A stretch of DNA of 39,519 nt. Origin: Hahella sp. HN01 (GTDB taxonomy: Bacteria; Pseudomonadota; Gammaproteobacteria; Pseudomonadales; Oleiphilaceae). The notes under the pieces were generated by a model, which saw nothing but the letters and a program-made list of their open reading frames with translations, was not told where the DNA came from and searched no databases. The position numbers and the translations under genes were made by a program. Below are positions 1 to 39,519 of the stretch, one piece after another (positions within the stretch are counted from its first letter, which is position 1; each line of letters begins with the position of its first letter). The stretch covers positions 1 through 39,519 of the forward strand of contig NZ_JAHMIN010000048.1 in the NCBI RefSeq assembly GCF_018986435.1, given 5' to 3'.

Positions 1-82
1 GCCCTTTCACAGAGAAGCGATTCGACTCTGCCTGAATGAAGGCGAACTTTATTTCATTTCTTTCGCGAAGAAGGCTGAAGCC
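1..82 (-). CDS. IS3-family transposase OrfB, N-terminal fragment (reached by -1 frameshift)
   Basis: After the slippery site at 82-88 the -1 frame stays open for 27 codons to the window edge. It includes KFAFIQAESNRFSVKG, the typical start of an IS3 OrfB (DDE integrase). The catalytic DDE domain lies outside the window, so intactness cannot be judged. No separate OrfB start was sought; translation is expected mainly as an OrfAB fusion. Confidence 0.8.
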
Positions 83-339
83 TTTTTTAGAATTTCCTTT
101 TCCATGCGCAGCTCTTTGTTTTCTTTGCGAAGCCGTTTTAACTCGGCGCGCTCGTCTTCAGCCAGAACCTGATTTTCAAGCTGAGCTTCAATTTTTTCCT
201 TCCACTTGTAGAGCATATTGGCGCTAATGCCGAGGGATTTAGCCGCTTCTGGGACGGAATAACCTTGGTCGCGGACCAAGGAAACGGCCTCCTCTTTAAA
301 CTCTTTTGTATACTGCTTATACGACTTTTTCTGACTCAT
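49..339 (-). CDS. IS3-family transposase OrfA (helix-turn-helix)
   Basis: This 96-residue protein is of normal OrfA length. Residues 10-50 form the helix-turn-helix of IS3/IS911 transposases (YTKEFKEEAVSLV, then SVPEAAKSLGISANMLYKW), which binds the element's ends. Residues 52-90 are a heptad-rich charged coiled coil used for multimerisation. Near the 3' end the minus strand reads A AAA AAG (bases 88-82), the classical IS3 slippery heptamer. A -1 shift there fuses OrfA to OrfB to make the active transposase. OrfA alone usually acts as a regulator. Confidence 0.9.
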   Translation of the reverse strand: MSQKKSYKQYTKEFKEEAVSLVRDQGYSVPEAAKSLGISANMLYKWKEKIEAQLENQVLAEDERAELKRLRKENKELRMEKEILKKASAFFAKEMK

Positions 340-406
340 GCTGACACCTTAATCGTTGACGGGTATTGTCTCTTATTAACGTGTCCGGGACTATTAGACC
401 ACTACA

Positions 407-614
407 GATCTTAGTCGGAGCACTTTAGAGGTGGCTGCCAAGAAAGTCATTGAGCGTATGGGGATACGCCATACTTCACATCAAAATAAAAACCGGTTAT
501 AAAACAAAGAGATAAGTGAGCTTTGAGACACGTTATGCTTAACGTAAACCATAAAATGTCAGTCTCGGACAAGTTATGCTTTACGCCACAGCCGCTGTTA
601 TAGAAGATAAAAAT
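407..614. other. Intergenic stretch between the IS end and the tRNA
   Basis: I see no convincing gene here. It contains two near-identical 18-bp direct repeats (527-544 and 568-585, 16 of 18 matching, core GTTATGCTT). The second lies in AGTCTCGGACAAGTTA (561-576), which matches 14 of 16 bases of the inner part of the neighbouring IS terminal repeat in the opposite orientation. It may hold remnants of another IS3-type end. Confidence 0.4.
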
Positions 615-691
<77 letters not shown>

Positions 692-746
692 TTATAGTGT
701 TTCTGATTTCTCAGAAGTCCCGAATTAAGAGGTCCGGGGAAGAGAG

Positions 747-781
747 GGCGCCAATTATACCTTTCAGATATAGTTGGCGCC
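747..781 (-). terminator. Long hairpin between rpoD and the tRNA
   Basis: A 15-bp near-perfect stem (GGCGCCAATTATACC with GATATAGTTGGCGCC, one G-T and one C-A pair) has a 5-nt loop TTTCA. It starts 21 bases past the rpoD stop. No strong U-tract follows on either strand, so it may be a weak or Rho-assisted terminator or a 3'-end stabiliser. Confidence 0.5.
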
Positions 782-801
782 AGTATTTTGCTAGCTTTCG
801 A

Positions 802-2721
802 TTAATCGTCGATGAAGCTACGCAGATGGTCTGAGCGGCTTGGGTGTCTCAGCTTGCGAAGGGCTTTGGCTTCGATCTGACGGATACGCTCACGGGTAAC
901 GTCGAACTGCTTGCCGACTTCTTCCAGAGTGTGGTCCGTATTCATCTCAATACCGAAACGCATACGCAGTACTTTGGCTTCTCTTGCGGTCAAACCAGCC
1001 AGTACGCGGCGAGTGGATTCTTTCAGGCCTTCAGTGGTTGCTGAATCAATCGGAGACTCTGCATGAGAATCTTCGATGAAATCGCCCAAATGCGAATCTT
1101 CGTCGTCACCGATTGGCGTCTCCATGGAGATGGGCTCTTTGGCGATTTTCAGGACCTTACGCACTTTGTCTTCCGGCATGTCCATCTTCTTCGCCAGTTC
1201 TTCCGGCGTCGCTTCACGGCCCATTTCCTGCAACATGTGACGGGAAATGCGGTTCAGCTTATTGATGGTCTCAATCATGTGCACCGGAATACGGATAGTG
1301 CGGGCCTGGTCAGCGATAGAACGCGTGATCGCCTGACGAATCCACCAAGTCGCATAAGTGGAGAACTTGTATCCGCGACGGTACTCAAACTTGTCTACCG
1401 CTTTCATCAAACCAATGTTGCCTTCCTGAATCAGGTCCAGGAACTGCAGACCACGGTTGGTGTACTTTTTGGCGATGGAGATAACCAGACGCAAGTTGGC
1501 TTCCACCATTTCCTTCTTGGCGCGACGTGCTTTCGCTTCGCCAATGGAGATACGACGGTGGATTTCCTTGATGTCCGCAACAGGCAGATCAACGTCATTC
1601 TGAATGCTGACGATGCGACGTTGCAGGCGAGTGATTTCCTCTTCCTTGGTTTGCGCTGTTTTAGCCCATTCCTCGCTTCTTGCAGCCAGACCCTTGACCC
1701 ATTCAAGGTTGGTCTCATTGCCGGGGAACATCTTGATGAAGTTCTTGCGCGGCATTTTGCAGTCGCGGGTACAGATATTCAGGATCTCGCGCTCGTACTT
1801 ACGGACACTGTCGTTAGTGATGCGGATCGTATTGATAATTTCGTCGAACTGCTTTTGCGCCAGCTTGAAGGGAGCAAATATACGACTGACCTCGTCAAAG
1901 CACTCCTGTGCTTCACGGCTGGCGCGACCATGTTTGTCGATGGCGGCGTTCAGAGTGTTAAAGGCTTCGCGCAATTCAGCAAAACGGCCGCGCGCAATTT
2001 CAGGGTCGGGGCCACTGTCATTGTCGTCGTCGCTATCGCTGTTGTCGTCGCCCTCGCTTTCTTCGTCCTCTTCATCGTCGAGGTCTTTTTTGGCTTTAGC
2101 GTCGTCCTTGCCTGAGCTTTCTTCCGCTTCTTCGTCCTCATCCTCATCTTCGTCGATGTCGTCGGACTCTACTTCTTCGTTAGCTTCAGGAATGACGCCG
2201 TCCTCAACGGGGTCAAGGAACCCTGTGATGACGTCGGAGACGCGACCGCCATCTTCGCCTTGTGTGGCGTCAAAAGCGGCAAGAATGTTGGAAACCGTGC
2301 CAGGATAGTAAACCAGCGTGGCCATCACATCGCGCAAACCTTCTTCGATGCGCTTGGCGATCTGGATCTCACCCTCACGAGTCAGCAGCTCAACCGTACC
2401 CATCTCACGCATGTACATACGCACTGGGTCAGTAGTGCGACCTACATCGTTTTCGACAGAGGCAAGCGCCGCCGCAGCTTCCGCTGCTACAGACTCATCA
2501 GTGGAATCACCATCGGTGATCAACAAGGTATCCGCATCTGGAGCTTCTTCGCAGACCATGATACCCATGTCGTTAATCATGCGTATAATGTCTTCCACCT
2601 GATCCGGATCTGCTATATCCTCTGGCAGATGGTCGTTAACTTCTGCGTATGTTAGGTAACCTTGTTCTTTGCCGCGGGCGATGAGTTCTTTCAATCGAGA
2701 TTTTCGGGAATTGCCTGACAT
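802..2721 (-). CDS. rpoD: RNA polymerase primary sigma factor RpoD (sigma-70)
   Basis: It directs core RNA polymerase to housekeeping promoters. The 639-residue protein has region 1.1 at the N-terminus ([20 protein letters not shown]), region 1.2 ([20 protein letters not shown]), a non-conserved region, region 2 ([37 protein letters not shown]) and region 4 ending in the -35 helix-turn-helix ([18 protein letters not shown]). ATG at 2721 is preferred over GTG at 2727 because AGGG sits about 6 nt before it and the protein then begins MSGN like pseudomonad RpoD. Unusually, residues about 185-245 are a long run of Asp/Glu/Ser, longer than I remember for Pseudomonas. Last gene of the rpsU-yqeY-dnaG-rpoD operon. 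Confidence 0.98.
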
Positions 2722-2768
2722 AGTCACCCTACGAATTCGGTGGCTTAATGGGAGAAAAACAAACAGCT

Positions 2769-2774
2769 ATTATA
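2769..2774 (-). promoter_or_regulatory. Candidate internal rpoD promoter (-10 element)
   Basis: A perfect TATAAT lies on the minus strand 48 bases before the rpoD start codon, flanked by a CAAACAG/CTGTTTG inverted repeat (2760-2766 and 2784-2790). No good -35 hexamer is found 16-18 bp upstream, so this is only a candidate. Separate rpoD promoters are known in the equivalent operons of other bacteria. Confidence 0.4.
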
Positions 2775-2844
2775 GCCTGTATACTGTTTGCGCGCTAGAA
2801 ACCCTATGTGGAGACGACTTAAAAATTTTCAAGTCCACACAAGA

Positions 2845-4650
2845 TTAAGATTTCGGTGTGGCGATCATCGCCATTTTTTCGCTCGACATTGTTCTGAATT
2901 TTTCGTGTAACTCCTTGTTTTTAGGGTCTCTTGAAAGATCCTGATGAATTTTGTCAAAAGATCTGTCGAAATATTTTCTTTTGAGCACTAATAAACTTTC
3001 CTGGGCTCCCGCCTCAATTTCCTCTGCACCGAAGATATGCTCCAAGGAATTGAACAGGTTTTTGAAGCGTCTTTGTTGGTGTGGATCAACCGCCAACCGG
3101 TAAAGCAGATCTTCCGCTGTCTCGATATTTTCCTTAAGCAGCCACTCCAGAAAGTAAGTCAGAGCCCTTTCGTCGTCCTGAGTAATCTCATAATTCAGAG
3201 TGTTTGAGATTTCCTTCGCCCAGGATGGATTGACATACAAACCAAGGCAGGCGCGGGCGGCAATGCGATTGGGTACAGGGATGGGCTCTTCACGAGGCTC
3301 GTCCCGGTTCTGAAACGAAAATCCTTTTTTGCCTTTCCAGTCGCCTTTTTTCCACTCCCCCCCGCCATTTTTGCCTTGGCGGTCTCCCCAGCGGGAAGAG
3401 CGCGTCAGTTCATTTAGGCGTTGGTAAAGAGCATCTTTTAGAACAGGCGCATTGATGACTTTTAGCGCTGTGCGGGCCTGAGTGGACAGTATGCCTTTGT
3501 TTTCCGCAATGGACAGGTCCAGGCCACGGCTCATGGCCTGGAAAAAATATTCTGAAAGGGGCGTGGCGTTGGCGACGCGCTCGCGGAATGCATCCGCGCC
3601 TTCGTTTCTGACAAATGTATCAGGGTCCTCGCCCTCCGGGAGAATCAAGAAGCTGACCTTGTAGCCATCCTGAAACATGGGGAGCAAGTTATTAAGCGCC
3701 TTATCGGCAGCCGCCAAACCAGCTTTGTCGCCATCGAAGCAGAAGACAATATCCTGACTGGTATTCAGCAGGTGACTTAAATTGTCCTCATTGGTGGCGG
3801 TTCCCATTGCGGCGACAGCATTAACCACGCCAAATTGGGCCAGCGAAATAACGTCAAGATAGCCTTCGACCACAATCAGCTGTTCAAGCTTGCGTGACTG
3901 CTTACGAGCTTCCCATAACCCATACAGCACATTGCTTTTATGGAATATGGGCGATTCTGGGCTGTTGATGTATTTACTACGGTCATTGCCAAGAGTGCGG
4001 CCGCCGAAGGCGATAGTTCTACCCCGGGTATCCCGAATAGGGAACATGAGGCGGTTTTGGAACATATCGAAACGATCCTGTTCCTTTTCTATCACCAAGC
4101 GGAGCGTGCTGAGCGCCTTGATCAGGCTGCGGTCGCTAGAGCCGCTAAGAAATTGTCGCTGCGCTGGCGCGAAACCTATGCCGTATAAATCCGCCATTTC
4201 GGTAGAAATACCTCGGCGTTTCAGGTACTCCTGAGCGATTCCGCGTTGCGGATGGCTCCCCAGCGCCTGACGAAACGCCGCACCCGCATGAGAGGATGCG
4301 TCATACAGCGATTTGTTTTGACTTACTTTCTGCTCCGCCGCTCTATCGCGAGGTACTTCCACGCCGCAGCGCTTCGCCAGTTGCTCAACAGCTTCGTTAA
4401 AGGAAAGGTGCTCAGTTTCCTTGATGAAATTGATGGCGTCGCCGTGGGCTCCACAGCCATAGCAGTGATAATGCGCAGGGTGGTTTTCGTTGTATACGTG
4501 AAAGGAGGGAGACTTTTCGTCATGAAACGGGCAGCGACCCTGATAGGTTGCGCCGGATTTCTTGAGATTCACCCGCTCAGCGATGAGGCTGGCAAGATCA
4601 ACCCGAGAAAGTAAGTCGTCGACAAATACTTGAGGGATTAGACCGGCCAT
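2845..4650 (-). CDS. dnaG: DNA primase DnaG
   Basis: It makes RNA primers at the replication fork and binds the DnaB helicase. The 601-residue protein has the N-terminal CHC2-type zinc ribbon (C40, H43, C63, C66), the catalytic core with the TOPRIM signature (VVEGYLDVISLAQFG, then FCFDGDKAG) and a C-terminal helicase-interaction domain. Residues about 430-465 are a Gly/Lys/Arg-rich linker. It is slightly longer than E. coli primase (581). It lies between yqeY and rpoD, with two hairpins in the leader. Confidence 0.98.
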   Translation of the reverse strand: MAGLIPQVFVDDLLSRVDLASLIAERVNLKKSGATYQGRCPFHDEKSPSFHVYNENHPAHYHCYGCGAHGDAINFIKETEHLSFNEAVEQLAKRCGVEVPRDRAAEQKVSQNKSLYDASSHAGAAFRQALGSHPQRGIAQEYLKRRGISTEMADLYGIGFAPAQRQFLSGSSDRSLIKALSTLRLVIEKEQDRFDMFQNRLMFPIRDTRGRTIAFGGRTLGNDRSKYINSPESPIFHKSNVLYGLWEARKQSRKLEQLIVVEGYLDVISLAQFGVVNAVAAMGTATNEDNLSHLLNTSQDIVFCFDGDKAGLAAADKALNNLLPMFQDGYKVSFLILPEGEDPDTFVRNEGADAFRERVANATPLSEYFFQAMSRGLDLSIAENKGILSTQARTALKVINAPVLKDALYQRLNELTRSSRWGDRQGKNGGGEWKKGDWKGKKGFSFQNRDEPREEPIPVPNRIAARACLGLYVNPSWAKEISNTLNYEITQDDERALTYFLEWLLKENIETAEDLLYRLAVDPHQQRRFKNLFNSLEHIFGAEEIEAGAQESLLVLKRKYFDRSFDKIHQDLSRDPKNKELHEKFRTMSSEKMAMIATPKS

Positions 4651-4679
4651 GACTTTACTCTATCAAGTAAGAAAGTCTA

Positions 4680-4733
4680 GTTGCAGGGCGATGCCTGCAA
4701 CCACTCTGACCTGGCGAAGTCCTGAAACAGGTC
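4680..4733 (-). terminator. Tandem hairpins in the dnaG leader (possible attenuator)
   Basis: Two hairpins lie between yqeY and dnaG: GTTGCAGG/CCTGCAAC (4680-4701, perfect 8-bp stem) and GACCTG/CAGGTC (4708-4733). The first is followed on the minus strand by TAGACTTTCTTACTTG, a moderately U-rich run 30 nt before the dnaG ATG. A partial terminator upstream of dnaG keeps primase low in the E. coli operon; these hairpins could do the same here. Confidence 0.45.
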
Positions 4734-4782
4734 GCCGTAATATAGAAAAGCGTTTGGGTGATTAAGATAGTCGCAGAAGGGA

Positions 4783-5226
4783 TCAGGACAAAGCTTTTTT
4801 AACTTTTTGTCCGATGACCGCCATATCCGCACGTCCCTGAACTTGTGGCTTCAGGACCGCCATTACCTTGCCCATATCGCGTATCGACTCCGCGCCTGAT
4901 TCGCTTACCGCAGTCTCGATAAGTTGATCAAGTTCTTCTTCGCTGAGCGCTTCAGGTAGAAAGCCCTGAATTACGTCCAGCTCAAGCTGTTCTTTAGCGA
5001 CCAGGTCGTCCCGGCCAGCGGCGGAAAATTGAGAGATGGAGTCTTTGCGTTGTTTCGCCATTTTATCCAGTACTTCGAGAACTCGAGCATCATCAACTTC
5101 AATGCGCTCGTCCACTTCGATTCGTTTAATGTCCGCCAGAATCAAACGAATGGCTCCAAGGCGGTCTTTTTCCTTGGTGCGCATGGCCGATTTCATGGCT
5201 TCGGTTAAACTGTCTTTCAATGACAT
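4783..5226 (-). CDS. yqeY: GatB/YqeY family protein
   Basis: This 147-residue protein resembles the C-terminal tRNA-binding domain of the amidotransferase subunit GatB (MSLKDSLTEAMKSAMRTKEK, LGAIRLILADIKRIE, and a C-terminal RADMAVIGQKVKKAL helix). The stand-alone family has no firmly established function; a role in tRNA charging is suggested by homology only. It sits between rpsU and dnaG, as in Pseudomonas, and probably shares their transcript. Confidence 0.93.
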   Translation of the reverse strand: MSLKDSLTEAMKSAMRTKEKDRLGAIRLILADIKRIEVDERIEVDDARVLEVLDKMAKQRKDSISQFSAAGRDDLVAKEQLELDVIQGFLPEALSEEELDQLIETAVSESGAESIRDMGKVMAVLKPQVQGRADMAVIGQKVKKALS

Positions 5227-5285
5227 GATCGAATTGTCTCTGTCCGTATTTGGATATATAAGCGTACTAGAACTGGAAAATGCGA

Positions 5286-5339
5286 GACTTGTAAAAGTCG
5301 TATTAACGCCAACAACCCGGTCTCAACAGTATTAAGACC
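5286..5339 (-). other. Weak hairpins between rpsU and yqeY
   Basis: Two short inverted repeats lie in this gap: GACTT/AAGTC (5286-5299) and GGTCT/AGACC (5319-5339, 11-nt loop). Neither has a clear U-tract. They could modulate transcript ends after rpsU, but the evidence is thin. Confidence 0.25.
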
Positions 5340-5362
5340 AGGTCAACGCGGGCGTAATTCGA

Positions 5363-5578
5363 TTAGTACAGGCGCTCGAAACGTCTTTGTTCGCGCTGAA
5401 CTTTCTTCGCGTGACGTTTTACAGCTGCAGCCAACTTGCGCTTTCTTTCTGAAGTCGGCTTCTCGTAGAACTCGCGACGACGTACTTCTGAAAGGATCCC
5501 CGCCTTTTCGCATGAACGCTTAAAGCGGCGAAGGGCAACGTCAAATGGCTCGTTCTCTTTAATTTTTACGGAAGGCAT
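5363..5578 (-). CDS. rpsU: 30S ribosomal protein S21
   Basis: This 71-residue, very basic protein matches S21 over its whole length ([34 protein letters not shown], ending [11 protein letters not shown]). S21 helps 30S subunits engage mRNA during initiation. An AGAGGGG ribosome binding site precedes the ATG. It is the first gene of the macromolecular-synthesis operon, linking ribosome (rpsU), replication (dnaG) and transcription (rpoD) genes. Confidence 0.98.
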
Positions 5579-5618
5579 ATCCCCTCTCTATGATCTGTAA
5601 AAACCGAATTGGTTAAAA

Positions 5619-5632
5619 TTGTGTCAACACAA
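5619..5632. promoter_or_regulatory. Perfect palindrome in the rpsU leader
   Basis: TTGTGT-CA-ACACAA lies just downstream of the predicted rpsU start of transcription, where a bound repressor could block the operon. It is not a LexA box (CTGT-N8-ACAG). The cognate regulator is unknown. Confidence 0.35.
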
Positions 5633-5643
5633 ATAGGGCGCGC

Positions 5644-5673
5644 ATTGTAATCCCGTTAGGTTGCCCTTGTAAA
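5644..5673 (-). promoter_or_regulatory. Sigma-70 promoter of the rpsU-yqeY-dnaG-rpoD operon
   Basis: On the minus strand TTTACA (5668-5673) and TACAAT (5644-5649) are separated by 18 bp; each matches 5 of 6 consensus bases. It lies about 65-95 bp upstream of the rpsU ATG. Confidence 0.6.
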
Positions 5674-5925
5674 GGTGTTGGCCTGTATAAATTCTAACAA
5701 ATCTGCGCGAGCGGCGCCCAATTTAAAGGCGATTTGGAATGGAATAGTTGTCACGATGGCTATAAGATGCCCGGCTTGGGCGAGTGGCCCTGCTGGTCGC
5801 TGCTGTCAGATGTTTGGGCGCTTAACTGGCTTTTATTGTACTGTCCTGACATCGGCGAGATTAAGGGCTCCCCGATAATTATGGTGGCCGACCTGTGCGG
5901 CGATTTGATAATGGCGGAACGTAAC
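5674..5925. other. Region between the rpsU promoter and tsaD
   Basis: The tsaD reading frame stays open upstream to 5734, but the extra N-terminus is unlike the family. It probably carries the tsaD promoter; I could not identify one with confidence, and no RNA gene or repeat stands out. Confidence 0.35.
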
Positions 5926-6957
5926 ATGTTAGTACTGGGCATAGAAACATCCTGCGACGAAACCGGAATTGCGTTGTATGACGGAGCGCGCGGACTGTTG
6001 GCTCACACGCTGTACAGTCAGATCAAGTTGCATGCGGATTATGGCGGCGTAGTGCCGGAGCTGGCCTCTCGCGATCACGTGCGAAAAGTGATTCCTTTGA
6101 TCGAAGAGGTATTAAGTCAGGGGGGCTTCGGCAAAAGCGATGTCGATGCTATCGCTTATACGGCGGGTCCAGGGCTGGTTGGCGCTTTAATGGTGGGAGG
6201 CGCTATCGCCTCGGCGCTGGCTTACGCTTTGGATATCCCTACTATTGGCGTCCATCATATGGAAGGGCACTTGTTGGCTCCCATGTTAGAAGAAAATCCA
6301 CCGGAATTTCCTTTTGTCGCCCTTTTGGTCTCGGGTGGCCATACGCAATTGGTGCGGGTCGATGGCGTCGGCGAATATGAGCTTTTAGGGGAGTCTGTGG
6401 ACGACGCCGCAGGGGAAGCTTTCGATAAAGTAGCCAAAATGCTTGGCCTGGATTACCCCGGCGGCCCTCAAGTCGCCAAGTTGGCGGAGCAGGGGAACCT
6501 GCAACGATTCAAATTTCCGCGCCCGATGACGGATCGCCCCGGGTTGGATTTCAGTTTCAGCGGACTTAAGACGTTTACGCTGAATACTCTTCAGGAGGCG
6601 GAAGCCAGTGGCGGCGTTGACGACAATTTACGTGCAGATGTCGCCGCTTGCTTTCAGGAAGCCGTGGTGGAGACTATGGTGATCAAGTGTCGTCGGGCGC
6701 TCAAACAGACTGGATTGAAACGATTGATCATGGCTGGCGGGGTCAGCGCGAATCGCCGCCTGCGGGAAAAGTTGCAACAAATGGTCAAAGGTGAAAAAGC
6801 GCAGGTCTATTATGCCCGGCCGGAATTTTGTACGGATAACGGTGCGATGATCGCTTACGCCGGCTATCAGCGTCTGGCTGCCGGACAACGAGGAGATCTT
6901 AGCGTTGTCGCCACACCACGCTGGCCTTTGGTGGAGTTGCCTTCAATCAAGGGTTAA
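5926..6957 (+). CDS. tsaD: tRNA N6-adenosine threonylcarbamoyltransferase TsaD
   Basis: TsaD (with TsaB and TsaE) transfers the threonylcarbamoyl group to A37 of ANN-decoding tRNAs. From ATG 5926 the protein has 343 residues, close to E. coli TsaD (337), and begins [19 protein letters not shown] as the family does. GGA at 5916-5918 is a suitable ribosome binding site; starts further upstream lack both. The metal-binding HHMEGHL motif and the ASKHA-fold segments ([34 protein letters not shown]) are present. It diverges from rpsU, as in Pseudomonas and E. coli. Confidence 0.97.
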
Positions 6958-6970
6958 GGGCGGCGGGAGA

Positions 6971-7555
6971 TTAAAGCGAGCGCTCTTTGCCTTTGGCCAG
7001 ATTGATGATGTTCTCTCTATGTCGAATCAGAATGAACAGCGCCAATATGAGGAATAGGGCGAGATGCTCTGGATTAAGTCGCCATGCCACCCAGGGAGCC
7101 ATTACCGCGGCGGTCAGTGAGGCAAGGGACGAGATCCGCTTCCAATATACGACGGCCGCCCACACCAGCGTCAAAGCGAGTGTGGTTTGCCAGGCCAGCG
7201 CCAGCCCCGCTCCCAGCACCGTGGCGACGCCCTTACCCCCCTTGAAGTGATGGAATGCCGGCAGCATATGGCCGACAATCGCCGCTACGGCGGTGACGCC
7301 TTGTTCATAGGGCGAAAGCCCAAGCATGGCTGCGATACAGACGGCGGCGGCGCCTTTGGCTGCGTCCCAGAATAAAGTAAGTGTGGCGGGAATAGGGCCG
7401 CCGAGGCGGTAAATATTGGTCGCGCCAGGATTGCCGGAGCCTGCTTCGGTGGGATCGGGGAGCTGAAAGTAACGGCATACCCAATAGGCGCCCATGATGG
7501 AGCCGAGCAGGTAGGCGATGGATGTCGCCATGAGAAGTTGAAAAGGATGCTCCAT
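6971..7555 (-). CDS. plsY: Glycerol-3-phosphate acyltransferase PlsY
   Basis: This inner-membrane enzyme moves the acyl group of acyl-phosphate onto glycerol-3-phosphate, the first step of phospholipid synthesis. The 194-residue protein has about five membrane helices and the three PlsY motifs: SGNPGATN, GHMLPAFHHFKGGKGVAT and RHRENI. GGGGG upstream of the ATG serves as ribosome binding site. It is convergent with tsaD and divergent from folB. Confidence 0.96.
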   Translation of the reverse strand: MEHPFQLLMATSIAYLLGSIMGAYWVCRYFQLPDPTEAGSGNPGATNIYRLGGPIPATLTLFWDAAKGAAAVCIAAMLGLSPYEQGVTAVAAIVGHMLPAFHHFKGGKGVATVLGAGLALAWQTTLALTLVWAAVVYWKRISSLASLTAAVMAPWVAWRLNPEHLALFLILALFILIRHRENIINLAKGKERSL

Positions 7556-7688
7556 GGGCCCCCTGCGGCTTAAAATAGATCAGACTGCGTAGATTATGAG
7601 CCATAATAGAGGTTGCTTGTCTACACCCCTTTGGTCGCTAGGGAGCGCTTCTTTCCCTGCGTATAGACGACGGCGTATGTTAGGTGTC

Positions 7689-8051
7689 ATGGATACAGTA
7701 CTTATTGAAGGTTTGCAGGTAGACGCCATAATCGGCGTTTACGAATTTGAGAAGGGATATCAACAGCGGCTTTTTGTTGATATCGAGCTGGGATGCGATA
7801 TTTCTGGTGCGGCGCGTGAGGATAACCTTGATCTCACCCTGAACTATGCAGCCGTCAGCGAGCGTTTGCGTGAATATGCCGCAGCCAGTCGCTTTCAGCT
7901 CATTGAGACTCTGGCGGAGCGGTTTGCTGAATTGCTGCAGAAAGAGTTTGGCGCGCCCTGGTTGCGTCTGACGATCCGAAAGCCCGGCGCTGTCGCGGAA
8001 GCGCGTAGCGTGGGAGTAAGAATTGAAAGAGGAGCTCGCAAGAGTGGTTAA
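7689..8051 (+). CDS. folB: Dihydroneopterin aldolase FolB
   Basis: FolB converts dihydroneopterin to 6-hydroxymethyl-dihydropterin in folate synthesis. Starting at ATG 7689 gives 120 residues beginning MDTVLIEGLQVDAIIGVYEF, matching E. coli FolB in length and start. AGGTG lies only 2 nt before this ATG, so ATG 7677 is a possible alternative. Conserved features include the IGVYEFE segment, the family Glu in LIETLAERFAELL and the C-terminal LTIRKPGA. It overlaps the next gene, a FolK homologue, by 8 bp, so the two are probably translationally coupled. Confidence 0.93.
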   Translation: MDTVLIEGLQVDAIIGVYEFEKGYQQRLFVDIELGCDISGAAREDNLDLTLNYAAVSERLREYAAASRFQLIETLAERFAELLQKEFGAPWLRLTIRKPGAVAEARSVGVRIERGARKSG

Positions 8052-8544
8052 AGTGGTTGTTGGTATTGGCAGCAATATCGACCCGGATAAGAATATTGCT
8101 CTGGCGCTAGACGCGTTGGATGCGCATTTTCAGGATTTGCGTTTATCGCCTGTATATGAGTCGGAAGCGATTGGGTTCGCCGGCGACGCCTTTATCAATT
8201 TGGTGGCGGCGTTTCACACTGAGGAGCCGGTTGGCGCAGTGCAGCGAACTTTGAAGCAGATTGAGGCGAGCAGCGGGCGTACGGGTTTGGAGTCTAAGCA
8301 CTCTGGGCGCACGCTGGATATCGATATCCTTACCTATGGAGATGTAGTGGGAGAAGTGGAGGGGATTGCGCTTCCGCGGGGTGAAATAACAGAGAACGCT
8401 TATGTTTTGCTGCCCCTGGCGGAGCTTGTGCCCAATGAACGCCACCCGGCCTTGAACGTCTCCTACGCGGAGTTGTGGGAAAAGTATGATCGCGCCCAGC
8501 GACTACATAGAGTCGCCTTTAGCTGGCGCGACCAGACTTTCTAG
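8044..8544 (+). CDS. FolK-like protein (HPPK family), divergent paralogue
   Basis: This 166-residue protein has the HPPK fold signature (VGIGSNIDPDKNI; the metal-binding pair in RTLDIDILTYG). GTG 8044 is chosen because AGAGGAG (8028-8034) lies 9 nt upstream; TTG 8023 is an unlikely alternative. Compared with E. coli FolK several substrate residues differ: the Arg/Trp loop (R84, W89) is replaced by GLESKHS, the His-Tyr pair (H115-Y116) by PRGE, and R121 by Asn. A canonical folK is present at 11997-12479, so this copy may be specialised or weakly active. The folB coupling matches a Pseudomonas arrangement and argues for a pterin-related role. Confidence 0.85.
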   Translation: MVKVVVGIGSNIDPDKNIALALDALDAHFQDLRLSPVYESEAIGFAGDAFINLVAAFHTEEPVGAVQRTLKQIEASSGRTGLESKHSGRTLDIDILTYGDVVGEVEGIALPRGEITENAYVLLPLAELVPNERHPALNVSYAELWEKYDRAQRLHRVAFSWRDQTF

Positions 8545-8559
8545 CGGAATCCGGGAGAG

Positions 8560-10233
8560 TTAGCTCCCGGAACCGTTAGCTTTGCGGAATTTCTCCACCA
8601 GCGCCGCGCTGGACGGATCTAGCGCATCCGTCGACGCGCCGGTGTCCAGCAGCATGGGCAATATACTGTCGCTGAGTTGTTTGCCCAGCTCCACGCCCCA
8701 CTGATCAAAAGAATTCAAATTCCAGATAACTCCCTGCACGAAAACTTTTTGCTCATACAGGGCTATCAGCGCGCCGAGCGTATGCGGATTGATTTCATCC
8801 ATCACCAGCGTGTTGCTGGGACGGTTGCCGGGAATCACTTTATGAGGAGCCAGTTCCCCCGCGCGCTCTGATGACATGCCAGCATCAAGCAGCTCCTGAC
8901 GAGCCTTCTCAAGAGACTTGCCGCACATCAATGCTTGGCTCTGCGCGAAGCAGTTGGAGGCAAGCATGGCGTGATGACGTCCGGCGGGCTTGTGGGATTT
9001 CAGCGGCAGAATGAAGTCCGCTGGGGTCCAGCGTGTGCCCTGGTGCAGTAACTGGTGATAGGCATGCTGGCCGTTAGTGCCGGCGCCGCCCCAGATAATA
9101 GGGCCCGTGGCGTAGTCGACGCCAACGCCTGAACGGTTGACGCCTTTGCCGTTGCTTTCCATATCAACCTGTTGCAGGTGCGCAGGCAGATTCTCAAGCG
9201 TCTGGTCATAGGGCAGGATAACGTAGCTGTCCGCGCCCAGGAAATTGTGATACCAAATGCCCAGCATGCCCATCAATACGGGCATATTTTGCTCGAGCGG
9301 CGCAGTTTTGAAGTGCTGATCCATGGCTTCTGCGCCGGCGAGCAACTCTCTGAAGGCCTTCATACCAACTTGCAGCGCAATGGGCAAGCCAATGGCGGAC
9401 CACAAAGAGTAGCGGCCACCCACCCAGTCCCACATCGGAAATACATTTTCCGCATCGATACCGAAATCACGGGCGCGCTGCACGTTGCTGGAAACTGCGA
9501 CAAAATGCTTGCTCAGTCCCGTCTCAGAACCGCCTTCGCGCAAATACCATTCGCGAGCGGTCATGGAGTTCGCCAGTGTCTCTTGAGTCGTGAAAGACTT
9601 GGACTGGACGATGAACAACGTGGTCTCTGGATTCAGGTTCTCCAGGGTGTAGGCAATATCAGAGCCGTCCACATTGGAGACGAAATGGCAGCGGATGTTT
9701 TCCTGCCAGTAAGGACGCAGTGCTTCTACCGCAACGCGAGGCCCCAGATAGGAGCCGCCGATACCGATGCTGACGACATCATTGATCGGCTTGCCGCTGT
9801 AACCTAACCATTCGCCACGGTGAACCTTGCTGACGAACTGCTCCATTTGCGCCAGGGCGCTGCGGATTTCGGGTTTGATATCCTGGCCATCCACCAGCAC
9901 TGGCGTATCGGAACTGCTGCGCAGTGCGGTATGAAGCACCGCGCGGCCTTCCGTGTGATTGATCGGCTCGCCAGCGAACATGGCGTCGATGGACTTTCTC
10001 ATTCCTGCGTCTTCAGCCAGTTTTACCAGCTTTTCCAACGTAGCGGAGTTTGCTCTGTTCTTGGAGTAGTCCAGAGTGAGTCCCGCAGCACTGAGAGAGT
10101 AGCTTTGGACTCTGGCGGGATCGCGATGAAAGTAATCCAGAATATGGTCGTTGGCGGTATCTGCAGCATGTTGCTGCAACGCCCGCCAGCTTTCTTTTGC
10201 CTTATCGTTAAGCGTTTGAGGCGTGTCTTGCAT
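8560..10233 (-). CDS. pgi: Glucose-6-phosphate isomerase
   Basis: Pgi interconverts glucose-6-phosphate and fructose-6-phosphate in the cytoplasm. The 557-residue length is normal (E. coli 549). Both signatures are present: sugar-phosphate binding segments (SIGIGGSYLGPRVAVEAL; VGGRYSLWSAIGLPIALQ) and the QLLHQGTRWTPADFI region before the C-terminal lobe. It is the last gene of the leftward pan-pgi run, 33 bp after panC, matching the Pseudomonas order panB-panC-pgi. Confidence 0.98.
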   Translation of the reverse strand: MQDTPQTLNDKAKESWRALQQHAADTANDHILDYFHRDPARVQSYSLSAAGLTLDYSKNRANSATLEKLVKLAEDAGMRKSIDAMFAGEPINHTEGRAVLHTALRSSSDTPVLVDGQDIKPEIRSALAQMEQFVSKVHRGEWLGYSGKPINDVVSIGIGGSYLGPRVAVEALRPYWQENIRCHFVSNVDGSDIAYTLENLNPETTLFIVQSKSFTTQETLANSMTAREWYLREGGSETGLSKHFVAVSSNVQRARDFGIDAENVFPMWDWVGGRYSLWSAIGLPIALQVGMKAFRELLAGAEAMDQHFKTAPLEQNMPVLMGMLGIWYHNFLGADSYVILPYDQTLENLPAHLQQVDMESNGKGVNRSGVGVDYATGPIIWGGAGTNGQHAYHQLLHQGTRWTPADFILPLKSHKPAGRHHAMLASNCFAQSQALMCGKSLEKARQELLDAGMSSERAGELAPHKVIPGNRPSNTLVMDEINPHTLGALIALYEQKVFVQGVIWNLNSFDQWGVELGKQLSDSILPMLLDTGASTDALDPSSAALVEKFRKANGSGS

Positions 10234-10266
10234 TGTTTTGAATTTCCTTGGGATTGATGATGGATA

Positions 10267-11118
10267 TCAACCTAGGTGTACGCTGATGTTGTCGATAAGC
10301 CTTGTCGTTCCCAGGTAGGCCGCCGCAAGTATCGTGATGTCCCTGTCGCTGGCGACCGCCGGAGACAGAGTGTCGCTGTTCACGATATTGAAGTAGTCAG
10401 GAACGAAACCGGCTTGCGTCAGTTTATTGTTGGCTTCTGCGCTTATTGCGGCGAAGTCCTTGTCGCCATTTTCAATCTGCTCCGCACTTTCTTGCAGGAG
10501 CTTGTACAGCAATGGCGCCGTTTGGCGTTGTTCGGCGGAAAGGTAGCCATTGCGGGAACTCATCGCCAGACCGTCCGTTTCCCTGAGGGTGGAACCACTC
10601 TCAACGACGATAGGGAGATAGAGATCGCGAGTCATCTTGCGAATGACCGCCAGTTGCTGAAAGTCTTTTTCGCCAAATATGGCGACATCCGGCTGCACCA
10701 TGTTGAACAGCATGGATACGACGGTTGTTACGCCAGTAAAGTGTCCGGGCCGGCTGGCTCCGCAGTGGAGCTCGCTCAGCGCGGGTGTAATAACCTTGGT
10801 ATGGCGCTCCAGTCCCTCTGGGTACAGCTGACTGACTTCCGGGGTGAATAAAAGGTGATTACCAGCGGCGACCAGCTTTTCTTTGTCTGCGTCCAAGGTT
10901 CTCGGATACTTGTCCAGATCCTCGTTTGCCCCAAACTGTAACGGGTTAACGAAAATGGACGTTACCACATAGTCGCACAATTCCTTGGCTTGTTTGACAA
11001 GGCTGACATGCCCTGCGTGCAAGTTGCCCATGGTGGGCACCAGTCCAATGCGTTTCCCTTGCGTACGCTGCTGCCGGATTGCGGCGCGCAGATCTTTAAC
11101 CCTGTGGATGGTGATCAT
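10267..11118 (-). CDS. panC: Pantothenate synthetase PanC
   Basis: PanC joins pantoate and beta-alanine using ATP, the last step to pantothenate. The 283-residue protein has the HIGH-like ATP motif ([15 protein letters not shown]), [19 protein letters not shown], the pantoate-binding FGEKDFQQL and the KMSKS-like MSSRNGYLS. Its ATG overlaps the panB stop by 4 bp (ATGA), so the two are coupled. Confidence 0.98.
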
Positions 11119-11909
11119 ATGTTGAAGCTGTGCTCCTCCGCCGGAAATGCGCCGCTCTTAACGGCTTCCACGTAACCTTTAAACGCTGCTTGAATGGAAT
11201 CGGAACCGGCGAGGAAGTTTTTGACGAACTTCGGTTTCTTGCCTGCGCCGACTCCTAAAAGATCGTGCATCACCAACACTTGCCCGTCAGTGTAAGGCCC
11301 TGCGCCAATGCCGACGACCGGCGCGCTGACTTCTTCCGTCAATTGCTTGGCGAGTTTGGTGGGGACGCATTCCAGCAATATTATGTCAGCGCCGGCTTGT
11401 TCCAATGCCTTGGCGTCGTCCAGCATCATCTGCGCCTGACTTGCTTCTTTACCTTGCACTTTATAGCCGCCGAACTTGTTGACGGACTGTGGCGTTAGCC
11501 CTAAATGAGCGCATACCGGGACGCCCTGGCGGGAAAGATGTGCAATGGCGTCACAAAGCCAGGCTCCGCCTTCCAGTTTCACCATGTGCGCGCCTGCTTG
11601 CATGAGCTGCCTGGCTCCGGCCATCGCCTGTTCCGGCGTGCCGTAACTCATAAAAGGCATATCTGCGATGATGAACGCGTTGCGCGCGCCGCGTTTGACT
11701 GACGCTGTGTGGTAAACCATGTCTTCCAGGCGAACTGGAACCGTGCTGTCGTGACCCTGTAAAACCATGCCGAGTGAATCGCCGACCAATATCACCTCAA
11801 CGCCAGCCTGATCCATTTCGTAGGCGAAGGTGGCGTCATAGGCGGTCATTACCGCGAATTTTTCGGATTTCTTCTTGAGGTCCAGGAGGGTGCTCAGAGT
11901 GATGGACAT
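11115..11909 (-). CDS. panB: 3-methyl-2-oxobutanoate hydroxymethyltransferase PanB
   Basis: PanB adds a hydroxymethyl group from methylene-tetrahydrofolate to ketoisovalerate, the first committed step to pantothenate. ATG 11909 gives 264 residues, exactly the E. coli length, beginning [20 protein letters not shown], with AGGATG upstream. Family motifs are [28 protein letters not shown] and [19 protein letters not shown]. Its folate cofactor makes the neighbouring folK thematically related. Confidence 0.97.
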
Positions 11910-11996
11910 GCAATCATCCTGTACTGTTGGAGGCAATAGACTAAATGGAAACCTGGTGTGAATAAAGTCCCGGATGCGTTGAGGAGACGTTTCGTC

Positions 11997-12479
11997 CTAC
12001 TGAATACGCTCAATGCCTTCCTGCGGCAATGTCGCAAGCAGAGCGGATATCGATCCAATGCCCGGAATAACGCAATTCGGCGCAATTTCAGCCAAGGGAA
12101 ATATAACAAAGTTACGCTCGTGCATGGCGTAATGAGGTACGGTCAGTACTTCGCTGTTCAGAGTTTCATCGCCAAATAACAGCAAATCCAGATCCAGGGT
12201 TCTGGGAGTCCAGCGTTCGCCCTGGCGTACGCGGCCTTGATTGTTCTCAATAGTTTGCAGCTCTCGCAACAGGTCGAGAGGTTCCAGGCTGGTTTCCAGT
12301 TGCGCGACCGCGTTGACATACCAGGGCTGGTCAGGCGCGCCGAGGGGCGCGCTGCGATACAGGCTGGACGCCTGCAGCAACTGGACGCTGGATATATCTT
12401 CCAGCGCGCTTAGCGCTTGGCGCAGCTGTTGCTCAGGCTGGCTTAGGTTACTACCCAAGCCGACATAGCAGAGTGTCAT
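11997..12479 (-). CDS. folK: 6-hydroxymethyl-7,8-dihydropterin pyrophosphokinase FolK
   Basis: FolK transfers pyrophosphate from ATP to hydroxymethyl-dihydropterin in folate synthesis. At 160 residues it is the normal length and keeps the canonical residues: YVGLGSNL at the start, GRVRQGERWTPRTLDLDLLLFG containing the Arg/Trp loop and Asp pair, and the HYAMHERNFV segment with His-Tyr and Arg. Its start overlaps the pcnB stop by 4 bp. This is the standard folK, in contrast to the divergent homologue at 8044-8544. Confidence 0.97.
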   Translation of the reverse strand: MTLCYVGLGSNLSQPEQQLRQALSALEDISSVQLLQASSLYRSAPLGAPDQPWYVNAVAQLETSLEPLDLLRELQTIENNQGRVRQGERWTPRTLDLDLLLFGDETLNSEVLTVPHYAMHERNFVIFPLAEIAPNCVIPGIGSISALLATLPQEGIERIQ

Positions 12480-13849
12480 TGCGATGGCGCACTGTTGTTG
12501 GTGCGGCGTGGGCGTCTGCGCGGACGTCTGCGTCCACCGGAGCCGTCCCGTTTAGGGCCTTGCTGCTGCAATTTATTACGCCCCTGGTCATCGGCTTCCT
12601 GGTAGCGCGTCCACCACTCGCCAAGTCCTTGCAGGTCTTCACCGCTTTGTTCACGCAAGACCAGGAAGTCGTAGGCGGCGCGGAAGCGGGGATGTTCCAC
12701 CAGGCTCTGCAGACGTTTGCTTTGTTTGCGGGGCAGTCGAAGCTGCAATTCCCAGATTTCACGCATGGGCTGACTGAAACGCTTCGGCAGCGCAGTGTGC
12801 TTGACCTGCTGCGCCAGCACTTTGTCGATAGCCTTGTGCATAGCCTGCATGGGAGGCAAGCCGTCGTCTTGGTAGCGCTGCTGCAGTCTTTGCATTGGCG
12901 ACCACAACATGGCCGCGTATAAAAACGCAGGAGTTACCGGCTTGTCCTGGGCGATTCGCTTATCCGTGTTGCGCAGCGCTTGCAGGATCAGTTTCTCCGC
13001 ATGGGGGTGCTCATTTTCCAGCAGGCGGTCAGTTTCTGGGAACAGGAATTTGAATAAGTCGAACTGGCGCAGAATTTCGAATGTACGTACGGCTTTACCG
13101 GATAAGAACAGCTTCAGAACTTCTTCAAACAAACGCGCAGAGGGTATGTTGAGAAGCAAGGGGCCTAGATCCAGGATGGGGCTGGCGGTGCGTTCTTCGA
13201 TTGAAAAATCCAGTTTTGCGGCGAATCGGGCTGCGCGCAGCATGCGCACGGGATCTTCCCGGTAACGGGTTTCAGGGTCGCCGATCAGGCGCAGAACCCG
13301 GTGTTCAATGTCTTCGATGCCGCCTGCGTAGTCATAAATGCTGAAATCTCTGACGCAGTAATAAAGCGCGTTAACGGTGAAGTCACGGCGTAGCGCGTCT
13401 TCTTCCTGGTTGCCGTAGACATTGTCGCGCAGTATCTGGCCTGAGTCGCTGGTGACCGCGTCGCCGTCGTCTTCGCCAGCATTTTGATGACCGGCGCGAA
13501 ATGTGGCGACTTCAATGATCTCACGACCGAAGCGCACATGAGCGAGGCGGAAACGACGTCCGATCAGGCGACAGTTGTTGAACTGCTCGCGCACTTGTTC
13601 TGGGGTTGCGCTGGTGGCGACGTCGAAGTCTTTGGGCTGTTCGCCCAGTAATAAATCGCGCACGCCGCCGCCGACTAGAAAGGCGTCATAGTTGGCGCCG
13701 TTCAGGCGGTAGAGAACTTTCAACGCCGCAGGGCTGATCTGCTTGCGTGAGACTGTATGGCTGTCGCGGGGGATGATTCGCAGTTTCAAAGGTTTTGCGC
13801 CGGCTTCTTTGCGTCCCGGTTTTATCAGGCCCATTAACTTTTTCAGCAT
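12476..13849 (-). CDS. pcnB: Poly(A) polymerase I PcnB
   Basis: PcnB adds 3' poly(A) tails that help degrade RNAs. The 457-residue protein has the nucleotidyltransferase signature LVGGGVRDLLLGEQPKDFDV with the catalytic Asp residues, an RNA-binding core (REDPVRMLRAARFAAKL), and a very basic C-terminal tail (RRRPRRRPRRTNNSAPSQ), common in this family. The upstream ribosome binding site is weak. It follows the predicted CrcZ-like RNA, as in Pseudomonas, and begins the pcnB-folK-panB-panC run. Confidence 0.97.
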   Translation of the reverse strand: MLKKLMGLIKPGRKEAGAKPLKLRIIPRDSHTVSRKQISPAALKVLYRLNGANYDAFLVGGGVRDLLLGEQPKDFDVATSATPEQVREQFNNCRLIGRRFRLAHVRFGREIIEVATFRAGHQNAGEDDGDAVTSDSGQILRDNVYGNQEEDALRRDFTVNALYYCVRDFSIYDYAGGIEDIEHRVLRLIGDPETRYREDPVRMLRAARFAAKLDFSIEERTASPILDLGPLLLNIPSARLFEEVLKLFLSGKAVRTFEILRQFDLFKFLFPETDRLLENEHPHAEKLILQALRNTDKRIAQDKPVTPAFLYAAMLWSPMQRLQQRYQDDGLPPMQAMHKAIDKVLAQQVKHTALPKRFSQPMREIWELQLRLPRKQSKRLQSLVEHPRFRAAYDFLVLREQSGEDLQGLGEWWTRYQEADDQGRNKLQQQGPKRDGSGGRRRPRRRPRRTNNSAPSQ

Positions 13850-14055
13850 GACGATCTTGTGTCTATCAATACCAATGATTTCGAGGGCCGGAGTGTACTC
13901 TTTTGTAACGGATATTGCGACAGCAAAAGCCGTGCCTCATACGTGGTGGAATGCGGCTGAAAGGTGCTCAGACCCAATATGCTTTAAGCATAGCTTTGAT
14001 GGGGCATTAGTCGACAAAAGACGGAAATTTAAGGAAAAAATGAGGAGAGGGGAGA
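13850..14055. other. pcnB leader region
   Basis: This 206-bp stretch lies between the sRNA terminator and pcnB. It should carry the pcnB promoter, but I found no well-spaced -35/-10 pair. An open frame on the plus strand (to 14063) has no ribosome binding site or recognisable protein and runs antisense into pcnB. Confidence 0.35.
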
Positions 14056-14437
14056 ATAACTAAGGGGAAAGCAATGTTGCTTTCCCCCACTGAGAAGAAG
14101 GTTAGACGATTTTTTGTTTTTATTTTTGTCTTGGTCCCAAACGATTGGTCGCTCCACAATTAGAGCCTAGAGGATTAGTTACAAACGGAACGCTTTGAAT
14201 ACTTCGAGTGATAATAGGGATTTGGATAGTGTTGTTTAAGTCTAGAATGTCCACTGTCGTGGTTCTTTTTAATACTAGACACCCTACCCATACCTTGAAA
14301 TACCACTAAAAAGCTCGGCATCCAAAACAATCAGTTCGCCACCCGTATTTTTATTTTTGTTCTGGGTTGTTCTTTTTGTTCACTCTGCTTTTTTATTTTT
14401 ATTTGTGCAGTTCGGTGCATTTTTATTTTTATTTTGC
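14056..14437 (-). ncRNA. CrcZ-like Hfq-sequestering small RNA (predicted)
   Basis: The roughly 380-nt RNA is predicted from a sigma-54 promoter (start near 14437) to a GC-rich hairpin. On the minus strand it carries five A-rich clusters fitting the AAnAAnAA motif: 14420-14435, 14389-14405, 14364-14381, 14345-14362 and 14107-14130. In Pseudomonas such motifs bind Hfq with Crc. GTGCA and TGCAC (14435-14439 and 14415-14419) would place the first cluster in a hairpin loop. It lies between cbrB and pcnB, same strand, exactly where Pseudomonas crcZ (about 400 nt) lies. In that genus CbrB activates CrcZ, which titrates Hfq/Crc and relieves catabolite repression. Sequence homology to CrcZ was not tested; the call rests on motifs, promoter and position. 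Confidence 0.78.
14064..14087 (-). terminator. Terminator hairpin of the CrcZ-like RNA
   Basis: GGGGAAAGCAA and TTGCTTTCCCC form a near-perfect 10-11 bp stem with a tiny loop. On the minus strand it is followed by TTAGTTATT, a weak U-rich run. It lies 20 nt after the last A-rich motif, fitting the 3' end of the sRNA. Confidence 0.6.
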
Positions 14438-14448
14438 ACTGTAAGAGA

Positions 14449-14463
14449 GCATGGGGCGTGCCA
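14449..14463 (-). promoter_or_regulatory. Sigma-54 (RpoN) promoter of the CrcZ-like RNA
   Basis: The minus strand reads C-TGGCACG-CCCCA-TGCT. The GG (-24) and GC (-12) are exactly 10 bp apart as RpoN requires, and it matches YTGGCACGrNNNTTGCW at all but two positions. The predicted start is near 14437, just before the first A-rich motif. A sigma-54 promoter needs an NtrC-type activator, and cbrB next door encodes one. Confidence 0.75.
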
Positions 14464-14530
14464 GAAAATTAAAAAAACATTATAAAACAGCAATGTAGCT
14501 GCGAGTGTTCAAAAGTCATACGTGTTTTTG

Positions 14531-14599
14531 CTTACCTGAGTGTTACCAATGCCCACTGAAAGGGCATCCTGGTGTTCCCCAAAGTAACGCTGGGTAACA
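14531..14599 (-). promoter_or_regulatory. Candidate CbrB enhancer sites (GTTAC/GTAAC cluster)
   Basis: Read on the plus strand, TTACC (14532), TGTTACC (14541-14547), GTAACG (14584-14589) and GGTAACA (14593-14599) are arranged as two mirrored pairs, about 95-165 bp upstream of the predicted sRNA start. That is normal spacing for enhancer sites of NtrC-family activators. Between them ATGCCC/GGGCAT (14549-14567) forms an inverted repeat. I recall TGTTAC-type half-sites for Pseudomonas CbrB but cannot confirm it here. A further GTAACA is at 14703. Confidence 0.5.
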
Positions 14600-14803
14600 A
14601 CTCAACCGCAGTTGGTGTCACAAAGAGGGGCGCGAGGCGCATTTAGACTGTTTTTTAATCAAAATTATGGCCCACATTAGTGAATATGCAAGTCAACTTA
14701 GCGTAACAATTTTAGGTTGTGAGCAATAAATGCGCGCGACCGACTAAATATCGATCAAAAAGAAACGATTTGGGGCGTGAGAAAGGAAAGTGTGGGGTAT
14801 TGC

Positions 14804-14822
14804 AGCCCGGATGAACCGGGCT
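14804..14822 (-). terminator. Hairpin just after cbrB
   Basis: AGCCCGG-ATGAA-CCGGGCT is a perfect 7-bp stem starting 15 nt past the cbrB stop. It lacks a good U-tract but probably ends the cbrAB transcript before the sRNA promoter region. Confidence 0.55.
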
Positions 14823-14836
14823 GGCTGGAAAAAGTG

Positions 14837-16225
14837 TTACTTAGCGCTTTTTTTGGTGCGCGGTATGCCCAAACGCTGTCGACGCTCCCATAAACTTTTG
14901 CGGCTGATGCCCAATTTGCGGGCCAACTCGGTTTCGCTCATGGTGTCCTGATTTTCCAGTACAAAGTGCTGGAAATAGTCCTCTAATGACAAATCCGTGC
15001 CTTTATCCGCGCCTTTGGAGTTGGCGGGGTTATCCATACTCAGCATACCTTCGGGGATATCCAGCTCTCCCTCCAGATCAATCGCCAGCAGGTCTTTGCC
15101 GATGTGGTCGCTGTCCGAGAGGATGACGGCGCGCTCGACGGCGTTCTCCATCTCTCGCACGTTGCCTGGCCACTGATAGCGACGAATAAGGGTGAGGGCG
15201 TCCTTATCGAATTTGAGGTTGGGCTTATCCATACGCTCGCCCATTTTAGCCAGCAGCATTTTAGCCAGACCGATGACATCATCCTCCCGGTCCCGCAATG
15301 GGGGGATGCGGAGCTGCATGACGTTCAGTCGGTAAAACAAGTCTTCCCGGAACTCGCCCACTTTGGTCATTGCCTTGAGGTTACGGTGCGTTGCGGCGAT
15401 GAGGCGCACGTCCACGCGTTTGGACTGGGTGGAGCCGACCCGACGAATCTCGCCCTCTTGGAGAACCCGTAACAAACGCGCCTGGGCTTCCAGTGGCAGT
15501 TCGCCTATTTCGTCGAGAAATAAGGTGCCGCCGTCAGCCGCCTCTATCAGGCCGCTACGCGCGCCCACAGCGCCCGTAAACGCGCCTTTCTCATGGCCGA
15601 ATAGCTCGGATTCAATCAGTGTTTCTGGAATCGCTGCGCAGTTGACGCAGATGAGAGCGCCCTCCCGACGTCGGCTCAACATGTGCAGGGCGCGTGCGGC
15701 CAGTTCTTTACCTGTGCCTGACTCGCCTTGAATCAGTACGGTGGTGTCGGTCGGGGAGACTTTACCGATCAAATCGAACAGCTTCAGCATTTCCGTGCAT
15801 TCGCCGAACATCAGATCATTGATGTCTGCGCGCGCAGAGGCGTTTTCCGCTTCGAGTTTGGGAGGCGAGGGCTTGGCGGGGCGCCGATCCAGGATGGATT
15901 TGATCGACGCCAGCATCTCGTCGTGATCGAAAGGCTTGGCGATATAGTCCACCGCGCCGAGTTTCATAGAATCCACGGCGGAGCGCAGGCTGGCGTAACT
16001 GGTCATGATCAGGACGGGAGTCTCGGTCGCCTGAATCAGATCGGTGCCGGGTCGACCGGGAAGACGCAGATCGGAAATGATCAAATCCGGTTTGCTTTGC
16101 TCCGCAACTTCCAGAGCGCGATCAACGGAGTCCGCTTCGGCGACGGCGTAACCGTTATGCTGTAAGAGTCGCGTCAGGGCGGAGCGGATAATGCTCTCGT
16201 CTTCTACAATCAAGATTAAAGCCAT
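14837..16225 (-). CDS. cbrB: Sigma-54-dependent response regulator CbrB
   Basis: CbrB is the NtrC-family activator of the CbrAB carbon/nitrogen control system. The 462-residue protein has a receiver domain (acidic pocket E8/D9, phosphoacceptor D52 in SDLRLPG, conserved Lys in DYIAKPFDH), an AAA+ domain (Walker A GESGTGKE near residue 170, the sigma-54 contact motif GAFTGA near 215) and a C-terminal Fis-type helix-turn-helix (SETELARKLGISRKSLWERR). It sits 3 bp after cbrA. The identity as CbrB rests on the N-terminal transporter domain of its kinase partner and the dksA-gluQ-cbrAB-pcnB gene order. The likely target is the sRNA downstream. Confidence 0.95.
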   Translation of the reverse strand: MALILIVEDESIIRSALTRLLQHNGYAVAEADSVDRALEVAEQSKPDLIISDLRLPGRPGTDLIQATETPVLIMTSYASLRSAVDSMKLGAVDYIAKPFDHDEMLASIKSILDRRPAKPSPPKLEAENASARADINDLMFGECTEMLKLFDLIGKVSPTDTTVLIQGESGTGKELAARALHMLSRRREGALICVNCAAIPETLIESELFGHEKGAFTGAVGARSGLIEAADGGTLFLDEIGELPLEAQARLLRVLQEGEIRRVGSTQSKRVDVRLIAATHRNLKAMTKVGEFREDLFYRLNVMQLRIPPLRDREDDVIGLAKMLLAKMGERMDKPNLKFDKDALTLIRRYQWPGNVREMENAVERAVILSDSDHIGKDLLAIDLEGELDIPEGMLSMDNPANSKGADKGTDLSLEDYFQHFVLENQDTMSETELARKLGISRKSLWERRQRLGIPRTKKSAK

Positions 16226-16228
16226 AGC

Positions 16229-19195
16229 TTAAGTTTCCGTTAACTCTGCAGAGATACTTTCTGAGTCGGACTGATAAGCCGGTAGTTCGATAATGACCCG
16301 GGTTCCTTTGCCGGATTCTTTATCCGCCGGACTTTCTATCCGAATGTGGCCGTAGTGCTCTTCTATAATGCTGTACACCAGAGACAGCCCCAAACCAGTA
16401 CCCTTATCGGGGCCTTTGGTGGTATAGAAGGGCTCGAACAGGTGATCTATCTGGTCGCCGCTGATGCCGCTGCCTTCGTCCTCCACTTCAACATGGATGG
16501 AATATTGTTGCAGCGACGCTCTCACCCAGATATTGGCTGAAGCCTCCGAAGCGTCGCGGGCGTTGCTGAGCAAGTTGACGAAAACCTGCACCAGACGTTG
16601 TCCGTCGCCCATTACCTTTACCGTTTCGTCCACTTCGTTGACGTAGAGCACCTGTGGCTCTTTAGTGGATAAGGAGAGTAAGTGTATCGCTTCGTCGACG
16701 CAACGTTTTAACTCCGTCGGCCCATGCTGGGCGGACTGGGTGTAATTGCCGGAGCGGGCGAAATTCATCAGGGTGTGTAAAATTCTGGAGACCCGCTGGG
16801 TCTGCACAAGAATATGTCCCGCCGTCTCCAGCACTTCTTCGTTGCTGGTCATGAGTTTGAGGTTTTGGGCAAGACAGGCGATGCCCGTTACCGGGTTGCC
16901 AATTTCGTGGGCGACCCCCGCTGCAAGACGCCCCACGGAAGCGAGGCGCTCACTATGAACCAGCTCGTCTTCCAGTAACTGGGTCTCCGTATAATCTTCC
17001 AAAAGCAGCACTTGTCCGGCGCCCGATGCGCCATCGCTTTCAATCGCGGCTTTGTGCAGATTGAACCAGTGTGGTGCGCCGTTAATGTCCAGGCGCTTCT
17101 TGGAGACATGGCGCTCTTCCGCATTAGCGAAGCTAAAGAGCAGCGTGGACCAGGGCTTGGCAATGGCGCTGATGTGTGAACCGATGACCTGCGGAGCGGG
17201 AATTCCCGTCAGCTGCTCCATCGCGTGATTCCACATCAACACTTCAAGATCAGCGCCTAAAGAACAGGTGGCGATAGGTAGATTTTGTAAGGTTTGCCGA
17301 TGGTAACGGCGCAGCGTATCCAATTCGCCGGCAAGTCCGCTGAGGCGGTTATGGTATTCCTCCAGCTTGCTCTCAACGAAGTAAATGTCCTGAGCGGGCG
17401 CAACGCTGGTGGCGGGCTTGAAGCTGAGATTCTGTTTGACGATGTCCTGCGCCAGAGCCGGACCTAATAGACCTGACAAATTGGCTTCGATCTGATCGCG
17501 CAGCCTGCGTAGCGCATAGGGGCGGTACTCGACCTCATGCAACTGCAACTGCGCGAGGGCGTGATTCACTTCTCTTTCGGCGGCTTGGCGGCCGAGAGAC
17601 TCTGTCAGGAAGTCCTTAAACTGCTCGGAGCTGGTGGCGACCAATTCGCGTCGTGATGGACGCATCAGTGTGTCGACGGAGCAGGCCTGGGCGGAGCGCG
17701 CTTCTGCCTGAGAGGCGTCGGTAAACAGGCTGACCATGACGAAAACGAAAATATTCAGGGTCAGGGACGCCATCACATAGTAGTGCCAATCGTCAGGATT
17801 GAAGCTGTAGCTGTCGCGCCATGGATTGACCGAGAACACGTCTACACCGAACAAGATGGGTAATGGCATGGTGACGAACCACAAGCTTACGCCGGCGCAT
17901 AAGCCACTGATGAATCCGTTGCGATTTCCCAGGGGCCAATAGATGACCGCCATCACCCCTGGCAGCAACTGCAGGCCAGCGGAAAAAGCCAGTATGCCCA
18001 GCTCGGAAAGGGAAAAGCGGTTGTCCAGGAATAGAGAGAACAGGTAGCCGGAGCCGAGGATAAACAAGATCAAGCCGCGTCTTACCCAGGTCAGCCAGGA
18101 ATAGATATTGCCGCGGGACAAAGGCTGATATACGGGGAGGATGACATGATTGAGCATCATCGAGGCCAGCGCCAGACAGGTCACGATCAGTAAGCCGCTG
18201 GCGGCGGTCAGTCCGCCAAGAAAGGCGACAATACTGATCCAGGGGGCGTTGAGCACCTGGCCCAGGCCGAGAATAAAAAATTCCGGTGTTGTGGGAACGG
18301 ACAGCTTGATGCCCGCCCACATGAAAATAGGGATGGGCAGACTCATCAGGAGCAGGTACACCGGTAGTCCCCAGCTCGCTTTGTAAAGTGCAGTGGGATT
18401 CAGGTTTTCCGTAAAGGTGACATGAAACATGTGCGGCATCACCAAGGCGGAAGCGAAGAATATCAGCAGCATCGCCCGCCAGGGCCCTTCCTCTAAGTGG
18501 CGCTCCATGGCGCTGATGCGTTGCGCGTTCTCTTGCAGCCAGCTGTTCACTTCGCCGAAGCCGCCGAACACCTGATAGGCGATCAATATGGCCAGCGCCA
18601 GTATGATCACCAGCTTGAGACCGCCTTCTAGCGCAATCGCCACGATCAGGCTGGGGTGTCTTTCCGCGCGAGTTTGTCCGCGGGCGCCGAAAAAGATGGC
18701 GAAGAAAATGATCATGGCGCAGAACAGCAGGCTGACTATCCGTGTGTCCTGAGACGGCGCTAGAACATGCAGGGAGTTGTCGAGCGCCTGAAACTGCAAC
18801 GCCAGCAGCGCGAGTGAAGCGAAGCTGATGAAGAGTGTGCTGATGGTGCCTGCCGCCTGACTTCTGTAGCGGAAGGTGAATAAATCCGCCACTGAAGAAA
18901 GTTGATAGGATTTGGTGACCCGCAGAACAGGAATCAGCAACACTGGCGCAAGAAGAAAAGCGCCGCAAACCCCCAGATAGAAAGCCAGAAAGCCGTAGCC
19001 GAATTCGTAAGCCAGGCCGACGGAGCCGTAAAACGCCCAGGCGCTGGCGTAGACGCCGAGAGATAAAACATAGGTGGCGGGGTGCCGGACCCAGCGTAAA
19101 GGTATCCAGCCGCGCTCGGTGATATAAGCCAGGCCAAACAATGCACTGAGGTACAGGGCTCCGTAGGCGAGCAGGCTCCAGGCGCTAAAATTCAT
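16229..19195 (-). CDS. cbrA: Transporter-fused sensor histidine kinase CbrA
   Basis: The 988-residue protein joins a sodium/solute-symporter (SSS) like membrane domain of about a dozen helices (residues 1-500) to a linker, a PAS domain (about 625-740), a HisKA domain with phosphoacceptor H763 in GVAHEIGNPV, and an HATPase domain (N box FVNLLSNARDA, G box GTGLGLSLVYSI near 930). This architecture defines Pseudomonas CbrA, which regulates use of histidine, amino acids and other carbon sources with CbrB. GGGGA lies 4 nt before ATG 19195. The start overlaps the end of cbrX by 11 bp. The sensed signal is not known from sequence. Confidence 0.95.
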   Translation of the reverse strand: MNFSAWSLLAYGALYLSALFGLAYITERGWIPLRWVRHPATYVLSLGVYASAWAFYGSVGLAYEFGYGFLAFYLGVCGAFLLAPVLLIPVLRVTKSYQLSSVADLFTFRYRSQAAGTISTLFISFASLALLALQFQALDNSLHVLAPSQDTRIVSLLFCAMIIFFAIFFGARGQTRAERHPSLIVAIALEGGLKLVIILALAILIAYQVFGGFGEVNSWLQENAQRISAMERHLEEGPWRAMLLIFFASALVMPHMFHVTFTENLNPTALYKASWGLPVYLLLMSLPIPIFMWAGIKLSVPTTPEFFILGLGQVLNAPWISIVAFLGGLTAASGLLIVTCLALASMMLNHVILPVYQPLSRGNIYSWLTWVRRGLILFILGSGYLFSLFLDNRFSLSELGILAFSAGLQLLPGVMAVIYWPLGNRNGFISGLCAGVSLWFVTMPLPILFGVDVFSVNPWRDSYSFNPDDWHYYVMASLTLNIFVFVMVSLFTDASQAEARSAQACSVDTLMRPSRRELVATSSEQFKDFLTESLGRQAAEREVNHALAQLQLHEVEYRPYALRRLRDQIEANLSGLLGPALAQDIVKQNLSFKPATSVAPAQDIYFVESKLEEYHNRLSGLAGELDTLRRYHRQTLQNLPIATCSLGADLEVLMWNHAMEQLTGIPAPQVIGSHISAIAKPWSTLLFSFANAEERHVSKKRLDINGAPHWFNLHKAAIESDGASGAGQVLLLEDYTETQLLEDELVHSERLASVGRLAAGVAHEIGNPVTGIACLAQNLKLMTSNEEVLETAGHILVQTQRVSRILHTLMNFARSGNYTQSAQHGPTELKRCVDEAIHLLSLSTKEPQVLYVNEVDETVKVMGDGQRLVQVFVNLLSNARDASEASANIWVRASLQQYSIHVEVEDEGSGISGDQIDHLFEPFYTTKGPDKGTGLGLSLVYSIIEEHYGHIRIESPADKESGKGTRVIIELPAYQSDSESISAELTET

Positions 19196-19361
19196 TCGGT
19201 CCCCGCTTTCGCTCTAACCAGTATGCGACGACGATCAGCAGAGACCAGATAATGTATGGCCTGTACCAGGCGCTACCCGGCGCGATCCACCAGTCCATGA
19301 TCACGGGTGAAAAAATGTAGACGCCTAAAATCAGCAGAAACACCAAGCGATAAATATACAT
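19185..19361 (-). CDS. cbrX: Small membrane protein CbrX-like
   Basis: From ATG 19361 this is a 58-residue protein with two predicted membrane segments (YRLVFLLILGVYIFSPVIMD and YIIWSLLIVVAYWLE) and a short charged tail. Other in-frame starts (ATG 19403, TTG 19451) are possible; none has a strong ribosome binding site. It overlaps cbrA by 11 bp. In Pseudomonas a small gene called cbrX sits here and is translationally coupled to cbrA. The name is given by position and type, not by alignment. Confidence 0.75.
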   Translation of the reverse strand: MYIYRLVFLLILGVYIFSPVIMDWWIAPGSAWYRPYIIWSLLIVVAYWLERKRGPNEF

Positions 19362-19507
19362 AGACCGCGTTACCAAAATACCCGGAAGACTAGGTTTGTC
19401 CATGTTACTGGAGGAAACGGGAGCATGCAAAATACCTTTTTGGCTTCCCAATTGGTTGTTTTCGCGTACTTATTAAATATAAGTGGGCAAAAGCAGAGTA
19501 ACAGGTT

Positions 19508-20422
19508 TTAAGCGCTTGATGCGCCGGTTATCTCAGGCAGGGGAACGCTGCGTAGTCCATGGATCTTGTCGCGGGACCAGTTTAGCGTTAGTTGTGGCAG
19601 GAGCTCCAGAGGCGTTTCGGCTTGCGCCAGCTCTGCGTTATCGATCAACAGCGCCGCTGCCGCCGCTCTGAGGTTGCTCATGATTTGCCGGTTATCCAGC
19701 CCGGGGGCCAGGTTCTGCTTGCTGAGTTTGGCGCCGGAAGCATCGACGACGACCGGGAAATGTCCGACTTGCGGCGACTCTTTGCCCAGTGCTTTATACA
19801 TTTGATATTGCAATGGCGTGGAGTCAAGTAAGTCGGAACCGCGAATAATATGGCTGATATCCTGCGCTAAGTCGTCGCATACCACCGCCAGTTGGTAAGA
19901 GAAAAAGCCTTCTTTACGCCGAATGACAAAATCATCCAGTTCTCCATGGAGATGGTAGGGGACGACGCCTTGTATCAGGTCATGAAAACTATGCTCCGCA
20001 TCGGTTACGGCAAATCGGTAAGCGTATTCGGCGTTTGGGGGCGTTTGGCGTAAGCGGCAGGCGTCCAGGTGGCGACCCTGTCGTGCAGACAGCTCTTTGC
20101 GACTGCAAGGACAGGGGTAAGCGTGACCGCTCGCAAGCAATTGCGTGAGTAGCTCAGTGTAGGAAGAGAGGCGGTGCGATTGATAGATAACGCTTTCGTC
20201 CCACTGCAGGCCGTGAGCTTCAAGTGTTCGCAGAATGCTGTCAGCGGCGCCGGGGACTTCCCGTAGTGGATCGATGTCTTCGATGCGAACGAGCCAGACG
20301 CCTTGTTTACTGCGCGCATCAAGATAGCTGGCCAGCGCGCCGACCAATGAGCCGAAGTGAAGAGGGCCTGTGGGAGAGGGCGCGAAACGCCCTCGATAGA
20401 TATCCGAAGAGACTGCCTGCAT
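19508..20422 (-). CDS. gluQ: Glutamyl-Q tRNA(Asp) synthetase GluQ
   Basis: This truncated glutamyl-tRNA synthetase attaches glutamate to queuosine in the anticodon of tRNA-Asp. The 304-residue protein has the catalytic core only: GRFAPSPTGPLHFGSLVGAL (HIGH-like), four zinc-ligand candidates in CPCSRKEL...CRL, and KLSKQNLAPG (KMSKS-like). The anticodon-binding domain of true GluRS is absent. It follows dksA by 21 bp, as in many gammaproteobacteria. Confidence 0.96.
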   Translation of the reverse strand: MQAVSSDIYRGRFAPSPTGPLHFGSLVGALASYLDARSKQGVWLVRIEDIDPLREVPGAADSILRTLEAHGLQWDESVIYQSHRLSSYTELLTQLLASGHAYPCPCSRKELSARQGRHLDACRLRQTPPNAEYAYRFAVTDAEHSFHDLIQGVVPYHLHGELDDFVIRRKEGFFSYQLAVVCDDLAQDISHIIRGSDLLDSTPLQYQMYKALGKESPQVGHFPVVVDASGAKLSKQNLAPGLDNRQIMSNLRAAAAALLIDNAELAQAETPLELLPQLTLNWSRDKIHGLRSVPLPEITGASSA

Positions 20423-20443
20423 GGAGGCGCGGGCGAGACCGGA

Positions 20444-20884
20444 TTAGATGCCGGTTTGCTTTTCCCGAATTTCCGCCAGTGTTTTGCAATCAATGCACAA
20501 TGTGGCGGTTGGGCGGGCTTCCAAACGGCGAATACCGATTTCCACGCCGCAGGATTCACAAAAACCGTAATCTTCCCGATCAATCTGATCGATAGTCTGG
20601 TCAATTTTCTTGATCAGCTTACGCTCTCTGTCGCGAGTGCGTAGTTCCAAGCTGAATTCTTCTTCCTGAGTTGCTCTATCGCTTGGGTCTGCGTAGTTGG
20701 CCGCGTCTTCCTGCATATGGTGCATGGTGCGGTCTACTTCTTCCATGAGCTCTTGTTTCCAGTCCAGCAGGATCTGTTTGAAATGCTCCAGCTGAGGAGG
20801 GCTCATGTATTCTTCGTTTTCACCAATTTCATACGGAGTAAAATTCGTGAATTTACCAGCGCTACCCGCTTTTTCATTTGGCAT
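20444..20884 (-). CDS. dksA: RNA polymerase-binding transcription factor DksA
   Basis: DksA enters the polymerase secondary channel and, with ppGpp, represses rRNA promoters and activates others. The 146-residue protein has the coiled coil with its acidic tip ([16 protein letters not shown]) and the four-cysteine zinc finger (CESCGVEIG ... LCIDC). GAAG precedes the ATG. It heads dksA-gluQ and is divergent from sfsA. The rRNA-type promoter at 39451-39478 is a plausible target. Confidence 0.97.
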
Positions 20885-21100
20885 ATCTTCTGCCTCGTCT
20901 AGTCACTTCTCAAAAGTAGTGTAGGCTCCCGCGCCCGCACTGGACTTATATTTGCTAATATTCGCGATTTGTCAGGATTTAAGCGAGCGAAACATAGCAG
21001 ATAACTGAACTGATCGCCAACCCTTATTTATTTCAAAGTAGCCCAATTTAATGCGATTGCTATTTTCGGTGTTTATCAGTGCGAATAAGGAGTCATTTTT

Positions 21101-21826
21101 TTGAAAATAGATACAGTTTCAACGCCTGGACGGCTGCTAAAACGATACAAGCGATTTCTGGCGGATATCCAGCTTCACGATGGCGGCGAGCTGACCATCC
21201 ACTGCCCTAATACGGGGGCGATGACGGGGTGCGCTGAGCCAGGGAGTCTTGTGTACTACAGCGATTCCGGCAATCCCGCCCGTAAATATCGGCATACATG
21301 GGAGCTGGTGGAGACCCCGGCCGGAGAGTTCGCATGCGTGAACACGGCGCGTCCAAATCAGCTTGTGGGCGAGGCCATTGACGCTGGAGTGATCAAGGAG
21401 TTGCAGGGATATCCTTTGAAGAAGGCGGAAGTGAAATTCGGCGATCAAAACAGCCGGGCTGATTGGATGCTTTCCGGTTCTTCGGAGCTTCCCGACTGCT
21501 ATGTAGAAGTGAAAAACGTCACCCTTTGCATTAATGGGCGCGGCTACTTTCCCGATGCCGTCAGCACGCGGGGGCAAAAGCATCTGGAAGAGCTGATGTC
21601 CGTGGTGAGAAGCGGAAAGCGGGCTGCGTTGGTCTTTTGCGTCAACCATAGCGGTATTACCGTGGTGAGTCCCGCGTCACATATCGACGCCCGCTATGGG
21701 GTTTTGCTGACGGAAGCCATTGAGGCAGGCGTGGAAGTGTTGGCGTATAAGTCAGAGATTAAGCCCGGGGAAGTAAGGCTTTCCCAGAAACTAGAGGTGA
21801 TTCCGTTCGATCCAGAGGCGTTTTAA
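21101..21826 (+). CDS. sfsA: Sugar fermentation stimulation protein SfsA
   Basis: The 241-residue protein matches SfsA throughout ([57 protein letters not shown]). In E. coli it was linked to maltose metabolism; the family has a nuclease-like fold and its precise role is unsettled. The start is TTG 21101, supported by AAGGAG (21087-21092) 8 nt upstream and by homology. It is divergent from dksA, the order also found in E. coli, and ends 7 bp from the convergent Rieske gene. Confidence 0.95.
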
Positions 21827-21833
21827 TACGGCG

Positions 21834-22181
21834 TCAGCTATGCAGGTAAAAGCGCCACTCATCATCACTGCGCTCCATGTCCAGCCGCTGAAGGGATTGC
21901 CCCTGGCATGGGCCGCTGATGCATTCTCCTGAATGGATCAGAAACAGCGCGCCGTGTGTAGCGCAGTGAATAAATTGCCGGGCTCGGTCAAGAAACTGGT
22001 CAGGCATCCACTCAAGCTCTATGCCTAAATGTGGGCAGCTATTTATGTAGGCGAAAAGGGCGTTTCGTTGCTTGACGACAAAAACGCTGTGTCCAGCTAA
22101 CTGAAGGCCTCGGCAGGCGCTGTCGTCTAATTGATCCAGCTCACACGCCGGCACTGCGCCCAGCAGTTTTCGTGACGCCAT
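21834..22181 (-). CDS. Rieske [2Fe-2S] domain protein
   Basis: From ATG 22181 this is a 115-residue single-domain protein. The Rieske cluster ligands are visible as C-P-H (SCPHLGIEL) and C-A-T-H (HCATHGALF). It resembles small soluble ferredoxin subunits of dioxygenases or NirD-like proteins, but no oxygenase gene lies nearby. It begins 9 nt after the stop of the cNMP-binding gene with a poor ribosome binding site, which suggests coupling. Electron-transfer partner unknown. Confidence 0.85.
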   Translation of the reverse strand: MASRKLLGAVPACELDQLDDSACRGLQLAGHSVFVVKQRNALFAYINSCPHLGIELEWMPDQFLDRARQFIHCATHGALFLIHSGECISGPCQGQSLQRLDMERSDDEWRFYLHS

Positions 22182-22189
22182 GAATAAGG

Positions 22190-22981
22190 CTAGAGCGCAG
22201 CGGAATCGCCAGTCAGGCGGCGGTTCAGGTCGTTGATGGTCCGAGCCATATTTTCCAGTAAATGGAAGCAGGTTTCCGGATGGGCGTGAATCAGGCTGAC
22301 GAACTGGGATTTCGGCACCGCCATGACCGTGCATGAGTTCCCCGCTACAACAGTGGCGTTGCGAGGGGCATTGGTCAGCGCGGCGATAGCGCCGAATATT
22401 TCCCCTTCGTGCACTTCTCCGACTTCCTGATCATCGATAAAGACTTTCGCGTCGCCCATCATCATGGTGTAGACGTTGTCTGCTTCTTCGCCCTGGCGAA
22501 TGATGACATCCCCCGGCTTGTAGCGAGTAAAACCGGCCTGGGGGCGGTGTTGTTCTTTGCTGATATCGCCGTAGGAGTGGCTGAAAAGGGTCATCAGACC
22601 AACGACATAGCTTTGCCATGTGTTGGAGAGTTGCTGGTTTTCTTTCATCAGCTCCTGAAAAGCGACGGGAGAAAAGCAATCCAGCTCTACCGGGTCTTCA
22701 CACACATAGCTGACAGTCGCCGCTTTAATGCCGCCTTCAATGCCAGCGACATCTCCAGGTTGAAGAATATAAGCCACGCGGTTATCCATGACGGCTGAGA
22801 GCATGCCTCGTCTCACCAGGCACAAATGGCCGCGGGGGACACGCCTGAACAGGTCTGTGCCGGGGTACAGCTCTAGATTGTTAGGGCTGGGAGGAAGCAA
22901 TCTTTGCAGGCTGCGCGCGGAGCTGTTTACGTATTCGAGTAGGCCTTCGACGGAGGCCACGTGTTCACCAAGTAAAAACAT
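22190..22981 (-). CDS. Cyclic-nucleotide-binding domain protein (two CAP_ED domains, no DNA-binding domain)
   Basis: This 263-residue cytoplasmic protein has two Crp-like beta-barrel regions: a degenerate one at about 45-105 (LVRRGMLSAVMDNRVAYILQPGDVAG) and a well-formed one at about 150-250 (GDVIIRQGEEADNVYTMMMG, VGEVHEGEIFGAIAALTNAPRNATVVA). The second has the FGAIAAL/PRNATV phosphate-binding cassette, with Gly-Ala-Ile where Gly-Glu-Leu is usual, so nucleotide binding is uncertain. There is no helix-turn-helix, so it is probably a signalling or scaffold protein. It lies 15 bp after the pentapeptide gene. Confidence 0.85.
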   Translation of the reverse strand: MFLLGEHVASVEGLLEYVNSSARSLQRLLPPSPNNLELYPGTDLFRRVPRGHLCLVRRGMLSAVMDNRVAYILQPGDVAGIEGGIKAATVSYVCEDPVELDCFSPVAFQELMKENQQLSNTWQSYVVGLMTLFSHSYGDISKEQHRPQAGFTRYKPGDVIIRQGEEADNVYTMMMGDAKVFIDDQEVGEVHEGEIFGAIAALTNAPRNATVVAGNSCTVMAVPKSQFVSLIHAHPETCFHLLENMARTINDLNRRLTGDSAAL

Positions 22982-22996
22982 AGGTCCGGTTCCGGT

Positions 22997-23338
22997 TCAA
23001 CGACGGTAGCGTAGGCGCGTGCCATGGGTGACTGACATTACAATCTCATCTGGAGACAGCTCTTCAGGGAAATAACAGCCTGAGATTTTGGTGCTGGCGA
23101 TACTGGCGCCTTCCAGATCCGCTTTGCGGAAATCGATGCCACGCAGATCCGCACCACGAAAGTACGCGCCCTTAAGATCCAGGCCCGATGCATCAAGCCC
23201 GCGTAAATCCAGGCCACGAAAATCACAGAGCTCAAAGCTGGGAACAGGGGATGACTGTTTCTGCTTATTGAACTCCTCGACCTTCTCAGAACGAAGCAGT
23301 TGATAAAGAGGGTGATCTATTATCTTGACCCGTTCCAT
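22997..23338 (-). CDS. Pentapeptide-repeat protein
   Basis: This 113-residue protein has a run of A(D/N)LxG-type pentapeptides at residues about 38-85 (CDFRGLDLRGLDASGLDLKG, YFRGADLRGIDFRKADLEGA), predicted to form a short right-handed beta-helix. GGAGGT lies 8 nt before ATG 23338. With about nine repeats it is short. The biochemical role is unknown. It is the first gene of a leftward three-gene cluster with the cNMP-binding and Rieske proteins. Confidence 0.88.
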   Translation of the reverse strand: MERVKIIDHPLYQLLRSEKVEEFNKQKQSSPVPSFELCDFRGLDLRGLDASGLDLKGAYFRGADLRGIDFRKADLEGASIASTKISGCYFPEELSPDEIVMSVTHGTRLRYRR

Positions 23339-23470
23339 TGAGCTGCACCTCCGGAAACAATTCTGCGATTGGGCGGATAACGCCGCCCTGAGTAAACGCT
23401 ATTCGGGACGCCGTTATTGTAACGACGCATAATCGCAGTATAGACAGAGGTTTAAGTCAAGTCATGTAGT

Positions 23471-23490
23471 GTTCCGTAACAAAACGGAAC
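23471..23490. repeat. Inverted repeat upstream of the pentapeptide operon
   Basis: GTTCCGT-AACAAA-ACGGAAC is a perfect 7-bp inverted repeat in the 198-bp gap between the kinase fusion gene and the pentapeptide gene. No U-tract follows on either strand, so it fits an operator as well as a terminator. Confidence 0.4.
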
Positions 23491-23536
23491 GATAAAACGA
23501 CGCAATTGCAATGGATAAGGAGGGAAGCGGCGCAGC

Positions 23537-25111
23537 TTATGCTGCGCCAAGACGTTGTACTAACTTTTCAGTCAGAGTGTGGATGTCCTCTGAGCTATCC
23601 GTGGAGACCACTAGCACATGAGGCAGTTCGTCCTCCTGGAATGGCTCATCCCGGGTGAGTTGCTTGTGCATAACTTCCACATCAGCTTCCGCAGGATCGT
23701 CGTTCTTTTCCTTGCGGCGGTTTAGACGACGTTCAATTTCATCCAATGGCACGCGGCAGTCCACTACAGCGAACGGGACGCCTTCTTCTTCCGCCACTTT
23801 TTCCATCTGCTGGCGTTGATCGTAGCGAAGGAAGGTAGCGTCGATGATAACCGCCGCTCCACAGTGCAGCAGGGCGCGAGCGGTGTCGGCGAGATGGGTG
23901 TAAGTCTTAATAGAGGCGTCTTTGTTATAGATGCCCTGATCGCTGCCGGAAGCGCCAGTGTTATCCAGATGAGAAAAGCCGAACAGGCGCTTGCGCTCTA
24001 CGTCCGAACGCAAGCGAATGGCGCTTAAGCGTTCCAGCAGTCGAGAGGTGATGGTGGATTTGCCTGTGCCTGAGACGCCGTGGGTAATAAGTAAAAAGCG
24101 TGTCGGCACATCCATATAGCTTTCCGCCAACTCCAGGTACTTGCGATATTTGCGCACCTGTTCCGCCTTGGCTTCTTCGCTCAGCCCTGGCGCGCCGAGG
24201 GTAAACAACGCAACTTTACATCGCACCATGGCGCGGTATGACTTATAGAAAGGCAGCAACTCTGCGCCGACGTAATCGCCGGTAATTTCCAGGTATTTAT
24301 TCAAAAACCGGTAGGACAGATGTTTCATGCCTCGATCTTCCAGATCCATCATCAGGAAGGCGAGATCGTTGTAGACATCCGTCCAGCGAAAGTCCTCGTT
24401 AAACTCAATGCAGTCAAACAGGGTGACTTTATCTTCAAACAGGGTCACGTTGCCGAGATGCACATCGCCATGACATTCGCGCACAAACCCTTTGTCTTTA
24501 CGCGACTGCAGAAACGGACGCAGGCGCTCGTAGGTGCTTTGCGCCCAGCCTTCGATGTATTCCAGTTGCCGTAACTCCGCGGGGTCCGACAACATGGGAC
24601 GGACTTGATCGAAGTTCTGCTGCACTGGCGCGAATACTTGCTCAGGGTCGCCGAATTCACAGCTGCTGTCGGCGACAGCGGACTCTTGCATGTGGAAGTC
24701 CGCCAGTTGCTGGCTGAGGGCGTCCAGGTAACGGGGCAACTTATCAGAGTCACTAGGTAGCTTGCTGAGCAGGTCTTCAGGGTTGAACTGCTTCATTTTG
24801 ACTGCGTATTCAATTACGTCGCCATCGCCGTCAATGGAAGGCTCCGCTTCCGAGCCGGTAATTCTGACCAGCCCTTGGTAAATCTCTGGGGCAAGGCGAC
24901 GATTAAGCCGCAGTTCTTCCTCGCAATAGAAGCGACGGCGCTCCAAGTCGGTAAAGTTAAGGAAGCCGAAATCCATGGGTTTCTTGATTTTGTAGGCGTA
25001 TGGCCCAGTCAGGATGACCCAGGAGATATGTGTTTCGACGAGTTGAAACTGTGTGACGGGATGTCCATAGACTGCCGGATCCTGCAGCGCTTTAATTAAG
25101 CTCTCGCTCAC
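23537..25111 (-). CDS. Fused aminoglycoside-phosphotransferase-like / P-loop kinase protein
   Basis: The 524-residue protein has two kinase modules. Residues about 25-320 are an APH/choline-kinase-like fold with catalytic HGDVHLGNV and the metal-binding Asp in LFDCIEFNEDFRWTDV. Residues about 345-520 are a P-loop kinase (Walker A GVSGTGKSTITSRL; VIIDATFLRYDQRQQM). GTG 25111 is chosen because AAGGAG precedes it by 6 nt; the frame stays open to GTG 25216. Homologues of this fusion are widespread in proteobacteria and generally uncharacterised. It is not evidence of antibiotic resistance. Confidence 0.88.
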   Translation of the reverse strand: MSESLIKALQDPAVYGHPVTQFQLVETHISWVILTGPYAYKIKKPMDFGFLNFTDLERRRFYCEEELRLNRRLAPEIYQGLVRITGSEAEPSIDGDGDVIEYAVKMKQFNPEDLLSKLPSDSDKLPRYLDALSQQLADFHMQESAVADSSCEFGDPEQVFAPVQQNFDQVRPMLSDPAELRQLEYIEGWAQSTYERLRPFLQSRKDKGFVRECHGDVHLGNVTLFEDKVTLFDCIEFNEDFRWTDVYNDLAFLMMDLEDRGMKHLSYRFLNKYLEITGDYVGAELLPFYKSYRAMVRCKVALFTLGAPGLSEEAKAEQVRKYRKYLELAESYMDVPTRFLLITHGVSGTGKSTITSRLLERLSAIRLRSDVERKRLFGFSHLDNTGASGSDQGIYNKDASIKTYTHLADTARALLHCGAAVIIDATFLRYDQRQQMEKVAEEEGVPFAVVDCRVPLDEIERRLNRRKEKNDDPAEADVEVMHKQLTRDEPFQEDELPHVLVVSTDSSEDIHTLTEKLVQRLGAA

Positions 25112-25300
25112 GCGTCGCTCCTTCTTATTTAATATTGCGAGGGTTTCATGCCACTGATTGCTGAAATTGGTTATGATAACCGCCGCGACCGCCCGAAAAA
25201 CAATCATCTGGCGCACATCTAACGTCCTGAAACAACGCGTTTCAACGAGAATAAAAGGCAGCCGCGCCAGCAGACTAGAGCTTAAACCATCTACATTCCC

Positions 25301-27628
25301 ATGTCGAAACCTAAAACAGCCCGCAAGCCTGCAAATAAGCGGCCCGGCAAGAAAAAGACAGCACCAAAAAGACGCATTCTTTCTATCCTTTTTAAAGTGA
25401 CTTTGGTCCTCTCCGTATTACTGGTGATCTGGACCATTTATCTGGATGCGACCGTAAGAGAAAAGTTCGAAGGTAAACGCTGGCAGTTACCTGCCCAGGT
25501 GTTCGCCCGCCCCATGGAGTTCTTTCCTGGCCAGAACTACACCCGAGGACAGGTTGAGGAAGAGCTGAAGAGCCTGGGATACCGGCGCACGGATCGTCCG
25601 GGGCAACCGGGAACCTATTCCATGTCTTCCAGCGCGCTGGAAGTGTATAGCCGTTCGTTTAAGTTTCCCGATGGTGATCAGAAAGCTCAGAAGTTTCGTC
25701 TGGATTTTGATGGCCAGGGCGTTAGCAGAGTAAGCGCCGGCGGTACGGATACGAACTGGTCCAGACTTGAGCCGGTGGTTATTGGCGGCATTTATCCCGC
25801 CCAGCATGAAGACCGCTTACTGGTGAGCCTTAAAGAGGTTCCGGACAGTTTAAAGAAGGCGCTGGTGGCGGTTGAGGATAAGAATTTCTACTCCCACTAC
25901 GGCGTATCGCCTCTATCTATAATGCGTGCGACCTGGGTGAATATTCGCGCTGGGCGCGTCGTACAGGGCGGCAGTACGCTGACGCAGCAGTTGGTGAAGA
26001 ACTTTTACTTGTCCAGCGATCAGACCATTTGGCGCAAGTTTAATGAGGCCATTATGGCTGTGCTGCTGGAATGGCACTACGAGAAAGACGAGATTCTGGA
26101 AGCCTACTGTAACGAGATCTTCCTGGGCCAGGCTGGTGCCCGCGCTATTCACGGCTTTGGTATGGCCAGCCAGTTCTACTTTGGCGTGCCAGTGCAGGAT
26201 TTGACGCCGGAAAAATCCGCGCTGCTGGTGGCGATCGTCAAAGGCGCTTCTTATTACAACCCGCGCAAACATCCCGAGCGTGCGCAGAAGCGCCGTGATT
26301 TGGTGCTGCAGATGATGGCTGACGGCGGGGTGATCTCCAATGAGCAAAGCATTGGCTTTAAAAATCGCCCGCTGGGTGTGGTGACGCAGCCGCGATATTC
26401 CGACAGTCTCTACCCGGCTTTCATGGATTTGGTCCGTCAACAGTTGGATAAAGACTATCGTGAAGAGGACTTGCAGTCAGAAGGACTGAGGATCTTCACT
26501 ACCCTTGATCCGTTGATCCAATCTCAGGCTGAATCGGCGCTGAGTAAAACCGTGAAGGGGCTGGAGCGTAATAAGGCCAATCAAGGCTTGCAAGGCGCTT
26601 TGGTGACCACTGCACTGGACAGCGGTGAGGTCGTCGCCTTGGTCGGCGGCAAAGACGCGCAATTCGCTGGCTTTAATCGGGCGCTTGAAGCGAAGCGGCA
26701 GATAGGTTCTTTGATCAAGCCTGTCATCGCGCTGACGGCTTTGCAGGAGAAGGATAAATACACCTTGGCGACGCCGATCAAAGATGAAGCGTTCTCGATC
26801 AAGTTTGAGAATGGCGATGTATGGGCTCCGCAGAACTATGACAAACAAACCCATGGCGAGGTGAGCTTGCAGCATGCGTTGGCGCACTCACTAAACCTGG
26901 CGAATGTTCGTTTGGGACTGGAGCTGGGCGTGCCGGCGGTATTGGATCAAGTGCGCAAACTTGGCGTGGAGACGGATGCCGCGCCATATCCGTCCGTGTT
27001 GCTGGGAGCGTTGAATTTGACGCCGCTTCAGGTTGCTCATTTATATCAAAATCTGGCTTCCACCGGATTTGATACGCCTTTACGGGCAATTCGCGCAGTG
27101 ACGAAGCCAGATGGTGAATTGCTGACAAGATATCCTTTTGATACTCATCAGGTTGTTGATCCCGCTGCGACTTATTTGCTCCAATACGCCATGTTCGACG
27201 TGATGCGTGAAGGCACGGGCCGACGCGTCTATCAGCGCTTTCCGGAAGACTATTCCGTGGCGGGTAAAACAGGCACCACGGATGATTACCGCGACAGTTG
27301 GTTTGTCGGCTTTAATGGCCAATACCAGACGACTGTGTGGCTGGGTAAGGACGATAACAGCGTGACTCGCCTGACAGGGGCGTCCGGCGCCCTGGAGGTC
27401 TGGATGAATCTGTATCAGCGTTTGCCTCAAGTGTCCTTCGTGCCCACAACCCCGGAAACGGTGGAATGGGTGTGGGTGGATATCGCCACGGGCAAAAAGT
27501 CTGACGAAGGGTGTGACGGCTCTGTCGCCATGCCTTTCCAGCGCGGTAGCGCGCCTGTCGAAGAGGTGGCCTGCGTCGGACGCGATAATGCACTGCAGCG
27601 TTGGCTGCGTAGCTGGTGGGATGGTTAA
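25301..27628 (+). CDS. mrcB: Penicillin-binding protein 1B (bifunctional transglycosylase/transpeptidase)
   Basis: It polymerises and cross-links peptidoglycan at the inner membrane. The 775-residue protein has a basic cytoplasmic tail (residues 1-26), one membrane anchor (about 27-49), a UB2H region (about 65-150), the GT51 domain (catalytic E192 in AVEDKNFYSHYG; GGSTLTQQLVKN) and a transpeptidase domain with S470 in GSLIK, the HSLN box and K656 in KTGTT. Length and order are typical of PBP1b. It diverges from the kinase-fusion gene; the ribosome binding site is weak. Confidence 0.96.
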   Translation: MSKPKTARKPANKRPGKKKTAPKRRILSILFKVTLVLSVLLVIWTIYLDATVREKFEGKRWQLPAQVFARPMEFFPGQNYTRGQVEEELKSLGYRRTDRPGQPGTYSMSSSALEVYSRSFKFPDGDQKAQKFRLDFDGQGVSRVSAGGTDTNWSRLEPVVIGGIYPAQHEDRLLVSLKEVPDSLKKALVAVEDKNFYSHYGVSPLSIMRATWVNIRAGRVVQGGSTLTQQLVKNFYLSSDQTIWRKFNEAIMAVLLEWHYEKDEILEAYCNEIFLGQAGARAIHGFGMASQFYFGVPVQDLTPEKSALLVAIVKGASYYNPRKHPERAQKRRDLVLQMMADGGVISNEQSIGFKNRPLGVVTQPRYSDSLYPAFMDLVRQQLDKDYREEDLQSEGLRIFTTLDPLIQSQAESALSKTVKGLERNKANQGLQGALVTTALDSGEVVALVGGKDAQFAGFNRALEAKRQIGSLIKPVIALTALQEKDKYTLATPIKDEAFSIKFENGDVWAPQNYDKQTHGEVSLQHALAHSLNLANVRLGLELGVPAVLDQVRKLGVETDAAPYPSVLLGALNLTPLQVAHLYQNLASTGFDTPLRAIRAVTKPDGELLTRYPFDTHQVVDPAATYLLQYAMFDVMREGTGRRVYQRFPEDYSVAGKTGTTDDYRDSWFVGFNGQYQTTVWLGKDDNSVTRLTGASGALEVWMNLYQRLPQVSFVPTTPETVEWVWVDIATGKKSDEGCDGSVAMPFQRGSAPVEEVACVGRDNALQRWLRSWWDG

Positions 27629-27643
27629 TACCGGGGAATAATA

Positions 27644-28129
27644 ATGATGCGATTGCTGAATAGAGTTTGTGTGGTGGGAATCTTGGCGGTGATGACCGGT
27701 TGCGGGGTGAACCCTTATCGCAGCGCTACGACAGAGGCGGGTCCAAAGACGACTCAACCTTCGACGCCGGCAACAGAAACTGCTGCGCCGCAGCAACCGG
27801 ATCGCACGGGGCGGCCGGTTTCACCCCCGGTGCGTATTTCCCGGGTAGAGCCCACTCCGGCGGCTCGTCAAATGCTGGCGAATGCTGAGGCCGCCGCTCG
27901 TGAAGGGCGCTACGATCAGGCGATGTTGATGGTGGAGAGGGCGCAGCGTATGTCGCCGAAAGCTGGCGATGTTTATCTGGTGATGGCGCGCTTGCACTAT
28001 GAGCAACAGCGCTACGCCAAGTCCGAGCAACTGTGTCTGAAGGCGTTGTCGTTGGCGGGCGATGATAAATCTTTCAAGGAGTCCGCTATGTACTCCTTGG
28101 ATAAAGCGCGTCAGGCGCAGGGTAAGTAG
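27644..28129 (+). CDS. TPR-containing lipoprotein
   Basis: The 161-residue protein starts with a lipoprotein signal (RLLNRVCVVGILAVMTGC; lipid-modified Cys in VMTGCG). A Pro/Thr-rich linker (about 27-70) leads to tetratricopeptide-like helices (about 75-158: ARQMLANAEAAAREGRYDQA, AGDVYLVMARLHYEQQRYAK). GGGGA lies 6 nt before the ATG. It starts only 15 bp after mrcB, so it may be co-transcribed and act with PBP1b in the envelope, which is inference. Confidence 0.88.
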   Translation: MMRLLNRVCVVGILAVMTGCGVNPYRSATTEAGPKTTQPSTPATETAAPQQPDRTGRPVSPPVRISRVEPTPAARQMLANAEAAAREGRYDQAMLMVERAQRMSPKAGDVYLVMARLHYEQQRYAKSEQLCLKALSLAGDDKSFKESAMYSLDKARQAQGK

Positions 28130-28150
28130 GAGTTTATCGGGCCTGAAAAA

Positions 28151-28171
28151 GGGAAGCTGTTAAAGCTTCCC
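28151..28171 (-). terminator. Rho-independent terminator of hemL
   Basis: GGGAAGCT-GTTAA-AGCTTCCC is a perfect 8-bp stem. On the minus strand TTTTTC follows directly, giving a proper U-tract. A second hairpin, GGCGGGA-TAT-TCCCGCC (28201-28217), precedes it just after the hemL stop. Confidence 0.75.
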
Positions 28172-28225
28172 CATAGACCCAGTCTGATTTTGAAGATAAC
28201 GGCGGGATATTCCCGCCGCTCAGCA

Positions 28226-29506
28226 TTACATCGAGGCGAACAGGCTGGAGGCCGCATCCAGCGTCGCTTGGATGTCCTCATCGGAGTGCGCTGCGCTGAC
28301 AAATCCCGCCTCATAGGCGGAGGGCGCCAAGTACACGCCTTTATCCAGCATGCCGTGGTAGAACTTGCGGAAACGCTCCAGGTCACACCGGGTGACTTGC
28401 TCGAAGCGGGAAACTTTCTTCTCTTCACTGAAAAAGAAACCGAACATGCCGCCAACCTGATTAATGGTCAGGGGAACGCCTGCTGCTTGCGCGCGCTCTT
28501 GTAAACCTTTCGCCAGCGCTTCAGTTTTTGCGGTCAGCGCGTCGTAAAAGCCCGGCTCGCTGATCTTGTTCAGCATGGTCAAGCCGCAAGCCATGGCCAA
28601 AGGATTACCGGACAACGTTCCTGCCTGATAAACCGGGCCCAGTGGCGCGATATGCGACATGACGTCACGGCGACCGCCAAATGCGCCAACCGGCAGGCCC
28701 GCGCCGATGACTTTGCCAAGGGTGGTCAGGTCGGGTTTAACGCCATAAACCTGCTGAGCTCCGCCCAGAGCGACGCGGAAACCGGTCATGACTTCATCGA
28801 ATATCAAGATAGACCCATGCTCGTCACAGACAGTGCGCAGTGTTTCCAGAAAGCCGGGCTCGGGTGGGATGCAGTTCATATTGCCAGCGACAGGCTCTAC
28901 GATAATCGCGGCGATTTCATCCCCGTGGCGGGCGAAAACTTCCCTGACCATGACCGCATCGTTGTAGGTCAAAGTAAGCGTGTGTTCCGCCACGCTGGCG
29001 GGAACGCCAGGGGAGTCGGGAATACCCAGGGTCAGTGCGCCGGAGCCTGCTTTCACTAATAGTGAGTCAGCATGGCCGTGGTAGCAGCCTTCGAATTTAA
29101 CGATCTTGTCTCTTCCAGTGAACCCGCGAGCCAGACGGATGGCGCTCATGGTTGCTTCGGTGCCGGAGTTGACCATCCGCACCATTTCAATGGAGGGAAC
29201 CAGCTCGCAGACTTTTTCCGCCATGTCGATTTCGATGCGAGTAGGCGCGCCGAAACCCAGGCCGTTGACGAGTTGGCGCTCCAAAGCCTGACGTACGTCA
29301 GGATGGGCGTGACCCAGAATCATTGGACCCCAGGAGCCGACATAATCGATATAGCGCTTATCGTCCTCATCGTATAGATACGCCCCTTCGCCTTTGCTGA
29401 AGAATACCGGGGCTCCGCCGACACCGCGAAACGCGCGCACCGGCGAATTGACGCCGCCGGGGATATGTTGCTGGGCTCGGCTGAAAAGTTCTTCTGAGAT
29501 AGTCAT
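28226..29506 (-). CDS. hemL: Glutamate-1-semialdehyde 2,1-aminomutase HemL
   Basis: This PLP enzyme makes 5-aminolevulinate in the C5 haem pathway. The 426-residue protein matches throughout: the [16 protein letters not shown] start, [32 protein letters not shown] and the PLP lysine in [17 protein letters not shown]. It is convergent with the lipoprotein gene and lies downstream of a haem-related hemJ-like gene on the same strand. Confidence 0.98.
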
Positions 29507-29599
29507 GCCTGTTCCTGTATCTATGGCTTAAAAAGGACAAATTATGTTGCGCATTGTCGGAACTCCGGATGGGGAATGCAAATGCCGGAAAAACTGCGC

Positions 29600-30022
29600 T
29601 TAAAAAGGACGCACCACCACCATAATGACTACGCCGACTAACACCAGCACAGGGGCTTCGTTGAGCCAGCGGTAAAAGACATGGCTGCGTTGGTTACGGT
29701 CTTCTTTGAATACTTTTAAGATATGTCCGCAGTAAAAGTGATAGCCGATTAAGGCCACGACCATTGTCAGTTTGGCATGCATCCATCCCTGCGCGAGATA
29801 GCCCGAAAAATTGTATGACAGCAGCCACAGGCCCAAGGCCACAGTAATGATCATCGACGGGGTGGCGATGCCGCGATACAGCTTGCGCTCCATGATTTTG
29901 AAACGCTCTTTGCTGATTTCATCCTCGCTCATGGCGTGATAGACGAATAAGCGCGGCAGGTAAAAAATGCCAGCGAACCAGCACACCATGGCGATAATAT
30001 GAAAGGCTTTTATCCAAAGCAT
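29600..30022 (-). CDS. hemJ: Protoporphyrinogen IX oxidase HemJ-like membrane protein
   Basis: The 140-residue protein has four membrane helices and matches the HemJ/UPF0093 family: WIKAFHIIAMVCWFAGIFYLPRLFVYH with the conserved His residues at the start, and GWMHAKLTMVV. HemJ oxidises protoporphyrinogen IX in many bacteria that lack HemG and HemY. The nearby hemL supports a haem role. It starts 39 bp after the ClC gene ends on the same strand. Confidence 0.9.
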   Translation of the reverse strand: MLWIKAFHIIAMVCWFAGIFYLPRLFVYHAMSEDEISKERFKIMERKLYRGIATPSMIITVALGLWLLSYNFSGYLAQGWMHAKLTMVVALIGYHFYCGHILKVFKEDRNQRSHVFYRWLNEAPVLVLVGVVIMVVVRPF

Positions 30023-30061
30023 GCTGCGCTCCTTGTTCTGCTTGATCGCATTAGTAAATGC

Positions 30062-31867
30062 TTATTTGCTTTTGTACTGATAGTAAGATTCCAGGTCCGC
30101 ACGGGTGATCACGCCAATAATGGGTTTGATCAATGGGGCGGTCGTCCGCTCGACATAGAGGGCTTCTACTCCTGTGGCGTTTAGTCGGTCCAGCGCTTCT
30201 TCCAGGGTGGCCTGGACATGTAAGGACGCCACGTCTCGCCGCTGTGCAGGGATGCTGAGCAAGTCCAGTGACGCCTCTTCGGCGTTAAAATCGGGTTTGC
30301 CTTCTTCCTCCGTCAGATAGCGGGCCAAATCCGCAGCTGGCAGGATGGCGCGGGGGCCTCCTTCGCTCTCGATGATGATCCAGCGTGGTTCTGTGCGTAG
30401 CAGTTCTTTTGCTTCACCCCATACTAATTTTTGTTGTGAGCGTTTGATGCTTCTTTCCATGATAGCGCCCACCGCTACGCGGCGCAGAGCCAGAGTTAGC
30501 GGCTCCGCGCGGTAATCCAACCCCTGTAATTGCAAAATGGTCAGGAACACCGAGCGCTGTCGAAAGTAGTGGGAAGCGATCAAGCTGGACACGATGATGA
30601 TTAGCATCGCCGGGAGAATGACGTTGGGGTTTCGGGTCAACTCGATCACCGCCATGATTGCGGCCAACGGCGCTTGTAGAACGGAGCCCATCATCGCGCC
30701 CATGCCCAGCACCGCGTAAAACCCAGGCTCTGAGGCCAGGGTTGGCATCAGCATGTTCGCCAGAACGCCAAGCGCCCCCCCGAGAGTCGCCCCGATGAAG
30801 AGGGTGGGGCCAATAATCCCGCTTGGCATGCCCAGTCCGATGGTCGTCGCGGTAACAAGCAGCTTCGCCAGTGCGATGGTCAGAAGCAGTAGGAAACCAA
30901 TGTTGCCGGCGATGGCGTCATTAACTGTGTCGTAGCCAATGCCCATGATTTGAGGTAGCGCCAACGCGGCCAAGCCAGTCATGAGCCCCGCCGCCAATAA
31001 ACGCCAAAGAATAGGCGTTTTCACCTTTTCCGTGGTCTGGCTGATGATTTTGACGAACAGAGCTGAGCACATGCCGATCAATATGGCGACAGCCACAATG
31101 TAAGGCAGTTCCACCAGAGAGTTCAGGCTGAAATTTGGAACAACGAAAGCCGGGTCATCGCCATAGATAGGCTGAGATACGATGGCGGCGGTTACTGCCG
31201 CCAGGATAATCGGCGTAAAGCCATTGATCGTGTATTCCAGCATGACGACTTCCATCGCGAAGATGACGCCGGCGATGGGAGTATTAAAGGATGCGGACAC
31301 CGCCGCAGCGGTGCCGCAACCCACCAGCATGCGGATACTGTTGTTAGGGAGCCCCATCCACTGACCCAATAAGCTGGAACTGGTGGCGCCAAGATGCACG
31401 GCGGGGCCTTCTCGTCCCGCGCTTTGGCCCGTGGCCAAGGTGGCGACGCCACAGAAAAACTGCAGTAGTCCGCTACGCAGGGAAATATAACCCTGGTGGT
31501 AGCCCAGTCGCTCCATGACATGAGTGACGCCGACTTTGCGCTGTTGCACACCCAGTCGCATCAGCCATAGGGCAAGAATAAGCGCACCGACAATCGGCAG
31601 GCAGAACTGCATCAGCGGCGTTAATTGCTCAAAGTTCTCCGCGCTGTCGCCTGGCAGGAGGTAACCGAGAGGAAGTTCAATTGCCGCTCGAAACAAGAGA
31701 ATGACCAAGCCAGTGGCCAAGCCGGATAGAAAACCCAACAGCGCGAGTTGCGGCAGCGCCTCATAGCTGGCGACGCGGCGACGAAAAGACTGGAATAGCA
31801 AATCCAGTTTGAGAGCCAGCGCGGAAACCTGTTGTTTTTGCGTTTTCTTCCCGTTTGGTTTGAGCAC
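30062..31867 (-). CDS. ClC-family chloride channel/transporter with C-terminal CBS domains
   Basis: The 601-residue protein has about ten to twelve membrane helices (residues 40-450), then a soluble region with CBS-like sequence (about 465-600; FNAEEASLDLLSIPAQRRDV, LNATGVEALYVERTTAPL, IGVITRADLESYYQY). The gating-glutamate motif GREGP and the GMPSGIIGPTLFIGA segment are clear. The usual N-terminal GSGIP motif is not visible; VGVTHVMERL occupies that place. The start is GTG 31867 with GGGAGAGG upstream. It is likely a chloride channel or exchanger; the direction of transport cannot be read. Confidence 0.92.
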   Translation of the reverse strand: MLKPNGKKTQKQQVSALALKLDLLFQSFRRRVASYEALPQLALLGFLSGLATGLVILLFRAAIELPLGYLLPGDSAENFEQLTPLMQFCLPIVGALILALWLMRLGVQQRKVGVTHVMERLGYHQGYISLRSGLLQFFCGVATLATGQSAGREGPAVHLGATSSSLLGQWMGLPNNSIRMLVGCGTAAAVSASFNTPIAGVIFAMEVVMLEYTINGFTPIILAAVTAAIVSQPIYGDDPAFVVPNFSLNSLVELPYIVAVAILIGMCSALFVKIISQTTEKVKTPILWRLLAAGLMTGLAALALPQIMGIGYDTVNDAIAGNIGFLLLLTIALAKLLVTATTIGLGMPSGIIGPTLFIGATLGGALGVLANMLMPTLASEPGFYAVLGMGAMMGSVLQAPLAAIMAVIELTRNPNVILPAMLIIIVSSLIASHYFRQRSVFLTILQLQGLDYRAEPLTLALRRVAVGAIMERSIKRSQQKLVWGEAKELLRTEPRWIIIESEGGPRAILPAADLARYLTEEEGKPDFNAEEASLDLLSIPAQRRDVASLHVQATLEEALDRLNATGVEALYVERTTAPLIKPIIGVITRADLESYYQYKSK

Positions 31868-32092
31868 AAACCTCTCCCATTCAAACTTGTTGCTGAGTTT
31901 GCTCGACAGGTGATGCAGCCATGGCTTATAGCCAGAGGGTGGAATGTAATAGCGCCGCCCGCAATTCAGGAAAGCTGACTCTGCGCGGGTGTCGGAAAGC
32001 TGCTAGTATAGCGAATTTATTAGAGTATTGTCCGGCGCGGCCACGGCTGTGCGGGGAAATTGGTTCGGCATTTAGCGGAGGTCAGTAAGCTC

Positions 32093-33124
32093 GTGGTTAA
32101 AATTGGCATTGTCGGCGGCACTGGATATACCGGCGTTGAGTTGATCAGGTTGCTGTCGGCTCATCCAGAGGCGGAAGTGGCGGTAGTAACGTCGCGAGGA
32201 GACGCTGGCGTTCCTGTTGCGGAAATGTTCCCCAATTTACGCGGTTTTACAGACTTACGCTTTAGCGCCCCAGATGTCGAAGAGCTATCAAAGTGCGATT
32301 TGGTGTTTTTCGCCACCCCTCATGGCGTCGCTCTGGAAATGGTTCCGCAATTGCTGGCCAAAGGGACGCGGGTGGTGGACTTGGGAGCGGACTTCCGTAT
32401 CCGAGATGCGGAACTGTGGAGTCGTTGGTATGGCCTGCCTCATACTGCCCCCGAAGCGCTGGCTGAAGCTGTTTACGGCTTGCCGGAGGTGAACCGGGCG
32501 GCGATTAAATCCGCTCGACTCGTCGCTAACCCAGGATGTTATCCCACAGCCGTCCAGTTAGGCTTCTTGCCTCTGTTAAGCAAAGGGCTGGTGGATACAC
32601 AGCGTCTGATCGCAGACGCCAAGTCCGGTGTGAGCGGCGCCGGAAGGCAAGGCAAAATCGCTAATCTACTGTGTGAAGTCAGCGAGAGCTTCAAAGCCTA
32701 TGGCGCATCAGGACATCGCCATCTACCGGAAATTAAACAGGGGCTCAGTTTGGCTGCTGGCGCGCCGGTTGGTTTGACGTTTGTACCTCATCTCGTGCCA
32801 ATGATCAGAGGCATAGAAGCCACTTTGTATGCGGAACTGAAACAGGATAACGACGATCTGCAGGCGTTATTTGAGTCGTTCTATGCAGATGAACCTTTTG
32901 TCGATGTAATGCCTTTTGGCAGTCTGCCGGAGACGCGTTCGGTAAGAGGCTCTAACCTGTGTCGCATCTCATTGCATCGGCAACCTGAATCTAACGTGGT
33001 GATTGTGCTCTCAGTGATCGATAATCTAGTGAAGGGCGCAGCAGGTCAGGCCGTTCAAAATATGAATATTATGCTGGGGTTGCCAGAGACGGCGGGATTG
33101 AATCTCATCGCTGCGCTGCCTTAA
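32093..33124 (+). CDS. argC: N-acetyl-gamma-glutamyl-phosphate reductase ArgC
   Basis: ArgC reduces N-acetylglutamyl-phosphate to the semialdehyde in arginine synthesis. From GTG 32093 it has 343 residues with the NADP-binding start [20 protein letters not shown], the catalytic Cys in [14 protein letters not shown], and the family segment [13 protein letters not shown] (32077-32081) lies 11 nt upstream. An in-frame TTG at 32060 would add an N-terminus foreign to the family. Confidence 0.97.
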
Positions 33125-33292
33125 TTTTGTCCAGAGCGCCCTACTGAAAAGGCGTATTTCAAGCCAAATGCGTGACGGTGTTTGGCTTGCTACCTAAATT
33201 CACAAAAAATAACTTTGCCGACAATGATTTAGTAGAGAATACTAAAATAGCGCGTAAGGTTATGGACACTTCAGAATCGGTATCAATCGTCA

Positions 33293-34018
33293 ATGTCTAC
33301 CAATGCAAACGAAAAACTGGTCGTCGTACCTTACCGCCCGGGAGAAACGCTTAAAAAACGGGCTCTGGCATGGCTGGCCATAATTATCAGCATTACTGGC
33401 GGCATCGCCATGGGATGGTATTTCTCTGACCTGAGAAAGGAAAAGCTGGGCTCTAAAAATCAAGAACTCAACCGGATGCTGGTCATAGCGGAAAGGCGCG
33501 CCACTGAGCTGGCGCAACAGGTGGCTAACCTGGAGCGAGGAAAAGCGATTGATCAGGCCGCCAGCACTGACGTGCTGAAGACTATTCGCGATTTGGAAAG
33601 CGCAAACTTGCAGTTACGTGAGGATATCGCTTTTTACAAGAACATCATGGCTCCCTCCGATGAGGATACCGGCCTGCAGGTTCAGCGTATGGAAATTCGT
33701 CCTACGCGGGAAAATCGAAGGTTTCAGTATAAACTTGTATTAACGCAAGTGGCTGACAACAAAACCTACATCCAAGGCGTTGTGGCGGTGAACCTGATCG
33801 GAGTAAAAGGTGGCGAAAAAGAGATATTGCCGTTGCGGGATGTCGATGGAGCCGAGGAGTTGGGGGTTAAGTTCAGATTTCGTTATTTCCAGGATCTTAC
33901 TGGAGAAATGGAGTTGCCGGAAGGCTTCGTTCCTGAGCAGATTCAGGTAGTGGCGCAATCAACCGGGAAAAAAGCAACGAAAATAGAAAGAACCTTCGAT
34001 TGGAAGGTCGGGGAGTAA
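33293..34018 (+). CDS. Membrane-anchored coiled-coil protein (DUF6776-like)
   Basis: The 241-residue protein has a short cytoplasmic N-terminus, one membrane helix (about 25-46, LAWLAIIISITGGIAMGWYF), a periplasmic coiled coil (about 50-115) and a C-terminal beta-rich domain (about 130-235). The function is unknown. The gene order argC, this protein, bactofilin is as in Pseudomonas, and only two bases separate it from the bactofilin start, so the two are probably made together and may interact. Confidence 0.8.
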   Translation: MSTNANEKLVVVPYRPGETLKKRALAWLAIIISITGGIAMGWYFSDLRKEKLGSKNQELNRMLVIAERRATELAQQVANLERGKAIDQAASTDVLKTIRDLESANLQLREDIAFYKNIMAPSDEDTGLQVQRMEIRPTRENRRFQYKLVLTQVADNKTYIQGVVAVNLIGVKGGEKEILPLRDVDGAEELGVKFRFRYFQDLTGEMELPEGFVPEQIQVVAQSTGKKATKIERTFDWKVGE

Positions 34019-34020
34019 GA

Positions 34021-34530
34021 ATGTTCGGGAAAAAGAAAACCAAATCAAAAAATGTCAATGGCGGGCACTTCGATACGCTGATTTCACGCAGCACGGAAAT
34101 CAAAGGCGACCTGCAGTTTACTGGCGGTCTGCACATTGACGGCAAGATACTGGGCAAGATTAAGGCTGATACAACTGATGAAGACGCTATAGTGCGAGTC
34201 AGTGATGTCGGCGAAGTGAATGGAGACGTCATTGCGCCGCACATTATCATCAATGGTAAAGTGAACGGTGACGTCTACTCCTCGGAGCATATCGAGCTGG
34301 CGCCGAAAGCCTCTATCACTGGCAACGTTTATTACAACCTGATCGAAATGGCGATGGGCGCGGAAGTGAACGGTAACTTGGTGCATAGCAAAGAAAGCGT
34401 ATCAACCGCCACGGTGACGGCTACGGATAAATCCGAACAGAAGAAAGCGACAAAAGAAGATAAAAAAGCAGGTAAGACTCGGGATGACGCTGGCGATCAA
34501 CCTGAGCTGATCAACTTGGCGAGTCACTGA
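34021..34530 (+). CDS. Bactofilin (polymerising cytoskeletal protein)
   Basis: From ATG 34021 it is a 169-residue protein. Residues about 18-115 are the bactofilin beta-helix of short hydrophobic repeats (GDLQFTGGLHIDGKILGKIK, VNGDVIAPHIIINGKVNGDV, ITGNVYYNLIEM). The tail is Lys/Asp/Thr-rich and disordered. GGGGAG (34008-34013) is the ribosome binding site, inside the upstream gene. Bactofilins assemble without nucleotide and often guide cell-wall enzymes; an M23 peptidase lies about 2 kb away. Confidence 0.95.
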   Translation: MFGKKKTKSKNVNGGHFDTLISRSTEIKGDLQFTGGLHIDGKILGKIKADTTDEDAIVRVSDVGEVNGDVIAPHIIINGKVNGDVYSSEHIELAPKASITGNVYYNLIEMAMGAEVNGNLVHSKESVSTATVTATDKSEQKKATKEDKKAGKTRDDAGDQPELINLASH

Positions 34531-34531
34531 T

Positions 34532-34556
34532 ATAGTTGACCGATTAAGTAGGATAA
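34532..34556 (+). promoter_or_regulatory. IscR type-1-like site at the erpA promoter
   Basis: The 25 bases starting ATAGTTGACC and ending GTAGGATAA match about 20 of 25 positions of the E. coli type-1 IscR consensus. E. coli erpA is one of the promoters repressed by [2Fe-2S]-IscR. The site covers the -35 hexamer, fitting repression. Confidence 0.55.
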
Positions 34557-34565
34557 ATAGATAAT
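34536..34565 (+). promoter_or_regulatory. Candidate sigma-70 promoter of erpA
   Basis: TTGACC (34536-34541) and GATAAT (34560-34565) are 18 bp apart; each matches 5 of 6 consensus bases. Transcription would start near 34572, about 64 nt before the erpA ATG. Confidence 0.6.
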
Positions 34566-34586
34566 TCACGTGTATCCTACTTTTTT
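34547..34586 (+). terminator. Terminator after the bactofilin gene
   Basis: AGTAGGATA and TATCCTACT form a 9-bp stem with a 17-nt loop, followed by TTTTTT. It would end bactofilin transcripts while overlapping the erpA promoter, so the two are likely mutually exclusive in activity. Confidence 0.6.
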
Positions 34587-34635
34587 AATTGCCGAGTATA
34601 GAGCGCTAGCAACAAAAGTTGCGGCGGGAGGAACT

Positions 34636-34989
34636 ATGAGCGTCGCTGAGACATATGAACCAACCCCTATAATCTTCACTGATAACGCTGCGGCGAAGGT
34701 GAAGTCTCTGATTGAGGATGAGGGGAATGATGAGCTGAGCCTGCGTGTATTTGTTACTGGAGGCGGCTGTTCAGGGTTTCAGTATGGTTTCTCTTTTGAT
34801 GAAGCTGTAAACGAAGACGATACGATTGTCGAAAAAGACGGCGTGCGTTTGGTTGTGGACTCGCTTAGCTACCAATATCTTGTCGGCGCGGAAGTCGATT
34901 TTCGTGAAGGTTTGGAAGGCGCGCAGTTCGTTATTAAGAATCCGAATGCTGCGACCACTTGTGGTTGCGGTAGCTCCTTCTCTATATAA
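34636..34989 (+). CDS. erpA: Iron-sulfur cluster insertion protein ErpA
   Basis: ErpA is an A-type carrier that delivers Fe-S clusters to apo-proteins, including isoprenoid enzymes. From ATG 34636, with GGGAGGA at 34626-34632, the protein has 117 residues. It carries the three cluster ligands (Cys in [13 protein letters not shown] in [11 protein letters not shown]). A longer frame to 34570 lacks a ribosome binding site. Regulation by IscR is suggested by the upstream site. Confidence 0.97.
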
Positions 34990-35001
34990 AGGGTCAGATA
35001 T

Positions 35002-35463
35002 ATGCAGTTCAGCCGCTACTTAACGTTACTGTGGCTGACTGTTTTCTCTTTCTCACTACACGCAGCGGACAGGCCGGAAACCAGTCCCGCCATCGCAACC
35101 GACTCTCTGAATTATCTGGCGAAGATCGAACTTCATACGCCAGAGGAAATTGCTGAGTTGTTTGAACGGGCTTCCAAACTGCTGGAGGGGGAGAACGGCT
35201 ACTCTCTTGGCAGTCCCATCGCTTTTGTTCTACATGGGCCGGAAGTCGAGTATTTCGCCAAAATGAATTACCCAGAGTTCAAATCTATCGTAGACAAAGC
35301 TGCGCAATTAGATGCTTTTCGTGTGATTGACGTGAGAGTGTGTAACACCTATTTGCGCATACACAATATCGACCGCAGTGCATTGCCGCCCTTTGTCGAA
35401 ATAGTGCCTTATGGTCCCGCTGAAGAAAAAAAGCTGAAAGAGAAAGGCTACGTAGACTTTTAG
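35002..35463 (+). CDS. Exported protein, DsrE-like fold (putative)
   Basis: The 153-residue protein begins with a signal peptide (YLTLLWLTVFSFSLHA, cleavage near A21-A22). The mature part resembles DsrE/DsrF-like domains (IAFVLHGPEVEYFAKMNY, DAFRVIDVRVCNTYLR with one Cys, PPFVEIVPYGPAEEKKLKEKGY). The family is poorly characterised and a sulfur-transfer role is not shown. It starts 12 bp after erpA and may be co-transcribed. Confidence 0.7.
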   Translation: MQFSRYLTLLWLTVFSFSLHAADRPETSPAIATDSLNYLAKIELHTPEEIAELFERASKLLEGENGYSLGSPIAFVLHGPEVEYFAKMNYPEFKSIVDKAAQLDAFRVIDVRVCNTYLRIHNIDRSALPPFVEIVPYGPAEEKKLKEKGYVDF

Positions 35464-35468
35464 TCTGG

Positions 35469-35484
35469 GCTAATCACGATTAGC
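35469..35484. terminator. Small hairpin between convergent genes
   Basis: GCTAAT-CACG-ATTAGC fills the 23-bp gap between the DsrE-like gene and anmK, which converge. No U-tract is present; it may help separate the two transcripts. Confidence 0.3.
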
Positions 35485-35486
35485 TA

Positions 35487-36593
35487 TCAGGCGGGGTAAA
35501 TCGCCCCTAATATTCTCTCCCCTTGAGCGCGAGTTACCGCTGGGATATTGCCCGGTAATCCATCTAATGTTCGCTTCGCCAGCCAGGCGAAAGCCATTGC
35601 TTCCATGAAATCCGGATCAATGCCTGCGCTGTCGGTCCCCTGCACAAAAACCTGAGGCAGATGATGGCGAAGTCTTTCCATCAAAAAGAGGTTATGCACG
35701 CCGCCGCCACAGACAAAGAGATGGGTGAGAGTGTTAGCGTTTAGAGCTTCGCAGACTGTTTGAGCCGTCAGTTCAGTGAGCGTCGCCAGAATATCTTTGT
35801 CGCTAACGGATGCCGCCTTTTGCAGGTTGGCCTGTAGCCAATCATGGTTAAACAGCTCTCGACCTGTGCTTTTGGGAGCAGGGAGGGAGAAGAAGGGCTC
35901 CCTTTTCATTTCTTGCAATAATGCGTGATTAATCGATCCCGTCCTGGCTATTTGTCCGCCTTGGTCCCAACTCTGTTGGAATGCATGCGAACACCAGGCA
36001 TCCATGAGCATGTTGCCTGGCCCACAATCAAAACCAATAACGGAGTTGGCTGTTTCCGACCATTGAGTGATGTTGGCGATCCCCCCAATATTAACGACGG
36101 CGGAATTGGGAAAACGATTCTGCAAGGCATGCATATGGAATGCTGGCGCCAGAGGTGCGCCTTCGCCGCCCGCTGCGATATCTCTGCGCCGAAAGTCCGC
36201 AACAACGGTGATTCCCGTTTTCTCCGCCAGTAGGCTGGGGTTGGCGAGCTGGCAGGTGTATGGCCAACTTATCGCTGGTCGATGTCGGATGGTCTGGCCG
36301 TGGCAGCCGATTGCGCGAATTCGGCTTTTATCGATATCGGAGTTGTTCAGGAGGTTGTTTACTGCTTCGGCATATAGCAAGGTTAGCTGGCTTTCGACTG
36401 CAAACAATTCGTCTGGACGCCAGCTGTCGGCGATGGCAAGGTTATGAAGCTTGGATTTCAGATCAGAAGGGAATGGTGTAAAGGAGGTTGCGATGGTTTC
36501 AGGAAGTTCGCTCTGGAACTTCGCCAGGGCTACATCAACACCATCCAGGCTGGTGCCGGACATGAGTCCGGCGAATATTTCCTGATCGTTCAT
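35487..36593 (-). CDS. anmK: Anhydro-N-acetylmuramic acid kinase AnmK
   Basis: AnmK cleaves and phosphorylates 1,6-anhydroMurNAc to MurNAc-6-phosphate during cell-wall recycling. The 368-residue protein shows FAGLMSGTSLDGVDVALAKF at the N-terminus, VNIGGIANIT, IGFDCGPGNMLMDAW and FVCGGGVHNLFLMERL, all family signatures. Its ATG overlaps the stop of the M23 peptidase gene by 4 bp, so the two wall-related genes are coupled. Confidence 0.97.
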   Translation of the reverse strand: MNDQEIFAGLMSGTSLDGVDVALAKFQSELPETIATSFTPFPSDLKSKLHNLAIADSWRPDELFAVESQLTLLYAEAVNNLLNNSDIDKSRIRAIGCHGQTIRHRPAISWPYTCQLANPSLLAEKTGITVVADFRRRDIAAGGEGAPLAPAFHMHALQNRFPNSAVVNIGGIANITQWSETANSVIGFDCGPGNMLMDAWCSHAFQQSWDQGGQIARTGSINHALLQEMKREPFFSLPAPKSTGRELFNHDWLQANLQKAASVSDKDILATLTELTAQTVCEALNANTLTHLFVCGGGVHNLFLMERLRHHLPQVFVQGTDSAGIDPDFMEAMAFAWLAKRTLDGLPGNIPAVTRAQGERILGAIYPA

Positions 36594-38011
36594 AAGTCCG
36601 CGTTGTCGGAGCTTAGGCTATCTCGTTTTGCGACCTGATAACTGTCAGAGTAGGCCTGCATTTGGGCTAGCGCCGTTTGGGCCTGCTCTTTAAAGCGAGA
36701 CATTTCATTGCTGGCGACAGGTTGCGCATGAGGGAACTTCACTGTTACCGGGTTTTTGTGTACTCCGTTGACGCGGAACTCATAGTGCAGGTGAGGTCCT
36801 GTCGCCAAACCTGAGCTGCCTACGTAACCAATAACTTGACCTTGGTTAATGCGCTTGCCGTTTTTGATGCCGCGAGCAAATCCTTTCATGTGAGCGTAGA
36901 GCGTAGTAATGGATTGGCCATGCTGCAGAATCACTACGTTGCCGTAACCTCCTTTGCGGCCCGCAAAAATCACTTTGCCGTCTCCACTCGCCTTGATTGG
37001 CGTGCCGCGCCCCGCAGCGTAATCAGTTCCTTTATGTGCGCGGAACTTATGAAGAACAGGATGCTTACGTTGTAAATTGAAATGGGAGGATATACGAGCG
37101 AAATCTATTGGTGTGCGTAAAAATGCTTTTTTCAGGCTCTTTCCATCTGGGGTAAAGTAGCCCGTTTTGCCTTCCTGGTCTTCATAGCGCACGGCAGTAT
37201 ATGTCTCGCCTTGATTTGTGAACTCAGCGGCAAGGATGTTGCCGTTGGAGATTTTTTTGCCATCAAGGAAAAGCTCTTCATAAACCAGCTTGAACGAGTC
37301 TCCACTGCGAATATCCAGCACGAAGTCCACATCCCAGCCGAAAATGTTCGCCAAATCCATGATTAGGCTATCCGGCAGGCCGGCGTTTTTCGCGTCAATG
37401 AACAGCGCCGATTTAATCACGCCTTCAGCGTAAGCGGTCTGCACATCAGGTTTGAGTACGACTTTCTCAAGCTCGAATTTACTCTCGGCATTGGCGTTGA
37501 TCAGCCAGTTTTCTAACTGGCTACGATGAATACGCAACGCGCTAAGTTTGTTTTCCGAGTCGAATGCAAAGTCCAGCTTTTCTCCAGGAAAAATCTGAGT
37601 CCACTCTTTGCCGGGAATATCGTCCACCATCTGCGCCAGCTCGGCGCTTGAAGCCCCGGCTCTTTTAAACAGGGAGGACAGGCTGTCTCCGTTTCTAACC
37701 TCAAATTCGTTCCAGGCTATTTCGGGCTCAACTGTAGCCGGAGCGGGCGTCTCTGTGGCCGGCTCTGCTGTTGAGGGGATCAGCGGTTTAATCTTTGCTG
37801 ATGCGCTATCTTCGGGTAAGTCCTTGAGAGGGCTGCTGGAATCAGCTTGGCTGGTGGGCTGACCGTCTAAAGGAATGTTTAGGGTAATGCGGCCTGCCGC
37901 CGCTTGCTCGGATGGGCTGAGAATGAGCGCTGATCCGAGCATAGATCCTGCGGCCGCAACCGCCAGGAAATGTATCCGTGAAAACTTGGGTAATATTTTC
38001 TTAATTAACAT
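36590..38011 (-). CDS. M23-family peptidoglycan endopeptidase with LysM/OapA-like domain
   Basis: The 473-residue protein has an N-terminal membrane anchor or signal (about 12-32), a disordered Pro/Thr/Ala-rich stretch, an OapA/LysM-like wall-binding region (about 100-150: FEVRNGDSLSSLFKRAG), a beta-rich linker, and a C-terminal M23 domain. The zinc ligands are in HKGTDYA (near residue 325) and HLHYEF (near 405). It resembles MepM, a DD-endopeptidase that opens cross-links for wall growth. It is divergent from tyrS, as in Pseudomonas. Confidence 0.94.
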   Translation of the reverse strand: MLIKKILPKFSRIHFLAVAAAGSMLGSALILSPSEQAAAGRITLNIPLDGQPTSQADSSSPLKDLPEDSASAKIKPLIPSTAEPATETPAPATVEPEIAWNEFEVRNGDSLSSLFKRAGASSAELAQMVDDIPGKEWTQIFPGEKLDFAFDSENKLSALRIHRSQLENWLINANAESKFELEKVVLKPDVQTAYAEGVIKSALFIDAKNAGLPDSLIMDLANIFGWDVDFVLDIRSGDSFKLVYEELFLDGKKISNGNILAAEFTNQGETYTAVRYEDQEGKTGYFTPDGKSLKKAFLRTPIDFARISSHFNLQRKHPVLHKFRAHKGTDYAAGRGTPIKASGDGKVIFAGRKGGYGNVVILQHGQSITTLYAHMKGFARGIKNGKRINQGQVIGYVGSSGLATGPHLHYEFRVNGVHKNPVTVKFPHAQPVASNEMSRFKEQAQTALAQMQAYSDSYQVAKRDSLSSDNADL

Positions 38012-38092
38012 CGAAGGTTAAGTCCAGATGTTTGTAAAAAACTTTAACTATAGAGTATAAGCGTTTTTGGAAACTGTGCATATATCAAACAG

Positions 38093-38120
38093 TTTGGCTG
38101 GCGAAAAATGCTGCTATACT
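38093..38120 (+). promoter_or_regulatory. Candidate extended -10 promoter of tyrS
   Basis: TATACT (38115-38120) is preceded by TG one base away (extended -10) and by TTTGGC (38093-38098) at 16 bp. The start would be about 110 nt before the tyrS ATG, leaving a leader in which I see no clear structure. Confidence 0.55.
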
Positions 38121-38235
38121 ATCGCGCCCCCGGGTCATATTAAAGCCGTTGCCTGGTGCTGCGTTCGTGACAAGGGTCATGAATATCGATTACTAAGTGT
38201 TAATAGCGTAACAAGTTGCAAATAGGGCGTCTGTA

Positions 38236-39438
38236 ATGCCATCTGTAGAAGAGTCTTTAGCGCTGATAAAGCGCGGTGCGGAAGAAATTATTCAAGAAGA
38301 AGGATTGGTTGAGAAGTTAAAAAGGGGTGAGCCGCTCAGGATTAAAGCGGGCTTCGATCCGACTGCGCCTGATTTGCATTTAGGGCATACGGTTCTTATT
38401 AATAAGCTACGTCAGTTTCAGGATCTGGGGCATCAGGTCATTTTCCTGATTGGCGATTTTACGGGAATGATCGGAGATCCTACCGGCAAGAGCGCAACCC
38501 GTCCTCCATTAACGAAGGAAGATGTGGCTCGAAACGCGCAGACATATAAAGAGCAGGTGTTCAAAATTTTGGACCCACAAAAAACGGAAGTTCGCTTCAA
38601 TAGCGAATGGATGGATAAGCTCTCTGCGGCGGATATGATTCGTTTGGCTGGTCAATATACCGTTGCGCGTATGCTTGAGCGCGACGATTTTCACAAGCGC
38701 TATCATAATGAGCAGTCGATTTCGATCCATGAGTTTCTCTATCCTTTAGTGCAGGGGTATGACTCTGTTGCTTTGCGCGCCGACGTTGAATTGGGTGGAA
38801 CTGACCAGAAGTTTAATCTTTTGATGGGGCGTATGCTGCAGAAGCATTACGACCAGGAGCCTCAGGTAATTATGACAATGCCGATCCTGGAAGGTCTGGA
38901 CGGCGTGCAAAAAATGTCGAAGTCTCTGGGCAACTATATCGGCGTTAATGATTTGCCTGGGGAGATGTTTGGTAAGTTGCTGTCTATCCCTGACGAATTA
39001 ATGTGGCGCTACTTCGAACTCTTAAGTTTTCGGGATATGGCGGAAATTGAAGATTTTAAAGGACAGGTCAACGCCGGAGAAAATCCTCAAAATATTAAGC
39101 GACTGCTTGCTGAAGAGATTGTCGCTCGTTTTCACGGTGGAGAGGCGGCGCAGAATGCGCATAAATCAGCGGGCAACCAAGTTAAATTGGGAGAGATCCC
39201 AGAAAACGTTCCAGCTGTTCATCTAGAAGAAAGCGATGACCAGGTGGAGTTTTCCATATCCTATATTCTTCGTAGAGCCGACTTGGTGAAGAATGGCGCG
39301 GCGGCGAAAGACGTTCTGGGTCGAGGTGCAGTGTTCGTGGATGGCGCGCAGGTTGACGCGAGCTTTATGGTGCAAAGAGGGAGCGAGCACGTGATTCAGG
39401 CGGGCAAGAAGAAGATAGCGCAGGTTTTTGTGAAATAA
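38236..39438 (+). CDS. tyrS: Tyrosyl-tRNA synthetase
   Basis: TyrS charges tRNA-Tyr. The 400-residue class I synthetase has the HIGH-like motif ([10 protein letters not shown]), the KMSKS motif ([12 protein letters not shown]), [14 protein letters not shown], and a C-terminal S4 RNA-binding domain (about 335-400, ending [11 protein letters not shown]). Length and motifs suggest the TyrZ-like type common in pseudomonads. It is divergent from the M23 gene and precedes the rRNA promoter. Confidence 0.98.
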
Positions 39439-39450
39439 CGAAAATAGTGC

Positions 39451-39478
39451 TTGCGCGAAATTAAGGGGTGCGTATAAT
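39451..39478 (+). promoter_or_regulatory. rRNA-type (rrn P1) promoter at the window edge
   Basis: TTGCGC (39451-39456) and a perfect TATAAT (39473-39478) are 16 bp apart. The GCGCCCC discriminator that follows is typical of stringently controlled rRNA promoters, and an A-rich UP-like stretch lies upstream (39433-39446). The Pseudomonas gene order places a 16S rRNA gene after tyrS; the RNA gene itself is outside the window. Confidence 0.7.
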
Positions 39479-39519
39479 GCGCCCCACTTCGACGGGGAAG
39501 CCGGTCGGAGGGGAGGGAG

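Follow-up and report, generated by a model that had tools for sequence, protein, structure and literature searches.

Introduction

On the minus strand of the DNA analysed here, a 39,519-nucleotide stretch from Hahella sp. HN01 (hereafter the window), an unannotated gap separates the genes for the response regulator CbrB and the poly(A) polymerase PcnB. In Pseudomonas this place is occupied by the gene for the small RNA CrcZ, which raises the question of whether a regulatory RNA of the same kind is encoded in the window. According to a 2022 review, CbrAB and the cbrA-cbrB-crcZ arrangement are unique to the Pseudomonadaceae, and this gene order has been described only in Pseudomonas and Azotobacter (PMC8871633). 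It is nevertheless highly probable that a CrcZ-type regulatory RNA, a homologue of the one in Pseudomonas, is encoded in the gap. The proposal of such an RNA outside the genus, made in an earlier note on this DNA, is supported by synteny, a promoter, CbrB subsites, the register of the A-rich motifs, a core helix, a terminator-like hairpin and the trans partners.

Gene order and content of the gap

The gap (window positions 13850-14836) lies within the minus-strand order dksA-gluQ-cbrA-cbrB-gap-pcnB-folK-panB-panC, so that the candidate RNA gene (Table 1) is placed between cbrB and pcnB and on the same strand as both. The earlier observation of an unannotated minus-strand gap holding a sigma-54 site, A-rich clusters and a hairpin was confirmed. 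Stop-free stretches on the minus strand reach at most 61 codons within the gap, so no long protein gene is present, and a small protein gene was rejected on the same count. An Rfam scan of the whole window at gathering cut-offs returned a single result, a tRNA, and no CrcZ. A match of the gap to the plant microRNA MIR1514 (E 0.16) was weak and is attributed to chance.

Table 1. Features of the cbrA-cbrB-pcnB locus, in window coordinates
Feature	Position	Strand	Basis
pcnB, poly(A) polymerase	12476..13849	-	gene order
CrcZ-type small RNA gene, predicted ends, about 382 nt	14056..14437	-	RF01675 match, alignment A1
Terminator-like hairpin, interrupted U tail	14063..14088	-	fold, pattern, A1
Last AAN motif, 5' of terminator-like hairpin	14111..14127	-	pattern, predicted fold, A1 register
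Conserved core helix, 3' strand	14181..14199	-	RF01675 match, A1, pair count
Minimal AAnAAnAA match, 8 nt	14263..14270	-	pattern
Conserved core helix, 5' strand	14321..14339	-	RF01675 match, A1, pair count
AAN motif 4, loop closed by 4-bp stem	14348..14361	-	pattern, predicted fold, A1 register
AAN motif 3, single-stranded linker	14367..14380	-	pattern, predicted fold; gap in other A1 rows
AAN motif 2, loop closed by CUGC/GCAG	14390..14403	-	pattern, predicted fold, A1 register
AAN motif 1, RNA 5' end	14420..14433	-	pattern, A1 register
Sigma-54 promoter TGGCACGCCCCATGCT (GG-N10-GC)	14448..14463	-	sequence pattern; similar unit 5' of pcnB in 97/115 genomes
CbrB subsite R2 (GTAACA), predicted	14541..14546	-	exact; centre -80
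CbrB subsite R1 (GGAACA), predicted	14573..14578	-	one mismatch; about 21 bp from F1
CbrB subsite F1 (TGTTAC), predicted	14594..14599	-	exact; centre -133 from promoter
cbrB, sigma-54-dependent response regulator	14837..16225	-	63% to Pseudomonas fildesensis gene in L003
cbrA, sensor kinase	16229..19195	-	53% over residues 25-982 to neighbour of the P. fildesensis gene in L003

Predicted promoter and CbrB subsites

A sigma-54 promoter just before the first A-rich cluster, as noted earlier, was borne out by the site TGGCACGCCCCATGCT, whose score of 11 is the best found; it is one of two such sites on the minus strand of the window and places the predicted transcription start at about 14437. A second sigma-54-like site, AGGCACGGCTTTTGCT, lies at 13937-13922 on the minus strand, directly before pcnB. 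The close relatives L293, L296 and L299 share this site, but it was not found in three more distant members of the genus (L289, L290 and L298), so it is probably not conserved.

In P. putida, the CbrB subsites are TGTTAC (F) and GTAACA (R) with a spacing of 20-25 bp, as given in PMC6296734. Inspection of the sequence 5' of the window promoter identified exact copies of F and R and a further R subsite with a single mismatch, and the latter is an exact GTAACA at -109/-110 in ten of the 12 other genomes compared from f1, the window's family. Such subsites recur widely: 251 exact copies were counted 5' of the promoter in 97 genomes (seven of them named loci), against 11.1 expected from mononucleotide shuffles. 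Their places are preferred ones, mostly -140 to -115 for F and with peaks near -100 and -77 for R; among the 97 genomes, three belonging to f36 contain no exact subsite. By analogy with Pseudomonas, CbrA would phosphorylate CbrB when the preferred carbon source runs out, and CbrB would then bind the TGTTAC/GTAACA subsites, leading to sigma-54 transcription from 14437.

For comparison among genomes, a promoter-motif unit was defined as TGGCAC/T-N7-GC followed by AAnAAnAA within 45 nt, in the 1200 nt before pcnB; its rate in dinucleotide-shuffled stretches is 0.13%. The recurrence of this unit bears on the origin of the transcript, since a CrcZ homologue might also exist mainly as a form cut from a cbrB-crcZ read-through mRNA, mirroring cbrB expression. 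Read-through from PcbrB is named in the 2022 review (PMC8871633), and cbrB lies directly 5' of the RNA gene on the same strand. However, the first motif follows the sigma-54 site at a distance of 11-16 nt in 86 of 109 units and CbrB subsites recur 5' of the promoter, which leaves a read-through origin of the main form improbable, if the least so of the alternatives weighed here. A CrcZ homologue transcribed from its own promoter is the preferred reading.

A-rich motifs

The minus strand of the RNA stretch contains six AAnAAnAA clusters, five of 14-17 nt and one minimal, and the plus strand contains none. The five clusters described earlier are the long ones; the minimal match, which is probably incidental, had been left out of that count. 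Both the 17 overlapping AAnAAnAA matches (3.3 +/- 2.2 and a maximum of 14 in 3000 dinucleotide shuffles) and the number of clusters (2.1 +/- 1.1 in dinucleotide shuffles, P 0.005) exceed expectation. No AAYAAYAA occurs in the gap, where the motifs are mostly AAAAAUAAAAAU-like.

The register of the motifs was examined in an alignment of 30 sequences (A1), which comprises 12 sequences from f1 (the window included), three from f2, five from f34, nine from f20 and Serpens; it takes 12 of the 13 f1 and nine of the ten f20 sequences of the draw, the near copies L107 and L085 being omitted. At the AA positions of motif 1 each of the 30 rows has A, apart from a single position with A in 27 of 30, while its N positions are variable, and motifs 2, 4 and the last one keep the same AAN register, with A at the AA positions in at least 27 of the 30 rows. 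Motif 3 is present in five of the six other members of the genus. The RNA thus carries several A-rich, putatively Hfq-binding stretches of the ARN/AAN type, and their register fits the A-R-N pattern bound by the distal face of Hfq, as described in PMC6422490 and PMC4063720.

In the minimum-energy fold calculated for the window RNA, every long motif is left unpaired, and three lie in loops that a short stem closes. Among motif clusters of at least 11 nt, 118 of 330 lie in loops with a closing stem of 4 bp or more, compared with 16.7% when the flanks are shuffled. This display is uneven across families (20/37 in f1, 8/45 in f20, 0/19 in f44 and 0/11 in f23) and is therefore not a general rule.

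Terminator-like hairpin

The hairpin at 14088-14063 comprises 11 pairs followed by the tail TAGTTATTCT, and the A1 rows from f20, the Pseudomonadaceae, likewise have an interrupted U tail. As a bare pattern, terminator-like sites in the gap are within chance (two against 1.1 +/- 1.2 expected). The strong hairpin reported after the last cluster nonetheless stands up by its fold stability (z -4.2, none of 200 shuffles being equally good) and gives a predicted RNA of about 382 nt, whose whole fold has a z of -2.9 (one of 100 shuffles equally good).

The position of this hairpin also bears on the possibility that the stretch serves as a 5' leader for pcnB and regulates the poly(A) polymerase. The stretch does lie 5' of pcnB and on the same strand, and four f8 genomes have the unit 5' of pcnB and no cbrB in the stretch read. 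On the other hand, the stable hairpin ends the stretch more than 200 nt before pcnB and the same order is seen in the other units of A1, making a leader function very unlikely in comparison with a separate CrcZ-type RNA.

Homology to Rfam CrcZ and conserved core

A covariance search with the Rfam CrcZ family (RF01675), one of the checks proposed in the earlier note, gave only one match in the whole 7.13-Mb genome, at the syntenic cbrB-pcnB place (window 14030-14402, minus strand, 40.2 bits, E 9.8e-9). As this score is below the gathering cut-off of 95 bits set by the Rfam curators, the window RNA is not an RF01675 entry by Rfam's own rule, even though it is a homologue. It had been anticipated that the body between the motifs need not be conserved, that a sequence search could miss the RNA and that position and motif logic would be the evidence. 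The covariance search does detect the RNA, the concern holding only in so far as the score falls short of the curated cut-off, and homology outside the motifs comes in addition to position and motifs: the body is partly conserved, as indicated by the RF01675 match, which takes in non-A-rich blocks around AACUGAUU-UUUUGGA and UCAAAG-UUCCGUUUG, by A1 and by a core helix.

This core helix is common to the window RNA and Pseudomonas CrcZ. Standard pairs occupy 453 of its 480 cells in A1 (94.4%), a share that drops to 30-56% if one strand is shifted against the other by 1-3 positions, and both sides are changed in 14 cells. Because seven of the 16 pairs never vary and most show little variation, the covariation support is modest; in the window itself, U108-U248 breaks one pair. 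RNAalifold applied to all of A1 predicts only 17 pairs, those of the core helix and the terminator, and the remaining body aligns poorly. By simple patterns, the conserved core is recognizable only in f1, f2, f20 and f34. Beyond these four families only the architecture is shared, and common descent therefore rests on position, promoter and subsites and not on the RNA body.

An A-rich spacer that arose by chance and has no function could also attract a covariance match, as A-rich low-complexity sequence can raise such scores. A class-wide RF01675 search gave matches in five of 369 genomes, one above the cut-off, in f20, and four outside the order, of only 35-94 nt; its stricter filters missed the window's own genome, so that it is no guide to absence. 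The AAN register with its free N positions, the shared core helix and the rate at which shuffled stretches produce the unit make a chance origin a negligible prospect beside a CrcZ homologue.

Partner proteins

Genes for RpoN, CbrA and CbrB are present in the genome, together with one for Hfq, which scores 131 bits against its P. aeruginosa counterpart. At position 25 this Hfq (L213:1441-1692, minus strand) has Phe, where the P. aeruginosa protein has a Tyr; according to PMC4063720, the change of that Tyr to Asp abolished CrcZ binding.

A search of the genome for crc, also suggested in the earlier note, was successful. Two proteins of the exonuclease III family are encoded, the first of which is an ordinary exonuclease III (best PDB match 1ako). 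The second has an intact reading frame and P. aeruginosa Crc as its best PDB match (249.9 bits), and its catalytic Glu, Asp and Asn are replaced by Asp, Asn and Gln; its NCBIfam name is exodeoxyribonuclease III, with no Crc model shown. The gene sits between rph and pyrE, the latter being also the neighbour of crc in Pseudomonas. A Crc that has lost its catalytic residues and Hfq are thus both encoded in the genome, and Crc is likewise described as being without key catalytic residues in PMC6422490. By analogy with Pseudomonas, the CbrB/RpoN-induced RNA would act as a sponge that takes up the Hfq/Crc repressor, and de-repression of its targets would be expected to follow.

The RNA might instead titrate Hfq alone, with Crc playing no part. 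In some f44 and f28 genomes the promoter and motifs are indeed present, while the exonuclease-family matches read keep all catalytic residues. The window genome differs in the intact Crc frame with changed catalytic residues and in its location between rph and pyrE, and for this RNA a sponge of Hfq alone is accordingly quite unlikely, a sponge for both proteins being the preferred reading.

Distribution across the order

The window RNA is not an isolated case, since all seven genomes of the genus (its own counted) match RF01675 and other families carry the unit. Within the family, 19 of 25 genomes match, the own genome again counted, and six do not; among the 14 loci read from the genus and family search, 13 contain the promoter-motif unit, L304 being the exception. 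In the order as a whole, 60 of 293 genomes match, 14 of them above the cut-off (11 from f20 and three from f2). The family f20 is the Pseudomonadaceae (the C-terminus of P. fildesensis CbrB is 98-99% identical to three f20 members), f36 is nearest to Halomonas and Litchfieldella, and f16 is nearest to Gilvimarinus and a Cellvibrionaceae metagenome-assembled genome (MAG).

No RF01675 match was obtained in Litchfieldella, Halomonas, G. agarilyticus or the Cellvibrionaceae MAG, yet all four have the promoter, a first motif 11-15 nt further on and then 4-9 motif clusters. The order cbrB, promoter-motif unit, pcnB is found in the window's family, Halomonas, Litchfieldella, two Gilvimarinus species and many other families, CbrB being called here from query matches at 47-62% identity, without a tree. 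The unit was present in 97 of 115 genomes, from 23 families plus the seven named loci. This sample was assembled from RF01675 matches, PcnB similarity, CbrB similarity (the seven named loci) and hand picks across families, some of which were owed to a weak RF01675 match; one more genome was too short. With the seven named loci set aside, the unit occurs in 49 of 50 genomes with an RF01675 match (the miss, G147, is the locus of its other copy), in 41 of 58 without one, from 16 families (nine of the 17 lacking it belong to f43), and in 25 of the 30 best PcnB matches. The rule undercounts f28, in which the first motif lies further from the promoter.

The literature matches listed contain no title or abstract on crcZ outside the Pseudomonadaceae, which, with subscription papers largely missing from the source, is no proof of absence in print; nor do they include any paper pairing CrcZ with Marinobacter. 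In their accessible parts, PMC9049629 and PMC13086519 mention CrcZ and Halomonas and neither ties them together, PMC8312277, on Acinetobacter Crc, has CrcZ in its reference list only, and PMC5073097 counts cbr transcripts in seawater with no genus tied to them. PMC10052978 is among the matches listed for CbrB or CbrAB with Marinobacter or Halomonas. The window RNA is placed among CrcZ homologues outside the Pseudomonadaceae, the range of which looks much wider than has been stated.

Variants of the system

Two or more units precede pcnB in 13 genomes from f38 (with up to four), f47, f29, f6, f12 and f37 (L161, L166, L162, L163, L169, L174, L178, L153, L186, L179, L188, L208 and L118). In the five arrays compared the units are 47-60% identical, apart from one pair at 95%, and most of the duplications thus look old.

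Of the 33 families read, 24 yielded Crc-like proteins whose catalytic residues are changed; the calls comprise 62 rows (61 distinct genes) at seven aligned columns and cover part of each genome's matches in f13, f17, f21, f25 and f27. In f43 the RNA and Crc are missing together: none of nine genomes has the unit (L130, L132, L139, L141, L164, L167, L175, L205 and L206), and none of 11 genomes has a strong Crc match (best E 2.9e-14 to 2.3e-8), the three matches read being ordinary Xth. A CbrB-like gene (50-54% identity) precedes pcnB at the f43 loci. At two f26 loci (L189 and L204) the unit contains four motif clusters and the CbrB-like gene is only 47-48% identical, and a catalytically changed Crc is found in the same family (L248). 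At these identities (47-54%), the assignment of the f43 and f26 proteins as CbrB is doubtful.

All five f44 genomes (L191 and L209-L212) have the unit, and none of the five exonuclease-family proteins read, from three of these genomes, has changed catalytic residues. The three f28 loci (L181, L202 and L203) have the promoter and motifs, the first motif lying 30-40 nt from the promoter, so that one of three satisfies the unit rule; no Crc was found in the three f28 genomes read, and a fourth, G028, has a strong unread match (E 1.2e-65). Judging from these sequences, the f44 and f28 RNAs are possible Hfq-only sponges. Natural variants of this kind, namely tandem units and genomes in which no catalytically changed Crc was found, provide a means of asking what Crc adds to Hfq.

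Taken together, these observations tilt the balance towards the CbrAB-CrcZ-Hfq/Crc cascade being an old, order-wide form of carbon control and not an invention of the Pseudomonadaceae. More than 20 families would then have it, some with two to four sponge genes in tandem before pcnB and others with no Crc, and in f43 it would be missing along with Crc, while the core helix recognized in four families, which Hfq titration does not explain, may have a second role. As the unit is found across many families, findings on the carbon hierarchy of Pseudomonas can be turned into testable predictions for a large bacterial group. Alignment A1 offers a means of widening the CrcZ model of Rfam.

Comparison with known systems

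The closest known counterpart is Pseudomonas CrcZ itself, which in P. aeruginosa is 407 nt long and has six A-rich stretches, as stated in PMC4063720. The window RNA resembles it in its place between cbrB and pcnB, sigma-54 promoter, CbrB subsites, (AAN)n stretches, core helix, terminator-like hairpin and trans partners. It differs in its RF01675 score, in the distances of the CbrB subsites and in its motifs, which are mostly AAAAAU where those of Pseudomonas are AACAAC. CrcY and CrcX, additional copies reported from P. putida, A. vinelandii and P. syringae (PMC8871633), have the same proposed role. A second RF01675 match, present in several f20 genomes, is absent from the window genome. The CsrB/RsmZ sponges, in which a protein-binding motif repeated many times captures the translational repressor CsrA/RsmA, follow the same working principle with a different motif, GGA for CsrA and AAN for Hfq, and the likeness is put forward as one of principle, with no claim of homology.
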